From Gemmatimonadota bacterium (GTDB lineage Bacteria > Gemmatimonadota > Gemmatimonadetes > Gemmatimonadales > Gemmatimonadaceae), in assembly GCA_031127075.1 (NCBI GenBank), contig JARIFA010000006.1:1-64000 (forward strand): a stretch of 64,000 nucleotides of DNA. The letters run 5' to 3'. Shown here one piece after another: positions 1 to 64,000 of this stretch (position 1 is its first letter; every line of letters starts with the position of its first letter). Under the pieces are notes generated by a model. The model saw nothing but the letters and a program-made list of their open reading frames with translations. It searched no databases and was not told where the DNA came from. Position numbers and translations under genes: made by a program.

Positions 1-732
1 GGGTTCGACGCTGATCGCATCGACGTTCTGGCCCGCCTGCGGGCCGCAGGGGGCGCTGGAGCGATCTGCATCGGCGAGACGCTCGCGGCGGCGGAAGGGG
101 CCCGGCGGCTCGCGGAGGCCCATCCCGGCTTGATCTGGTGGACCGCCGGCATCCATCCGCACGACGCGGCCGCCTACGATCCCGCCCGCGATGCCCCGGC
201 CCTGGAGGCCGCGATGCGCGCCGGGGCCGTCGCCATCGGCGAGTGCGGCCTCGACTACCACTACGACCATTCGCCCAGACCCCAGCAGCGGCGCGCCTTC
301 GCCGACCAGCTCGCGATCGCCCAGCGCGAGCGGAAGGCCGTCGTCGTCCACAGTCGCGAGGCGGCGGATGACACCCTGGCCATGGTGCGCGAGGCGGGGG
401 AGGCGGGGATCGTCGGTGTCCTCCACTGCCATACCGGGCCGCACGCCCTCGCCGAGGCGGCTCTCGCCGCCGGCTGGTACATCTCCTTCAGCGGCGTCGT
501 GACCTTCCGAAAGTGGGACGATCTCGACCTGCTTCGTCTCGTCCCCGAGGACCGGCTCCTCATCGAGTCCGACAGTCCGTATCTTGCTCCCGTGCCCTAT
601 CGGGGGAAGCGCAACGAACCCGCGTGGTGCGCGTACACCCTCCCACGGCTCGCGGAGGTTCGCGATACCGATCCCGGCGCCCTCGGGGCGGCCGTGGTCC
701 GCAACACCCGACGCTGCTTCTCGCTCGACTGA
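1..732 (+). CDS. tatD: TatD family metal-dependent hydrolase/DNase (5' end missing)
   Basis: The reading frame is open from the first base of the window, so the N-terminus (including the usual first HxH metal motif) lies upstream. The visible 243 residues carry the rest of the TatD amidohydrolase-type barrel: HPH at about residues 52-54, GECGLDY with the metal-binding Glu near 81, VHSRE near 117, HCHTG near 142 and ESDSPYLAP with the conserved Asp near 191. The family consists of divalent-metal 3'-5' exonucleases or deoxyribonucleases thought to act in DNA repair and clearance; the exact substrate cannot be read from sequence. It lies 61 bases before fhs on the same strand and could be co-transcribed with it. 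Confidence 0.9.
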   Translation, partial: GFDADRIDVLARLRAAGGAGAICIGETLAAAEGARRLAEAHPGLIWWTAGIHPHDAAAYDPARDAPALEAAMRAGAVAIGECGLDYHYDHSPRPQQRRAFADQLAIAQRERKAVVVHSREAADDTLAMVREAGEAGIVGVLHCHTGPHALAEAALAAGWYISFSGVVTFRKWDDLDLLRLVPEDRLLIESDSPYLAPVPYRGKRNEPAWCAYTLPRLAEVRDTDPGALGAAVVRNTRRCFSLD

Positions 733-793
733 TTCTCTGCAGGTGCACGGCGCGCGTCCCATCCCTCCAACCCGAGGCTCGCGACTCCCCCCG

Positions 794-2467
794 ATGAGCA
801 TCCCCAGCGACATCGCGATCGCCCAGGCGGCGACCCTGAAGCCCATCACCGAGGTGGCGGCCACCATTGGCCTCGCCCCGGACGACCTCGACCAGTACGG
901 CCGATACAAGGCCAAGGTCCCCCTCGAACTCACGACCCGCCCCGCGAAGGGGAAACTCGTCCTCGTCACCGCCATCAATCCGACGGCGGCCGGTGAAGGG
1001 AAGACGACCACCTCGGTCGGCCTGGCGCAGGCCCTCCGCCGGCTCGGGACCAATGCCGTGCTCTGCATCCGCGAGCCCTCGCTCGGCCCCGTCTTCGGCG
1101 TGAAGGGAGGGGCGGCGGGTGGCGGCTATGCGCAGGTGCTCCCGATGGAGGATATCAACCTCCACTTCACTGGGGACTTCCACGCCATCGCGTCCGCGCA
1201 CGCGCTCCTGAGCGCGATGCTCGACAATCATCTGCAGCAGGGCAACACCCTGAACATCGATCCGCGCCGGATCACCTGGCCGCGGACCATCGACATGAAC
1301 GATCGCGCGCTGCGCAAGGTGATCATCGGTCTCGGCGGACCGGCCGAGGGTGTGGTGCGCGAGGAGCGCTTCGTGATCATCCCGGCCTCCGAAGTGATGG
1401 CGATCGTCGCCCTTGCGACGAGCGCCGCCGACCTCGAGACGCGGCTCGGCAACATCATCGTCGGGTCCACCGCCGGCGCCGAGCGTCGGCCGGTGCGCGC
1501 GCGCGACCTCAACGCACACGGCGCGATGGCGATGTTGCTCAAGGACGCCATCCGGCCGAACCTCGTCCAGACCCTTGAAGGGGGCCCCGCCTTCGTGCAC
1601 GCGGGACCCTTCGGCAACATCGCACACGGCTGCAACTCGATCCTCGCGACGCGCGCTGGCCTCGCCGTCGGCGATGTCGTCGTCACCGAGGCCGGCTTCG
1701 GGTCCGACCTCGGCGCCGAGAAGTTCCTCGACATCAAGTGCCGCTTCGGCGGGCTCACCCCTGAGGCGGCGGTCCTCGTCGCGACCGTGCGCGCGCTCAA
1801 GATGAACGGCGGCGCACAGAAGGGCGACCTCGCCAAGGAGGATCTCGAGGCGCTGCGTCGTGGCGTGGTGAATCTCGAGCACCATATCGCCAATGTCCGG
1901 CAGTTCGGGCTCGAACTCGTCGTCGCGATCAATCGCTTCGGCACCGACACCGACGCCGAGCTGGCGATCGTCCGCGAGGCGGCGGAGCGCGCCGGTGCGC
2001 GGGTGGCCCTCTGCGAGGTCTTCGCGAAGGGCGGGGAGGGGGGCGAGGCCGTCGCGCGCGAGGTCCTCGAGATCCTCGCCGGCGGGCGGTCACGCTACGC
2101 GCCGCTGTACGACGCCGCGCGCCCCATCAAGGAGAAGATCGAGACCATCGTGCGGAAGGTGTATGGCGGCGACGGCGTCGACTTCAGCGCCAAGGCCGAG
2201 CGCGCGATCGCCTATCTCGAGTCCATCGGACTCGGCGACACGCCGGTCTGCATGGCGAAGACGCAGTACTCGCTCTCCGACGACGCCGCCAAGCTCGGGC
2301 GGCCCAGCGGTTTCCGCGTCACGGTGAACGACGTATATCCCCTCGCGGGGGCCGGATTCGTGGTCGCGCAGTGCGGCGAGATCATGACGATGCCCGGACT
2401 CCCGAAGGTCCCCGCCGCCGAACGGATGGCGATCCATCCCGACGGCTCCATTGCCGGCCTGTTCTAG
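794..2467 (+). CDS. fhs: Formate--tetrahydrofolate ligase
   Basis: Encodes 557 residues, the normal length for this cytoplasmic enzyme, which uses ATP to join formate to tetrahydrofolate and so feeds 10-formyl-THF into one-carbon metabolism. The phosphate-binding loop TAAGEGKTT is at about residues 64-72, and family blocks follow such as VFGVKGGAAGGG, NLHFTGDFHAI, the THF-binding region with KFLDIKCR, and a C-terminal MTMPGLPK segment. The frame is open further upstream, but the ATG at 794 gives the family N-terminus (MSIPSDIAIAQ), so I place the start there. ridA follows 11 bases downstream on the same strand. Confidence 0.95.
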   Translation: MSIPSDIAIAQAATLKPITEVAATIGLAPDDLDQYGRYKAKVPLELTTRPAKGKLVLVTAINPTAAGEGKTTTSVGLAQALRRLGTNAVLCIREPSLGPVFGVKGGAAGGGYAQVLPMEDINLHFTGDFHAIASAHALLSAMLDNHLQQGNTLNIDPRRITWPRTIDMNDRALRKVIIGLGGPAEGVVREERFVIIPASEVMAIVALATSAADLETRLGNIIVGSTAGAERRPVRARDLNAHGAMAMLLKDAIRPNLVQTLEGGPAFVHAGPFGNIAHGCNSILATRAGLAVGDVVVTEAGFGSDLGAEKFLDIKCRFGGLTPEAAVLVATVRALKMNGGAQKGDLAKEDLEALRRGVVNLEHHIANVRQFGLELVVAINRFGTDTDAELAIVREAAERAGARVALCEVFAKGGEGGEAVAREVLEILAGGRSRYAPLYDAARPIKEKIETIVRKVYGGDGVDFSAKAERAIAYLESIGLGDTPVCMAKTQYSLSDDAAKLGRPSGFRVTVNDVYPLAGAGFVVAQCGEIMTMPGLPKVPAAERMAIHPDGSIAGLF

Positions 2468-2478
2468 GAGAAGACTCG

Positions 2479-2862
2479 ATGACGGTGCAACGTATCGCGA
2501 CCGATGCGGCCCCAGCGGCCATCGGCCCATACGCCCAGGCGACGGTCGCCGGTGGCTTCCTCTTCACCGCCGGGCAGATCCCCCTCGATCCGGCGACCAT
2601 GGAGGTCGTCGGCGGCGACATCGCCGCGCAGACCTCGCGCGTGCTGGAGAACCTGCGGCACGTCCTCTCCGCCGCCGGAGGTAGCTGGGGCGACGTCGTG
2701 AAGACGACGGTCTTCCTGCAGGATATGGCCGACTTCCCTCGCTTCAACGAGGTCTACGCGGATGCCCTCGGCGACGCCCGGCCCGCCCGCTCCACGGTGC
2801 AGGTGGCGGCGCTCCCGCGCGGCGTCGCCGTCGAAGTCGAACTCGTCGCGAAGCTTCCCTGA
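2479..2862 (+). CDS. ridA: RidA family reactive intermediate (enamine/imine) deaminase
   Basis: Encodes 127 residues, typical for the YjgF/YER057c/UK114 family. These trimeric cytoplasmic proteins hydrolyse reactive 2-aminoacrylate-type enamines released by PLP enzymes. The conserved Arg is in PARST (about residue 104), followed by the family signature with the VEVELVAKL ending; GPYAQA and FTAGQIP are also present. The start at 2479 is chosen because AGGAG lies 8 bases upstream, directly overlapping the fhs stop. Subfamily and preferred substrate cannot be decided from sequence. Confidence 0.93.
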   Translation: MTVQRIATDAAPAAIGPYAQATVAGGFLFTAGQIPLDPATMEVVGGDIAAQTSRVLENLRHVLSAAGGSWGDVVKTTVFLQDMADFPRFNEVYADALGDARPARSTVQVAALPRGVAVEVELVAKLP

Positions 2863-2918
2863 TTCCCCGCGTTCGGACCCGCGACGCCGTCGTGAGCCCG
2901 AACGCCTCCCACGCCCCC

Positions 2919-3953
2919 ATGACCCGCGAAGAGATCTTCCGGCTGACCCAGTTCGCTCGCTGCGCGGGCTGAGCGTCGAAGATGGGTCCGGGTGACCTGT
3001 CCGCCGCGCTCGCGCCGCTGCCGCGCGAAGTCGATCCCCGTGTGCTCGTCGGTCGAGAGACCTTCGACGACGCGGGGGTGTTTCGCCTGTCCGACGATCT
3101 CGCGCTCGTCCAGACGGTCGATTTCTTCGCGCCCATCGTCGACGACCCGTATCGCTTCGGGCGCGTCGCCGCCGCCAACGCGCTCTCCGACGTGTATGCG
3201 ATGGGGGGCACCCCGCTCACCGCACTGAACATTGTCGCCTTCCCTGAGGGGACGCTCCCGCTCACCGTGTTGACGGAGATCCTTCGCGGGGGCCAAGACG
3301 CCGTGCACGAGGCCGGGGCGCGGCTTGTTGGCGGCCACACGGTGACCGATCCGGAGCTCAAGTACGGGCTCGCCGTCACCGGCACCGTGCACCCCGATCG
3401 GATCCTGTCGAACGCGGGCGCGCGGCCCGGCGACCGGCTCGTGCTCACCAAGCCCATCGGCACCGGGATCCTCGCGACGGCCGGTAAGCGCGGCCTCCTC
3501 GACCCCGAGCACGAGGAGCGGGTCTATCGCACAATGTGCACGCTCAACGCCGAGGCATCCGCGGCGGCCGTCGCGCTCGGGGCGCGGTGTGCCACTGACG
3601 TCACCGGGTTCGGCCTGCTCGGCCACGCGAGGCACATCGCCCGCGCGAGCGACGTCCGGCTCCTGGTCGAGATCGACGCGGTGCCCGTTCTGCCGGGCGC
3701 GCGCGAGGCATTGGCGGCCGGCTGTGCGACCGGCGGGGCGGAGCGGAACGAAGCCTGGGTCACCGATGACGTCGATTGGGCCGATGTCGGGCCCGACGAG
3801 CGCGCGCTGCTCACCGATCCGCAGACCTCCGGCGGCCTCCTCGTCGCGCTCGCACCGGGCGACGTCGCCGCGTTCCTCGCTCGGGTCCCCGACGCGGTGG
3901 TCATCGGGGAGGTCGAGGCGCCGATGCCCGGTCCTCGGCTCCGCCTGCGCTGA
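2919..3953 (+). CDS. selD: Selenide, water dikinase (selenophosphate synthetase), predicted selenoprotein with in-frame UGA = Sec
   Basis: SelD makes selenophosphate from selenide and ATP, the selenium donor for Sec-tRNA synthesis. From the ATG at 2919 the frame reads ...RLTQFARCAG-(UGA)-ASKMGPGDL...; the UGA at 2970-2972 is codon 18 and the conserved Lys is residue 21. This matches the catalytic Cys17/Lys20 arrangement of E. coli SelD, with Sec in place of Cys. Read through, the protein has 344 residues, close to the usual 347. Downstream blocks are strong: QTVDFFAPIVDDPY, AAANALSDVYAMGG, GGHTVTDPELKYG, TDVTGFGLLGHA and LTDPQTSGGLL. A GTG at 2892 is an alternative start. Starting at the ATG at 2982, after the UGA, would remove the catalytic Sec and Lys. 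A SECIS-like hairpin and a tRNA-Sec gene nearby support recoding. No Shine-Dalgarno is obvious. Confidence 0.9.
2981..3001 (+). promoter_or_regulatory. Bacterial SECIS-like hairpin downstream of the selD UGA
   Basis: Bases 2981-2988 pair with 2994-3001 (8 pairs, two of them G-U) around a five-base loop CGGGU. The loop starts 16 nt after the UGA and has G in its second position, which fits the known rules for bacterial SECIS elements: a short apical stem-loop, an early loop G, and a spacing of roughly 16-37 nt. Such a structure recruits SelB with Sec-tRNA. It overlaps codons for a conserved SelD segment, as bacterial SECIS elements do. The pairing was drawn by eye, without an energy calculation. 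Confidence 0.65.
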
Positions 3954-3977
3954 CGCTATCTTCCTCCGTGCGCGTCT

Positions 3978-4074
3978 GGGGGCGGATGGGGTCTGGTGGT
4001 CCTCACGGTCTTCAAAACCGTAGCGGCCTGACGACGTCGGGCTGGGTGGGTTCGATTCCCACACGCTCCCGCCA
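3978..4074 (+). tRNA. selC: tRNA-Sec(UCA)
   Basis: Anticodon stem ACGGT/ACCGT encloses the loop CTTCAAA with anticodon TCA at 4012-4014, which reads UGA. A long variable arm (4026-4031 paired with 4037-4042) and a T arm GTGGG-TTCGATT-CCCAC are present. The acceptor arm pairs 3978-3984 with 4064-4070; an eighth position (G3985/A4063) is mismatched. CCA is encoded at 4072-4074. The length of 97 nt and the extra arm are characteristic of bacterial tRNA-Sec. It starts 24 bases after the selD stop; a TATCTT box at 3957-3962 could be the -10 of its own promoter. selA and selB are not in the window. Confidence 0.93.
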
Positions 4075-4120
4075 CGCGCGCGCGGAACCCGGCGGCCTGC
4101 GCCGGGTCGAATCCTCTCGT

Positions 4121-4753
4121 ATGGTCTCCTCCGTGTCACGTTCGCGGCTGCTGCGATTCCACACTGGCGTCCTCCTCACGGCCCTCCTCGGGGCGCTGGG
4201 GCGCCTCGACGCGCAGCAGGCGGAACCGACACGGGCCGGTGTGCGCCGCGAGTCGAAGCCCGTCGAGTCCTTCGCGGCGCCGACGGTCGCTGGCGCCCCG
4301 ATCTCACCACGCCGTGCCTTCCTGTACTCGCTCCTCCTCCCAGGATCGGCGCAGGCGCGGCTCGATCGTGGGCGCGCCGGGTCGATGTTCTTTCTGATCG
4401 AAGTGACCGCGCTCACGCTCGTGCATCGCTCCGCCGAGGACCTCCGCATCGCCCGGTCCTCTGCCGGGGACTCCATGCCCTTGCGCTACAGCGTCGACGC
4501 GGCGTCGGGGCGCGTAAATCGCGATGCGAAGGGCGCGCCGGTCGTGGCCGCCTGGAGCGTCCCGCGATACAACGACGCGTACGTCCGCACCCGACGGCTG
4601 CACTACGAAGATTGGCTGGCGGTCATCGCCTTCAATCACCTCTTCGCCGGCGCGGACGCCTTCGTGGCGGCACAGCTCTGGGACCTCCCTGCGCGTATCG
4701 GCGTGGGCGTCTCCCCCGACGGTGTCCGGCTCGAGGCGCGTCTCCGGCCCTAG
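4121..4753 (+). CDS. Exported or membrane protein of unknown function, DUF5683-like
   Basis: Encodes 210 residues. The N-terminus has a basic stretch and a hydrophobic core (about residues 11-25) ending in LDAQQ, which looks like a signal peptide. A segment RRAFLYSLLLPGSAQARL followed by a hydrophobic helix resembles the DUF5683 pattern (a PG-x-GQ turn next to a membrane segment). A second hydrophobic stretch lies near LAVIAFNHLFAGADAFVAAQ. No catalytic motif is visible. The ATG at 4121 is chosen because the frame further upstream runs through the tRNA-Sec gene. It converges on lpxH with 52 bases between stops. Confidence 0.7.
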   Translation: MVSSVSRSRLLRFHTGVLLTALLGALGRLDAQQAEPTRAGVRRESKPVESFAAPTVAGAPISPRRAFLYSLLLPGSAQARLDRGRAGSMFFLIEVTALTLVHRSAEDLRIARSSAGDSMPLRYSVDAASGRVNRDAKGAPVVAAWSVPRYNDAYVRTRRLHYEDWLAVIAFNHLFAGADAFVAAQLWDLPARIGVGVSPDGVRLEARLRP

Positions 4754-4805
4754 CGCCATCCCGAGCGGCGGTGCGCCATGGAGGCGCGGGGCGCTGTCGC
4801 GCCGA

Positions 4806-5564
4806 TCACTCCGTGCGCGCGATCGACGAGAGGGTCGTCAGGCCGTCCGAGCCCCAGGCGCAGCGGGAGACGCTCACGTCATCGATGCGGAGGAGTTGTG
4901 GGCCATCGAGCCACGCGCCGGGGTTCGCGAAGATCCCCGCGCCCAGCCGCTCGAGGGCGGGGACGTGCGAATGAGCCAGCACCATCAGGGCCGGCGCGTC
5001 CGCCCCACGGAGCCGAGCCTCGGCGACGCGACGGAGCCCCTCGCCGCCATCGCGGGGACGCATCTGACGGCTCGTGTGCGAGCTGCGGAGCGCAATCGCC
5101 GTCCCGAAATCGGGATGCAGCCACCGAAATGCGGCCACGCTCCAGGGATGACGCAGCACGGTGCGGAGCCGCCGGTACGGGGCATCCTCGCGGTCGCGGA
5201 GCCCGTCACCATGCTCGATGCAGGTGGACCACGCGCCGATCGCCCCGCGCCACGGTCCGAGGTGATACGTCAGTCCGAGGTCGCGGCGGAGTGCCTCGCC
5301 CCCCCAACAGTCGTGATTGCCGGCGATCCAGACGATCGGGAGGCCGGCATCGCTGAGACGTGCGAGCTCGCCCAAGATGCGAATCCCGGCCCGCGGGACC
5401 GCGTGACGCCATTCGAACCAGAAGTCGAAAAGGTCGCCGTTGATCACCAGCGACCGCCCGTCCGAGGGAAAGCGCCGGAGGAAGTCGAGGAGTGAGGTCT
5501 CGACGTCCTGCGGTGCCGCCCCGAGATGGGCGTCGGCAAGCACGTAGCACGGCGTCGGCAGCAT
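4806..5564 (-). CDS. lpxH: UDP-2,3-diacylglucosamine diphosphatase (LpxH-type metallophosphoesterase)
   Basis: Encodes 252 residues. It carries the calcineurin-like metallophosphoesterase motifs in order: DAH (residues 11-13), GDLFDFWFEW (43-52), GNHD (82-85), an HGD block and AHSH near the C-terminus. GDLFDFWFEW and the tail motif fit the LpxH family, which hydrolyses UDP-2,3-diacylglucosamine to lipid X on the inner face of the cytoplasmic membrane in lipid A synthesis. It stands alone on the minus strand, away from the main lpx operon (27672-34483), and is divergent from the thioesterase gene at 5629. Because LpxH-like hydrolases vary in substrate, the context of a near-complete lpx pathway in the window is important support. 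Confidence 0.82.
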   Translation of the reverse strand: MLPTPCYVLADAHLGAAPQDVETSLLDFLRRFPSDGRSLVINGDLFDFWFEWRHAVPRAGIRILGELARLSDAGLPIVWIAGNHDCWGGEALRRDLGLTYHLGPWRGAIGAWSTCIEHGDGLRDREDAPYRRLRTVLRHPWSVAAFRWLHPDFGTAIALRSSHTSRQMRPRDGGEGLRRVAEARLRGADAPALMVLAHSHVPALERLGAGIFANPGAWLDGPQLLRIDDVSVSRCAWGSDGLTTLSSIARTE

Positions 5565-5592
5565 GCCGGAATCCTACCGCGTCCGAGCGCCC

Positions 5593-5622
5593 TTTACAAA
5601 GGCGCCGGCCTCCCGGTAGACT
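5593..5622 (+). promoter_or_regulatory. Putative promoter for the thioesterase gene, near-leaderless
   Basis: TTTACA (5593-5598) and TAGACT (5617-5622) are separated by 18 bases in the divergent gap between lpxH and the thioesterase gene. The -10 box ends 6 bases before the ATG at 5629, so transcription would start at or next to the start codon. Confidence 0.5.
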
Positions 5623-5628
5623 CGCCCG

Positions 5629-6048
5629 ATGCGCCACGTGACGGAGTTGCAGGTCCGCTATGCCGAGACTGACCAGATGGGCGTCGTCTATCACGCCCAT
5701 TATCTCGTCTGGTGTGAGGTCGGGCGCACGGACTTCATCCGCGCACTCGGGATGCCCTACGCCGAGATGGAGCGGCAGGGCATCCGACTCGCCGTCGCCG
5801 AGGCTGCGGTGCGGTATCATGCCGGCGCGCGCTATGACGATCGCATCGCCGTCGAGACGCGCCTCGTCGACGTGCGATCGCGGATGGTGACGTTCGCCTA
5901 TCAAATCCTCCGTCGTCTCGAGGGCAGTGATGCCGAACTCCTCGTCAGCGCCCGGATCGATCTCGTCTGCATGGGGCGGGAGGGCCGGCCCGCCGCCCTC
6001 CCGGCGGAGTGGCGTGCGCTGCTCCAGCGCGGCGTCACCGCCGATTGA
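5629..6048 (+). CDS. Acyl-CoA thioesterase, YbgC/4-hydroxybenzoyl-CoA thioesterase type
   Basis: Encodes 139 residues with a single hot-dog fold. The family signature is plain: YAETDQMGVVYHAHY, with the catalytic Asp at residue 15 and the following GVVYH turn. Proteins of this family hydrolyse short- or medium-chain acyl-CoAs; YbgC proteins are associated with the cell-envelope Tol-Pal system in proteobacteria, but no tol genes are seen here. It is followed 32 bases later by lptE. The exact substrate is unknown. Confidence 0.85.
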   Translation: MRHVTELQVRYAETDQMGVVYHAHYLVWCEVGRTDFIRALGMPYAEMERQGIRLAVAEAAVRYHAGARYDDRIAVETRLVDVRSRMVTFAYQILRRLEGSDAELLVSARIDLVCMGREGRPAALPAEWRALLQRGVTAD

Positions 6049-6080
6049 CCCACCGGGTCCGCGGGTCGACCTTTCACTTC

Positions 6081-6572
6081 GTGAATCGACGCCTCGTCCT
6101 CCTCGGCCTCTCGGCCCTCCTGGTGAGCGGCTGCTATGGCTTCGCCGGCGGCGGGCTTCCGCAGCATGTTCGCACGGTCGCCGTGCTCCCGTTCGACAAC
6201 GAGACGGCGGCTCCCGAACTGCCGCGGGAGTTGCAAGAGGCGCTGCGCCTCGGCCTGCAGAACCGGTTGGGGCTCCGGGATGCACCCGAGGAACGGGCGA
6301 ATGCCGTCGTCCGAGGCAAGGTCGCCCGCTACGAGATCGATATCCCGGTCGGCTTCAGTGCCAACTCGGGCCAGGCGACGTCGGCGCGGCGTCGTCTCCG
6401 TGTCGTCGTGGACGTCGAGATCTTCGACCAGGTCACCGGCAAGGTCCTCTGGAGTCGGACGGGTATGCAGGCGGAGGGCGAGTACGCCGACCGCGGCGAG
6501 GCGAACGGGCGCAAGCAGGCCATCGAGCGCATCGTCACCGACGTGATCGAAGGGGCGCAGTCGCAATGGTGA
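6081..6572 (+). CDS. lptE: LPS-assembly lipoprotein LptE-like
   Basis: Encodes 163 residues starting at GTG 6081. A short hydrophobic signal ends in the lipobox LVSGC, so Cys18 would be lipidated. The mature part begins with a turn-rich segment, then VAVLPFDNETAAPEL and a helix of the LptE fold, and ends with a C-terminal helix. LptE plugs the LptD barrel and helps insert LPS in the outer membrane. Sequence conservation in this family is low, so the call rests on the lipobox, the length, the overall pattern and the LPS-related neighbours (lpxH upstream, heptose adenylyltransferase downstream). No lptD is in the window. Confidence 0.7.
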   Translation: MNRRLVLLGLSALLVSGCYGFAGGGLPQHVRTVAVLPFDNETAAPELPRELQEALRLGLQNRLGLRDAPEERANAVVRGKVARYEIDIPVGFSANSGQATSARRRLRVVVDVEIFDQVTGKVLWSRTGMQAEGEYADRGEANGRKQAIERIVTDVIEGAQSQW

Positions 6573-6600
6573 GTGTCGCGACGCCCCGCCGGGCGCGGCG

Positions 6601-7092
6601 ATGAACGCCGACGCCTCGAGCGCGCGGAAGGTGCTCGAGCGCACCGCGGCCGCCGAGTGGCGACGGCGGCAGTCGGGGCCCGTCGTCTTCACCAACGGCG
6701 TGTTCGACTTGCTGCATCCTGGGCACATCGATGTGCTCGAGGGGGCGCGGGCCGAAGGCGCACAGCTCGTGGTGGGGATCAACAGTGATGCGTCTGTGCG
6801 TCGACTGGGGAAGGGCCCCGACCGTCCGATTCGCCGGGAGCAGGAGCGCGCCCGGGTGATCGCCGCGCTCGCCGTCGTCGACGCCGTCGTCATCTTCGAC
6901 GAGGACACGCCGTCGGCGCTCGTCGAGGCGCTCCAGCCCGACGTCATCGTGAAGGGCGGCGACTACGCCCCCGACACGGTGGTCGGGGCCGAAGTCGTGC
7001 GTGCGCGCGGCGGCCGCGTTGTCATCATCCCGCTCACCACGGGGCAATCCACCACCTCCATTGTCGAGCGTGTCCGTGCCGTCCAATCCTGA
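6601..7092 (+). CDS. rfaE2: D-glycero-beta-D-manno-heptose 1-phosphate adenylyltransferase (RfaE2/HldE C-terminal type)
   Basis: Encodes 163 residues, the stand-alone adenylyltransferase half of HldE. The nucleotidyltransferase motif HPGH is at residues 39-42 in [13 protein letters not shown], followed by GINSDASV, the LGKGPDRPI loop and a C-terminal [11 protein letters not shown] (the family's STT-I-IE/VE motif). It would activate heptose 1-phosphate with ATP to ADP-heptose for the LPS inner core. The kinase half (RfaE1) is not present next to it. The gene overlaps the next gene, rph, by 17 bases. Confidence 0.87.
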
Positions 7093-7816
7093 GGTTGCCC
7101 TCGGTCGCCCCGGCGGCCGTGCGGTCGATGCCCTGCGTGACATCCGCCTTGAACGTGGTGCGGTGGCCAACGCCGAGGGGTCCTGCCTGATCGCGTTCGG
7201 CCATACTCGAGTCCTTTGCGCCGTGAGCGTCGAGGACGGCGTGCCCGGCTGGAAGAAGGGCCGCGGCGAGGGATGGCTGACCGCCGAGTACGCGATGCTG
7301 CCGCGCGCGACGCACACGCGTTCCCCGCGTGAGCGGGGTCAGGTTGGTGGGCGCACGCAGGAGATCCAACGCCTTATCGGTCGCAGTGTCCGAGCGATGC
7401 TCGATGATTTCCGATGGGGGGAGTTCACGTTGAAGGTGGATTGCGATGTCCTGCAGGCCGACGGTGGTACGCGAACGGCGGCCATTACGGGCGCCGCGGT
7501 GGCGGTCTGTGACGCGTTCGAGTGGATGGTCCGCACCGGTCGCATCGCTAGCTCACCCGTGAAGCGCCGGGTCGCAGCCGTCAGTGTCGGGGTCGTTGGC
7601 GGGACGCCCGTGCTCGATCTCGAGTATGCGGAGGACGTGCGGGCGGACGTTGATGCCAACGTGGTGATGAGCAGCGAGGGGCGCTTCGTCGAGGTGCAGG
7701 GTACCGGCGAGCAGGGCACCTTCGCGCGCGAGGAGCTGGATCGACTCCTCGACCTCGCTGCCCGTGGTATCGCGCAGCTCGATCGGGCGCAGCGCGAGTC
7801 GCTCGGCCTCGGCTGA
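7076..7816 (+). CDS. rph: Ribonuclease PH
   Basis: Encodes 246 residues. RNase PH trims the 3' ends of tRNA precursors using phosphate. Family blocks are clear: [16 protein letters not shown] near the N-terminus, the [10 protein letters not shown]-type segment ([11 protein letters not shown]), [37 protein letters not shown] and a C-terminal [12 protein letters not shown]. The start is uncertain: GTG 7076 and GTG 7070 are both possible and neither has a good Shine-Dalgarno. I chose 7076 because it gives the usual length. Overlap with the preceding gene suggests translational coupling. rdgB follows 7 bases later, a common pairing. Confidence 0.92.
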
Positions 7817-7823
7817 GGCTGGC

Positions 7824-8468
7824 GTGAGCCGCGCGCAGGGTCCGCCGCTCGTTCTCGCGACGCGGAGTGCCGGGAAGCTGACGGAGCTGCGTGCGATGGC
7901 CGCGGCGCACGGTCGCGACGTCGTCGACCTGTCGGCGGTCGGCCTCGGGATGGAAGACCCCGCCGAGGAGGTGCTGGAGGTGCACGACACCTTCGAGGCG
8001 AACGCGCGCGCGAAGGCCCGCTGGTTCGCCGATCGGTTGCCGGGGCACCTGGTCGTTGCCGATGACTCCGGACTTGAGGTCGCAGCGCTCGGTGGTGCGC
8101 CCGGGGTCCGGAGCAAGCGCTGGGCGGGGAGCGTCGCCACGGGGGCCGCGTTGTACGCGGAGAACAACGCCGCGCTCCTGCGCGCGTTGGCGGGGCGTAC
8201 CGATCGGTCCGCGCGTTTCGTGACGGTGGTCGTAGCGGTGCAGGGGATGCGCGAGTGGCGTGCTCGCGGTGTCTGTGCGGGGCGGATTCTGGAGGCGCCG
8301 GACGGCATCGAGGGGTTCGGCTACGACCCCCTGTTCTGGAGTGAGGAGCTTGGAGTGTCGTTCGGTCGAGCGGAGCGATCGCTGAAGGCGGAGGTGAGCC
8401 ATCGTGGACGCGCCTTTCGTGCGCTGCTCGAATCGCTCTGGGACATCGAGTTGCCCGCGGTTGGTTGA
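7824..8468 (+). CDS. rdgB: XTP/dITP diphosphatase (RdgB/Ham1 family)
   Basis: Encodes 214 residues from GTG 7824. The enzyme hydrolyses ITP, dITP and XTP to monophosphates, keeping deaminated purines out of nucleic acids. Visible motifs are LATRSAGKLTELRA (the TxNxxK-like nucleotide site at the N-terminus, here TRSAGK), VVADDSGLEVAALGGAPGVRS with the catalytic acidic pair, and GFGYDPLFW plus SHRGRA near the C-terminus. A start further upstream is open but would overlap rph heavily. The stop overlaps a good promoter for the downstream tRNA cluster. Confidence 0.92.
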   Translation: MSRAQGPPLVLATRSAGKLTELRAMAAAHGRDVVDLSAVGLGMEDPAEEVLEVHDTFEANARAKARWFADRLPGHLVVADDSGLEVAALGGAPGVRSKRWAGSVATGAALYAENNAALLRALAGRTDRSARFVTVVVAVQGMREWRARGVCAGRILEAPDGIEGFGYDPLFWSEELGVSFGRAERSLKAEVSHRGRAFRALLESLWDIELPAVG

Positions 8469-8493
8469 CCTGTTCCGAGTGTCTCACTATGAT
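8465..8493 (+). promoter_or_regulatory. Promoter of the tRNA cluster
   Basis: TTGACC (8465-8470), a 17-base spacer and TATGAT (8488-8493) make a strong sigma-70-type match. The predicted start near 8500 is only a few bases before tRNA-Pro at 8504. Confidence 0.7.
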
Positions 8494-8503
8494 TGAGGGC
8501 TCA

Positions 8504-8577
8504 CGGGGCGTAGCGTAGCCCGGTATCGCGCCTGCTTTGGGAGCAGGAGGTCGCCGGTTCGAATCCGGCCGCCCCGA
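8504..8577 (+). tRNA. tRNA-Pro(UGG)
   Basis: Acceptor arms CGGGGCG (8504-8510) and CGCCCCG (8570-8576) pair fully. The anticodon stem CCTGC/GCAGG encloses TTTGGGA with anticodon TGG at 8538-8540. The T loop is GGTTCGAATCC. CCA is not encoded. Confidence 0.96.
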
Positions 8578-8611
8578 TCGGTCGTGCCGGAGCGCAGCTG
8601 CAGTGGGTGAA

Positions 8612-8685
8612 GCGCCAGTAGCTCAGTTGGATAGAGCAACAGCCTTCTAAGCTGTGGGTCGGGGGTTCGATTCCCTCCTGGCGCG
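8612..8685 (+). tRNA. tRNA-Arg(UCU)
   Basis: Acceptor arms GCGCCAG (8612-8618) and CTGGCGC (8678-8684) pair fully. The anticodon stem ACAGC/GCTGT encloses CTTCTAA with anticodon TCT at 8646-8648. CCA is not encoded. Confidence 0.96.
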
Positions 8686-8726
8686 CCTAGTGTTGGGTGG
8701 GAAGGTGCGGGACTGCTGGACCGTAG

Positions 8727-8799
8727 GCGCCGTTAGCTCAATTGGCAGAGCAAGTGACTCTTAATCACTAGGTTGTAGGTTCGATTCCTACACGGCGCA
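8727..8799 (+). tRNA. tRNA-Lys(CUU)
   Basis: Acceptor arms GCGCCGT (8727-8733) and ACGGCGC (8792-8798) pair fully. The anticodon stem AGTGA/TCACT encloses CTCTTAA with anticodon CTT at 8760-8762. CCA is not encoded. It is the last tRNA before the rRNA operon. Confidence 0.96.
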
Positions 8800-8924
8800 C
8801 TCGCAGGGTAACTGATCTCTGATGGCAGGGTGGGCGCGGGGGTTGCGGCAGGCGATGCAGCCCGCTATTCTCGACAGTCTTGCCCGGTTTGTATCGGCGG
8901 GGAAGCGGTTGGGCGGCTCTCGTG

Positions 8925-8973
8925 AAAATTTTTATCGAGACCCCTTGACCAGGCTTGATGAATTCGTTACTCT
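8925..8973 (+). promoter_or_regulatory. rRNA operon promoter with UP-like element
   Basis: An A/T run (8925-8935) sits just upstream of TTGACC (8945-8950), followed by a 17-base spacer and TACTCT (8968-8973). This is the layout of a strong rRNA promoter with an UP element. The predicted start lies near 8980, giving a leader of about 200 nt before the 16S. The rest of the gap (8800-8924) shows no gene or clear signal. Confidence 0.62.
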
Positions 8974-9020
8974 GATGGGCTGGCGCGGAAACGCTGCCGA
9001 GCAACTGGTTGATTGAAAAT

Positions 9021-9046
9021 CGAATCGAGAGAGATCGCAAAGTGTG
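9021..9046 (+). other. 5' arm of pre-16S rRNA processing stem
   Basis: Bases 9021-9033 (CGAATCGAGAGAG) are the exact reverse complement of 10776-10788, and TCGC at 9035-9038 pairs with GCGA at 10772-10775, leaving one bulged A. GTGTG at 9042-9046 can pair with CACAC just inside the other arm. The two arms flank the 16S gene, so this is very likely the long stem cleaved by RNase III. Confidence 0.8.
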
Positions 9047-9117
9047 CGAGGCGAACTTTTTGATCCTGTGTCCCGTTCGGGGGCCAGGGGAGAGTTTAGA
9101 CCTGAACAATTTTGTGA

Positions 9118-9164
9118 TTCCGAATAACGCTGTCATGCGATGACAGCGTGACAGCGATTCGGAA
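9118..9164 (+). repeat. Nested inverted repeat in the 16S leader
   Basis: TTCCGAAT (9118-9125) pairs with ATTCGGAA (9157-9164). Inside it CGCTGTCA (9128-9135) pairs with TGACAGCG (9141-9148), and TGACAGCG is then repeated directly at 9149-9156. The second copy could compete for the same partner, so two alternative hairpins are possible. It ends about 16 bases before the 16S start. Confidence 0.7.
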
Positions 9165-9179
9165 GAGCCTGTTGAATTC

Positions 9180-10703
<1,524 letters not shown>

Positions 10704-10765
10704 ACGGAGCAGCGAGTAGGCCACTTCGGTGGTACGAAAGCGCTACCGGTTTGTCGCTCGTCTCA

Positions 10766-10788
10766 CACACGGCGACTCTCTCGATTCG
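10766..10788 (+). other. 3' arm of pre-16S rRNA processing stem
   Basis: GCGA (10772-10775) and CTCTCTCGATTCG (10776-10788) are complementary to 9021-9038 upstream of the 16S, with CACAC at 10766-10770 extending the pairing. See the 5' arm entry. Confidence 0.8.
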
Positions 10789-10839
10789 TTCTTTGGCACC
10801 GGCTGGTGGCTTTCAGGCCGCCGGGTCGGTCCGCTGTTT

Positions 10840-10865
10840 GACAACGGAAGATGGTAGTGTTCGTG
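10840..10865 (+). other. 5' arm of pre-23S rRNA processing stem
   Basis: GACAACGG (10840-10847) pairs with CCGTTGTC (14016-14023), and the 16 bases 10850-10865 are the exact reverse complement of 13999-14014. Only a small AA/A internal loop interrupts the 24 base pairs. The arms lie about 110 bases before and 73 bases after the 23S, as expected for an RNase III processing stem. Confidence 0.85.
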
Positions 10866-10974
10866 GGATAACGAATCACACTAGTGACATGATTTCGACG
10901 AACGGCTCGCAAGAGCCACACCGATATCTGATCACTCGTTGTAGATCGCGCGTGCTCTGCTGGATTACATGTTG

Positions 10975-13926
<2,952 letters not shown>

Positions 13927-13998
13927 CTCCCCCTTTCTTCTTGAGAGGGGCTGGAAAACCAACCGCAGAGCTTCGCACGATCTAATCGATCGTTTGCA

Positions 13999-14023
13999 CA
14001 CGAACACTACCATCACCGTTGTC
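13999..14023 (+). other. 3' arm of pre-23S rRNA processing stem
   Basis: Complementary to 10840-10865: 16 consecutive pairs (13999-14014) plus 8 more (14016-14023). It lies in the 23S-5S spacer, which otherwise shows no gene. Confidence 0.85.
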
Positions 14024-14031
14024 GTCTTTTC

Positions 14032-14147
14032 GCTGGCGACTAGAGCGTAGGGGCCACACTCGTTCCCATCCCGAACACGATCGTTAAGCCCTACAGCGCC
14101 GATGGTACTCCGACCGAGAGGTCGCGGGAGAGTAGGCCGTCGCCGGC
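14032..14147 (+). rRNA. 5S ribosomal RNA
   Basis: The ends GCTGGCGAC (14032-14040) and GTCGCCGGC (14139-14147) form the terminal helix. Inside are the 5S-typical CCCATCCCGAACACGA block and the GATGGTACTC...GGGAGAGTAGG region. Length is about 116 nt; the exact ends may differ by 1-3 bases. Confidence 0.93.
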
Positions 14148-14157
14148 ACCCCCTTGG

Positions 14158-14195
14158 AAGCGCCCCAGTCTCCAGACTGGGGCGCTTTCGTTTTT
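14158..14195 (+). terminator. Rho-independent terminator of the rRNA operon
   Basis: A perfect 14-base inverted repeat (14158-14171 with 14174-14187) is followed by TCGTTTTT. It lies 10 bases after the 5S and 17 bases before era. Confidence 0.92.
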
Positions 14196-14212
14196 CCGCT
14201 ATCTTTCATCAT

Positions 14213-15100
14213 ATGTCGCGGGCTGGCTTCGTCACCCTCGTGGGCCGCCCCAATGGGGGGAAGTCCACTCTTCTGAATCATCTCGTCGGGACGAAGCTCG
14301 CCATCGTCTCGCCGAAGCCACAATCCACGCGGGATCGCGTCGTCGGCATTCTCATCCACGCCGACACGCAAATGGTGCTGTTCGACACGCCGGGCCTCCT
14401 CGAGCCACGGTACGACTTGCATCGCTCGATGCGGCGGGCGGCACACGAGGCTATCGCCGAGGCCGATCTCATCCTCCACCTCGTCGATGGGCTTTCCGAC
14501 CCAACCCAGCGCGAGGCGCTTGCTGCGCTCGCTGGCCTCACGGCTTCGCCGAAGGCTGAGGTACTCACCGTGGTCACCAAGGCCGATCAGCTCTCGGCGA
14601 CCCAGCGCGAGCGGTGGCAGTCCGAGGGACCCAATACCCAACTCATTTCTGCGGCGACGGGGGAGGGGATCAGCCTGCTCCTCAATGCGATCGCGGCTCG
14701 GCTGCCCGTTTCGCCCTTCCTCTATCCTGAGGACGACGTCTCCACCCAGCAGACGCGGTTCTTCGCGTCGGAGTTCGTCCGCGAGGCGGTGTTCGAACAG
14801 CTTGAGGACGAGGTGCCGTACGGCGTCGCCGTTGAGATCGAGGAATTCCGTGAGGAGCGCACTCCCGTCTACATCCGCGCCGTGATGCACGTGGAGCGCG
14901 ACAGTCAGAAGCGCATCCTGATCGGGAGTGGGGGGAGTCGCATCCGGGCGATCGGGCAGGCGGCGCGCCCACGGATCGAGGCGCTGATCGACCGTCCCGT
15001 CTATCTTGACCTCTGGGTGAAGGTGCTCACAAACTGGCGACGGAACCCGGTGGCCCTCCGCAGGCTCGGCTATCAACTCCCCGAGGAGGCTGATCGATGA
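14213..15100 (+). CDS. era: GTPase Era
   Basis: Encodes 295 residues. Era is a membrane-associated GTPase that binds the 3' end of 16S rRNA and checks 30S subunit maturation. The G1 loop is GRPNGGKS (residues 11-18), with G where most Era proteins have V but still fitting GxxxxGKS. The Era-typical switch with QSTRDRVVG, the DTPG G3 motif (58-61) and a TKAD G4 motif follow; the C-terminal KH domain has RILIGSGGSRIRAIG. The ATG at 14213 follows the rRNA terminator directly. A TATCTT box ends 7 bases before it, suggesting its own leaderless promoter. Its stop overlaps the next start (ATGA). Confidence 0.95.
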   Translation: MSRAGFVTLVGRPNGGKSTLLNHLVGTKLAIVSPKPQSTRDRVVGILIHADTQMVLFDTPGLLEPRYDLHRSMRRAAHEAIAEADLILHLVDGLSDPTQREALAALAGLTASPKAEVLTVVTKADQLSATQRERWQSEGPNTQLISAATGEGISLLLNAIAARLPVSPFLYPEDDVSTQQTRFFASEFVREAVFEQLEDEVPYGVAVEIEEFREERTPVYIRAVMHVERDSQKRILIGSGGSRIRAIGQAARPRIEALIDRPVYLDLWVKVLTNWRRNPVALRRLGYQLPEEADR

Positions 15101-15273
15101 CGATACCGGAAACGATTCGACAGATTCTTGTCTGCCCGCGGTGCCATGGGGTACTGACCGATGAGACTAGTCCCGCCGGCGTCGTCGGATTGGCGTGTGC
15201 CGCGTGTCGTGTCGTGTATCCGGTGCGGGGTGGCATTCCCGTGCTGCTCGTCGATCAGGCCCAGCCTCGGTGA
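15097..15273 (+). CDS. Small zinc-ribbon protein, Trm112/UPF0434 (YcaR-like)
   Basis: A 58-residue gene overlapping the era stop as ATGA. The sequence has the family layout: ILVCPRC near residues 11-16, a second CAAC at about 34-37, then VVYPVRGGIPVLL, which is the hallmark C-terminal segment of Trm112-like proteins. In eukaryotes and archaea Trm112 is an activating partner of methyltransferases; the bacterial role is not settled. The four cysteines (CxxC twice) suggest a bound zinc. Its place between era and prfB suggests a link to translation, but that is inference. Confidence 0.85.
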   Translation: MTIPETIRQILVCPRCHGVLTDETSPAGVVGLACAACRVVYPVRGGIPVLLVDQAQPR

Positions 15274-15280
15274 TCCACGG

Positions 15281-15691
15281 ATGACATCGGTGCTCACCGC
15301 CGTCTGCCCGGAGTGCCAGGCGATCTATCGGATCGACCCGAGTCGTGTGCCGGCGAGCGGCCTCCGCGCCCGATGCACGACCTGTGGTGCGGTGATGGCC
15401 ATCGGACTCCCCGCTGGGCCGATGGAGTGGACGGCCAGGCCAGTGGACCCGGCGGTACTTGCCGCCTCCGATGCGGCCGCCGCGTGGGATTGGTTCGCCG
15501 ATGAGCGGTCCGGAGGGGCGATGCCGGCCCCGGCAGATGATCCGTGGGATGGTGTCTGGGGGGAGACGACGTCAGCGTCGGCAACACCATCGGCATCGCG
15601 CCTTGACGTGCCGGACGCGCACGGTGCTCCCCGTGGTCCCGGCTCGGGCCGCCCCCTCCCGCCCGCAATCGCACGTCGTCCTCGAGACTGA
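15281..15691 (+). CDS. MJ0042-type zinc-ribbon protein of unknown function
   Basis: Encodes 136 residues. The N-terminal 40 residues form an MJ0042/zinc_ribbon_5-like domain: VCPECQAIYRIDPSRVP, then RARCTTCGAVM, giving two CxxC pairs. The rest is low-complexity, rich in Ala, Pro, Asp and Gly, with no recognisable domain or membrane segment. Such ribbons are often found at the N-terminus of longer exported proteins in delta-proteobacteria and relatives; here the gene ends without one. It starts 7 bases after the previous gene. Confidence 0.75.
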   Translation: MTSVLTAVCPECQAIYRIDPSRVPASGLRARCTTCGAVMAIGLPAGPMEWTARPVDPAVLAASDAAAAWDWFADERSGGAMPAPADDPWDGVWGETTSASATPSASRLDVPDAHGAPRGPGSGRPLPPAIARRPRD

Positions 15692-15751
15692 TCGCCCCGG
15701 CCAGGTGCACCGTCGGTGCCGTCGGGGGGCGTGATCCGGTATCTTTCGCGG

Positions 15752-16868
15752 ATGGCCGACCACGAATCGCAGCAGTCTCTCCGTCACGACCGAGCCCGTC
15801 TGGACGAGCTCCGGAGGTTCCTTTGACCTCGACCGCAAGCGGGAGCGACTGACCGCCCTCGAGGGGGATATGGCGGACCCTGGCTTCTGGAACGCACAGG
15901 AGCGGGCGCGCGAGGTGGTCCAAGAGGTCAAGGTGCTGAAGAACTGGATCGAGCCGTTCGATCGTCTCGATGGCCGGGTGGCCGGCGGGCTCGAGCTCGC
16001 CGAGCTCCTTGCGCTCGACCCCGACCCGGAGATGACGGCGGAGCTCGCGCGTGAGGCGGAGTCGATCCGCGAGGCGACCGATGCCTATCGGCTCCGCTCT
16101 TTGCTGCAGGGCCGTGACGATTTCCGGGACGCGCAGGTCGAGATCAGCGCGGGCGCCGGTGGCACCGAAGCCCAAGACTGGGCGCAGATGCTCATGCGGA
16201 TGTACACGCGCTGGGCCGAGCGGAAAGGGTTCGGCGTGGAGATCCTCGACCTGTCGGATGGGGAAGAGGCGGGGATCAAGGGTGCCGTCCTTGAGGTGAA
16301 AGGGGAGTACGCCTTCGGCTTCCTTCGTCCCGAGACGGGCGTCCATCGACTCGTTCGCATCTCGCCGTTCGACTCGCAGGCGCGTCGGCACACGAGCTTC
16401 GCCTCGGTGTTCGTGTATCCGGTGGTAAACGAGGAGATCAACATCGAGATCCGGGACGAGGACCTGCGCATCGACGTCTATCGCGCCTCGGGTGCGGGTG
16501 GGCAGCACGTCAACAAGACGAGCTCCGCCGTCCGCATCACCCACCTCCCCAGCGGCGTGGTGGTAGCCTCGCAGCAGGAGCGGTCGCAGTTCAAGAACAA
16601 GGCGACGGCGATGAAGATGTTGAAGAACCGCCTGTACAACCTTGAGGCGGAAAAGCAGGCGGCGGCGAAGGCGGCGCTCGATGCGACCAAGGCCGATGTG
16701 TCCTTCGGGAGCCAGATCCGCAGCTACGTCTTCCAGCCGTACACGATGGTCAACGACCACCGCACCGAGTTGAAGATCACCGACGTCCAGAAGGTGATGG
16801 ACGGCGCGATCGATCCGTTCATCGAGGCGTATCTCAAGCAGACCGGCGCGCCGACGGAGGTCGCGTGA
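15752..16868 (+). CDS. prfB: Peptide chain release factor 2, made by programmed +1 frameshift
   Basis: Translation starts at ATG 15752 and reads 24 codons to an in-frame UGA at 15824-15826; a +1 shift at CUU continues from GAC at 15825 to 16868. The merged product has 371 residues (E. coli RF2 has 365). The numbering supports this: the stop-codon recognition tripeptide SPF falls at 204-206 and the catalytic GGQ at 249-251, almost the E. coli positions. RF2 releases peptides at UGA and UAA. Reading only the downstream frame would truncate the N-terminus. A TATCTT box ends 6 bases before the ATG. lysS follows, as in E. coli. Confidence 0.95.
15813..15827 (+). promoter_or_regulatory. prfB +1 frameshift site
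   Basis: GGAGG (15813-15817) acts as an internal Shine-Dalgarno, then TTC, then the slippery CTT TGA C (15821-15827). This is the classic RF2 autoregulatory signal: low RF2 lets the ribosome pause at UGA and slip by +1. Confidence 0.93.
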
Positions 16869-16908
16869 CGTCGGCCGGGACGCCGTACCCCGCCGCCAGG
16901 GAGGCTGC

Positions 16909-18426
16909 ATGATGGATGACCTGAACTTCCTGCTGCGAGCGCGGCACGAGAAGCTCGCGGCGCTCGTCGCCGCGGGCGAGACGCCGTTCGCCTACCGATA
17001 CGATCGCTCCCACGGCTGCGGCACCGCGGCGGGGCTCCTCGGCGACGCGGCGGAGGGGCCGGCCGTTCAGCTCGCGGGCCGGATCGTCGCCTGGCGTGGG
17101 CACGGGAAGACGGTCTTCGCGCACCTCGCGGACGACGAGGGGCGGATCCAGCTCTACTTCCGCCAGGACCAGCTGGGGGACCGCTTCGCGATCCTCGCAT
17201 CGTTCGACCTCGGCGACATCATCGGCGTCTCGGGTCCGCTCTTCCGCACACGGACGGGTGAGGTCACGGTCAAGGTCGAATCGGTGACGATGCTCGCCAA
17301 GTCGCTGCGGCCACTCCCGTTCGGCAAGGAGGAGGTAGTCGAGGGCCGTCCCGTGCGTCACTCCGGTTTCGCCGACGGCGAGCAGCGGTCGCGGCAGCGC
17401 TATGCGGACCTCGCGGTGCATCCCGAGGTGCGACGGCATTTCGCGGCGCGGTCGCGGATGACGACGGCGATCCGCCGGTCGCTCGACGAGCTCGGGTACC
17501 TGGAAGTGGAGACCCCCGTCCTGCAGCCGCTCTACGGCGGCGCGGCGGCGCGGCCGTTCACGACGCATCACAACGCGCTCGATATGCCGCTCTTTCTGCG
17601 CATCGCGGACGAGCTCTACCTGAAGCGCCTCGTGGTGGGCGGTTTCGACCGCGTGTACGAAATCGGGCACGATTTCCGGAACGAGGGCATCGACCGGACG
17701 CACAATCCGGAATTCACGATGCTGGAGTTCTACGAGGCCTACGCCGATTACACGGTGATGATGGGTCGGGTCGAGCAGCTGCTCGTCACCGCCGCCGAGG
17801 CGGTGCGGGGAGTACTCGGGGACGGCGAGCGGGTGCGGCCGGATGGCGAGGCGGCGTCCGCCATCCCGGCCTTCGTGACGCCATTTCCGCGGATCGAGTG
17901 GTTGCCGTCGCTGTCGGCAGCGCTCGGGGTCGCGGACGTCACGGCCCTGTCGGATGCGGAGCTGCGGCGCGCGGCGGAGCGGGCGGGGGTGCACGACGTC
18001 GCCCGTCTCTCACGTCCGAAGCTGATGGACGAGCTCTTCCAGCACCACGTCGAGTCGCGGATCGACGCGCCAACCTTCGTCGTCGACTATCCGGTCGAGC
18101 TCTCGCCGCTCGCGAAGCCGCATCGGACGACGCCTGGCTTGACGGAACGCTTCGAGCTCTTCGCGAAGGGAAAGGAGATCGCCAACGCGTTCTCCGAACT
18201 CAACGACCCGATTGATCAGCGCGCCCGGTTCGAGGCGCAGGCGCGGCTCAAGGCGGCGGGGGACGATGAGGCCACCGGTGTCGACGAGGACTATCTCCGC
18301 GCGATGGAGTATGGGATGCCGCCGATGGGCGGCGTCGGGATCGGACTCGACCGGTTGTTCATGTACCTCACGGACACTCCGCACATCCGTGACGTCATCC
18401 TCTTTCCGCTGATGCGACCGGAATGA
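16909..18426 (+). CDS. lysS: Lysyl-tRNA synthetase, class II
   Basis: Encodes 505 residues. The order is an N-terminal OB-fold anticodon-binding domain (about 55-150) and a class II catalytic domain: motif 1 near the ...[17 protein letters not shown] segment, motif 2 with [26 protein letters not shown], and motif 3 with [11 protein letters not shown] near the C-terminus. It charges tRNA-Lys with lysine in the cytoplasm. AGGGAGG lies 4 bases before the first ATG (16909) and 7 before the second (16912), so the second may be the true start. The stop overlaps the next start (ATGA). Confidence 0.96.
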
Positions 18427-19682
18427 CCGGGACGCGTCGTCTCGAGCTGGCCATCGCGTGGCGGTATCTACGGAGCCGCCGGCGGAGTCGGCTGCTGTCG
18501 TTCCTGAGTGCGATCGCGGTGGCGGGGGTGGTGGTCGGGGTGAGCGCGCTCCTCCTCATCATGGGGGTGATGAACGGGTTGCAGACGGATCTGCGGGAGA
18601 AGATCCTGACCGGCAGTCCCGACGTGCGGGTGCTCACCTACGGCGATGGCCTGCGGATGGACGACTGGCGTGCGGCGGCGGCGCGGGTGGACTCGCTGCC
18701 GGGTGTGGTAGCCGTCGCGCCCTTCGTCATCCATCAGGGGCTCGCGACGACGACCAGCACCTACACCGAGGCGGTGACGGTGGCGGGGATCGCCCCCGGC
18801 GACTCGGGCTCGTCGCAGGTGACCACGATCCGGGATCACGCCCGCACGGGGGACTTCTTGTTCCGTGGTGCGCAGGGGGCGGGCCGAGGGGCCGTGGTCG
18901 GTGCGCTGCTGGCGGAGCGGCTCGGGGCGTACCCGGGCACCACGATCTCGCTCGTGACCGCCTCCGGCGGCGCGCTGAACCCGGTGCTCGGCGGGCTGGT
19001 CCCGTCGTTCGCGACGTTCGAGGTGACGGGCGTCTTCGAGACCGGGATGTACGTCTATGACAACGGCTACGTGTTCGTCGACCTCCCCGCGGCGCAGGCG
19101 TTCGCGGGGCTCGATACCGCGGTGACGGGGCTCGAGGTGCGGACGACGGATCGCTGGGCGGCGCCGGCGGTCGCATCGACGATCGACAGTGTGCTCGGGT
19201 ATCCCTACCGCACGGTCGATTGGCGCCAGCAGAACCAGGATCTCTTCAAGGCGCTGAGCCTCGAGAAGCTCGGGATGGGGATTGTGCTGACGCTGATCAT
19301 CATGGTGGCGGCGTTCAACATCGTGAGCACGCTCACGATGGTGGTGCGGGACAAGGCGCGCGAGATCGGGATCCTCCGGGCGATGGGCCTCCGCGCCGAC
19401 GCGATCCGTCGGATCTTCCTGTTGCAGGGCCTCTTCATCGGTGGCGTCGGCACGGCGGGGGGCGTCCTGCTCGGGGTCGGCCTCGGGTGGACGGTGGACA
19501 CGTATCGGCTGATTCCCCTCGAGGCCAAGGTGTATTTCATCGACCATCTGCCGATTCGGCTCGCGGCCGGCGATGTGCTGCTCGTCGTGGCGGTGAGCGT
19601 GCTGGTGTCGGTGCTGGCGACGCTGCACCCCGCGCGCGCGGCGGCGCGGCTGATGCCGGTCGAGGCGATCCGCGGCGTATGA
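18423..19682 (+). CDS. lolC: Lipoprotein-releasing ABC transporter permease (LolC/LolE family)
   Basis: Encodes 419 residues. The architecture is that of LolC/LolE: one N-terminal membrane helix (about 24-48), a large periplasmic MacB-like domain, and three C-terminal helices of the FtsX domain (about 285-310, 335-360 and 380-405). The N-terminal [13 protein letters not shown] motif and [21 protein letters not shown] are typical. With LolD it would extract lipoproteins from the inner membrane for delivery to the outer membrane. Only one permease gene is present, so it may function as a homodimer (LolF-like), but this is inference. Coupled to lolD by ATGA overlap. Confidence 0.88.
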
Positions 19683-20407
19683 CATCACCTCTCGCTCCAT
19701 CGTCATCGCGCCCCGACGAGCCCGTGCTCGAGGCGCAGGGGGTCGTCCGCGAGTATCGCGGCGGTGATGGCGCGGTCCTCCGGGTGCTGGCGGGGGTCGA
19801 CCTCTCGGTCCGCGCGGGGGAGATGGTGGCGATCGTCGGGGCGAGCGGGGCGGGGAAGAGCACGCTGTTGCAGGTCCTCGGCGCGTTGGATTCGGCGACG
19901 GCGGGGACGGTGCGGATCGGTGGGCGCGAAGTGCCCGCGTCGGATGACATCGCGATGGCCGCGCTCCGGAATCGCGCCGTCGGTTTCGTCTTCCAGTTCC
20001 ATCATCTGCTGGCGGAGTTCAGCGCGGTGGAGAACGTGGCGATGCCGTTGTTGATCTCCGGGCGCGCGCCCGCGGCGGCTCAGGCTCGCGCGACGGCGCT
20101 CTTGGCGCAGGTGGGGCTCGCCGCCCGCACCGCGCACCGGCCGGGCGAGCTCTCGGGCGGCGAACAGCAGCGGGTCGCCGTGGCTCGTGCGCTCGCAGCC
20201 GACCCGGCGGTCCTGCTCGCGGACGAGCCTTCGGGGAATCTGGACCATCAGACCGCGGAGCAGTTGCACGAGATGCTCGCCGCGCTGGTGGCGGGGTCCG
20301 GGCTCGCGCTGGTGGTGGTGACCCATAACGCTTCGCTGGCGGCGCGTGCGCACCGCGTGCTGGTGCTCGAGGACGGTGTGCTCCGACCGATGCCGGAGAC
20401 GGCCTGA
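19679..20407 (+). CDS. lolD: Lipoprotein-releasing ABC transporter ATP-binding protein
   Basis: Encodes 242 residues. Walker A is GASGAGKST (54-62), the ABC signature is LSGGEQQ (from 158), and Walker B is LLADE (179-183) followed by PSGNLD, the LolD/MacB-type D-loop. The partner is the permease just upstream, which it overlaps by four bases. The first 12 or so residues look like an unstructured leader before the ABC domain. mcsA begins at its stop codon (TGATG). Confidence 0.92.
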   Translation: MTSPLAPSSSRPDEPVLEAQGVVREYRGGDGAVLRVLAGVDLSVRAGEMVAIVGASGAGKSTLLQVLGALDSATAGTVRIGGREVPASDDIAMAALRNRAVGFVFQFHHLLAEFSAVENVAMPLLISGRAPAAAQARATALLAQVGLAARTAHRPGELSGGEQQRVAVARALAADPAVLLADEPSGNLDHQTAEQLHEMLAALVAGSGLALVVVTHNASLAARAHRVLVLEDGVLRPMPETA

Positions 20408-20910
20408 TGCTCTGCGATCAGTGCCGGGAGCGGGACGCGGTGGTGCATCTGACGCAGATCGTCGGGCAGTCCGTGGCGCAGGTGCATCTTTGCGAGCGGT
20501 GCGCCGCGGAGCGCGGCATCGAGACGACTGTCGCCGAACCGAAGCATCCGCTCGGGGATTTCCTGCAGGCGGTGCAGCAGCAGGCGAGCCAACTCCCTGG
20601 GGACCTGCCTCGCTGCGCGTATTGCGGCACGTCGCTGCAGGAGTTCCGCGCGAGCGGCCGACTGGGGTGCGCGCACTGCTATGCCGCGTTCGACCAGAGC
20701 CTTCGGGAACTGTTGCGCCGCGTGCACGGGGCGACGCGGCACGCGGGGTGGCGGCCGCCGCCGGTCGAATCGGTGAACGACGGCGAACTGCCGACCGCAG
20801 ATCCGGCGTCGCGGGTCGAGGCCCTGCGGGAGGAGTTGGCGCGCGCGGTCGCGGCGGAGGCGTTCGAGTCGGCGGCGGCCTTGCGGGACCAGATCCGGGC
20901 GCTCGAATGA
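20407..20910 (+). CDS. mcsA: McsA-like activator of protein arginine kinase (UVR motif protein)
   Basis: Encodes 167 residues. It has four CxxC pairs (Cys3/6, 29/32, 70/73, 88/91), consistent with two zinc-binding modules, and a C-terminal UVR motif (about 133-165). This is the McsA layout. In Bacillus McsA activates McsB, which marks proteins by arginine phosphorylation for ClpCP. The gene overlaps lolD by one base and mcsB by four, so it is translationally coupled to both. Confidence 0.9.
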   Translation: MLCDQCRERDAVVHLTQIVGQSVAQVHLCERCAAERGIETTVAEPKHPLGDFLQAVQQQASQLPGDLPRCAYCGTSLQEFRASGRLGCAHCYAAFDQSLRELLRRVHGATRHAGWRPPPVESVNDGELPTADPASRVEALREELARAVAAEAFESAAALRDQIRALE

Positions 20911-21992
20911 CGCTCGACCTCTCCCTCCTGCCTGACGGGGGCCTGCAATGGCTGGCCCCGACCGGGGAGCACGCGTCGATCGTGCTCTCCTCCCGGATCC
21001 GCCTCGCCCGGAACCTCGCGGGCTTCGCCTTTCCGCCGCGTGCCCGTGAGGGGGAGCGGCTCCGGGTGTTGCAGGCGGTCCGGCAGGCGGTCCCGCAGCT
21101 CGAGGGGCTTTGCGACGGCGTGGTTGTGCGGGTCGACGAGTGCACCGCGGCGGAGCGCCTGCTGCTGCATGAGCGCCATCTGGTGAGCCGCGAGCTCGCC
21201 GGCCTGGATGCCGCGCAGGGGGCGCCGACGGCGGGGGCGGTGGTGGTGACCGGGGATGTCGGGCTGATGGTGAACGAGGAGGACCATCTGCGGCTCCAGG
21301 TCTTCCGGTCGGGGTTCGACCTCGAGGGGGCACTCCGACACGCCGAAGGGCTCGACCGCGGGCTCGGTGGGATCGTCCCGTATGCGGCGCATCCGGAATT
21401 CGGATTCCTCACCTCCTGTCCCACGAACACTGGGACTGGGCTGCGGGCGTCGGTCCTCATTCACCTGCCGGCCTTGGTCATGACCCAGGAGATTGGCAAG
21501 GTGCTGCAGGGGCTGCAGCACATGGGGCTGACGCACCGCGGCCTGTACGGGGAGGGGAGCGAGGTCCTAGGGAACCTCTTCCAGATCTCGAACCAGACCA
21601 CGCTGGGACGCTCCGAGGGGGAGCTGGTCGATCAGCTGGCCCGGGTGGTCCGCCGGGTGATCGAGCGGGAGGAGGAGGCGCGGCGGGTCCTTCGTCGGGA
21701 GGCCGGGTATATTATCGAGGACAAGCTGTGGCGGGCCTACGGCACGTTACGGCACGCGCGGTCCCTCTCGGGGGAGGAGGCGATGCAGCTCCTGAGCGGG
21801 GTCCGGCTGGCGGCGAGTCTCCAGCTCGTCACGGGCCTGAGCGTGTACACGCTGAACAAGCTCCTGATCTTCAGCCAGACCGCTCACCTGATGCATGGGG
21901 CGGGCCGGCCGCTGACGGAGGGCGAGGCGAGCGTGGCGCGCGCGCGGTATGTGCGCTTGGTCCTGGCGGCCGAGGCACGGATCACGGACTGA
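20907..21992 (+). CDS. mcsB: Protein arginine kinase McsB
   Basis: Encodes 361 residues with the ATP:guanido phosphotransferase catalytic domain. Visible are SSRIRLARN (28-36), NEED (123-126) and the nucleotide-site loop around TSCPTNTGTGLRAS (169-182). It lacks the N-terminal helical domain of metazoan arginine kinases, as McsB does. It phosphorylates arginine residues in misfolded proteins or in regulators so that ClpC recognises them. The order mcsA-mcsB-clpC is the Firmicutes order, but ctsR, which begins that operon in Bacillus, is absent and lolC/D lie upstream. Confidence 0.92.
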   Translation: MTLDLSLLPDGGLQWLAPTGEHASIVLSSRIRLARNLAGFAFPPRAREGERLRVLQAVRQAVPQLEGLCDGVVVRVDECTAAERLLLHERHLVSRELAGLDAAQGAPTAGAVVVTGDVGLMVNEEDHLRLQVFRSGFDLEGALRHAEGLDRGLGGIVPYAAHPEFGFLTSCPTNTGTGLRASVLIHLPALVMTQEIGKVLQGLQHMGLTHRGLYGEGSEVLGNLFQISNQTTLGRSEGELVDQLARVVRRVIEREEEARRVLRREAGYIIEDKLWRAYGTLRHARSLSGEEAMQLLSGVRLAASLQLVTGLSVYTLNKLLIFSQTAHLMHGAGRPLTEGEASVARARYVRLVLAAEARITD

Positions 21993-22009
21993 GTCCGCCG
22001 CGGGCGGAC
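21993..22009 (+). other. Hairpin between mcsB and clpC
   Basis: GTCCGCC (21993-21999) and GGCGGAC (22003-22009) form a perfect 7-bp stem starting at the base after the mcsB stop. No T-run follows, so it is not a standard terminator. It lies just before the clpC ribosome-binding site (GAGG, 22014-22017) and could affect mRNA stability or clpC translation. Confidence 0.5.
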
Positions 22010-22022
22010 GATCGAGGCGACG

Positions 22023-24509
<2,487 letters not shown>

Positions 24510-24565
24510 CCGCGACCCGGGTCCCCCGGGGACCGATGGCGGGTTGGGTCGTGTATATTCCGAGG

Positions 24566-26980
24566 ATGCGCTGGAATCCCCTCGTCCTGGTCGGACTTCT
24601 CCTCACGGCTGCCCCCGCCTTCGCGCAGGGGGCGGGCGGGGGGGTCGGCCGGTGCCTGACCCCTGATTCAATCGCCGTCCGCGGGGAGCGGCGGGTCGCC
24701 GCCCAGACCATCCTGTCCGCCGCGGGCATCGCCACCGGGGAGACGCTGAACTTCCCGGCGGTCCAACGGGTGATCCGTGACGTGTACGCGACCGGCGACT
24801 TCGACGCCGTCACCGTGACCTGCGACCTCGACGGTCCGCGGAGCATCCTCGTCGTGGGAGTTTCGGAGCGTCCCCTGCTCGCCGAGGTCAAGGTCGAGGG
24901 GCCGCGCCGGCTCTCCCAGCGACAGGTCGAGGACCGTGTCGAGCTGCTGGTGGGACGACCGGTTGACCCGGTACAGATCGCGACGGCGATGCGCCGGATC
25001 GATTCGCTCTACCAGGCCAACGGGTACTATCTCGCCCGGGTCCGTCCCGAGACGACCCAAGTCGGTGAGCGGGTCGGCCTCACCTTCCGTGTCGACGAGG
25101 GGCGGCGGCTCGCGATCTCCGGGTTCGACATCGCGGGGAACGCCGCGGTGACCGACGGCGAGATCGTCCGGGCAATGAAGACGCGCCCCGAGGGGTTCTG
25201 GTTCTTCCAGCGGGGGGAGTTCAACGAGGACAAGTTCGCGACGGACATCGGGGAGAAGCTGCCGAAGCTCTTCGCCGACCGTGGCTACGCCGACTTTCAG
25301 CTCGAGCAGGATACGCTGCAGATCGACCGGGCGCGCGGCAAGGCGGTCATCGGGCTGCAGTTGCGCGAGGGGCCGCAGTATCGGGTGAAGGCATTCGAGG
25401 TGGTCGGGAACCGCCGCTTCACCACGGAGCAGATCGCGGCGCTCTATCCCTTCACGACCCGTGCCCCGTCCCTGACGGAGCGCGTCCAAGGCGCGATCCG
25501 TCGGCGGGCGCCGGCGACCGACATCTTCGACCGGACGCGTTGGGAGGAAGCCACGCAACAGGTGAGCACCCTCTACAACAACGAGGGGTACATCTACGCG
25601 CAGGTCCGGCCGGTGGTCGAGCGTGATCCGACCGATTCGGCGGGGGTCGTCCGCCTGCGCTGGGACGTCGTGGAGGGGGCACCGGCGGTGATCAATCGCG
25701 TCGAGATCCTCGGCAACGACTTCACCATCGAGAACTGCATCCGTGACCAGCTGGTGATCATCCCGGGTGACGTCTTCAACCAAGACCGGATGATCCGGAG
25801 CTGGCGCAGCATCTCGAACCTCGGGTTCTTCGAGACGCCGCTGCCGTTCCCAGACGTCCGTCCGGCGAACGATCAGGGCGACGTCGACATCGTCTTCCGC
25901 GTGAAGGAGAAGCGGACCGGGAACGTCAACTTCGGCGCGTCGGTCGGCCAAGGGACGGGGCTCGGCGGTTTCATCGGACTCGAGCAGCCGAATCTCTTCG
26001 GGAAGTGCAAGCGGGGCAGCCTGCAGTGGCAGTTCGGGCAGTTCATTAACGACTTCAATTCATCGTACGTCGATCCCGGGATTCGCGGTACACTGATCTC
26101 GGGGCAGATCAACGCGTATCGCTCGCAGGCGCGCTTCCGGATCGCGGACCTCGGCCGGACCACCCGGACTGGCGGTGCGCTCCGGGTCGGCTTCCCATTC
26201 CCGCGGAGCCGGTTCACGCGCGTCTTCGTCTCGTACGGGCTGGAGGGGGTGCGGTACGGCACGGACGGCCTCCTCGGCACGATCTCGGTGAACCAGTGCC
26301 GTGGGTGTCTCCGCAGCACGGTCGGGTTCGACGTGAGCCGGGACACGCGCCTGGATATGCCGTTCGCCACGGAGGGGCAACTCCAGTCGGTGAGCGTGGC
26401 GCTGAACGGTGGGCCGCTCGGCGGCACCGCGACGTTCCAGCGGTACACGACGGAATGGCGCAACTACACGGTGCTGGCGCGGATCGGCGGCAAGAAGCCG
26501 GGGACGCAGCCGCTCCGCTTGACCTTCGGGCTCAGCAGCCGCGGTGGTGCGGTGTTCGGTGACCCTGGGGACTTCTTCTGGTCGCAGCAGTTCTCGCTCG
26601 GCGGTGTGCAGTTCGGCGAGATGCTGCGCGGGTATCCGGAGTTCTCGATCACCCCGACCGGGTTCTCGACCGGGACGGGCACGTTCAACGCGCAGCGCAA
26701 CTCCTTCGGCTCCGCTTTCTTCGCCTCGACGGCGGAGGTGGGGCTCCGCTTCAACCAGTCGGTGTACATCAACTGGTTCTACGATGCCGGCAACCTCTGG
26801 GCGCGGCCGCGGGATTTCGATCCGACGCGGCTCTTCCGGGGCACCGGCGTCGGGCTGTCCACCGTCACGCCGCTCGGTCCGCTCGGGATCGATTACGCGT
26901 ACGGCTTCGATCGCCGCGATGCGCTCGGCCGGCCGGATCCGCGCTGGCAGCTGCATTTCCGGCTCGGCCAGGTCTTCTAA
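24566..26980 (+). CDS. bamA: Outer membrane protein assembly factor BamA
   Basis: Encodes 804 residues. A signal peptide (1-20, cleavage after AFA) is followed by POTRA domains (to roughly residue 430) and a C-terminal Omp85 beta-barrel ending in F. BamA folds and inserts beta-barrel proteins into the outer membrane. The frame is open to an earlier ATG at 24536, but 24566 gives a proper signal peptide and has CGAGG just before it. A TATATT box ends 6 bases before this ATG, so a leaderless start is also possible. It heads the operon that supplies LPS-synthesis enzymes. Confidence 0.93.
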   Translation: MRWNPLVLVGLLLTAAPAFAQGAGGGVGRCLTPDSIAVRGERRVAAQTILSAAGIATGETLNFPAVQRVIRDVYATGDFDAVTVTCDLDGPRSILVVGVSERPLLAEVKVEGPRRLSQRQVEDRVELLVGRPVDPVQIATAMRRIDSLYQANGYYLARVRPETTQVGERVGLTFRVDEGRRLAISGFDIAGNAAVTDGEIVRAMKTRPEGFWFFQRGEFNEDKFATDIGEKLPKLFADRGYADFQLEQDTLQIDRARGKAVIGLQLREGPQYRVKAFEVVGNRRFTTEQIAALYPFTTRAPSLTERVQGAIRRRAPATDIFDRTRWEEATQQVSTLYNNEGYIYAQVRPVVERDPTDSAGVVRLRWDVVEGAPAVINRVEILGNDFTIENCIRDQLVIIPGDVFNQDRMIRSWRSISNLGFFETPLPFPDVRPANDQGDVDIVFRVKEKRTGNVNFGASVGQGTGLGGFIGLEQPNLFGKCKRGSLQWQFGQFINDFNSSYVDPGIRGTLISGQINAYRSQARFRIADLGRTTRTGGALRVGFPFPRSRFTRVFVSYGLEGVRYGTDGLLGTISVNQCRGCLRSTVGFDVSRDTRLDMPFATEGQLQSVSVALNGGPLGGTATFQRYTTEWRNYTVLARIGGKKPGTQPLRLTFGLSSRGGAVFGDPGDFFWSQQFSLGGVQFGEMLRGYPEFSITPTGFSTGTGTFNAQRNSFGSAFFASTAEVGLRFNQSVYINWFYDAGNLWARPRDFDPTRLFRGTGVGLSTVTPLGPLGIDYAYGFDRRDALGRPDPRWQLHFRLGQVF

Positions 26981-27001
26981 CCACCCCTTCGGAGTACACC
27001 C

Positions 27002-27643
27002 ATGATCCGCCCGTCCCGCGGTCTCTTCGCCGCCCTTCTCCCCCTGACCCTTCTCGTCGCGCCCGTCGCGGCGCAGACGAAGGTCGCGTATGTCGACACC
27101 CGCAAGATCCTCCAGGAGATGCCTGGCCGGAACCAGGTCGAGGCGCGCTATCGTACGGAGGTTGAGGGGCTTCAGGTGCGCGAGAAGACGATGGTCGACT
27201 CGCTGAACGCGATGGTCGCCGCCTTCGAGCGCGACTCGGCGACGCTCACGGCCGCGCAGCGCACCGAGCGGTTCACGAAGCTGCAGGAGTTCGATGGGCG
27301 GTATCGCGACACGCTGCAGGTGCTGCAGAACGAGGCGCAGCAGAAGCAGGGCGAGATGATGCAGCCGCTCTTCGATCAGATCAAGATCGCGCTCGAGGAC
27401 GTGCGTCGCGCCGAGGGTGTGGCGATGATCTTCGACATGGGGGCGCAGGCCAACCCCGTGGTGGCGATGGACAAGAACCTCGATCTCTCCGACAAGGTCA
27501 TCGCGAAGCTGCGGACGATGCCGGCGGCGGTGCCCGCGGCGGCGCCCGCACCAGCCGCGCGTCCGGCCACTCCGGCGGCCACGCCGGCCCCGGCCCGTCC
27601 GGCGGGTCCCGTGACGCAGCCGGCGGGCGTCCGGCGTCCCTGA
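27002..27643 (+). CDS. skp: Periplasmic chaperone of the OmpH/Skp family
   Basis: Encodes 213 residues. The signal peptide is cleaved after residue 24 (PVAA). The mature protein begins [16 protein letters not shown], the standard OmpH start, followed by a long predicted coiled-coil (about 50-130) and the [11 protein letters not shown] block. Residues from about 174 form an Ala/Pro-rich tail not usual in E. coli Skp. Skp traps unfolded outer-membrane proteins on their way to BamA. A GGAG lies 7 bases before the ATG, and bamA-skp-lpxD is a widespread order in diderms. Confidence 0.9.
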
Positions 27644-27671
27644 GTCGCATCGCGCCGGTGGGAGCGGGGGC

Positions 27672-28718
27672 GTGACGCGCGTGTCGTCCGCATCGCTCGA
27701 GCTCGCGGCGATCGCGGGGCTCGTCGGCGGGACGCTCCGGGGCGACGGGGCGCGGCGCATCGGCGGCGTGGCCCCTCTCGACCGGGCGACGGCCGATGAC
27801 CTCGCCTTCGTCGCGTCCTCGCGCTATCTCGCGGCGATGGAAGGGTCGGGTGCCGGCGCGTTGCTGATCGCGCCGGATCTCGCCGATGCCCCGGGCGGGC
27901 CGGCGGACCGCGTCGTCGTCGCCCGACCGCATGAGGCGATCCTGCGGGTGCTGGGGGCGCTCACGCCTCCGCCGTCGCCCCCGTTCCGCGGGACGCACCC
28001 CTCCGCCAGTGTGGCGCCGGACGCCGTGGTGGCCCCGGATGCATGCGTCGAGGCGTTTGCCGTGGTGGGCGCCGGCGCGCAGGTCGGCGCTGGGGCCTGG
28101 GTGGGCCCCGGGTGTCACGTCGGTGCGCGGAGTATCGTCGGCGCGGGGACGCATCTGGTCAGCCAGGTCACGCTGTACGCGGATTGCGCGGTGGGGGCCC
28201 GAGGGCTGATCCACGCGGGGACGCGTATCGGCAGCGATGGCTTCGGGTTCGTCTCCGACGCGACCGGGCATCACAAGATCCCGCACGTCGGGCGGGTCGT
28301 CATCGGTGACGATGTCGAGTGCGGCGCGAACTGCACCATCGATCGCGGCAGCATCGACGACACCGTCATCGGCGATGGGACGAAGCTCGACAACCTCGTG
28401 CATATCGGGCACAACGTGCGGGTCGGGCGGCGGTGTCTGATGGCGGCGGGGGTGGTGATCGCCGGCAGCGCACGGCTCGAAGACGATGTGCGCGTGGCGG
28501 GCCAGGCGGCGATCGGCGGCCATCTCACCATCGGGCGTGGCGCGACGATCACCGCCAAGGCCGGCGTGCTCAAGGATGTCCCTGCCGGGGCGACGTGGAG
28601 CGGCTTCCCGGCGCGTCCGCATCGTGAAGAACTCCGTCGTCAGGGGGCGGCCGCGAAGCTGCCCGCGGTGCTCCGGCGTCTCGATGGCGGTGGCGCGCCC
28701 GACGGGAGTGCCGGGTGA
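27672..28718 (+). CDS. lpxD: UDP-3-O-(3-hydroxyacyl)glucosamine N-acyltransferase
   Basis: Encodes 348 residues from GTG 27672, with GGAG 7 bases before. The N-terminal uridine-binding domain (about 1-105) is followed by left-handed beta-helix hexapeptide repeats and a C-terminal helical tail. The catalytic His is probably His247 in IGHNV. The reaction adds the second acyl chain, on the 2-amino group, in lipid A synthesis. Coupled to the next gene by a GTGA overlap. Confidence 0.94.
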
Positions 28719-30001
28719 CCGGTCGGCGCACGATCGCCGCGCCCGCGACGCTCGAGGGGATCGGGCTGCATCTGGGCCAGCCCTGTCGGCTGACGTTCGT
28801 GCCGGCGGCCGCGGGCTCGGGGATCCGATTCCGCCGGTCCGACCTGTCCGGCGCCCCGGAGACGCCAGCGCACGTCAGCGTCGCCGTGGCGGCGGAGCGG
28901 CGGACGCAGCTGGGCGAAGGGGCCGCCGCGTTGCACACGGTGGAGCACGTCCTCGCGGCGGTGGCCGGACTGGCGATCGACGACCTCGTGATCGAGCTGG
29001 ATGGCCCGGAGCCGCCGATTCTCGATGGGTCGGCCGAGCCGTTCCGGGCCGCGCTCGCCGAGGCGGGGTTCATCACGCAGGCCGGCGTTCCCGCGATGCT
29101 CCGGCTACGGGAACCGGTCCGCGTGGTGGACGGCGAGTCGGTCTATGTGGCCACGCCCGCCGACGCGCTGGACGTGGAGGTCGCGATCGACTTCCCGCAT
29201 CCGCGGATCGGAGCGCAGAGCGGCCGGTGGACGGTCACGCCGGAGTCCTTCACTCAGGCGCTCGCGCCGGCCCGGACGTTCGGGTTGCTCTCGTGGGTCG
29301 ACGAGCTGCGCGGGAAGGGGCTCATCCAGGGCGCGTCGGCGGAGAACACCATCGTCCTCGACAGTTCGGACGTCGTGGGGACGACGCTGCGTTGGCCCGA
29401 CGAGTTCGTGCGGCACAAGGCGTTGGACGTGGTCGGCGACCTCGCGCTCGCGGGCGCTCGGGTGCAGGCCCGGATCACCGCTACCAAACCCAGTCATCGT
29501 GGCACCGTCACGCTCGTGCGCGCCATGGTCGCGCAGGCGGCGGTGCCCGCAGCCCCCACGGAGGCCCGCGTGCTCGGCATCGAAGAGATCATGCAGATCC
29601 TGCCCCATCGCTATCCGTTCCTGTTGGTGGATCGGATCATCGAGATGGAGGAGAAGACGCGTGTCGTCGGCATCAAGAACGTCACGATCAACGAGCCGTT
29701 CTTCCAGGGGCACTTCCCGGGGCATCCGATCATGCCCGGGGTCCTGATCGTCGAGGCGATGGCGCAGGTCGGCGGGGTGCTGTTGATGGGGACGGTCGAC
29801 GATCCCGGGTCGAAGGTCGTGTACTTCATGTCGATGGATAACGTGAAGTTCCGTCGCCCGGTCAAGCCGGGCGATCAGCTGCGGATCGAGGTGGACATCG
29901 TCCAACTGCGATCCGCCGTCTGCCGCATCCGTGGCGTGGCCAAAGTGGACGATACGGTCGTGTGCGAGGCGGATATGGCCGCGACGGTGCGCGCGCGATG
30001 A
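28715..30001 (+). CDS. lpxC-fabZ: Bifunctional LpxC-FabZ fusion: UDP-3-O-acyl-GlcNAc deacetylase / 3-hydroxyacyl-ACP dehydratase
   Basis: Encodes 428 residues with two complete enzymes. Residues 1-275 are LpxC: the zinc ligands are His78 in HTVEHVL, then His234 and Asp238 in HKALDVVGD, with catalytic His261 in SHRGTV. Residues about 288-428 are Fab[11 protein letters not shown], catalytic His333 in GHFPGHP and Glu347 in VEAMAQ. LpxC commits UDP-GlcNAc to lipid A, whereas FabZ diverts hydroxyacyl-ACP to phospholipids, so the fusion fixes the ratio of two competing activities. Such fusions are known in Bacteroidetes and relatives. It overlaps lpxD and lpxA by four bases each. Confidence 0.95.
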
Positions 30002-30774
30002 CGACGACGATCCATCCCACGGCAATCGTCGACGCGGCGGCGACGCTCGGCACGGACGTGACGGTCGGACCCTTTGCAATCATCGGCCCGGACTGTCAGG
30101 TGGGCGACGGCTGCGTCATCGAAGCGCGTGCGACGCTCGAGGCGCACGTGCGACTCGCCCCGCGTGTGCGGGTCGGCATCGGCAGCATCTTGGGCGGCCT
30201 GCCGCAGGACCTCAAGTTCAAGGGGGAGGTCACGACCGTCGAGATCGGTGAGGGCACGACGATCCGCGAGTACGTGACGATCAATCGCGGCACCGCCGAG
30301 TCGCATCGCACGACGGTCGGGAAGGGCAGCTTCCTGATGGCGTACGTGCATCTGGCACACGACTGTCACGTCGGGGATGGCGTCATCGTCTCGAACGGGA
30401 CGCAGTTCGCCGGGCACGTGACGGTCGAGGACCGTGCAATCATCTCCGGGCTTTGTGCGGTGCACCAGTTCGTGCGAATCGGTCGGCACGCGTTCATCGG
30501 CGGTGCCTCGCGCGTCACGAAGGACATCCCGCCGTTCGTGAAGGCGGTCGGCAATCCGGTCGCGCTCTACGGGCTCAACTCGGTCGGCCTGCAGCGCAAT
30601 GGGTTCGCTCCTGAGGTGGTGGCCGAGCTCAAGAAGGCGTACCGGCTGTTCTTCCGGTCGGAGCTGAACATCTCGCAGGCACGGGAGCAGGCGCGGGCGA
30701 CGCTCGCGCCGATGGCGGAGGTGGACGCGTTCATCGGCTTCGTCGAGGCGAGTGGCCGGGGGGTCGTCGTATGA
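29998..30774 (+). CDS. lpxA: Acyl-ACP--UDP-N-acetylglucosamine O-acyltransferase
   Basis: Encodes 258 residues. Hexapeptide repeats span about 1-190, with the LpxA signature GLPQDLKFKGE (67-77) and the catalytic His121 in HLAHDCHVGD. The C-terminal helical domain follows. It transfers a 3-hydroxyacyl chain from ACP to the 3-position of UDP-GlcNAc, the first step of lipid A. If the next gene makes UDP-GlcNAc3N (see its entry), this LpxA might use an amino substrate, which would form an amide. The start overlaps the fabZ stop (ATGA). Confidence 0.94.
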   Translation: MTTTIHPTAIVDAAATLGTDVTVGPFAIIGPDCQVGDGCVIEARATLEAHVRLAPRVRVGIGSILGGLPQDLKFKGEVTTVEIGEGTTIREYVTINRGTAESHRTTVGKGSFLMAYVHLAHDCHVGDGVIVSNGTQFAGHVTVEDRAIISGLCAVHQFVRIGRHAFIGGASRVTKDIPPFVKAVGNPVALYGLNSVGLQRNGFAPEVVAELKKAYRLFFRSELNISQAREQARATLAPMAEVDAFIGFVEASGRGVVV

Positions 30775-31763
30775 GCGCGCCCATCCGGCTCGGTGTCGTC
30801 GGGGCGGGCAGCCTCGGGTATCACCACGCGCGCATCGCCCGCGACCTCCCGGGGCTGGTGTTCCGTGGCATCTTCGAGGCGAACGCCGAGCGCGCGGGCA
30901 CGGTGTCCCGCGACCTTGGCATCCGCGCCTACGCCACACTCGACGCGTTGCTCGACGACGTCGATGCGGTGTCGATCGTGACCCCGACCCCTGCGCATCA
31001 CGCGGTCGCGATGCAGGCCCTGGCTCGAGGGAAGCATCTGCTGATCGAGAAGCCGATCACGGTCACGCTCGAGGAGGCGGATGAACTGCTCGCGTTGGCG
31101 GAGCGTCAGGGCGTCCTCGTGCAGATCGGTCATGTCGAGCGCTTCAATCGGGCGATCCGGGCGGCCCAGCCGTACGTGGATCGCCCGCTCTTCATCGACA
31201 GCGATCGGCTCGCACCGTTCAATCCGCGCGGTTCGGACGTCGCGGTCGTGCTCGATCTGATGATCCACGACATCGACCTGGTGCTGACCCTCATCGGCGG
31301 CGGGGTGCAGAGCGTCACGGCGGCGGGGGTCGGCGTGCTGACGCCGTCGATCGACATCGCGAATGCGCGCGTGACCTTCGAGTCGGGTGCGGTGGCGACG
31401 ATCACCGCGAGTCGCGTCTCCAAGGAACGGATGCGCAAGCTTCGTATCTTCCAGCGGAACGGGTACCTCTCGCTCGACCTCGGGGCTGGCACCGGCGAGT
31501 TGTATCGACTGCGAGACGATGTCGATCTCGCGGCGCTCGTGAAGCAGGCCCAGCCGATCGAGGCATTCGTCGAGCGGATCCCGCTCGAGGCCCCGGAGGG
31601 GGAGCCGCTGCGGCTGGAGCTCGAGAGCTTCGCCGAGGCGCTCCGTGGGCGGGCGCCGGTCGTGGTGAGCGGGCGTGCGGGACGCGAGGCGCTCGCGGTC
31701 GCGCTCCGCATCGTCGCCGACATCGAGCGGACGCGCGCCCTCCTCGGCGCCACCGGTGCGTGA
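30771..31763 (+). CDS. Gfo/Idh/MocA family oxidoreductase in the lpx operon (possible UDP-GlcNAc 3-dehydrogenase)
   Basis: Encodes 330 residues: an N-terminal Rossmann fold with GVVGAGSLGYHH (from residue 8), the family EKP motif at 93-95, and a C-terminal alpha/beta domain. The family oxidises sugars with NAD(P). It lies between lpxA and lpxB, overlapping both neighbours. In Acidithiobacillus the oxidoreductase GnnA, encoded next to lpxA, works with the aminotransferase GnnB to make UDP-GlcNAc3N. No aminotransferase is visible here, so a GnnA role is a hypothesis; other sugar dehydrogenases are possible. Confidence 0.85.
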   Translation: MSAPIRLGVVGAGSLGYHHARIARDLPGLVFRGIFEANAERAGTVSRDLGIRAYATLDALLDDVDAVSIVTPTPAHHAVAMQALARGKHLLIEKPITVTLEEADELLALAERQGVLVQIGHVERFNRAIRAAQPYVDRPLFIDSDRLAPFNPRGSDVAVVLDLMIHDIDLVLTLIGGGVQSVTAAGVGVLTPSIDIANARVTFESGAVATITASRVSKERMRKLRIFQRNGYLSLDLGAGTGELYRLRDDVDLAALVKQAQPIEAFVERIPLEAPEGEPLRLELESFAEALRGRAPVVVSGRAGREALAVALRIVADIERTRALLGATGA

Positions 31764-32862
31764 GGTCCTGATCGTCGCCGGCGAGGCGTCCGGCGACCTG
31801 CACGCCGGGCTCCTCGCGGAAGCGCTGCGGCGTCGGCGCCCCGACCTCCATCTCGTGGGGACCGGCGGCCCGCGGATGGCCGCCGCCGGCGTCGAGATGC
31901 TCGAGCGGCTCGAAGGGGTGGTGGGATTCGTGGAGGTGCTCCGTCACGTCCCGTCACATCTCCGGTTGCTGCGGACTCTTGTCGCCCGGATGCGGCTGGG
32001 GCGCGTGGGGCTCGTCGTCCTGATCGATTACCCCGGGTTCAACCTGCGCGTCGCCGCGGCGGCGCGCGCGGCTGGCGTGCCCGTGCTGTACTACATCACG
32101 CCGCAGGTCTGGGCCTGGAAGCGGGGCCGGCTCCGCACGATGGCCGAGGTGATCACGCAGGCCGCCTGCATCCTGCCCTTCGAACCGGCGATGCTCCGTG
32201 CGGCGGGGATCGACGCGTCGTTCGTCGGCCACCCGCTGCTGGACCGGGCGCAGGCGCTCCCCTCGCGGGCCGAGGCGCGGGCGCGGCTCGGCCTCGACCC
32301 GACGGGCGAGGTTCTCGCGCTCTTCCCTGGGAGTCGCGCGGTCGAGATCCGGCGGCATCTCGCGGATTTCGTCGCGGTGGCGCGTCGGCTGGAGGCGATG
32401 CGGCCGGGATTGCGGGTCGTGCTCAGTGCGGCGCCGACGATTGATCTGCAGGATGGGGAGGTGCCGTTCCCGATCATTCGCGCGGCCTCGTTCGACGTGC
32501 TCCGAGCGGCCGACGTGGCGCTCTGCAAGAGCGGGACGACGACGCTCGAGGCCGCGGTCGCCGATTGTCCCTGTGCGATCGTCTATCGGACGAGCGCGTT
32601 GTCCTACGCGATCGCGCGACGGCTGGTGCGCATCCCGCACATCGGGTTGCTGAACATCGTCGCGGGCCGCGCGGTCGCACCCGAGTTCGTGCAGGACGAT
32701 TTCCGTCCGGCGCGCGTGGCGGCGGCCCTCGCGCCGCTCTTCGAACCGGAGGGTGCCGCCCGGCAGGCCATGCGCCGCGGACTAGCCGAGGTGCGGGCGC
32801 AGCTCGGCGCGCCGGGGGCGTCGGAGCGGGTGGCCGAGATGGCGGCCGGACTGGTGCCGTGA
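31756..32862 (+). CDS. lpxB: Lipid-A-disaccharide synthase
   Basis: Encodes 368 residues from GTG 31756, which overlaps the previous stop by 8 bases. The family starts VLIVAGEASGDLHAG and contains GTGGPRM, the YYITPQVWAWKRGR block, FVGHPLLD, LALFPGSRAVEI and CKSGTTTLEAA. LpxB is a GT19 enzyme that condenses lipid X with UDP-diacylglucosamine to make the lipid A disaccharide at the inner membrane. It is followed with a GTGA overlap by the DUF374 acyltransferase. Confidence 0.95.
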   Translation: MREVLIVAGEASGDLHAGLLAEALRRRRPDLHLVGTGGPRMAAAGVEMLERLEGVVGFVEVLRHVPSHLRLLRTLVARMRLGRVGLVVLIDYPGFNLRVAAAARAAGVPVLYYITPQVWAWKRGRLRTMAEVITQAACILPFEPAMLRAAGIDASFVGHPLLDRAQALPSRAEARARLGLDPTGEVLALFPGSRAVEIRRHLADFVAVARRLEAMRPGLRVVLSAAPTIDLQDGEVPFPIIRAASFDVLRAADVALCKSGTTTLEAAVADCPCAIVYRTSALSYAIARRLVRIPHIGLLNIVAGRAVAPEFVQDDFRPARVAAALAPLFEPEGAARQAMRRGLAEVRAQLGAPGASERVAEMAAGLVP

Positions 32863-33476
32863 GCTGGCGGCGGACGCTGCGACTGCAGGGGCTCCTGTTC
32901 GTGGCGGCGCCGCTCCTCCGCTTGTTGGCGAGCACGTGGCGCATCGAGTGGCGTGGCCAGCCGTTGACGCGTTCGGCCGCGTCGCCCGCGCGGCTGTTCG
33001 CCTTCTGGCACGGTGGCCTGCTGCCCATCGCATGGGCGATCCGCGGACGAGGGATCGTCGCGATGGTGAGCGAGCACCGGGATGGTGAACTGATCGCGCG
33101 CGTGCTCGAGGGGTGGGGATTCGGCCTCGTGCGTGGGTCGAGCACGCGCGGGGGCGGCAAGGTCCTGCTCGGGATGATCCGCGCGCTCGCGGAGGGACGT
33201 GATGGCGCGATTACCCCCGACGGGCCGCGTGGGCCCGCCGAGGTGCCCCACATCGGGACGGTGCGCGCCGCGCAGCGCGCGGGTGTCGCCATCATCCCGG
33301 TACGCGTCGAGGCCTCGCGGGCATGGCGGGCGAGGAGCTGGGATCGGTTCCTGGTGCCGAAACCGTTCGCGCGCGTGGTGTTCACCGCCGATGCGCCGTG
33401 GACCCCGGGCGAGGGTGACGACGCGTCGCTGGTGGATGAATTGCGGCGGCGCATCGGCGGGGCGGGCATCGCGTGA
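32859..33476 (+). CDS. DUF374 lysophospholipid acyltransferase-like protein (possible late lipid A acyltransferase)
   Basis: Encodes 205 residues from GTG 32859. The N-terminus has a hydrophobic stretch (about 10-25). Typical DUF374 features follow: FAFWHGGLLP, MVSEHRDGELIARVLEGWGF, RGSSTRGGGK, and ITPDGPRGP. These are the acyltransferase core blocks. Some DUF374 proteins, described as LpxJ in epsilonproteobacteria, add secondary acyl chains to lipid A; position between lpxB and lpxK fits such a role here. No LpxL/LpxM-type gene or waaA is in the window. Assignment of the reaction is inference. Confidence 0.85.
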   Translation: MSWRRTLRLQGLLFVAAPLLRLLASTWRIEWRGQPLTRSAASPARLFAFWHGGLLPIAWAIRGRGIVAMVSEHRDGELIARVLEGWGFGLVRGSSTRGGGKVLLGMIRALAEGRDGAITPDGPRGPAEVPHIGTVRAAQRAGVAIIPVRVEASRAWRARSWDRFLVPKPFARVVFTADAPWTPGEGDDASLVDELRRRIGGAGIA

Positions 33477-34483
33477 GGCGCACGCTGGCGGAGCGGCTCG
33501 TGGCGTCATGGGCGACCGATGGGGTCGTGGCGCGCGTGCTGGCGCCGCTGGGGACCGCGTACGGCGCGATGATGATGGCGCGCAACGCCGCCTTTCGCCG
33601 CGGGCTTCGGCGCGTGACGCCGCCGTCGGTCCCGACCATCAGCATCGGGAATCTGACCGTCGGCGGGACGGGGAAGACCCCGGTGAGCGCCTGGGTGGCT
33701 GAGCGGCTCGCATCCCGCGGTCAGCGTCCCGGGATCGTGCTTCGTGGGTACGGCGCCGACGAACCGCTCGTCCACCGTGCGCTGGTCCCGTCAGCGGTCG
33801 TCATCGCAGATCCCGATCGCGTGCGGGGTGCCGCGCAGGCGGTCGCCGCCGGCGCGACGGCGATCGTGCTGGATGATGCCTTCCAGCATCGACGGGCTGG
33901 TCGGACGGTGGACCTCGTCCTCGTGGCCGCGGAGCAGGGAATGGCGCGGCGATGCCTGCCCGCGGGCCCGTTGCGGGAGCCATGGTCCGGTGTCGCGCGT
34001 GCCGACGCGCTCATCGTCACGAGGAAGACGGTGTCGTCGGAGGCAGCCCAGACGTTCGCCGACGCGCTCGTGGCTCGGTGGGGGCGCCCGGTCGCGGTGA
34101 TGCATCTCGCCCCGGGTGGACTCCGGCGGGTGGATGGAACTCACCCCGCGCCGCCGGGGCCCGGTGCGCGCCTCCTCGCGGTCTCAGGGATCGGCGAGCC
34201 CGGGGCATTCCACGGGCAGCTGGAGGCGGCGGGGTTCACCGTCACCCCGATGCCGTTCCCCGACCACCACGCCTTCACCGCCGTCGACGTGTCGCGGCTC
34301 CTCGTCCGTGCCGTCGCGGTCGATGCGGTCGTCTGTACGCTGAAGGACGCCGTGAAACTGGCCCCGGTCTGGCCTGCTGGGGCCCCGCCCCTGTGGTATC
34401 TTTCGCAAGTGGTTCGGCTGGACGCCGGCCAGGCTCTCCTGGACGGCCTGTTGGACCGTTTGGACTCGCTTCGCCACTCCTGA
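33473..34483 (+). CDS. lpxK: Tetraacyldisaccharide 4'-kinase
   Basis: Encodes 336 residues from GTG. It carries the LpxK P-loop [13 protein letters not shown] (GGTGKT at 64-69) preceded by a hydrophobic N-terminal region that anchors the enzyme to the membrane, then RGYG, DDAFQH and the C-terminal FPDHHAF block. It phosphorylates the 4' position of the lipid A disaccharide. It is the last gene of the coupled operon that starts at bamA or lpxD. A -10-like TATCTT (34397-34402) within its 3' end may serve the downstream gdhA. Confidence 0.94.
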
Positions 34484-34491
34484 CCTCACGA

Positions 34492-34508
34492 GCCGCCGGA
34501 CCGGCGGC
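34492..34508 (+). other. GC-rich hairpin between lpxK and gdhA
   Basis: GCCGCCGG (34492-34499) and CCGGCGGC (34501-34508) are perfect inverted repeats. There is no T-run, so it is not a standard terminator. It lies 18 bases before the gdhA ATG and may stabilise one of the transcripts or weaken gdhA initiation. Confidence 0.45.
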
Positions 34509-34526
34509 CCCGACCGCCTCCCCCCA

Positions 34527-35864
34527 ATGGCTGACTTCAGGCTCCCCACCGATTCCATCGTCCGTCCGGACAAAGACGGGTTCTTGGCCCGTTCGGGCGA
34601 CGTCGACCGCCACCAGTCGAACGAGGAGAACCCGTTCGAGGCGATGATGTCGCGCTTCGACCGGGCGGCCCAATTGCTCGACCTCGAACCCGGGCTGTAC
34701 AAGGTCCTCCGGAGCGCCGAGAAGGAGATCACCGTCTCCATCCCCGTGATGATGGATTCCGGGGAGGTCGAGGTCTTCACCGGCATCCGCGTCCTGCACA
34801 ACACGTCCCGCGGGCCGGCGAAGGGGGGGATCCGCTTCGACATGAACGTCTCCCTCGACGAGGTGAAGGCGCTCGCGGCATGGATGACCTGGAAGTGCGC
34901 CGTCGTGAACATCCCGTTCGGCGGGGCCAAGGGCGGCGTCATCTGCGATCCGCTTAAGATGTCCGTCGGTGAGCTCGAGCGGGTCACGCGCCGCTACACG
35001 GCGGGGATCATGTCGACGCTGGGCCCTGATTCGGACGTGCCGGCGCCTGATGTGAACACGAACGAGCGCGTGATGGCGTGGTTGATGGACACCTACTCGA
35101 TGCACAAGGGCTACACGGTGAACGCCGTGACGACGGGCAAGCCGGTCGAGATGGGCGGATCGCTCGGACGGCGTGAGGCGACGGGCCGCGGCGTGATGCT
35201 CACCGCGGTGCAGGCCCTCGAGTACCTCAAGATGCCGGTGCGTGGCGCCACGGTGGCGGTCCAGGGATTCGGCAATGTCGGCTCCATCGGTGCCCAGCTG
35301 CTCGCGGAGGCGGGGTGCACGGTGGTCGCGATCAGCGACCGGACGGGCGGCTGGCACCATGCGAACGGCATCGACGTCGCGGACGCGATCGCGTACGTCC
35401 GGGCGAACAAGACGCTCGAGGGGTACGGCAAGGGAGAGCCGATCTCGAATGAGGCGCTCCTCGAGCTCCCGGTCGATGTCCTCGTCCCAGCGGCGCTGGA
35501 GAACGTGATCACCACGCGGAACGCGCGGGACATCCAGGCGAAGGTCATCTGCGAAGGGGCGAACGGCCCGACGACGGCGGCCGCCGATGCGATCCTCGAC
35601 GAGAAGGGGATCTTCGTGGTCCCCGACATCCTCGCGAACGCCGGCGGGGTGACGGTGAGCTACTTCGAGTGGGTGCAGAACCGCGGGGGCTATTACTGGA
35701 CCGAGCAGACCGTGAACGATCGGCTGCGCGAGATCATGGTGAACAGCTTCCGAGATGTCCTGAAGCTCTCCCAGCAGCACAAGGTCAACATGCGGACCGC
35801 CGCGTATATGGTGGCGATCAGTCGGGTGTCGACCGTGCATCGGCTGCGCGGGATCTACGCCTGA
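34527..35864 (+). CDS. gdhA: Glutamate dehydrogenase (Glu/Leu/Phe/Val dehydrogenase family)
   Basis: Encodes 445 residues. The dimerisation domain contains [18 protein letters not shown] and the catalytic Lys in PFGGAKGGV; the C-terminal Rossmann domain has VQGFGNVGS and the AISDRTGG segment. The EGANGPTT and [20 protein letters not shown] blocks are typical of the family. It interconverts glutamate with 2-oxoglutarate and ammonia; NAD is likely from the acidic residue at the end of the second strand (AISD), but the coenzyme is not certain. No Shine-Dalgarno is visible. Confidence 0.93.
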
Positions 35865-35896
35865 GGTCGGCGTGTCCGACGGCGGGGCGGTGACGG

Positions 35897-36358
35897 ATGC
35901 GGGTCGCCGTGCGTGCCGTCGGGCGACCGAAGGCGGAGGGGATTGCCGTGGCCATCGCCGAGTATGAGCGGCGCGCGGCACGGTATTGGCCGCTTGAGGT
36001 GGTCGAGGTCCGCGAGGCCGGGACGCGCGGCGGGGATGCCGATGGCATGCGTCGTCTCGAGGGCGAGCGCCTGCTGGACGGGATCGGGGGCGGCGTGGTC
36101 GTCGCCTGCGACCCGAACGGGGAGTCCGTCGATTCGACGCGCTTCGCGGCCTGGCTGCACACCGAGCGCGAGCGGGCCCGCGACGTGACCTTCGTCATCG
36201 GTGGTGCGCACGGGCTCGATGGTGCGGTGCTTGACCGTGCGACCCGCCGTCTGTCGCTCGCGCCGTGGACCCTCCCGCACGAGCTCGCACGGCTCGTTCT
36301 CGCTGAGCAATTGTACCGCGCGGGCACCATCGTGCGCGGCGAACCGTATCACAAGTGA
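35897..36358 (+). CDS. rlmH: 23S rRNA (pseudouridine-1915 N3)-methyltransferase
   Basis: Encodes 153 residues of the SPOUT/YbeA family. Signature blocks are FVIGGAHGLDGAVL (SAM-binding knot) and SLAPWTLPHELARLVLAEQLYRA near the end, followed by GEPYHK, the near-universal RlmH C-terminus. It methylates pseudouridine 1915 of helix 69 on the assembled 70S ribosome. The gene lies 32 bases after gdhA. Confidence 0.94.
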   Translation: MRVAVRAVGRPKAEGIAVAIAEYERRAARYWPLEVVEVREAGTRGGDADGMRRLEGERLLDGIGGGVVVACDPNGESVDSTRFAAWLHTERERARDVTFVIGGAHGLDGAVLDRATRRLSLAPWTLPHELARLVLAEQLYRAGTIVRGEPYHK

Positions 36359-36431
36359 CGCGCCTGCCGATGCTTTCCACCGCTGCCGACCTGATTCCCT
36401 CGACGTCCGCTCGTTCCAGCGTGGGGGCGCG

Positions 36432-37976
36432 GTGAGCGCGCCGCGCGTCCTGACCGAGTCGTTCGGCGGTGGCCCGCTCGTTCGGGCCATCCTTCAGGGT
36501 GTCACGCCGCCGGAATGGGTCGTGCCGCGGCCGCGCGGTGTCGAGGGCTGGCGAGCGCAGGTCGCGTCGGTGCGTGACCAGGCGCCCGTGGGATGGCGCG
36601 AGACGCTCGCGCCGGCCTTCGCCGCGAGCGGTGAGGCGGCCGCACGGCTCGACCGGGTCGCGGCGGCCGGCGGGGTGGTGGTGACGACGGGCCAGCAGCC
36701 CGGGCTCTTCGGTGGTCCGCTCTACACGTTGCTCAAGGCGCTCTCGGCGCTCGCCCTCGCCGATCGGCTCGAGCGTGAGACCGGGATTTCGGCCGCTCCG
36801 GTGTTCTGGGCGGCGACGGATGATGCGGACTTCGCCGAGGCGGCGTGGACCGGTGTGGCGGAGGCGGAGGGGTTCCAGCGGCTCGCCATCGCCCGTCAGG
36901 GCGCCGACGGCGTCGTGATGGCGGAGATGCCGCTTGGCGAGGTGGACGCGGTGTACGCGCGTCTGGTGCTCGCCGCCGGGTCGGCGCCGAACGCCGCCTT
37001 GCTCGACGCCGTCCGCGCCGCCTACGCGCCGGGGGCGACGATCGGTGGCGCCTACGTCGCATTGATGCGTTCGCTGCTGGAACCGCTGGGCATCGCCGTC
37101 CTCGACGCCTGGCACCCGGCGGTGCGGGCCGCCGCGCGGCCCACGCTCCTGGCCGCGCTGCGCGGGGCGAACCGCGTGGATGAGGCGCTCTCGCTCCGCA
37201 CGGTGGCGATCGAACGGGCGGGGTTCCGCGCGCAGGTGGCTCGGGTCGCGCGGCTGTCGCTGGTGTTCGAGTCGCACGCCGGGGCGAAGTTGCGCGTCCC
37301 GCTCGCGCGGGCGGCCGCGCTCGCCGTCGATGACGCCGCCACGCTCTCGCCGAACGTCCTGCTCCGCCCGATCGTCGAGCGGCAGCTCTTGCCGACGGTC
37401 GCCTATGTCGGCGGGCCGGGGGAGCTTGGCTACTTCGCGCAGGTCACCGCCGTCGCCGACGCGCTCGATCTGCCGCGTCCTCTTGCCGTGCCTCGCTGGT
37501 CTGCGACGATCGTCGAACCGACGATCGACCGCCGGCTTGGCCGACTCGGGCTCACCGTCGCCGACCTTCTCGATCCGCACGCGGCGGAGCGGCAGCTCGG
37601 CGAGCGCGCGCTCCCCCAGGAGGCGCGGGTGGCACTCGAGGGACTCCGCACCGACATTAGCGCGCGGATGGTGGGGCTCCGGACGCCCGACGGGGAGAGT
37701 CCGGCCCTCGTTCCCGACCGTGTGCTTGAGGGGGCGCGACTGCAGCTCGAGCATCGGGTCGCGCGGCTCGAGCGCCGGCTGCGGGCGGCGGCGTATCGGC
37801 GGGACGAGGCCCTCGGGCGCGATATGCTCGCGGTGCGCGCGGCGCTCCGGCCGGAGCAGCAGCGGCAGGAACGTCGCCTGAGTGCGATCCCGTTCCTCGC
37901 CCGGCACGGCGATCTGTTGGTCACGCAGCTCAAGGCGGGCGCTGCGCTGCACGCCGGGACCCTCCTCGCGCCGTGA
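36432..37976 (+). CDS. bshC: Bacillithiol biosynthesis cysteine-adding enzyme BshC
   Basis: Encodes 514 residues from GTG 36432. The BshC core is recognisable: VVTTGQQPGLFGGPLYTLLKALSAL, VFWAATDDADFAEA (with the acidic pair) and a later VAYVGGPGELGYFAQ. The C-terminal coiled-coil (about 430-480) is also typical. BshC adds cysteine to glucosaminyl-malate, the last step of bacillithiol synthesis. bshA and bshB are not in the window. The start is uncertain because no clear Shine-Dalgarno is seen. It overlaps murJ by four bases (GTGA). Confidence 0.9.
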   Translation: MSAPRVLTESFGGGPLVRAILQGVTPPEWVVPRPRGVEGWRAQVASVRDQAPVGWRETLAPAFAASGEAAARLDRVAAAGGVVVTTGQQPGLFGGPLYTLLKALSALALADRLERETGISAAPVFWAATDDADFAEAAWTGVAEAEGFQRLAIARQGADGVVMAEMPLGEVDAVYARLVLAAGSAPNAALLDAVRAAYAPGATIGGAYVALMRSLLEPLGIAVLDAWHPAVRAAARPTLLAALRGANRVDEALSLRTVAIERAGFRAQVARVARLSLVFESHAGAKLRVPLARAAALAVDDAATLSPNVLLRPIVERQLLPTVAYVGGPGELGYFAQVTAVADALDLPRPLAVPRWSATIVEPTIDRRLGRLGLTVADLLDPHAAERQLGERALPQEARVALEGLRTDISARMVGLRTPDGESPALVPDRVLEGARLQLEHRVARLERRLRAAAYRRDEALGRDMLAVRAALRPEQQRQERRLSAIPFLARHGDLLVTQLKAGAALHAGTLLAP

Positions 37977-39532
37977 GCACGGCGGGCGGCGCGCGACTCG
38001 TCGCGGCGGGCATCCTCCTCAGCCGCATCGCTGGGCTCGTCCGGCAGAAGGCGCTCGCGTACTTCCTGGGCGACTCGTCGGCCGCCGACGCGCTGGCGTC
38101 GGCGTTCCGCATCCCGAACGTGCTGCAGAATCTCCTGGGCGAAGGGGTCCTCTCGGCGTCCTTCATCCCGGCGTACGCGCGCCTTCGGGCTGAGGGCCGG
38201 TCCGAGGAGGCTGGTCGACTCGCCGGGGCCGTCGTCGCGCTGCTCGCGCTCGTCAGCAGCATCGTCGTGCTGGGCGGCGTCCTCGCGGCACCGATACTTG
38301 TCGATCTCATTGCCCCGGGGTTTGGTGAGGCGCCGCGCGCGCTGACGATCCGTCTCGTGCGCGTGATCTTCCCTGGTGTCGGACTCCTCGTCCTGAGCGC
38401 CTGGTGCCTCGGTGTGCTGAATGCGCATCGCCGGTTCTTCCTCTCGTACGTCTCGCCGGTGCTCTGGAACGCCGCGATGATCGTCGCCGTGCTGGTCGGC
38501 GCCCCCGGCCGAGGCCTCGATGATGTCGCCGTCCTCGTCGCGTGTGCGAGTGTGGCGGGAAGCGCCCTGCAGTTCGCCATCCAACTACCGACCGTCCGTC
38601 GGCTCGAGCCTGGCCTCGCCTTCTGGCCGCGCCGCTCGGACGCGGCCCTCCGGGGCGTCGTCGCCCGCTTCGGCACCACGGTGCTCGGCCGTGGCGTGGT
38701 GCAGGTGAGCGGGTTCGTCGATACCGCGATCGCCTCTCTCGTCGGATCCGGTGCGGTCGCGATCCTCGGCTATTCGCAGGTGCTCTCGATGCTCCCGGTC
38801 TCGCTCTTCGGGATGGCGGTCTCGGCGGCGGAGCTTCCCGCGATGGCGGGGGAGACGGGGTCCCCGGACGCCGTCGCGACGGCGTTGCGAGCCCGGCTCA
38901 ATCGCGGGTTGAACCGGCTCGCGTATTTCGTGGTCCCGACGATTGTGGCCTTCGTCCTCGTCGGTGAACTGCTGGTGTATGGGCTCTTCGGTGGCGGGGC
39001 CTTCACCGCGGAGACCGCCCGGTGGGTGCATCGGGCGTTGATCGGTGCGGCGCTGGGCCTGCTCGCCAACACCGCCGGACGACTCTACGCCTCCGCCTGC
39101 TATGCCCTCGGCGACGCGGAGACGCCGTTCCGCGGTGCCGTGGTGCGGGTCGGGCTCGGGGGTGTGCTCGGCTGGGCCGGTGCGCTGGGGCTGCCCGCGT
39201 GGCTTGGCGTCGATGCGCGCTGGGGGTTGCAGGCCCTCACTGCCGCGGCGGGCGTGGCGGCGTGGGTGGAATACCATTGGCTCCGAACGCGCGTGACGCG
39301 CGCCATCGGGTCCACGGCGGTGCCGACGCGGCGATTGCTCGGTTATTGGGCCGTCGCGGTGGTCAGTGTGCTCGGCGGGCTCCTCACAAGCGTTGGCGGC
39401 GCCCTCCTGACCCGCCGCGCGGGGGTAGGGGTGCCGGGTTGGGTCTCTGCGGCCGTGACGGCGGCGGTGGCGGCGGGCGCCTACGTCGCGCTGACGGCGC
39501 GATTCAGGATCGATGATGCGCGACGCGCCTGA
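37973..39532 (+). CDS. murJ: Lipid II flippase MurJ/MviN
   Basis: Encodes 519 residues from GTG. It has about 14 predicted membrane helices of the MOP superfamily and the MurJ N-terminal signature GILLSRIAGLVRQKALAYFLG followed by AFRIPNVLQNLLGEGVLSASFIP. It flips lipid-linked peptidoglycan precursor across the inner membrane. The gene overlaps bshC upstream and uvrC downstream by 20 bases, so it is in the middle of a coupled run. Confidence 0.94.
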   Translation: MSTAGGARLVAAGILLSRIAGLVRQKALAYFLGDSSAADALASAFRIPNVLQNLLGEGVLSASFIPAYARLRAEGRSEEAGRLAGAVVALLALVSSIVVLGGVLAAPILVDLIAPGFGEAPRALTIRLVRVIFPGVGLLVLSAWCLGVLNAHRRFFLSYVSPVLWNAAMIVAVLVGAPGRGLDDVAVLVACASVAGSALQFAIQLPTVRRLEPGLAFWPRRSDAALRGVVARFGTTVLGRGVVQVSGFVDTAIASLVGSGAVAILGYSQVLSMLPVSLFGMAVSAAELPAMAGETGSPDAVATALRARLNRGLNRLAYFVVPTIVAFVLVGELLVYGLFGGGAFTAETARWVHRALIGAALGLLANTAGRLYASACYALGDAETPFRGAVVRVGLGGVLGWAGALGLPAWLGVDARWGLQALTAAAGVAAWVEYHWLRTRVTRAIGSTAVPTRRLLGYWAVAVVSVLGGLLTSVGGALLTRRAGVGVPGWVSAAVTAAVAAGAYVALTARFRIDDARRA

Positions 39533-41366
39533 GCGCGTCGCGCAGGCGCTCGCGCATCTCCCCGATCAGCCCGGCGTCTATCTCTGGAAGGACGCCGAGG
39601 GGACGATCCTCTACGTCGGGAAGGCGAAGCGGTTGCGGCCGCGCGTGTGGAGTTATTTCGCCTCGGCGCACGAGGAGAGTCCGAAGACGCGCCGGCTCGT
39701 CAGCCTCATCGCCGACCTCGAGACGATCGTTGTGCCCACGGAGGTGCACGCGCTCGTGCTCGAGGCGAACCTGATCAAGGAGCACCGCCCGCGCTTCAAC
39801 ATCCTGCTGCGGGATGACAAGACCTATCCGTACGTGAAGGTCACCATGCAGGAGCCGCTCCCGCGGGTCCTCGTCACGCGGCGCGTGGAGTCCGACGGGG
39901 CGCGCTACTTCGGACCGTACACCGACGTGCAGGGCATGCGGCGGACGCTCGAGGTGATCCAGCGCGTCTTCCAGGTGCGGTCGTGCCGGTACGACCTCCC
40001 GCGGGAAGCGCCCGACCGTCCCTGTCTCGACCATCACATCGGTCGGTGCCGCGCCCCCTGCGTCGGGCGCCAGGCGATCGCCTCGTATCGGGCCGATCTC
40101 GAGGAGGTCGTCGCCTGCCTCGACGGGAAGACGGAGGCGGTCGAGCAGCGCATCGCGGCCCGGATGACCACGGCGGCGGCGGAGATGGATTACGAGCGGG
40201 CGGCGGAGTACCGGGATGCGCTGACCCGGCTCGGGCAGCTCCGCGAGCCGACGGTCGTGCTCTCCGTGGAGGGGGGCGACCGCGACGTCATCGGCTATGC
40301 GAGAGATGGCGAGGAGGCCGCCGTCGCGTGGCTGCGGATTCGTGACGGCAAGCTCGTCGCGCGTGAGCATCGGTACCTCACGGGCGTCGAGGACGCCGCG
40401 GACGGCGACGTGCTCGCGCAGTATCTCACGGCGTACTATCGGGCGGCGCCGGCCCGGGCCCGCGAGGTGTTGCTCCCGTTCGACTTCGAGGACCGCGCCC
40501 TCGTCGCCGAGTCGCTCGAACCCGGGACGCGGTTCGTGGTCCCGCAGCGCGGGCCGAAGCGCGAGCTGGTCGATCTCGCGGAGCAGAATGCGCGTCATCT
40601 GCTCGAAGAGCTGAAGCTCACGGCGGAAGATGCGGACGAGCGCGCCGTGGATCCGGTCTACGAGCTCGGGCGCGTGCTCGGGCTGGCGAAGCTCCCACGG
40701 TCCCTCGTCTGCGTCGACAACAGCACGGCGCAGGGGAAGGACTCCGTCGGCAGCGTCGTCTGGTTCGAGAACGGACGCCCGCGGCGCGCGGAGTACCGGA
40801 CGATGCGCGTGCAGTCGGTCGATCCTGCGCTGGGACCAGACGATTTCCAGTCGATGCGCGAGGTCGTCGCGCGGTACTTCCGGCGTCGGCTCGACGAGCA
40901 TCGTCCGCTCCCAGACCTGCTGGTCGTCGATGGCGGGAAGGGGCAGCTCTCCGCCGCCGCCGAGGCGCTCGAGGGGCTCGGCTTGGACGCCCTCCCGCTC
41001 ATCGGTTTGGCGAAGCGGGAGGAGGAGGTCTTCGTGCGCGGGCGCTCGGAGCCGCTCAGACTGCCGCGCCGCTCTTCGGCGCTGCGGTTGTTGCAGCAGG
41101 CGCGTGATGAGGCGCATCGCACCGCCGTGGGCTACAACCGGAAGCGCCGCACGATGCGCACGATCACGAGCGAACTCCTGCGCATCCCGGGTATCGGGCC
41201 GGTCCGTCGACGTGCGCTCCTCACCGCCTTCGGCTCCCTGCAGGGCGTCCGTGAGGCGACGGTCGAACAGATCGCCGCCGTCCCCGGCTTCACGGCGGCG
41301 CTGGCGGGGCGCATCCTTGAGGCATTACAGCCCTCCCCCACCTCAGCCGAGAGTCCGTCGGAATGA
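39513..41366 (+). CDS. uvrC: UvrABC system protein C (excinuclease)
   Basis: Encodes 617 residues. Order: GIY-YIG nuclease domain (GVY 21-23, YVG 34-36, KAKRLRPRV), a cysteine cluster (about 155-185), a UVR motif around TTAAAEMDYERAAEYRDAL (about 212-230), the RNase H-like C-terminal nuclease domain with VVDGGKGQL, and helix-hairpin-helix repeats at the end (PGIGPVRRRALL). It makes the dual incisions in nucleotide excision repair with UvrA/UvrB. Two ATGs, 39513 and 39516, are possible starts. Coupled to thrC by ATGA. Confidence 0.95.
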   Translation: MMRDAPERVAQALAHLPDQPGVYLWKDAEGTILYVGKAKRLRPRVWSYFASAHEESPKTRRLVSLIADLETIVVPTEVHALVLEANLIKEHRPRFNILLRDDKTYPYVKVTMQEPLPRVLVTRRVESDGARYFGPYTDVQGMRRTLEVIQRVFQVRSCRYDLPREAPDRPCLDHHIGRCRAPCVGRQAIASYRADLEEVVACLDGKTEAVEQRIAARMTTAAAEMDYERAAEYRDALTRLGQLREPTVVLSVEGGDRDVIGYARDGEEAAVAWLRIRDGKLVAREHRYLTGVEDAADGDVLAQYLTAYYRAAPARAREVLLPFDFEDRALVAESLEPGTRFVVPQRGPKRELVDLAEQNARHLLEELKLTAEDADERAVDPVYELGRVLGLAKLPRSLVCVDNSTAQGKDSVGSVVWFENGRPRRAEYRTMRVQSVDPALGPDDFQSMREVVARYFRRRLDEHRPLPDLLVVDGGKGQLSAAAEALEGLGLDALPLIGLAKREEEVFVRGRSEPLRLPRRSSALRLLQQARDEAHRTAVGYNRKRRTMRTITSELLRIPGIGPVRRRALLTAFGSLQGVREATVEQIAAVPGFTAALAGRILEALQPSPTSAESPSE

Positions 41367-42505
41367 CCTGGTCGCTTCAGTGCTCCGCCTGCCGTTATGT
41401 CCAATCGGACGGCCGGCAGCTCGCGTCACTTTGCCCGGATTGCGGTCAGCCGCTCCTCGTGCGGATCGCTGGGGCCCCTCCCCGGACATCGGTGGGCACC
41501 GAGCCGTCGTTGTGGCGATATCGGGCCGCGTTACCACTGCTCGCCGACGAGTCGCCGGTGACGCTCGGGGAGGGGATGACACCCCTGCACGAGTCGCCGC
41601 TGCTGGCGCGTGAGGTCGGTGTGCGCCGACTCTGGGTGAAGGACGAGGGCCTGAATCCGACGGCGAGCTTCAAGGCGCGGGGCCTGATGATGGCGGTCAC
41701 GCGCGCCAAGCGGCTCGGGCTGCCCGGCGTCTGTGTCCCGACGGCCGGCAACGCGGGTATCGCGCTCGCGGCGTATGCCGCTGCGGCGGGCATGCCGTGC
41801 CGCATCTATGCGCCGGAGACGACGCCGCCGCCGATCCTCGGGTCGATCCGTGCGTTCGGCGCCGAGCTCGAGCTGCTCCCTGGTCACATCGGGGACGCCG
41901 GGAAGGCGACGCTCGCGTTCGCGCGCGAGTCGGGATTCTTCAACGTCGCGACGGTCCGTGAGCCGTATCGGGTCGAAGGGATGAAGACGATGGGGTTCGA
42001 AGTGGCCGAGCAGCTCGGCTGGCGGCTCCCTGATGCCATCGTCTACCCGACGGGCGGGGGCGAAGGGACGATCGGCATCTGGAAGGCGATCGGTGAGATG
42101 CTCGCGTGGGGGTGGCTGTCGGCGGAGACGCCGCGCCCGCGGATGATCATCGCGCAGGCGAGCGGCTGTGCGCCGCTGGTCCGCGCCTTCGCGGCCGGGG
42201 CGGACCGCGCGACGCCGTGGGAGGATCCCACGACGTACGCGAGTGGGCTGCGCGTGCCAGGGCCGTTGGGCGACCGTCTCACGTTGCGCACACTCCGCGA
42301 GAGTGGCGGGGACGCCGAGTCCGTCACCGAAGAGCGGATCCGGGCCGGGACCTTCCTGCTGGCGTCACGTTCGGGAATCGACGCGGCGCCGGAGGGAGGC
42401 GCGGCCCTCGAGACGGTCCGGCAGCTCGTCGCGGCGGGTCGGTTGCGGGCGGACGCCGAGGTGGTCGTGTTCAACACCGGCTCGGGCGCGAGCTACCGGT
42501 GGTGA
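41363..42505 (+). CDS. thrC: Threonine synthase
   Basis: Encodes 380 residues of the class I-type PLP enzyme with an N-terminal zinc ribbon (Cys7/10 and Cys24/27). The PLP lysine is Lys104 in NPTASFKARG, and the phosphate-binding glycine loop is near PTAGNAGIALAAY. Threonine synthase converts O-phosphohomoserine to threonine. Zinc-ribbon forms of this length also occur in related thr-synthase-like enzymes of unknown substrate, but the full set of motifs favours the standard function. hom and thrB are not nearby. Confidence 0.9.
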   Translation: MTWSLQCSACRYVQSDGRQLASLCPDCGQPLLVRIAGAPPRTSVGTEPSLWRYRAALPLLADESPVTLGEGMTPLHESPLLAREVGVRRLWVKDEGLNPTASFKARGLMMAVTRAKRLGLPGVCVPTAGNAGIALAAYAAAAGMPCRIYAPETTPPPILGSIRAFGAELELLPGHIGDAGKATLAFARESGFFNVATVREPYRVEGMKTMGFEVAEQLGWRLPDAIVYPTGGGEGTIGIWKAIGEMLAWGWLSAETPRPRMIIAQASGCAPLVRAFAAGADRATPWEDPTTYASGLRVPGPLGDRLTLRTLRESGGDAESVTEERIRAGTFLLASRSGIDAAPEGGAALETVRQLVAAGRLRADAEVVVFNTGSGASYRW

Positions 42506-42521
42506 CCGAGTAATTTCCGGG

Positions 42522-43694
42522 ATGCGCATCGCGATCTTCGACCCGTTCTCTGGCATCGCCGGTGATATGTGCCTCGGTGCCCTTCTCGACGTGGGGCTCG
42601 ATCCGGCGTTCATCGACGGGCTCCCGGCGGCGTTGCGACTCGAGGGGGTCGGCGTGCGGCGCACGCGGGTGACGCGCGGCCAGATCGCGTCGTGGAAGGT
42701 GGACTTCGACATCCCGCCGCAGCCGCACGGTCGGCACCTGAAGCACCTGGTCGCGATCGTCGAGGCGAGTGAGGCGCCGCCTGCGGTCAAGGCGAAGGCG
42801 GTCGAGGCCTTCACGGCGATCACCGCGTGTGAGGCGGCGATCCACGGCACGACCGTGGAGCGGGTCCATCTGCACGAGGTCGGGGCCGTTGATGCGATCC
42901 TCGACATCGTCGGGACGATCTGGGGGCTCGAGCGGCTCGGCGTGACGCGCGTCTTCAGCGGTCCGGTGCAGGTGGGGGACGGATTCGTCGATACGCAGCA
43001 TGGGCGGATGGCGGTCCCGACCGCGGCGACGCTGCGGTTGCTCGAGGGGCAGGTGCTCCGGCCAGGGCCGGATGGCGCTGGTGAGCTGACCACGCCGACC
43101 GGGGCGGTGCTGCTCCGCGTGTTGAGCGCGGGCTCCCCGCCGCGGGCGTATGTCCCGATCGCGAGCGGGTTCGGGGCAGGGACGAAGGACTTTCCCGACC
43201 GGGCGAACACGCTCCGGGTGATCCTGGCAGACGTCGAGGCCGAGCCGACCGCCGGGGCGCTGCCACGTGAGCCCATCACGGTGCTCAGTGCCGACCTTGA
43301 TGACGCCTCCGGCGAGGAGGTCGGGGCCCTGAGCGGGCGGCTCCGGGCGGCCGGTGCGCTCGACGTGATCATCCTCCCGTCGATCATGAAGAAGGGACGC
43401 CCTGGCTCACGGATCGAGGTGCTGGTTCGGCCAGCGGAGGCCGACGCACTCGAGCGGGTGCTGCTGCTCGAGGGGCCGACGATTGGCGTGCGGCGGACGG
43501 AGGGGACGCGTGTGGTCCTCCCGCGACGTGAGGAATCGCGGGTCGTCTCCGGGCATCCGGTGCGGTTCAAGGTGGTCACGATGCCTGATGGGTCGGAGCG
43601 CGCGAAACCCGAGTTCGACGATGTGCAGGCGGTGGCAGACCGGCTCGGGCGCCCCGTCCGTGAGGTGCTCGACGAGGCGCGGAAGTCGTTCTAA
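42522..43694 (+). CDS. larC: Nickel-pincer cofactor biosynthesis protein LarC
   Basis: Encodes 390 residues. The N-terminal signature FDPFSGIAGDMCLGALLDVG and the HLHEVGAVDAILDIVG block with conserved His/Glu/Asp are characteristic. LarC inserts nickel into the pyridinium-thiocarboxylate mononucleotide that activates lactate racemase and relatives. In Lactobacillus it is made by a frameshift joining LarC1 and LarC2; here it is a single uninterrupted frame. larA, larB and larE are absent from the window. A TAATTT box ends 5 bases before the ATG. Confidence 0.88.
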   Translation: MRIAIFDPFSGIAGDMCLGALLDVGLDPAFIDGLPAALRLEGVGVRRTRVTRGQIASWKVDFDIPPQPHGRHLKHLVAIVEASEAPPAVKAKAVEAFTAITACEAAIHGTTVERVHLHEVGAVDAILDIVGTIWGLERLGVTRVFSGPVQVGDGFVDTQHGRMAVPTAATLRLLEGQVLRPGPDGAGELTTPTGAVLLRVLSAGSPPRAYVPIASGFGAGTKDFPDRANTLRVILADVEAEPTAGALPREPITVLSADLDDASGEEVGALSGRLRAAGALDVIILPSIMKKGRPGSRIEVLVRPAEADALERVLLLEGPTIGVRRTEGTRVVLPRREESRVVSGHPVRFKVVTMPDGSERAKPEFDDVQAVADRLGRPVREVLDEARKSF

Positions 43695-43698
43695 ATCA

Positions 43699-43727
43699 TT
43701 GATTTCGGCTGGTTCTGCTGATAGGTT
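43699..43727 (+). promoter_or_regulatory. Putative promoter of the DUF512 gene
   Basis: TTGATT (43699-43704), a 17-base spacer and TAGGTT (43722-43727) lie just after larC. The -10 ends 9 bases before the ATG at 43737, so the transcript would have almost no leader. Confidence 0.5.
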
Positions 43728-43736
43728 GCTTGAACC

Positions 43737-45038
43737 ATGATTCGCGTTCTCCGCGTCCAGCCTGAGAGCATCGCCGCCGAGCTGGGCCTGACGCCCGGCA
43801 CGGAACTGCTGTCCGTCGATGGCCGGCCACTCGAGGACTTCCTCGATTGGGAATTCCTGACCGCCGACGAGGCCTTTGCCCTCGAAGCAAAGCTGCCCGA
43901 CGGCGAGCATGTCGTCTTCGAAATCGAGCGCGAGGGTGGGGAGCCCATGGGGGTGGAGCTGGAGCCCCCGAACGTCCGCCGGTGTGCCAACCGGTGCGAG
44001 TTCTGCTTCATCGAGGGCTTGCCGAAGGGGCTCCGGAAGCCGTTGTACATCCGCGACGATGATTACCGGCTCTCGTTCGCCTACGGCAATTTCGCGACGC
44101 TCTCGAATCTCAAGGAGAAGGACGTCGCGCGGATCCTCGAGTACCGCCTCTCGCCGCTCTATGTCTCGGTGCACGCCACGCCGTGGGAGGCGCGGAAGGT
44201 GCTCCTGAATAACCCGCGGGTGCCGAACATCGTGGAGCAGCTCACGCGGCTCACGGACGGCGGCATCCAGTTCCATGGGCAGATGGTCATCGTGCCGGGG
44301 CTGAACGACGGGCCGGTGCTCGAGCAGTCGCTGGCGGATCTGTGGGCGTTCGGCGATGCCTGCCTCAGCGTGGCACTCGTGCCGGTCGGGGTGACGCAGT
44401 TCTCACATCTCTACACGGGGCGATCGATGGACCGCGAGGCGGCGCGCGGGCTCCTTGAGGTGGCCGGCCGCTGGGCGGCCCGCGCGGAGGCCGAGCGCGG
44501 GATGCCCTGGGTCTACGGCTCGGACGAGCTCTATCTCCTCGCCGATGTGCCGCTCCCCGCGGCGGAGCACTATCGGGATTTCGCGCAGATTGAGAACGGC
44601 GTCGGTGCGGTCACCTCGCTGCGCGGTCGCATCGCGGACGGCGCCGCCACACTGCCGCGGCTGGATGGGCGTCGCATCGGGGTCGTGACGGGGACGGCGA
44701 TGGCCCCACTCCTCCCGGAGCTGCTCGACCGACTCGCCGTGGCCACTGGGGCGCGATTCGAGCTGATCCCGACCACCAATTCGCTCTTCGGTCCGACCGT
44801 GACCACGGCAGGCCTCCTCGTCGGTGCGGACATCGCGCGGGCGTTGGAGGGTCGTGCCGACCTCGACCTGGCGCTGATCCCAGCCGAGACCATCAACGAC
44901 GCCGGGGCCTTCCTTGACGACGTCGCCTTCATCGCCCTCCGCGAGACGCTCCCCATGCCGGTGTACCCGTCGTACGATTTCATCGATGTGCTCTCCCAGG
45001 AGGAGGCGGTCGGCGCCACCATCGGGAGCGGGTCGTGA
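43737..45038 (+). CDS. PDZ/radical-SAM/DUF512 domain protein of unknown function
   Basis: Encodes 433 residues. An N-terminal PDZ-like domain (about 5-60) contains SIAAELGLTPGTELLSVDG. A CxxxCxxC cluster follows (Cys83, Cys87, Cys90 in CANRCEFC), matching a radical-SAM iron-sulfur site, then the DUF512 domain to the end with a YPSYDFIDVL tail. The family is widely conserved, often next to der as here, yet its reaction is unknown. It overlaps der by four bases. Confidence 0.88.
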   Translation: MIRVLRVQPESIAAELGLTPGTELLSVDGRPLEDFLDWEFLTADEAFALEAKLPDGEHVVFEIEREGGEPMGVELEPPNVRRCANRCEFCFIEGLPKGLRKPLYIRDDDYRLSFAYGNFATLSNLKEKDVARILEYRLSPLYVSVHATPWEARKVLLNNPRVPNIVEQLTRLTDGGIQFHGQMVIVPGLNDGPVLEQSLADLWAFGDACLSVALVPVGVTQFSHLYTGRSMDREAARGLLEVAGRWAARAEAERGMPWVYGSDELYLLADVPLPAAEHYRDFAQIENGVGAVTSLRGRIADGAATLPRLDGRRIGVVTGTAMAPLLPELLDRLAVATGARFELIPTTNSLFGPTVTTAGLLVGADIARALEGRADLDLALIPAETINDAGAFLDDVAFIALRETLPMPVYPSYDFIDVLSQEEAVGATIGSGS

Positions 45039-46354
45039 GCGATATCCCGGTCGTCGCGCTCGTTGGGCGCCCCAATGTCGGCAAGTCCGCGCTCTTCAAT
45101 CGCCTGATCGGCGACGATACCGCCATCGTCAGCGATGAGGCGGGGACGACCCGGGACCGCCACTTCGCGCTCGCGCAGTGGAACGGTCGCGACTTCTGGC
45201 TGGTCGACACCGGCGGGCTCGTCGAGGATTCCGATCTGCCGATGGACGTCGCAATCAAGCGGCAGGTGAAGGAAGCCATCGCCGAGGCGGACCTCCTGCT
45301 CCTCACCGTCGACGCGAAGGCGGGGCTCCATCCGAGCGACGCGCGGATCGCGGACCTGATCCGGCACGCGCGGAAACCATGGTTGCTGGTGGCGAACAAG
45401 GTCGACGACCCGAAGAGCAGTGATTGGTTCGAGTTCTTCAACCTCGGGGCCGGGGACCCGGTCCCCGTCTCGGCCGCCAACGGCAAGAGCTCCGGAGATC
45501 TGCTCGATGCGGTCGTCGCGACGCTGCCGACCAGCCCATCGGATGGCGTTCCTGACGCGGTGCGCGTCGCGGTCATTGGTCGCCCGAATGTCGGCAAGTC
45601 CTCGTTCATCAATCGCCTGCTCGGCGAGGAACGGCTCGTGGTGTCGGCCATCGCGGGGACCACGCGCGACTCGATCGATACGCCGTTCACCTTCCACGGC
45701 GAGCCGTACATCTTCGTCGACACGGCAGGGCTTCGCCGGCAGTCGCGCGTGGACGACGGTGTGGAGTTCTACTCCGCGCTCCGGACGCGCCGGGCGATCG
45801 ACCGCGCCGACCTCTGCCTTTTGTTGATCGACGCCGTCGAGGGGCTGCACAATCAGGATCTCAAGATCGCGACGCTCGCCTGGGAGGCGGGGCGGGGGAT
45901 GATCATCGTCGTGAACAAGTGGGACCTGAAGGAGAAGGACGACAAGACCGCGGCGAAGTTCCAGAAGGAGTGCGTGGAGAAGGCGCCGTACCTGGCGCAC
46001 GTTCCCTTCCTCTTCACCTCTGCTCTCACGGGGCAGCGGGTCACGAAGGTCCTCGAGGTGATCCGCGAGGTGCGAGCCGAGCGCGCGAAGCGCGTCCCCA
46101 CCTCGGAGGTCAACGAGGGGCTGCACGCGCTGTTGGCGCGGCGGCAGCCGCCGCAGGCGGCGGGCAACGAAGTGAAGCTCAACTACGCCACGCAGGTGGA
46201 AACGGCCCCGCCGACGATCGTCGTGTTCGGGAATCATCCGGATCTGGTGCAGGAGCACTATGTCCGTTACCTGCACAACGGGTTCCGCGAGATGTGGGGC
46301 TTCACGGGGAATCCGCTGCGCATCATCCTGAAGCGGAAGAGCGGGAGGGACTGA
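45035..46354 (+). CDS. der: Ribosome-associated GTPase Der (EngA)
   Basis: Encodes 439 residues from GTG. It has two tandem GTPase domains, each with GRPNVGKS (residues 11-18 and near 183-190), DTGGL and DTAGL G3 motifs, and NKVD and NKWD G4 motifs. A C-terminal KH-like domain ends the protein. Der is needed for 50S subunit assembly. It is coupled to the DUF512 gene upstream, and plsY begins one base after its stop. Confidence 0.96.
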   Translation: MSDIPVVALVGRPNVGKSALFNRLIGDDTAIVSDEAGTTRDRHFALAQWNGRDFWLVDTGGLVEDSDLPMDVAIKRQVKEAIAEADLLLLTVDAKAGLHPSDARIADLIRHARKPWLLVANKVDDPKSSDWFEFFNLGAGDPVPVSAANGKSSGDLLDAVVATLPTSPSDGVPDAVRVAVIGRPNVGKSSFINRLLGEERLVVSAIAGTTRDSIDTPFTFHGEPYIFVDTAGLRRQSRVDDGVEFYSALRTRRAIDRADLCLLLIDAVEGLHNQDLKIATLAWEAGRGMIIVVNKWDLKEKDDKTAAKFQKECVEKAPYLAHVPFLFTSALTGQRVTKVLEVIREVRAERAKRVPTSEVNEGLHALLARRQPPQAAGNEVKLNYATQVETAPPTIVVFGNHPDLVQEHYVRYLHNGFREMWGFTGNPLRIILKRKSGRD

Positions 46355-46355
46355 G

Positions 46356-47027
46356 ATGCCGTCGGGGACCATACCGCCGATCGTCGCGATCCTCCTCGCC
46401 TACGCGTCGGGGTCGCTCCCCTTTGCCTTTCTCGCCGGACGTCTCCTCAAAGGGATTGATCTGCGGACGGTGGGGTCGGGCAATCTCGGTGCGACGAACG
46501 TCTACCGGACGCTCGGGGTACCGGCCGCGGTCGTCGTGCTCCTCCTCGACGCGTTGAAAGGGGCGCTCCCGGTCCTCCTGCTCACCCCACGCATCAGTGA
46601 GGTCGTGATCGCGCCGCCCGGATCCTCGACGCCGGCGTGGATGGGGCTGGTCCTTGGCGTCGCGGCGATTGTCGGGCACGCGAAGCCGGTCTTCCTCCTC
46701 TGGGAGGGCGGGGGGAAGGGGGTCGCCACGACCGCGGGGGTTTTCGCGGCGCTCGTCCCGGTCGCGCTGCTCCTCGCGCTCGGGATCTTCGTCCTCGTCG
46801 TTTGGCGGACGCGCATCGTCTCGCTCGGTTCGATGGTCGCCGCCGTGATCCTCCCGGCGGCCGTCGCGTGGCGCGCGGGACCGGGGTCGCCGTTCGCGCT
46901 GGTGGCGATCGTGATCGCCGGCTTCGTCGTGTGGACGCATCGCGCTAACATCGAACGGTTGCGCGCGGGCACCGAGCCGCGGCTCGGCGCTCCGGGCGGG
47001 GCGCACCGCACCGAGAGCGTCTCCTGA
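46356..47027 (+). CDS. plsY: Acyl-phosphate glycerol-3-phosphate acyltransferase PlsY
   Basis: Encodes 223 residues with five or six hydrophobic helices. Family blocks are YASGSLPFAFLAGR, the GSGNLGATNVYRTLG loop, GHAKPVFLLWEGGGKGVAT and the WRTRIVSLGSM segment. PlsY transfers the acyl group from acyl-phosphate to glycerol-3-phosphate, the first step of phospholipid synthesis. gpsA, which makes the glycerol-3-phosphate, starts at its stop codon (TGATG), so the two steps are coupled. Confidence 0.95.
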   Translation: MPSGTIPPIVAILLAYASGSLPFAFLAGRLLKGIDLRTVGSGNLGATNVYRTLGVPAAVVVLLLDALKGALPVLLLTPRISEVVIAPPGSSTPAWMGLVLGVAAIVGHAKPVFLLWEGGGKGVATTAGVFAALVPVALLLALGIFVLVVWRTRIVSLGSMVAAVILPAAVAWRAGPGSPFALVAIVIAGFVVWTHRANIERLRAGTEPRLGAPGGAHRTESVS

Positions 47028-48019
47028 TGCGCTGCGCCGTCATCGGGGCCGGCGCGTGGGGGACCGCGCTCGCCAATCTCCTTGCTGAGAACGGCCACGA
47101 GACGATCCTCTGGGCCTTCGAGCCGGAGGTCGCGGACGCGATCGCGATGCGGAGCGAGAATCCGCGGTTCCTGGCGGGGGTCGCACTCCATCCGTCGCTC
47201 GCGGCCACGGATGATCTCGCGGTGGCGACGGCGGAGGCGTCACTCGTGCTCTTCGCCCCACCATCGCACGCGCTGCGCCTGGTCGCGCGCGAGGCGGCGG
47301 CGGGGATCCCTTCCGGGGTCCCACTGGTCGTGGCGACGAAGGGCATCGAGGCGGACCGGCTCGCCCTGATGACGGACGTCGTCGCCGAGGAGATCCCTGG
47401 ACACCCGGTGGTGGCGCTGTCGGGGCCGAGCTTCGCGCTCGAGGTCGCGCAGCATCTGCCGACGGCACTCGTGGCCGCGTGCGAGGATGCGGAGGTCGCC
47501 CAGCTCGTCCAGCGGACGTTCAGCACCTCGGCGTTCCGCGTGTACACGCAGCGCGATGTCGTGGGGGTCGAGCTCGGCGGGGCGCTCAAGAACGTGATGG
47601 CAGTCGCGACGGGTATCGCCGATGGACTCGCCCTCGGGTTCAATGCGCGCGCGGCCCTGATCACGCGCGGGCTCGCAGAGATGACGCGGCTCGGGGTCGC
47701 CCTCGGGGCGGATCCCCTGACCTTCGCCGGGCTCGCCGGCGTCGGGGATCTCGTGCTCACCTGCACCGGCTCGCTCTCGCGGAACCGGCAGGTTGGGCTC
47801 GCGATCGGTGAAGGCGCGACGCTGGCGGAGGTGCTCGCGGGTCGCGAGACCGTCGCCGAGGGGGTCGCGACCACGCAGAGCGCGCAGGCGCTCGCGGCGC
47901 GGATGGGGGTGGAGATGCCCATCGTCGCCGCGGTGCACCGGGTGCTGTTTGAGCGCCAACCGGCACGGTGGGCACTCGTGGAGCTGATGACGAGGGACCT
48001 CAAGGAGGAGGGCGCGTGA
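47027..48019 (+). CDS. gpsA: NAD(P)-dependent glycerol-3-phosphate dehydrogenase
   Basis: Encodes 330 residues. The Rossmann motif GAGAWGTALA starts at about residue 5; VVALSGPSFALEVA, the catalytic Lys in ELGGALKNVMAVA, and the C-terminal LVLTCTGSLSRNRQVG block are all present. It reduces dihydroxyacetone phosphate to glycerol-3-phosphate for PlsY, encoded just upstream. Its 3' end carries the strong Shine-Dalgarno of the next gene. Confidence 0.95.
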   Translation: MRCAVIGAGAWGTALANLLAENGHETILWAFEPEVADAIAMRSENPRFLAGVALHPSLAATDDLAVATAEASLVLFAPPSHALRLVAREAAAGIPSGVPLVVATKGIEADRLALMTDVVAEEIPGHPVVALSGPSFALEVAQHLPTALVAACEDAEVAQLVQRTFSTSAFRVYTQRDVVGVELGGALKNVMAVATGIADGLALGFNARAALITRGLAEMTRLGVALGADPLTFAGLAGVGDLVLTCTGSLSRNRQVGLAIGEGATLAEVLAGRETVAEGVATTQSAQALAARMGVEMPIVAAVHRVLFERQPARWALVELMTRDLKEEGA

Positions 48020-48387
48020 GCGCGAAGCCCGAGCCCGTTCGGGAGTTCTACTCGATCGGGGACGTCTGCGAGATGCTCGAGCTCAAGCCGCACGTGCTGC
48101 GGTACTGGGAAAGCCAGTTCAAGGTGTTGAGCCCGAACAAGAATCGCTCGGGGAATCGCGTCTACACGCGGCGCGAGCTGGAGTTCGTGCAGCTCGTGAA
48201 GCAGCTGCTCTACACCGAGAAGTTCACCGTGGAGGGCGCGCGACAGCAGCTCGAAGCGCGTCGGAAGGATGGCGGATTGCGCACGACGGCGCGGCAGGCG
48301 CTCGACCTGCAGTCGATTCTCCAGCTCGAGAAGGACCTTAAGGACATCCTCGCCACCCTGCAGCCGCCCGCGCGGCGGAGCCCCTGA
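48016..48387 (+). CDS. MerR-family DNA-binding regulator
   Basis: Encodes 123 residues from GTG. The N-terminal 70 residues are a MerR winged-helix domain: FYSIGDVCEMLELKPHVLRYWE, then RVYTRRELEFVQLVKQLL. A helical segment follows (about 75-110), which would form the dimer coiled-coil; there is no effector domain. An unusually strong Shine-Dalgarno (AAGGAGGAGG, 48002-48011) precedes the GTG. The GTG overlaps the gpsA stop (GTGA). Targets are unknown; location between gpsA and surE gives little clue. Confidence 0.87.
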   Translation: MSAKPEPVREFYSIGDVCEMLELKPHVLRYWESQFKVLSPNKNRSGNRVYTRRELEFVQLVKQLLYTEKFTVEGARQQLEARRKDGGLRTTARQALDLQSILQLEKDLKDILATLQPPARRSP

Positions 48388-49148
48388 TGCGGATCCTGTG
48401 CAGCAACGATGACGGTATCCTCGCGCGGGGACTCGATGTCCTCGAGCGGGCGGCGCGTCCCCTCGGCGAGGTGTGGGTCGTCGCCCCCGACCGAGAGCAG
48501 AGCGCGACGAGCCACGCCCTCACGCTGCACCACCCGTTGCGCCCGATTCAGCTCGGGGAGCGTCGGTGGCAGATCGACGGGACCCCGACCGACTGCGTCA
48601 TGGTGGCGGTCGAGGCGTTGTTGCCCGAGCGTCCGGACTTCGTGCTGAGCGGCGTCAATCACGGGCCGAACATGGGCGAGGACGTCCTCTACTCCGGGAC
48701 CGTCGCCGCCGCGATGGAGGGGCTCGCGCTCGGGATCCCAAGCATCGCCGTCTCCTTTGCCGGACGCGTGCTCCGCGGCGACGATCATCTGTTGGAGGAC
48801 CAGGTCGAGGTGCTCTCGCGCCTTCTCGCGCACCTGACGTCGCTCCGCGCTTTTCCGGCCGACACCCTGCTCAACGTGAACATCCCCCGGGTGCCGGCCG
48901 CCGAAGTGAAGGGCGTGCGCCTGACCCGGCTCGGCCGGCGCGTCTTCTCCGACTCGTTGACGAAGATGAAGGATCCGTGGGGCCGCGACATCGTCTGGAT
49001 CGGCGGTGGCAGCGTCGCGTGGAGCGGCGAGGAGGATGCCGACTTCGTCGCCGTGCGGGATGGCTACGTCTCGGTGACGCCACTGCACCTCGACCTGACG
49101 CACCAGGCCCGCCTCGCCGACGTGGAGCCTTGGTGGAGACCGCTGTAG
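48387..49148 (+). CDS. surE: 5'/3'-nucleotidase SurE
   Basis: Encodes 253 residues. SurE motifs: NDDG with Asp8 and Asp9 for metal binding, APDREQSATSHALTLH, LSGVNHGPNMGEDVLYSGTVAAAMEG, and SFAG. SurE is a stationary-phase survival phosphatase acting on nucleoside monophosphates. It overlaps the MerR gene by one base and pcm by 16 bases; surE-pcm is a classical pair. Confidence 0.95.
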   Translation: MRILCSNDDGILARGLDVLERAARPLGEVWVVAPDREQSATSHALTLHHPLRPIQLGERRWQIDGTPTDCVMVAVEALLPERPDFVLSGVNHGPNMGEDVLYSGTVAAAMEGLALGIPSIAVSFAGRVLRGDDHLLEDQVEVLSRLLAHLTSLRAFPADTLLNVNIPRVPAAEVKGVRLTRLGRRVFSDSLTKMKDPWGRDIVWIGGGSVAWSGEEDADFVAVRDGYVSVTPLHLDLTHQARLADVEPWWRPL

Positions 49149-49789
49149 TCCGACGCTTCGGCGGAGCGCGGCGCCGACTCATCGAGGCGCTCGCGGAGCG
49201 TGGTATCACCGACGTCCGCGTGCTGAACGCGTTCGACGAGGTGCCGCGTCATCTCTTCGTGCCGACCGGGGTGCAGCATCGCGCCTACGAGGACACCGCG
49301 CTGCCGATCGGGTACGGGCAGACCATCAGCCAGCCGTGGGCACATGCGAGCGCACTCGCCGCGCTCCACCTGACGGGACGGGAACGCGTCCTCGAAGTGG
49401 GGACGGGCTCCGGGTTCCAGTCGGCCCTGCTGACGCGGCTGGTGGATCAGGTCTTTTCGATCGAGCGCGTGACGGAGCTCGCGACAGCGGCGCGGGATGC
49501 GTTCCGCGCCTGTGGCATCGATCGGGTCGTGCAGCGGGTCGGCGACGGCACGCTTGGCTGGCCGGAGTTCGCGCCGTTCGACGCGATCCTGGTCGGGGCT
49601 TCGGGGCCGGTGATCCCTGATCCGCTTCGTGCGCAGCTCGCGGTGGGCGGTCGGCTGCTGATGCCGATCGGTGACCGGGAGCAGCGGTTGGTCCGGGTCC
49701 GGCGGACGGCGGTGGACGCGTGGGAGGAGACGTGGCTTGACCCCGTGCGGTTCGTCCCGCTAATCGGGGCGCACGGGTTCCCCCGGTGA
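49133..49789 (+). CDS. pcm: Protein-L-isoaspartate O-methyltransferase
   Basis: Encodes 218 residues from GTG 49133 (TTG 49130 is also possible). The sequence shows VPRHLFVP, the substrate-pocket LPIGYGQTISQP, and the SAM-binding VLEVGTGSGFQSALL block. The enzyme repairs isoaspartyl damage in proteins. The start lies within the 3' end of surE, so the two are coupled. Confidence 0.94.
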   Translation: METAVVRRFGGARRRLIEALAERGITDVRVLNAFDEVPRHLFVPTGVQHRAYEDTALPIGYGQTISQPWAHASALAALHLTGRERVLEVGTGSGFQSALLTRLVDQVFSIERVTELATAARDAFRACGIDRVVQRVGDGTLGWPEFAPFDAILVGASGPVIPDPLRAQLAVGGRLLMPIGDREQRLVRVRRTAVDAWEETWLDPVRFVPLIGAHGFPR

Positions 49790-49849
49790 CGCGGTGAACG
49801 AATCCCTGAGTCGTGGAGTATGAGTGGTGTACCCTCACGGAGTGTCTCG

Positions 49850-50614
49850 ATGCGGATGAGGCAGGGTCGGATGGGCCGGGGTGTGTCGCTGGCGATCGCG
49901 GTGCTGGTCACCGCGTCAGGCCTGCCGGCGCAAGCGGGGCGCGGTGATGGGTTCCTGTTCCGCGAGCCGATCTCGACCGTCACGTTCCATGGCGGGCTCG
50001 CGCTGCCGCGGGCCGGCGGGGATCTCTTCGCCGACGTCACGAAGGACCTGACGATCGATCGAGCGAACTTCGCCGCGGCGTCCTTCGGGATGGACCTCGC
50101 CTTCGTGGTGACGCCGCGGGTGGATGTCGTCTTCGGCTTCGGTCCGTCATCGAGCCGCACGCCCTCGGAGTTCCGTGACTGGGTCGACAACAACGATCTC
50201 CCCATCGAACAGGTGACGTCGTACAGCCGGTCGCCCTTCACGCTGTCGGCGCGCTACCACCTGAGGGACAAAGGGCGGATGGTCGGCTCGTTCGCGTGGA
50301 TCCCGAACCGCCTGGTGCCGTTCGTCAGCGCCGGCGCCGGGGTGACCCGCTATCGGTTCGAGCAGGATGGCGACTTTATCGACACCGAGACCCTGAACGT
50401 CTTCTCGGATCGGCTGCGGACGGAAGGCTGGACGTGGGTCGGGCAGGTCGGCGGCGGGGCGCATCTGTCGCTCTCTCCGCGGGTGATGCTGACCGGTGAG
50501 GCGCGCTACCTTCTCGGGGGTGTCGATGCCGGTCGTTCCTCGAGCGATTTCGTGGGGTATCGGTTGGACCTGTCGGGCCTGACCACACTGGTCGGGCTCT
50601 CATTCCGTCTCTGA
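49850..50614 (+). CDS. Secreted/outer-membrane beta-barrel protein of unknown function
   Basis: Encodes 254 residues. A signal peptide is visible (hydrophobic core LAIAVLVTASG, cleavage near LPAQA). The mature part alternates polar and hydrophobic residues and ends in LSFRL, a beta-barrel-type C-terminus with glycine- and aromatic-rich strands, such as PFVSAGAGVTRYRF. No family is recognised. The ATG at 49850 is preferred over 49820 because GGAG lies 7 bases before it. A partner gene follows 8 bases later. Confidence 0.7.
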   Translation: MRMRQGRMGRGVSLAIAVLVTASGLPAQAGRGDGFLFREPISTVTFHGGLALPRAGGDLFADVTKDLTIDRANFAAASFGMDLAFVVTPRVDVVFGFGPSSSRTPSEFRDWVDNNDLPIEQVTSYSRSPFTLSARYHLRDKGRMVGSFAWIPNRLVPFVSAGAGVTRYRFEQDGDFIDTETLNVFSDRLRTEGWTWVGQVGGGAHLSLSPRVMLTGEARYLLGGVDAGRSSSDFVGYRLDLSGLTTLVGLSFRL

Positions 50615-50622
50615 AGGAGGGC

Positions 50623-51861
50623 ATGATGCGTCACATCCTCTTCGGGTTGGTGATCGCCGCGGGGCTGACGTCGGTCGGCGAGGCGCAGGTCGCCCCCGCG
50701 GTGTCTGGGCTCCCGTGGGTCGGGTGTTGGGAAGCGGCGGACGTCGCGACCGCTGAAGGCCTCACCTGCGTGCTCCCGGAGAGCGGCGTCGGGCTGCGGA
50801 TCGTGGCGCTCGCCGGCAACGGCGCGCGGTCGGAGACGGTACTCCGGCTCGACGGCGCCAAGGTGCCGCTGGTGGCCGATGGCTGCACCGGATGGCAGCG
50901 CGCGCGGTTGACGCCCGCCGGCGACCGACTGCTCCTGGATGGCGAGACCACCTGCGAGCGGACGCCTCGGCTCCAGACCGCCGGTGTCTTCGTCATCATG
51001 GAGGGCGGCGATTGGGTCCAGGCGCAGGGCGGGGGGATCGCGACGGTCGTGCCGTCGCAGATTCGGCGCTTCCGCCCGGTCGCGAACACGCTGACCATCC
51101 CCGCCGATCTCCGTGGCCAGGTCGGGCCGTACCTCGCGGAGGCCGAGCAGGCGCGGGCCCGTGTGCAGGGGGTGCCGGTCACGGCGAGTGATCTGCTGGA
51201 ACTTGAGCGGATGGGGACACCGACGGCGATGCTCGACTTCGTGGTGGCGGCCTCGTATCCCGATGACTTCGTGGTCGGTGGCGGAGCGACGGGTCCCGCG
51301 GTCGCGACGGCACGCCGTGAGTCCTCCGAGGTCGAGCGTCGTGCGCCGATGTACATCGGGGGCGGACCGGCGATGTCGTACTTCGATTGGGCGATGTGGA
51401 ACGGCTGCGCCGGGCGCTGGGGGCTGATGGATCCCGTCGGCTGCGGGTGGTTCCCGATGTTGAATGTCGCGGGCGGGGTCTACTACTCGCCGTATGCGCG
51501 TTTCGGCGCGGCGTGGCCGTACGGCGGCGGGTGGTACGGCAATCCGTATGGGGGGGGCATCATCATTCGTCCGATCGTCACCCCGGGTGACGGTGGTGGC
51601 AGTGGCGGCGAAAGCGGCGCGCGTGGCGGACGGATGGTCCGGGGACGCGGCTACGTCCAAGATGGGAATGATGGTGGGGCCTCCACGCCGCGGGCGGCCC
51701 AGCCGCGTGGAAGCTCGGTCCGGACGGAGTCGAGTTCCGGCGGGAGCCGGTCGTCCGGCGGGTCGTCTTCGGGCGGGTCGTCTTCGGGCGGGTCGTCCGC
51801 GGGCTCGAGCGGCGGGGGCGGTTCGAGTGCGCCGCGGACCGCGAAGCCCCGTGACCCGTGA
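50623..51861 (+). CDS. Exported protein with Gly/Ser-rich tail, unknown function
   Basis: Encodes 412 residues (the second ATG at 50626 may be the start; AAGGAGG lies 2 and 5 bases before the two ATGs). A signal peptide covers about residues 1-21 (cleavage near GEAQ). The middle region has Cys residues and no recognised domain. From about 300 the sequence is rich in Gly, Tyr and Trp, then becomes a Gly/Ser/Pro-rich tail from about 320 to 412 that includes (GGSSS) repeats. Such tails are probably disordered and surface-exposed. I do not recognise the gene. Confidence 0.7.
   Translation: MMRHILFGLVIAAGLTSVGEAQVAPAVSGLPWVGCWEAADVATAEGLTCVLPESGVGLRIVALAGNGARSETVLRLDGAKVPLVADGCTGWQRARLTPAGDRLLLDGETTCERTPRLQTAGVFVIMEGGDWVQAQGGGIATVVPSQIRRFRPVANTLTIPADLRGQVGPYLAEAEQARARVQGVPVTASDLLELERMGTPTAMLDFVVAASYPDDFVVGGGATGPAVATARRESSEVERRAPMYIGGGPAMSYFDWAMWNGCAGRWGLMDPVGCGWFPMLNVAGGVYYSPYARFGAAWPYGGGWYGNPYGGGIIIRPIVTPGDGGGSGGESGARGGRMVRGRGYVQDGNDGGASTPRAAQPRGSSVRTESSSGGSRSSGGSSSGGSSSGGSSAGSSGGGGSSAPRTAKPRDP
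51757..51801 (+). repeat. 15-bp tandem repeat, three units
   Basis: The unit GGCGGGTCGTCTTCG occurs twice and then a third copy differs in its last bases (GGCGGGTCGTCCGCG). In frame it encodes Gly-Gly-Ser-Ser-Ser repeats in the tail of the preceding gene and could expand or contract by slippage. Confidence 0.9.
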
Positions 51862-51917
51862 GCCCCGTCCGTTAGATTCCGCCGACGCGGGGGCTCCGCA
51901 GCGGTGCGCCCGTGCCT

Positions 51918-51991
51918 GCCCCCGTAGCTCAGGTGGATAGAGCGACGGTTTCCTAAACCGCAGGTCGGCGGTTCGAGTCCGCCCGGGGGCA
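51918..51991 (+). tRNA. tRNA-Arg(CCU)
   Basis: Acceptor arms GCCCCCG (51918-51924) and CGGGGGC (51984-51990) pair fully. The anticodon stem ACGGT/ACCGC (with an A-C mismatch at the top pair) encloses TTCCTAA with anticodon CCT at 51952-51954. The T loop is GGTTCGAGTCC. CCA is not encoded. Confidence 0.94.
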
Positions 51992-52091
51992 CTCCGCTAC
52001 TATGGACGGCCTCGAGGCCCTAGATTCCCAGCGTCGGCGCCGGGGTGGCCTCGGGGCGCCGGCGCGGTCCCACCTGACCCTACCGAACCAG

Positions 52092-52724
52092 ATGACAGAC
52101 TTCGACGTGAACGCATCCCCCTCATTCGGCGAGACGCTCCAGGCGTACCGTCGCCCCCTGACCATCGGCGCCATCGTCCTGGTGGCCGGCGCCGGCGGAG
52201 TCTGGCTCTGGCAGCGGTCGGGCCAGATCAAGGAGGAGAAGGCGGCGGCGCTGTACGCGGCCGGCGAGGCCGCCTTCGCGGGTGGCAATCCGGCCCTGGC
52301 GCTGACCGAGTTCGCAAAGGTGACGACTCGATATGGCTCCACGAGCGCCGGGGTCCAGGCAGCGATGCTCTCCGCACAGATCCTCTTCGAACAGGGCAAG
52401 CACGCGGAGGGGTTGGCGTTGCTCGAGGCGGCTCGGGCGTCCGCTCCTGAAGCGCTCCGGTCCGGGGTCCAGGCGCTGATCGGCGCCGGACTCGAGGCGA
52501 CTGGAAAGCTGGCTGAGGCCGCTGAGGCGTATGGGGCGGCCGTCGGCGGAGCCCGTTTTGATTCCGAGAAGGATGCTCTCCGGATGGAGCAGGCTCGTCT
52601 CCTACAGGCCAGCGGGGATGTGGCAGGCGCCAAGTCGCTGTACGAGACGGTCGGAGGGCGTGACGACTCTCCGTATGCCGGCGAGGCTCGCATCCGTCTA
52701 GGTGAAATCAGCGCAACGTCTTAA
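52092..52724 (+). CDS. Membrane-anchored tetratricopeptide-repeat protein (YfgM-like)
   Basis: Encodes 210 residues. One membrane helix lies near residues 22-40 (TIGAIVLVAGAGGVWLW), after a short cytoplasmic segment, and the rest contains TPR-like repeats (A-A-L-Y-A-A-G-E-A-A-F ..., and A-E-A-A-E-A-Y). This resembles YfgM, a membrane-anchored periplasmic TPR protein linked to SecYEG and the BAM region, but identity is not certain. The frame is open to an ATG at 52002; I prefer 52092 because the MTDFDVN start fits better and leaves space after the tRNA. It ends 25 bases before a terminator. Confidence 0.75.
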   Translation: MTDFDVNASPSFGETLQAYRRPLTIGAIVLVAGAGGVWLWQRSGQIKEEKAAALYAAGEAAFAGGNPALALTEFAKVTTRYGSTSAGVQAAMLSAQILFEQGKHAEGLALLEAARASAPEALRSGVQALIGAGLEATGKLAEAAEAYGAAVGGARFDSEKDALRMEQARLLQASGDVAGAKSLYETVGGRDDSPYAGEARIRLGEISATS

Positions 52725-52749
52725 GGCACTTGAGGTAATGTTGAAAAGG

Positions 52750-52787
52750 AGCGGGTTCGGTCTTTGGACCGGGCCCGCTGTCGCTTT
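52750..52787. terminator. Bidirectional terminator between convergent units
   Basis: A 13-bp stem (52750-52762 with 52767-52779, two G-U pairs when read on +) has a 4-base loop. On + it is followed by CGCTTTT; on - the stem is followed by CCTTTTC. It stands between the TPR gene (+) and the minus operon ending in dapF. Confidence 0.72.
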
Positions 52788-52911
52788 TGTGTCGGAAGGA
52801 TGAGCATCAGGCAGAGAAGGCGCCCCTGGTCGATCATTTGGTAGTTACTGCTGATAATATGTATTATGTAAAGTACATTGGTGGAAAGGTGTGGATATCC
52901 ACAGCCGGGCC
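52788..52911. other. AT-rich intergenic segment with palindromes
   Basis: This 124-base gap has an AT-rich stretch (about 52842-52880) unlike the GC-rich surroundings. It includes ATGTA-AAG-TACAT (52866-52878) and a perfect 12-base palindrome GTGGATATCCAC (52891-52902). No gene is visible. Confidence 0.6.
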
Positions 52912-53760
52912 TCATCCCCCAAGGTTGATCAGCGTCCCCGTGTAGACGATTCGCCCCTCGCCGGAGATCGAAGGCACTTCGCCCTGCGGCTCCTGGCGGT
53001 ATCGGATGGTGAGGGTCCGGCCCGAGCGGGTCCGGAATCGGGTCTCATCGCCGGTGACCCCCCAGGCGCGGAGGACCGCCGCGCAGGTCGTCGCTCCGCT
53101 GGCGCACGCGAGGGTCTCCCCCTCGACCCCGCGCTCGAACGTCCGCATCGCCCAGCCAGTCGGTGTTCGCGCCACCCAGTTCACGTTCGTTCCGCGCTCG
53201 AACGTAGGGTCGTGCCGGAGCAGCGGCCCGCGGGTGGCGATGTCCACGGCGTCCAGGTCCTCGACCTCGACCACCAGATGCGGGACCGTGGGAAACCCGA
53301 AGCCCATCCGACGCTCGCCGGGGGCCAGCGGGATGCCGATCTCAGGCTCGAGCCGGTCGAACGGATTCAGGTCGACCTCGGGCTGCCCATCGGGCCGGAG
53401 CCAGCCGCGTAGCTCTCCCGCGTCACTCCCGAAGCGGAACCCCGCCGGGTCGACGATGCCAAGATGGGTCGCCAACCGCACCGTGCAGAGCGTCGCGTTC
53501 CCGCAGAGGTTCGCCTGCGTGCCGTCCGCGTTGAAGTAGCGGATCCGGAACGGATGAGTCGCATCCGGACGGAGGACCACCACCCCATCGGCACCGACAC
53601 CGAAGCGCCGATCGCAGGCGGCGGCGATCACGGTCGGATCCATCGCGACGGCCTCGAGCGCGGTATCGGTTCGCGCGTCGACGAAGACGAAGTCGTTCCC
53701 CGACCCCGTCAGCTTCGTGAACGGCAACGGCTGACGCAGCCGCGCGGCGTGGGAGGTCAT
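52912..53760 (-). CDS. dapF: Diaminopimelate epimerase
   Basis: Encodes 282 residues; the start at 53760 overlaps the upstream gene (ATGA). The pair of catalytic Cys is retained: the first in LCGN, the second in GETLACASG. Around them the usual GNGxRC reads GNATLC, and ACGSG reads ACASG, so the binding loops differ from the textbook enzyme. TKLTGSGNDFVFVD at the N-terminus and the rest of the fold are DapF. It makes meso-diaminopimelate for peptidoglycan and lysine. The other dap genes are not nearby. A DapF-like racemase of another substrate remains possible. Confidence 0.85.
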   Translation of the reverse strand: MTSHAARLRQPLPFTKLTGSGNDFVFVDARTDTALEAVAMDPTVIAAACDRRFGVGADGVVVLRPDATHPFRIRYFNADGTQANLCGNATLCTVRLATHLGIVDPAGFRFGSDAGELRGWLRPDGQPEVDLNPFDRLEPEIGIPLAPGERRMGFGFPTVPHLVVEVEDLDAVDIATRGPLLRHDPTFERGTNVNWVARTPTGWAMRTFERGVEGETLACASGATTCAAVLRAWGVTGDETRFRTRSGRTLTIRYRQEPQGEVPSISGEGRIVYTGTLINLGG

Positions 53761-54479
53761 AGCCGCCCCGTCAGCGCCCACCACCGCAGCCGCCAGACCA
53801 TCAACACCGCCTCTCGGACGATGCCGCCGCTCATCTTGCTCTCGCCGAGCGTCCGGTCGGTGAACACGATGGGAATCTCAACCGGTCGAAACCCCTTCCG
53901 CACCGCCCGGAACGACATCTCGATCTGGAAGGCGTACCCGTTCGACCGGACATCGCCGAGGTCGATCGCGGCGAGCACGCGCCGATGGAAACACTTGAAG
54001 CCGCCGGTCGCGTCCCACAGCTGCAGCCCGGTCACGAACCGCGCGTAGATGTTCGCGCCGTAGCTGAGCAGCAGACGGCTCATCGGCCAGTTCACGACGG
54101 TCACCCGGCCATCCAGGTAGCGGCTGCCCAAGACGAAGTCGGCCGTCTCGGCCGCCTGGATGAACTCCGGCAGGTGCGACGGATCGTGGCTGAAGTCGGC
54201 ATCCATCTCGAAGATCAGCTCGAAGTCGCGCTCGAGCGCCCAGCGGAATCCGTCGCGATACGCGGTCCCCAGACCGAGTTTGCCCGGGCGGCGCAGGAGG
54301 TGAATCCGAGGCTCCTGAACGGCCAGCTCGGCGATCAGGTCGCCGGTCCCGTCCGGGGAGTTGTCGTCCACGAAGAGCAGCTCGATCCGCGGATCCTGCG
54401 CGAGTACGCGTGTGATGAGCGTTGGGACGTTCGCGCGTTCGTTGTACGTGGGGGTGATGACGAGGGCGCGCTCAGGCAT
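53757..54479 (-). CDS. Polyprenol-phosphate sugar transferase (DPM1-like glycosyltransferase family 2)
   Basis: Encodes 240 residues. GT-A blocks: VITPTYNERAN, VDDNSPDGT, MDADFSHDPS and GSRYLDGRV, then TGGFKCF, all typical of dolichyl/polyprenyl-phosphate mannose synthases. It would transfer a sugar from a nucleotide donor to a polyprenyl phosphate at the cytoplasmic face of the membrane. It lacks the C-terminal membrane helices of some relatives. Next to it lies a YfhO-like membrane protein that could use or handle lipid-linked sugars. Confidence 0.87.
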   Translation of the reverse strand: MPERALVITPTYNERANVPTLITRVLAQDPRIELLFVDDNSPDGTGDLIAELAVQEPRIHLLRRPGKLGLGTAYRDGFRWALERDFELIFEMDADFSHDPSHLPEFIQAAETADFVLGSRYLDGRVTVVNWPMSRLLLSYGANIYARFVTGLQLWDATGGFKCFHRRVLAAIDLGDVRSNGYAFQIEMSFRAVRKGFRPVEIPIVFTDRTLGESKMSGGIVREAVLMVWRLRWWALTGRL

Positions 54480-56847
54480 CGCGCCGCCGGATGAAACCCA
54501 CCCCGAAGAGGAGACAAGCCAGCCCCGCCGCTGCGAATGAGAGTCGCTGCCCCGCATGGTACGGCGCGGAGTCGAAGCGGAGCACGACCTCACGTGCGCC
54601 TGCTGGGAGCGGCACGGCCATCAACGACAGGTTCGCCCGGATGGGGGTGACCGCCGTCCCGTCGACGGTGGCGCTCCAGCCGGGGTAATAGTTCTCGGAG
54701 ATGACCAGCGCCGCGCCGTCGGGGGCGGGAGCGCTGAGTCGGAGGGTCGCCCGCCCTGCCCCGACGTCCGTCGCCGTCGTCGCGATGTCGAGCGGTTCTG
54801 GGATCGCCGAGAGCGGCGCCGTCTCGATCGGCTCGCTGGGATCGATCAGCGCGACGCTGCGCACCGGGAAGTTCGGGGCGCGGGTCGCCTCTTCGACGGC
54901 CGCATCGGGGTACTTCGCCAGGCGTGGGACGACCCATGCATACTCGTGCGCACCGGGGAGCTCGTGCAGATAGACGGTGCTTCCCGCGGCCGACTGCACC
55001 GGACCGACGACACGACGCGCCCCGGCGATCGGCAGGGAGTCGAGCGTCGTGTAGAAGTACTTGATGTTGAGCAATCCCCAGAAGGTCGGGTTCGCGATCT
55101 GATCCCAGCCGCGCTCCTTTCCGCCCAGTCGCTGATAGCGCCCAAGTTCGTTGCCGTGGTATCCGAGAGCGAGTCGCACCCCGTGATGCATCAGGCCGTC
55201 TCCCTCGAGCATCGGATCGTGGTAGGCGCCCGGAACGCCGAGTGCGGCTCCCGCGGCGATCACGCGGACGGGTGCCGAGTCGGCGCGGATGTAATCGATG
55301 GCGGGATCAGCGGCGAAGCTCTCCGCCGCCGGCGCCGAGAACGTGAAATACTTCCGCTCAACGCTCCACAGGTCGGCCACCGTGACCACCGCGAGGGCCC
55401 AGCCGGCCAGTGCAGGTGTGAGGCGACGTTCGGCGACGCCAAGCCCGATTGCAGCGACGAGCACGAGGCAGAGACCGGAGCGCCAAGCCCCCGCCATCAC
55501 GTCGGCGCTGTTCGCCACGATGTTCGCTTCCAGCTGCGGAATCGTTGCGACCGCGGTCGCCAGGGTGTCGAACATCCCGGCCGAGGCGAACGCGGCGATC
55601 GCCAGCGCGATGCCCGCGCTCCACGCGAACGCACGTCGGCCGAGCTCGCCGGCGAGGAGTCGTTCCGCGCCGAACGCGGCGAGCATCGACGTCGCGAAGG
55701 TGGTCACATAGAAAATCGTACTCGGCGCGCGGAAGAACTTGGAGCCGGGCACGATCGCGTAGACAATCTGGTAGAACGGGGTGTTGCCACCGAGGGCCCA
55801 GAGCAGCGAGATCACGAGCGTCCCGATCCAGAACCAAACCAGTACGCGCCGATCGTCGCGCTGACGCGCTCCGACGCCGAGGGCTGCGAGCAGGAGGACC
55901 CCCGCCCCGAGATACTCGGAGTGCAGGTGGATGCCGTTCCGGCCCCAGTAGCGATCGAGGATGCCGCTGAACTGCGGCAGGTAGGTGTTGACGAGCTCCT
56001 CGATCGGCATGGAGAAGCTGGTGGCATAGTCATAGTCTCGCCCGCCGGACCGCGGCGACCAATCGACGTATTCAGCGACGGGGAGATACTGCACGGCGCC
56101 GATGGCGAACCCGAGCAGGACGGCGGCGAGTGCCGCACCAAGGCGCATCACCCGTGCGCGGGTGGGCAGCGTCGCCATCGCGCCCGACCGACTGGTCGCG
56201 AGGAGGAGCGCCCAGCTGCCCGCCGCGAGGAGCAGGTACTGCAGGAGTTGTGGGTGTGGCGTGAGCACCCCGAGTCCCACCGTCGCCGCGAGTGCACCCC
56301 ACGCCCAGTGACGACCGTCGCGGATGCCGTGCGTGAGCACGATGAGCGTCACCGGCAGCAGTGCGGACACGAAGAGCTTCCCATCGTGCCCGGGCGAGAC
56401 GAGTGACGCGACCTGGCCGCTCATCATATACGCAAGGCCACCGAGCAACGCGGCGTGGAAGCGCAGCCGCAGGAGCCGCAGGAAGGCGTAGGTGGCGACG
56501 CCGGCGAGGATGAGGTGCAGGATCATCCCCCAGGTCATCGCCACGTCCGTCGGCAGGAACATCCGGAGGAGCGCTGTCGGATAGAAAATATCGCCATGCA
56601 TCGCGGCGACGTACGGAAGCCCGCCGAAGAGGTAGGGATTCCAGAGCGGGATCCCATCGCCCGCACGCAACGAGGCGGCCGCGAAATCCCGGAACGGATA
56701 CCCAGCGATGTATTGATCGCTGACGGCGGAGACGAGGAATCCACCGGAGAGCGCGGGATACGCCAGGGCCATCGCCCCGAGGGTGCACGCCAGAATTGCC
56801 CAGAGCGGGGCGAGGCGAGGAGCCGATGCTTCGTCGGAGGGGGTCAT
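54472..56847 (-). CDS. YfhO-like polytopic membrane protein
   Basis: Encodes 791 residues with about 12 membrane helices in the first two-thirds and a C-terminal soluble domain (about 620-760) that ends in one more helix. The N-terminal segment GGFLVSAVSDQYIAGYPFRDF and PLWNPYLFGGLPY are shared with YfhO proteins, which are GT-C-type membrane proteins implicated in glycosylation (in Bacillus and Listeria, of teichoic acids). The substrate is unknown here. Overlaps both neighbours by 4-8 bases. Confidence 0.8.
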   Translation of the reverse strand: MTPSDEASAPRLAPLWAILACTLGAMALAYPALSGGFLVSAVSDQYIAGYPFRDFAAASLRAGDGIPLWNPYLFGGLPYVAAMHGDIFYPTALLRMFLPTDVAMTWGMILHLILAGVATYAFLRLLRLRFHAALLGGLAYMMSGQVASLVSPGHDGKLFVSALLPVTLIVLTHGIRDGRHWAWGALAATVGLGVLTPHPQLLQYLLLAAGSWALLLATSRSGAMATLPTRARVMRLGAALAAVLLGFAIGAVQYLPVAEYVDWSPRSGGRDYDYATSFSMPIEELVNTYLPQFSGILDRYWGRNGIHLHSEYLGAGVLLLAALGVGARQRDDRRVLVWFWIGTLVISLLWALGGNTPFYQIVYAIVPGSKFFRAPSTIFYVTTFATSMLAAFGAERLLAGELGRRAFAWSAGIALAIAAFASAGMFDTLATAVATIPQLEANIVANSADVMAGAWRSGLCLVLVAAIGLGVAERRLTPALAGWALAVVTVADLWSVERKYFTFSAPAAESFAADPAIDYIRADSAPVRVIAAGAALGVPGAYHDPMLEGDGLMHHGVRLALGYHGNELGRYQRLGGKERGWDQIANPTFWGLLNIKYFYTTLDSLPIAGARRVVGPVQSAAGSTVYLHELPGAHEYAWVVPRLAKYPDAAVEEATRAPNFPVRSVALIDPSEPIETAPLSAIPEPLDIATTATDVGAGRATLRLSAPAPDGAALVISENYYPGWSATVDGTAVTPIRANLSLMAVPLPAGAREVVLRFDSAPYHAGQRLSFAAAGLACLLFGVGFIRRRDA

Positions 56848-57803
56848 GACGGTCCGGAGGGAGAAAACGGGCGGGTCGAGGGGCGAGCGAGAAGCAGCAC
56901 GCCCCCGGGGACGATCTCAAGGACGGTGAGCCAGAGTCGCGACGCCACGACGAGCCAGGTCGCCTCGGCGACCGTGGACGCACCGGTACTGACGAGGAGC
57001 CCCGCCAGCACCCCTTCTCGGACGCCGATCCCACCGGGTGCGATCAGCGCAAGGAATCCCGCGAGATACGACAGGGTGAAAACTGCGATGGTCGTCCCGG
57101 CATCTCCAGTCGGGCGGCCGATCACGGCGGCCCCGAGGATGTGGAACGCGGCGCCGAACAGGAGCCAGCCGGCGGCCGAGCCGGCGGCGGCGATCCAGAT
57201 CGCAGCGGGCGGGAGACGACGGATCGCCACGGCACGCCCCCGAATCCTGCCGGCCAGTGCCGCAGCCCACGGGAGCGACCACGGGAGCGAGGCGAGCGCG
57301 AGCACGAGGACGGACAGCACAAGTAGCAGCGGTGCACCGTCCGGCAGTTGATCGACGAGGAGGCGCCAACCGGTGACGGCGACGACGACGAAGCCGACGA
57401 CGACATGCACGAGCGACACGAGCAGCGCCGAGCCGACCGCGGCCGCCGCCGAGACGCCGGCGCGCTCCGCCAAGACGGACATCGCGCCGATCTGCCAGAT
57501 CTTCCCGGGGACATACCGGCCGAGGTTCGAGACGAGCCAGATGCGTGCGGCCGTCGGGTACGCCAGCGCCTCGCCCCAGGCACGCACGGTCCGCCGCCAC
57601 GTCTCGATGAGGACCGCGTAGCTGCCGAGCGTCAGGAGCGACGCGAGGAGTACCCCGCCCCATCGGGTGGGATGGGCGGCGCGCACCTCCCGCACCGCGG
57701 CCCACTGCTCGACGATCGCGCGCCCGCCGAACCAGAGGACGGTCACGCCGAACCCGATGGCGAGGAGGTGCCTGAGCCCACCGCGAGCGGTCGCCTCAGG
57801 CAT
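56844..57803 (-). CDS. UPF0104/lysylphosphatidylglycerol-synthase-TM-region protein
   Basis: Encodes 319 residues with seven or eight hydrophobic helices. The block NLGRYVPGKIWQ and the C-terminal APGGIGVREG are characteristic of the UPF0104/LPG_synthase_TM family (flippase-like). There is no soluble synthase domain, so it is not a lysyl-PG synthase itself. Members are often found in polysaccharide clusters and may move lipid-linked substrates; the precise role is unknown. Confidence 0.82.
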   Translation of the reverse strand: MPEATARGGLRHLLAIGFGVTVLWFGGRAIVEQWAAVREVRAAHPTRWGGVLLASLLTLGSYAVLIETWRRTVRAWGEALAYPTAARIWLVSNLGRYVPGKIWQIGAMSVLAERAGVSAAAAVGSALLVSLVHVVVGFVVVAVTGWRLLVDQLPDGAPLLLVLSVLVLALASLPWSLPWAAALAGRIRGRAVAIRRLPPAAIWIAAAGSAAGWLLFGAAFHILGAAVIGRPTGDAGTTIAVFTLSYLAGFLALIAPGGIGVREGVLAGLLVSTGASTVAEATWLVVASRLWLTVLEIVPGGVLLLARPSTRPFSPSGPS

Positions 57804-58953
57804 CAGTCACCGCCGCGTCGTAGAGGGGCTCGTACTGCCTGGCGACCGCCGATGGCGACAGACGATTCGAGAGGCGCGTGCGCACGGCGGCCGTGACCGA
57901 GATCGGCGCACTCGCGAGGCGGGTTCGCAGCGCGGCGGCGAACGCACCGGCGCTCGAGGGCTCCACCAGCGTCCCCGCGGCGGCGTCGACGACGTCCGGG
58001 AGGCCACCGGAGCGAAATCCCACGACGGGGGCACCGCAGAGGATCGCCTCCGCGGCGACGAGCCCGAGCCCTTCCTCCAGAGACGGAACAGCGACAACAT
58101 GGGCCGTACGGAACGCCTCGGCGAGGTGGGCCGGTTCGGCATTCCCAAAGAATCGAACGCGCGATCCCAGGCTGAGGGCGCGCACGCGCGCCTCGGCCAC
58201 GGCGCGCAGAGGCCCCTCACCGAACACGTCGAGACTCGTGGTCGACGGCAGCGTCGCCAGTGCCTCGAGCAGCGGGAGGATCCCCTTCTGGGCGTTCAGT
58301 CGTCCGGCGAAGACGATGCGGCCAGGCGTCCGCTCCCCCGCCCCGTCCCAAACGCGGAAGGTCTCGTCGTCGAGCGGCATCGGCGCGATGGCCATCGGTG
58401 GCACCGGGCTCACCGCACCGAGCCACTCTGAGACGGTCGCCGTGCGGACCCCGGCGAGCGCACGCCGGGCAAGCCATCGTGCGACGGGGTTCCGGTGCGC
58501 GAGGCGCACATCTGAGCCGTGCAGCGTCGCGACCGTCGGGGTGCGCACCCGAGCGAGCCGCACCTGCACGGCCGCGGGGAACCACCAATGCGCGTGGATA
58601 ATCGTCGGAGACCAACGATCCACCTCACGCCGGACGGCGCGAGCGCCCGAGCGAATGAGGCCGAGCAGCGCGGCGAAACCGCCCACGGACCCGAAGGCCT
58701 GTTCCGCCATCGTCCCGGTGTACGCCAAGGTCTCCTGCGGCTCGGCGGCGTACCGATACCGGACGATGGACACACCATCGAGTGCTGCCTCTGACGGATA
58801 GCCCGGTGACGCCGGTGCGACGACACGCACCGAGTGGCCGCGCGCCTGCAGCGCCCGCGCGAAGCGATGCAGGAAGATGCCCGCCACATCCCCCGGCTGG
58901 CGCGGATAGGCGTGCGTGACGAAAAGGACGCGATGCGTCCGCGCCGAGGTCAC
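57796..58953 (-). CDS. Glycosyltransferase family 4
   Basis: Encodes 385 residues of the GT-B fold. N-terminal domain: FVTHAYPRQPGDVAGIFLHRFA; the donor-binding domain has FAGRLNAQKGI, the VPSLEEGLGLVAAEAILCGAPVVG segment with the E(x7)E motif, and GGLPDVV. It would add a sugar to a lipid-linked or polysaccharide acceptor in the cytoplasm. The donor cannot be read. Confidence 0.9.
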   Translation of the reverse strand: MTSARTHRVLFVTHAYPRQPGDVAGIFLHRFARALQARGHSVRVVAPASPGYPSEAALDGVSIVRYRYAAEPQETLAYTGTMAEQAFGSVGGFAALLGLIRSGARAVRREVDRWSPTIIHAHWWFPAAVQVRLARVRTPTVATLHGSDVRLAHRNPVARWLARRALAGVRTATVSEWLGAVSPVPPMAIAPMPLDDETFRVWDGAGERTPGRIVFAGRLNAQKGILPLLEALATLPSTTSLDVFGEGPLRAVAEARVRALSLGSRVRFFGNAEPAHLAEAFRTAHVVAVPSLEEGLGLVAAEAILCGAPVVGFRSGGLPDVVDAAAGTLVEPSSAGAFAAALRTRLASAPISVTAAVRTRLSNRLSPSAVARQYEPLYDAAVTDA

Positions 58954-59894
58954 TCGGCGGCGGCCTCACGCCCCAGGGCATCGAGCCGGCGCCGCAGCTC
59001 CCGCTGCTCGGCCCGGAGAACCGCCACCTGTTCCCCCAGCAGTCCGGTGGCGAAGAAGACAGACCCGAGAATCAGGCAGGTCTGGATGATCGTCCAGATG
59101 GAGCGCACCCCAGCCCCCGTGACGGCGAGCACGACCAGCGCGGCGAGACCGCTCAACACGCCGATGGCGAAGAGTCCGGCGCCGAGCATCCCGAAGGCGA
59201 GCAGCGGCTTCTGGCCGAACCGGAGTTCGAACCAGACGGCAAGCATGTCGAGCACGCCGACCGGGATGCGACCGATACCGAACTTCGAACGGCCCGCTTG
59301 CCGCGGATAGACGGCGACGGGAATCTCGCGGATGACGTATCCCTGCGCGTGGGCGAGCACGATCATGTAGCGATGCCAATCCGGGCGCACCGGTTGGTCG
59401 GCCATCACGGCGCGGCGATAGGCCTTCACGTTGTTCAGGTCTCGCACGGGGACGTCGAAGAGACCGCGCGAGAGCCGGTTGTAGATGCCGGAGACGAACG
59501 CCTTCTCGTAGTGCCCCTGCTTGTGGCCCGTGACGACGTCTGCCTCATCTGTAAGGATCGGGGCGGTGAGTCGTGGGATATCGACGGGAAGGAACTGCAG
59601 GTCGGCCGGATAGAAGACGAGGATGTCGCCCGCCGCCGCGAGGTATCCGCTGCGGAGCGCATCGGCGATGCCGCGCTGTGCGCGATGGTGCACGACGCGC
59701 AGGAAGCCGTGGCGGGACTGCAGGTCACGGAGGACGCTCGCCGTGCCATCGCGCGAGCCGTCATCGACCACGATGACCTCGTAGCCGACGTCCTGCGTCG
59801 CGATCATCTCCGCGCAGAGGGCGACGAATGCCGGGAGGTTCTCGGCCTCGTCCTTCGCAGGCACCAGGATAGACACACGGATGGGAGCGGGCAT
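58950..59894 (-). CDS. Glycosyltransferase family 2 with membrane anchor (ArnC/GtrB-like)
   Basis: Encodes 314 residues. GT-A blocks SILVPAKDEAENL, VDDGSRDGT, the YPADLQFLP acceptor region and the RSKFG motif are typical of polyprenyl-phosphate glycosyltransferases. Two membrane helices occupy the C-terminal third, and a short coiled-coil (about 285-314) ends the protein. A GTG at 59897 is the alternative start. The product is probably a polyprenyl-phosphate sugar. Confidence 0.88.
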   Translation of the reverse strand: MPAPIRVSILVPAKDEAENLPAFVALCAEMIATQDVGYEVIVVDDGSRDGTASVLRDLQSRHGFLRVVHHRAQRGIADALRSGYLAAAGDILVFYPADLQFLPVDIPRLTAPILTDEADVVTGHKQGHYEKAFVSGIYNRLSRGLFDVPVRDLNNVKAYRRAVMADQPVRPDWHRYMIVLAHAQGYVIREIPVAVYPRQAGRSKFGIGRIPVGVLDMLAVWFELRFGQKPLLAFGMLGAGLFAIGVLSGLAALVVLAVTGAGVRSIWTIIQTCLILGSVFFATGLLGEQVAVLRAEQRELRRRLDALGREAAAE

Positions 59895-59905
59895 CACGGC
59901 GGGGG

Positions 59906-61408
59906 CTAGAGACGTTTCCGAAGGCGTGCGGGGAGTACGCCGAGCTGTTCGCGGTACTTGGCGACGGTGCGCCGGGCGATCTGCACCCCGTCGCGCTCGA
60001 GCGACTCCGCGAGGGCCTGATCGGTGAGGGGCCGATGGGGATCCTCGGCGGCGATGAGCTGCTCGATGGTCGCCTTGATCCCGCGAGCGGAGAGATCCTC
60101 ACCCTCGGCGCTCTTGAGCGCACTGGAGAAGAAGAAGCGGAGCGGCAACACGCCGCGCGGCGTCTGCGCGAACTTCTCGTTGGTGACGCGTGACACCGTC
60201 GATTCGTGGATGCCGACCGCCTCGGCCACCTCGCGCAGCGTCAGGGGACGCAGGAACTGGATGCCGCGGTCGAAGAAGTCCCGCTGCCGGTCGACGATGA
60301 AGTGCATCACCTTCAGCATCGTCTGCCGCCGCTGCTCCATGGCCTGGATCAGCCACTGCGCGGCGCTGAGCCGAGTCGTGATGAACTCCTTGCTCTCGCC
60401 GTCGAGGCGCCGGCGGTCGCGCACAACCTCCTGATACGACCGGCTGAGGCGCAGGCGCGGGAGATGGGTGTCGTTGACGAAGACGAGATACCGTCCCTCG
60501 ATCTTCTCCACGATGAGGTCGGGGATGACGTATTCCGCGGCCCGCGCGGTGAAGGCGAGCCCCGGCTTCGGATTCAGGCGCGCGAGGCCATCGGCCGCGG
60601 CCTGCACCTCGGCGGGCGCGACGCCGAAGCGCCGACCGAGCTCGACCCATCGGTGCGCGAGCACGTCGTCGAAGCAGTCGCGGACCAGGCGCTCCGCCAA
60701 GGTGCCCGCGAGGCCCGCGTCGTGGAGCTGCAGCGCGAGGCATTCCTGCAGCGTCCGCGCGCCGACACCGGCGGGCTCGAGGCCTTGGATTACGCGGAGC
60801 ATCCGCTCTGCCTCAGGCGAACTGAAGAGCGGTGGGTCGCGGTCTTCGCCCGCCGCGTCCGCCGCGCGTCGGATGACCGCGTTGATTCCGCCGAGAATCT
60901 CCTCGAGCGAGGCGGCGAGATAGCCTTCGTCCGTGATGTTCCCAATGAACTCATCAGCGAGGAGGAGCTCACGGTCGCTCAGGTCGAGCAGGCGCACCTG
61001 AGCGCGCAGATGCTCATCGAGCCCTTGGGCGAGCGCCGCGACGGGTGCCTCACGCAGCGGCTCTTCCGCGGCGACCGACTCGCGATCGGTATCCTCTCCG
61101 GCGAGGACGAACTCCTCCCATCGGGATTCATCTTCCGCGGCCTCGTGATCGGCCGGTGCGATTGGCTCGTCCTCGTCCGCCCGCTCTGCCCCCTCTGCCA
61201 CCGACGCGTCGGTTTCGCTGTCCATCGATGCGGCTGATTCCTCGTCCTCCTCGATGAGTTCGAGAAACGGATTCTCCGTGAGTTCCTGCTTAAGATGCTG
61301 CTGCAGCTCGAGGAGGGGCATGTGCAGCATATCCATCGCCTGATACAGGCGAGGGTTGGTCCGAAGCTCCTGCCCGAGCCGAGCCGAGGCGTGGAGGCCG
61401 GGACGCAT
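59906..61408 (-). CDS. rpoN: RNA polymerase sigma-54 factor RpoN
   Basis: Encodes 500 residues. The N-terminal activator-interacting region (about 1-50) is Gln/Leu-rich with QELRTNPRLYQAMDMLHMPLLELQQHL. The core-binding domain follows, then the DNA-binding domain with the HTH LREVAEAVGIHESTVSRV, and the RpoN box ARRTVAKYRE at about 478-487. An acidic insert (about 51-115) separates the first two regions. Located just after lptB, as in many diderms. Sigma-54 needs AAA+ activators encoded elsewhere. Confidence 0.95.
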   Translation of the reverse strand: MRPGLHASARLGQELRTNPRLYQAMDMLHMPLLELQQHLKQELTENPFLELIEEDEESAASMDSETDASVAEGAERADEDEPIAPADHEAAEDESRWEEFVLAGEDTDRESVAAEEPLREAPVAALAQGLDEHLRAQVRLLDLSDRELLLADEFIGNITDEGYLAASLEEILGGINAVIRRAADAAGEDRDPPLFSSPEAERMLRVIQGLEPAGVGARTLQECLALQLHDAGLAGTLAERLVRDCFDDVLAHRWVELGRRFGVAPAEVQAAADGLARLNPKPGLAFTARAAEYVIPDLIVEKIEGRYLVFVNDTHLPRLRLSRSYQEVVRDRRRLDGESKEFITTRLSAAQWLIQAMEQRRQTMLKVMHFIVDRQRDFFDRGIQFLRPLTLREVAEAVGIHESTVSRVTNEKFAQTPRGVLPLRFFFSSALKSAEGEDLSARGIKATIEQLIAAEDPHRPLTDQALAESLERDGVQIARRTVAKYREQLGVLPARLRKRL

Positions 61409-61410
61409 GG

Positions 61411-62628
61411 TCAGGCCGGGTGCCCTGTCCCGCGCTCGGAGCGGAACCGCTCACGGAGCCGGGCCGTCAGCGTCGGGCCGAAGTACACCTTCGCCACCGT
61501 GTCGTCGAAGACGAGCTCCTCGACGGTCCCCGACACCTTCACCGACCCGTCGAACATGATGTACGCCCGATCGACGATGTCGAGCGTCTGTTCCACATTG
61601 TGGTCGGAGATCAGGACGCCAATCCCGCGGTCCTTCAAGGAGGCGACGATGCCTTGGATGTCATGCACCGCGATGGGGCCCACGCCGGCGAAGGGTTCGT
61701 CGAGCATCATGAACTTCGGACCGGTCACGAGCGCACGTGTGATCTCGAGCCGGCGCCGCTCGCCGCCGGAGAGCGCGTAGGCCTTGCTCGCGCGAAGGTG
61801 CTTGATGTTCAGCTCGTCCAACAGCTGCTCCAGCCGTGCCAGCTGCTCGGCGCGCGGGATCGGGAGCGTCTCGAGAATCGCGAGGATGTTCTCCTCGACG
61901 GAGAGCTTCCGGAAGATCGACGGTTCCTGGGACAGGTAGCCGACTCCACGGCGGGCCCGCTGGAACATCGGCATCCGCGTGATGTCCTCCCCGTCCAATT
62001 GGATCGTCCCCGCGTCCGGCGGGATGAGACCGACGATCGTGTAGAACGTGGTCGTCTTGCCCGCGCCATTGGGGCCGAGGAGCCCGACGATCTCCCCCTG
62101 CCGGAGCTCGAGCCGCACCTGATTGACGACGTGGCGCCCGCGATACGTCTTCACCAGACCGTGGGCCGCCAGCACGCTTCCGGCGGCGGCCGCGGGCTCG
62201 GTCGGACGACCGGCGGCCGACTCGCGCGGGGCGGTCAGCGTCGCGCGAAGCGCGTCCGGTGTGGTACGAAACCAGCCCAACACCGGCTCGAGGAGCTGCA
62301 CCGTCGCGGTCTCCCCGTCGCCATCGATCGAGACGGCGCCGGCCGCCGCCAGGCGCGGCAACACGCCGTTCGCGAGATGGGCGCGCACTTCGTCCAAGGA
62401 GAGGCGCCCGGCCTCCGCCGCCACGTCTCGGCCCTCGGACGCCCACGTCGCGAGGTGATCGTCGCGGTAGGCGATCGCGAGGTGATGCACGGTGGCACGA
62501 CCGCCCTCGTCGGCGACCTGGGCGGCAGCGAGGAGGCAGAGGGCGGCGGAGCGGTCGCCGGCGGTGAGTCGGTCGAGGACGGCCCGCATCGGCTCACTCG
62601 GGGAAATCGGCATCGTCGGCTCCGTCAC
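61411..62628 (-). CDS. lptB: LPS export ABC transporter ATPase LptB with an extra N-terminal domain
   Basis: Encodes 405 residues; LptB is usually about 240. Residues from about 152 are standard LptB: VKTYRGRHVVN, Walker A GLLGPNGAGKTTTF (from about 182), LSGGERRRLEI, and the FMMLDEPFAG Walker B. Residues 1-150 are an extra domain with several predicted helices and a beta-wing-like end (around GDGETATV), followed by an Ala/Pro linker. It has no obvious membrane helix. Codon usage with G or C in most third positions continues through it, and its ATG overlaps the lptA stop (ATGA), so it is not an artefact of an overlong start. The role of the extra domain is unknown; it looks winged-helix-like. 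Confidence 0.9.
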   Translation of the reverse strand: MTEPTMPISPSEPMRAVLDRLTAGDRSAALCLLAAAQVADEGGRATVHHLAIAYRDDHLATWASEGRDVAAEAGRLSLDEVRAHLANGVLPRLAAAGAVSIDGDGETATVQLLEPVLGWFRTTPDALRATLTAPRESAAGRPTEPAAAAGSVLAAHGLVKTYRGRHVVNQVRLELRQGEIVGLLGPNGAGKTTTFYTIVGLIPPDAGTIQLDGEDITRMPMFQRARRGVGYLSQEPSIFRKLSVEENILAILETLPIPRAEQLARLEQLLDELNIKHLRASKAYALSGGERRRLEITRALVTGPKFMMLDEPFAGVGPIAVHDIQGIVASLKDRGIGVLISDHNVEQTLDIVDRAYIMFDGSVKVSGTVEELVFDDTVAKVYFGPTLTARLRERFRSERGTGHPA

Positions 62629-64000
62629 GGGACGCGCCTCGCCGTTGGTGGGGGTACCGGTGCCCGCGTCGAATCCGCGCGCGGCGTCGGCGCCTCCAGA
62701 TAGAGGCCGGAGGCCCTCTCCTCAACGAGGACGTCGCGCACCGTCCCCTCCGTAAAGGTCACCGTGATCCGGCGCCCACGGTTGTAGCTCAGATTCGGCA
62801 TCGTCGGGTCCCCGACGCTCGCCGCGACCTGGTAGAAGGCGCGGGCCGTGCCGGTCGAGACCACGTCCCGCATCCGCGTCGTCTCCGCGGTGTCGCCAGG
62901 AGGCGTCACCGTCTCGAATTGGGCTACGATCGTATCGCCGGCGATCCAATCCATCTCATCGCTCCGGATGGTGGCCGTGTCCGGACGCGACCGGGTGACG
63001 GCGCGACCGATGGCCCGCACCTCATCGAGCCGCTGACGGGGCAACCGCAGATCGAGCGAATCCGCCTCCATCTGCTGTGCGGTCGCGTCCGCGTGCGCCC
63101 GTCCGCCCCACGCCTGCACCCGGTCCATCTCCTGATCGACGAGACGCACGTCGAGCGTATCGGCGCGGAGCGTGAGCGAGTCGGCGTCGATCCGCCCCTC
63201 CCCGTGCCCGCGCACCCGTTCGAGCGCCTCATCCCGGGACCAGAGATCGATCTCCGTCGCCACCATCGTGTAGCGCCGCTCCCCGGTGCCGACGATGCGC
63301 GGCGCGCGGCGGAGTTGCGCGAGGCCGATCCCCTGATCCATCCGTGCCGAATCCGCGGTGGCGCGCAGATCGGTGCGCGTGATGCGCACCGCACCCACCG
63401 CCCAGACGAGGGAATCGTTCTCTGACGAGACGACATCGCCGATGACCTGAACCGTGTCGACCGGCGCGGCGGTCCGCGACGGGATGGGCCGCCCCGCCGC
63501 CTGAGACCGCATGTCACGGGACGAGGCCTGCCGAGGCTGGGGGGCGAGCCAGACGGTGGGTCGGCCCGGCGCCCGCCACGCGGAGACGGCCCGCACCCCA
63601 TCGCGCGCCCGCAGGTAGGTCATTTCCGGTCCGGCGAAGCGGGTGCCGCCGTCGGTCGTACCCTGCACCGCACCGGTCGCATGCAGCCGCTCTTCGGCCG
63701 TGTAGTACACCATCCGGTCCGAGGTCATCCGGACGCGCGTATCCGTATACCGGACGCGGCGAATCAGGACGAGCTCGCCACGGTCCGCGTAGTGCTCCGC
63801 GCTGTCGGCGAGCAGACGGTTCCCCTGCCCCGCGCAGGTGGCGTCGACGCCACCGCTGATGTAAGTGCGCTTGCTCCCGTCGGGATTCGAGAAGACCTTC
63901 ATCGCCGTCGTCAGCACCCCGCCGCGGACCACGCCACGGAACTCGAGCGCGCAGGGCCGGCCCTCCTGCGCCCCGACCAGCGGTGCCACGGTGCCGATCG
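62625..64000 (-). CDS. lptA: LptA/OstA-like periplasmic LPS-transport protein (5' end outside window)
   Basis: The frame is open to the end of the window, so at least the signal peptide is truncated; the residues just inside read ...VAPLVGAQEG, a probable cleavage site. The remaining 450-odd residues carry several OstA-N/LptA-like beta-strand repeats (e.g. the LHATGAVQGTT pattern and later AWGGRAHADA blocks), which form the beta-jellyroll stack that carries LPS across the periplasm. At about 450 residues it is much longer than E. coli LptA (185), so it may combine LptC- and LptA-like parts or several OstA repeats. Directly coupled to lptB. Confidence 0.75.
   Translation of the reverse strand, partial: IGTVAPLVGAQEGRPCALEFRGVVRGGVLTTAMKVFSNPDGSKRTYISGGVDATCAGQGNRLLADSAEHYADRGELVLIRRVRYTDTRVRMTSDRMVYYTAEERLHATGAVQGTTDGGTRFAGPEMTYLRARDGVRAVSAWRAPGRPTVWLAPQPRQASSRDMRSQAAGRPIPSRTAAPVDTVQVIGDVVSSENDSLVWAVGAVRITRTDLRATADSARMDQGIGLAQLRRAPRIVGTGERRYTMVATEIDLWSRDEALERVRGHGEGRIDADSLTLRADTLDVRLVDQEMDRVQAWGGRAHADATAQQMEADSLDLRLPRQRLDEVRAIGRAVTRSRPDTATIRSDEMDWIAGDTIVAQFETVTPPGDTAETTRMRDVVSTGTARAFYQVAASVGDPTMPNLSYNRGRRITVTFTEGTVRDVLVEERASGLYLEAPTPRADSTRAPVPPPTARRVP

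Follow-up and report, generated by a model that had tools for sequence, protein, structure and literature searches.

The selD gene of the window, by which we mean the whole stretch of 64,000 nucleotides analysed here, encodes with a probability of about 0.96 a selenocysteine (Sec)-containing selenophosphate synthetase of the CxxU type, whose in-frame UGA would be decoded by way of SelA, selC, SelB and a hairpin, with Sec18 and Lys21 acting in catalysis. What we observe is the sequence, its alignment to SelD, the gene complement of the genome, a site codon that is only ever TGA or Cys, and a hairpin whose preservation is linked to Sec. A Sec-containing SelD had been proposed for this locus in an initial annotation, and it is supported by the alignment, by Cys forms in relatives, by a tRNA-Sec together with selA and selB, by the SECIS-type hairpin and by a second TGA-bearing gene. 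The coordinates are given in Table 1.

Table 1. Features of the selD-selC region (positions in the window).
Feature	Position	Strand	Details
selD (selenophosphate synthetase)	2919..3953	+	344 aa read through; Sec = residue 18; stop TGA 3951-3953
In-frame TGA, Sec-predicted, on active-site Cys	2970..2972	+	CxxU motif (C15-A-G-U18); alignment, orthologous loci
Bacterial SECIS-type stem-loop (predicted)	2971..3011	+	Lower stem 2971-2976/3006-3011
Apical SECIS hairpin (predicted)	2981..3001	+	8-bp stem 2981-2988/2994-3001; loop CGGGU 2989-2993; 16 nt after UGA
selC, tRNA-Sec, anticodon TCA	3978..4074	+	ARAGORN; Rfam RF01852 at 3978-4070, 76.8 bits, gathering 47

The selD reading frame and its active site

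The TGA is in frame with both the ATG at 2919 and the SelD body through to the stop, as had been annotated, and the residues previously given on its two sides, RLTQFARCAG before and ASKMGPGDL after, are correct. The read-through product scores 400.4 bits against NCBIfam TIGR00476 (selD), above the curated cut-off of 125, and the match starts from residue 8, i.e. 5' of the TGA. By phmmer, residues 4-321 align across the TGA to chain 3u0o_A, which we take to be E. coli SelD, with U18 placed on the first Cys of AGCGCK and K21, three residues on, placed on its Lys; the same replacement of the active-site Cys, followed by the Lys, had been claimed earlier. Both of these active-site residues are presumably essential. 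The window SelD is therefore like E. coli SelD over the aligned length and in keeping the Lys, but differs at the site itself, where E. coli SelD has Cys (GAGCGCK) and the window SelD has Sec (CAGUASK), and in its extra Cys, which stands three residues before the site in the window and two after it in E. coli. The gene has the marks of a selenoprotein gene in its in-frame TGA, in coding that is conserved on both sides and in the existence of Cys homologues, and it is like the bacterial Sec-SelDs (TIGR00476) in having Sec at the active site, a SECIS-type hairpin after the UGA and Cys orthologues in relatives.

Relatives were compared over 110 SelD loci, namely the window's own, 29 picked by score and 80 picked by similarity, which do not make up a random sample. 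SelDs of the same kind as the window's, in which the site is followed by A-S-K or A-A-K, were designated family A (53 Sec, the window's included, and 25 Cys) and those with x-C-K family B (26 Sec and 3 Cys); three loci from outside the phylum (L118-L120) were excluded from both. The codon at the 2919 position is ATG, GTG or TTG in 11 of 11 members of the window's tree clade and in just 14 of the 78 family-A loci overall, so that, as far as sequence conservation can tell, ATG 2919 is likely the start of selD in this clade. The later start at 2982, which gene finders had been expected to call, opens a table-11 ORF (2982-3953, 323 aa) that is indeed in the ORF list, and a SelD begun there would presumably be inactive, given what is known of the active site. 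Standard-code gene prediction leaves out the active site of this SelD and so conceals that the genome can decode Sec.

The decoding machinery and the SECIS-type hairpin

The first base of selC lies 25 nt beyond the last base of the selD stop and 1.0 kb after the UGA, at the distance where a tRNA-Sec had been reported before. Further along in the window, at 8504-14148, tRNA genes for Pro, Arg and Lys precede a complete rRNA operon (16S-23S-5S). The window's genome, whose closest named kin are MAGs of Gemmatimonadota, is an 81.5%-complete draft (98 contigs, 2.2 Mb), and both selA (518.5 bits, cut-off 268) and selB (316 bits, cut-off 242) are found in it, together with exactly one SelD over cut-off, and with selC in the window all of SelA, SelB, SelC and SelD are present. 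The initial annotation had expected this machinery and had named the absence of selA and selB as an argument against its reading; both genes score over their cut-offs.

Over the 246 genomes of the class, SelD is found in 184 (a single match at E<=1e-30 in each), SelB in 187, both in 172 and neither in 47, a co-occurrence with a Fisher probability of 5e-26 when kinship is ignored. Among the matches listed, SelB is found in 122 of the 131 genomes with a TGA-containing selD; the nine without it at E<=1e-70 are G221, G004, G043, G073, G107, G134, G142, G173 and G226, of which G004 and G221 are each 99% complete. SelB could have been missed in some, because the class search scored at most five candidates per genome, and in the nine genomes the gene may lie on contigs that are absent, may have escaped the candidate selection, or may be replaced by a different decoding factor. 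The position of selC is also shared by relatives, being within 300 nt 3' of selD in 48 of 53 Sec and 22 of 25 Cys family-A loci, counts in which some loci end too early, and in 0 of 29 family-B loci. The predicted tRNA-Sec of L051 and L073, at about 3995-4091, overlaps the 3' end of a Cys-type selD frame.

Established knowledge of the pathway suggests how SelB binding, Sec insertion and the catalytic roles would follow one another. SelA would convert the selC product into Sec-tRNA-Sec, taking the selenium from selenophosphate, SelB would bind the hairpin just 3' of the UGA and bring Sec-tRNA-Sec to 2970-2972, and Sec18 and Lys21 would serve in the synthesis of selenophosphate from selenide and ATP. 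SelD would then be needed for its own synthesis, an enzyme depending on its own product. The enzyme appears dependent in this way because a second SelD is not seen in the genome, although at 81.5% completeness one may be encoded in the portion that the draft lacks.

The 44-nt fold that includes the lower stem has an energy of -20.5 kcal/mol (z -2.18; matched by 6 of 200 shuffled sequences) and the apical hairpin alone -9.6 kcal/mol (z -1.97), while the wider fold 2960-3020 is unexceptional (z -1.47; matched by 17 of 200). Folding also predicts the lower stem for near relatives of the window, though some Sec relatives give none. A bacterial SECIS model is given, in the passages of PMC13188914 drawn on here, as a loop of 3-9 nt with G in its first two positions, an upper stem of 4-16 bp, a distance of 16-37 nt from the UGA and an energy at or below -7.5. 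The window hairpin agrees with this published model as stated in those passages, having a 5-nt loop with G in the first two positions, an 8-bp stem and an energy below -7.5, and its 16 nt from the UGA lie at the short edge of the range.

Conservation within family A is better evidence than the fold and indicates that the hairpin is constrained in Sec orthologues and less so in Cys orthologues. The best model-type hairpin lies 16-17 nt past the UGA in 50 of 53 Sec loci, and the innermost five base pairs are intact in 52 of 53 Sec versus 1 of 25 Cys loci, a contrast that rests mostly on one pair, since 19 of the 25 Cys loci miss a single one of the five and keep 4/5. The Gly codon of the 5' arm (2985-2987) is GGT in 53/53 Sec and 3/25 Cys loci (Fisher 1.6e-16, kinship ignored) and the Asp codon of the 3' arm is GAC in 53/53 and 19/25 (Fisher 7e-4, kinship ignored). 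When eight independent Sec/Cys pairs on the starred, i.e. well supported, branches of the tree are considered, GGT at codon +5 goes with Sec in 5-6 of the 8 and never against it (p 0.03-0.06); neither GAC at +8 (mean 2.4) nor the count of pairs in the 8-bp stem (mean 4.3) ever runs against Sec, but neither reaches significance. The control codons +21 and +27 display no association with Sec in these pairs, and the Gly codon at -1, intended as a control, tracks Sec as well. Mean fold energies of -25.6 kcal/mol for Sec (81 loci) versus -23.2 kcal/mol for Cys (29 loci) are a weak contrast, and the count of stem pairs is the better one.

The hairpin and the gene complement both bear on an alternative decoding, in which a suppressor tRNA, or a UCA tRNA charged with Cys, would place Cys or Trp at the UGA instead of Sec. 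Such tRNAs do occur, but the window's genome holds a tRNA-Sec above the Rfam threshold along with SelA, SelB and SelD, SECIS-type constraint accompanies the TGA, and selD itself terminates at a TGA, which together make this reading very improbable.

In family B the hairpin is placed differently. The 26 Sec loci lack one at the family-A position, where only 1-2 of the 5 pairs can form, and have (among L013-L040) a hairpin with a GUN loop 33 nt past the UGA, with 6/6 pairs in 25 of the 26; the best-scoring loop falls 33 nt after the UGA in 18 loci and 32 nt in 8. With the SECIS at 16-17 nt in one clade and 32-33 nt in the other, it would have been rebuilt or moved at least once within the SelD family.

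Sec and Cys forms among relatives

The site codon of the 110 loci is TGA in 81, TGC in 26 and TGT in 3, with no other codon represented. All alignable loci were retained, and the site pattern, which admits only U or C, was failed by 0 of the 110; since every locus holds TGA, TGC or TGT there, TGA at the site is not a matter of chance. The 81:29 ratio is no estimate of frequency, because one of the locus-search patterns was written with Cys codons in the site position, which may bias it towards Cys forms. Among 150 listed of the 184 SelD genes of the class, 131 have one internal TGA, 19 have none and 0 have TAA or TAG; these counts are not to be summed with those of the 110 loci, because the two samples overlap in part, some contigs being of equal length in both.

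This codon pattern weighs on the view that the UGA is a true stop and that SelD is made from the internal ATG at 2982, lacking its N-terminal active-site segment. That ATG does open a 323-aa frame and recurs at the same position in 40 of 53 Sec family-A loci; however, the position is CTG or CTC in the other 13 and CTC in 26/26 Sec family-B loci, the residues 5' of the TGA are conserved among SelD loci, and the site holds a TGA or a Cys codon only, so that we find an internal start scarcely credible. Least credible of all is that the TGA arose through faulty sequencing or assembly, or through a recent nonsense mutation in a gene on its way to being lost: the genome is a fragmented draft of 98 contigs, but the TGA is present in 131 of 150 class SelD genes among the matches listed and in each of the 12 genus genomes that have SelD, TAA or TAG occurs in none of the class genes among the matches listed, the remainder of selD is open, and the base error at 2970-2972 that the initial annotation had set against its own reading is very unlikely because the same TGA recurs across genomes.

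Read as a Sec codon, the TGA appears to have been exchanged repeatedly with Cys. On a quick tree of the 110 SelDs, built with the site itself removed, 15 Sec/Cys changes are counted, 9 of them forced by well supported (starred) branches and 12 of the 15 within family A. We give about even odds to the view that SelD of Gemmatimonadota forms a natural series of repeated Sec/Cys exchanges, with decaying SECIS relics and two clades that differ in SECIS distance. The Cys-SelDs of L060, L063 and L071, beside L049, are nested among Sec-SelDs and appear to be recent Sec-to-Cys changes; L063 retains GGT as well as, judging from its letters, the hairpin sequence of the Sec type, while L060 and L071 have lost GGT. 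L012, a family-B Cys form of the E. coli type (GAGCGCK), is remote from the other loci on the tree, where its branch is very long, and was perhaps acquired from elsewhere; a tRNA-Sec is present in the same locus at 1355-1451, though not after selD.

Sec-SelD itself is an established and common bacterial selenoprotein, as far as the consulted parts of PMC1794560 and PMC13188914 describe it. In the former, no bacterial selenoproteins are more widespread than FdhA and SelD, and the Sec-SelDs number 38, with three changes from Sec to Cys; in the latter, a 2026 review, such changes are described as rare and documented mainly in FdhA and SelD. A marine survey reports 357 Sec-SelDs, with the CxxU motif in about 5.6% of the single-domain Sec-SelDs (PMC2398784, in part), whereas the Cys three residues before the site is found in 48 of 53 Sec family-A loci here, and in 25 of 25 Cys loci. 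No paper on SelD of Gemmatimonadota was found in the open literature, as judged by titles and some passages, nor was a description of the number of Sec/Cys changes or of the two SECIS positions; the string 'Gemmatimon' is absent from the main text, as distinct from the supplements, of PMC4561486, PMC5029168, PMC13188914, PMC5330540, PMC12013277, PMC1794560 and PMC2398784. The clade provides close Sec/Cys orthologue pairs, with SECIS decay alongside, for an enzyme that supplies the system decoding it. Such natural pairs could be used to test what SelD gains and loses by having Sec, and how an enzyme that requires its own product is bootstrapped.

Other candidate selenoproteins

The idea that SelD is the sole selenoprotein of this genome was dropped because the peroxiredoxin search gave a second TGA-bearing gene. 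An AhpC-TSA peroxiredoxin of the window's genome (L137, G000:C43:46100-47200) has a TGA at the Cys position, the codon starting from 46713 of C43 on the minus strand, and is on sequence grounds the predicted second selenoprotein; a peroxiredoxin with a TxxU motif is listed as a known selenoprotein in the part of PMC2398784 consulted. Across the 17 genomes of the genus, a peroxiredoxin with one internal TGA occurs in 12, the window's included, and these hold the TGA-selD, SelB and the TGA-peroxiredoxin together, with none of the three in the other 5, which have no SelD or SelB match and two of which are only 71% and 83% complete. In the 8 of 12 genomes in which the site was read, it is TGGUT in 7 and TAGUT in L150, and in 3 of the 5 genomes lacking the TGA form it reads RGCT or PGCT. 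The 22-base stretch after the TGA is unchanged in 8/8 of those read and absent from the 3 Cys forms, and could form a 7-bp hairpin with an 8-base loop, a possible SECIS candidate; in the window's genome the 27-base stretch that holds this peroxiredoxin hairpin has an energy of -11.8 kcal/mol alone and is not the minimum-energy structure within a longer fold of the peroxiredoxin site.

The search for further selenoproteins covered five families, two of them in the window's genome alone (TIGR03167 and PF00384) and three across the genus (TIGR01591, PF00578 and PF02627), and others may exist beyond them. In the window's genome there was no match to the selenouridine synthase TIGR03167, none to PF02627 (AhpD-type) at E<=1e-4, and no internal stop in the four molybdopterin matches. 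Formate dehydrogenase is matched in 15 of the 17 genus genomes, with an internal stop in 0 of 23 among the matches listed, and the motif search found Cys in L125-L127 only. In the first bases of G000:C52 (L121), the contig edge truncates the gene for a formate dehydrogenase alpha subunit, and the piece that is left begins 3' of the likely Sec/Cys site. AhpD-type (PF02627) matches with one internal TGA are present in two genus genomes (G199:C3:450008-450163 and G252:C57:9-113) and represent a possible further selenoprotein. SelD-like matches of 44-51% identity were also seen in four unannotated phage records.
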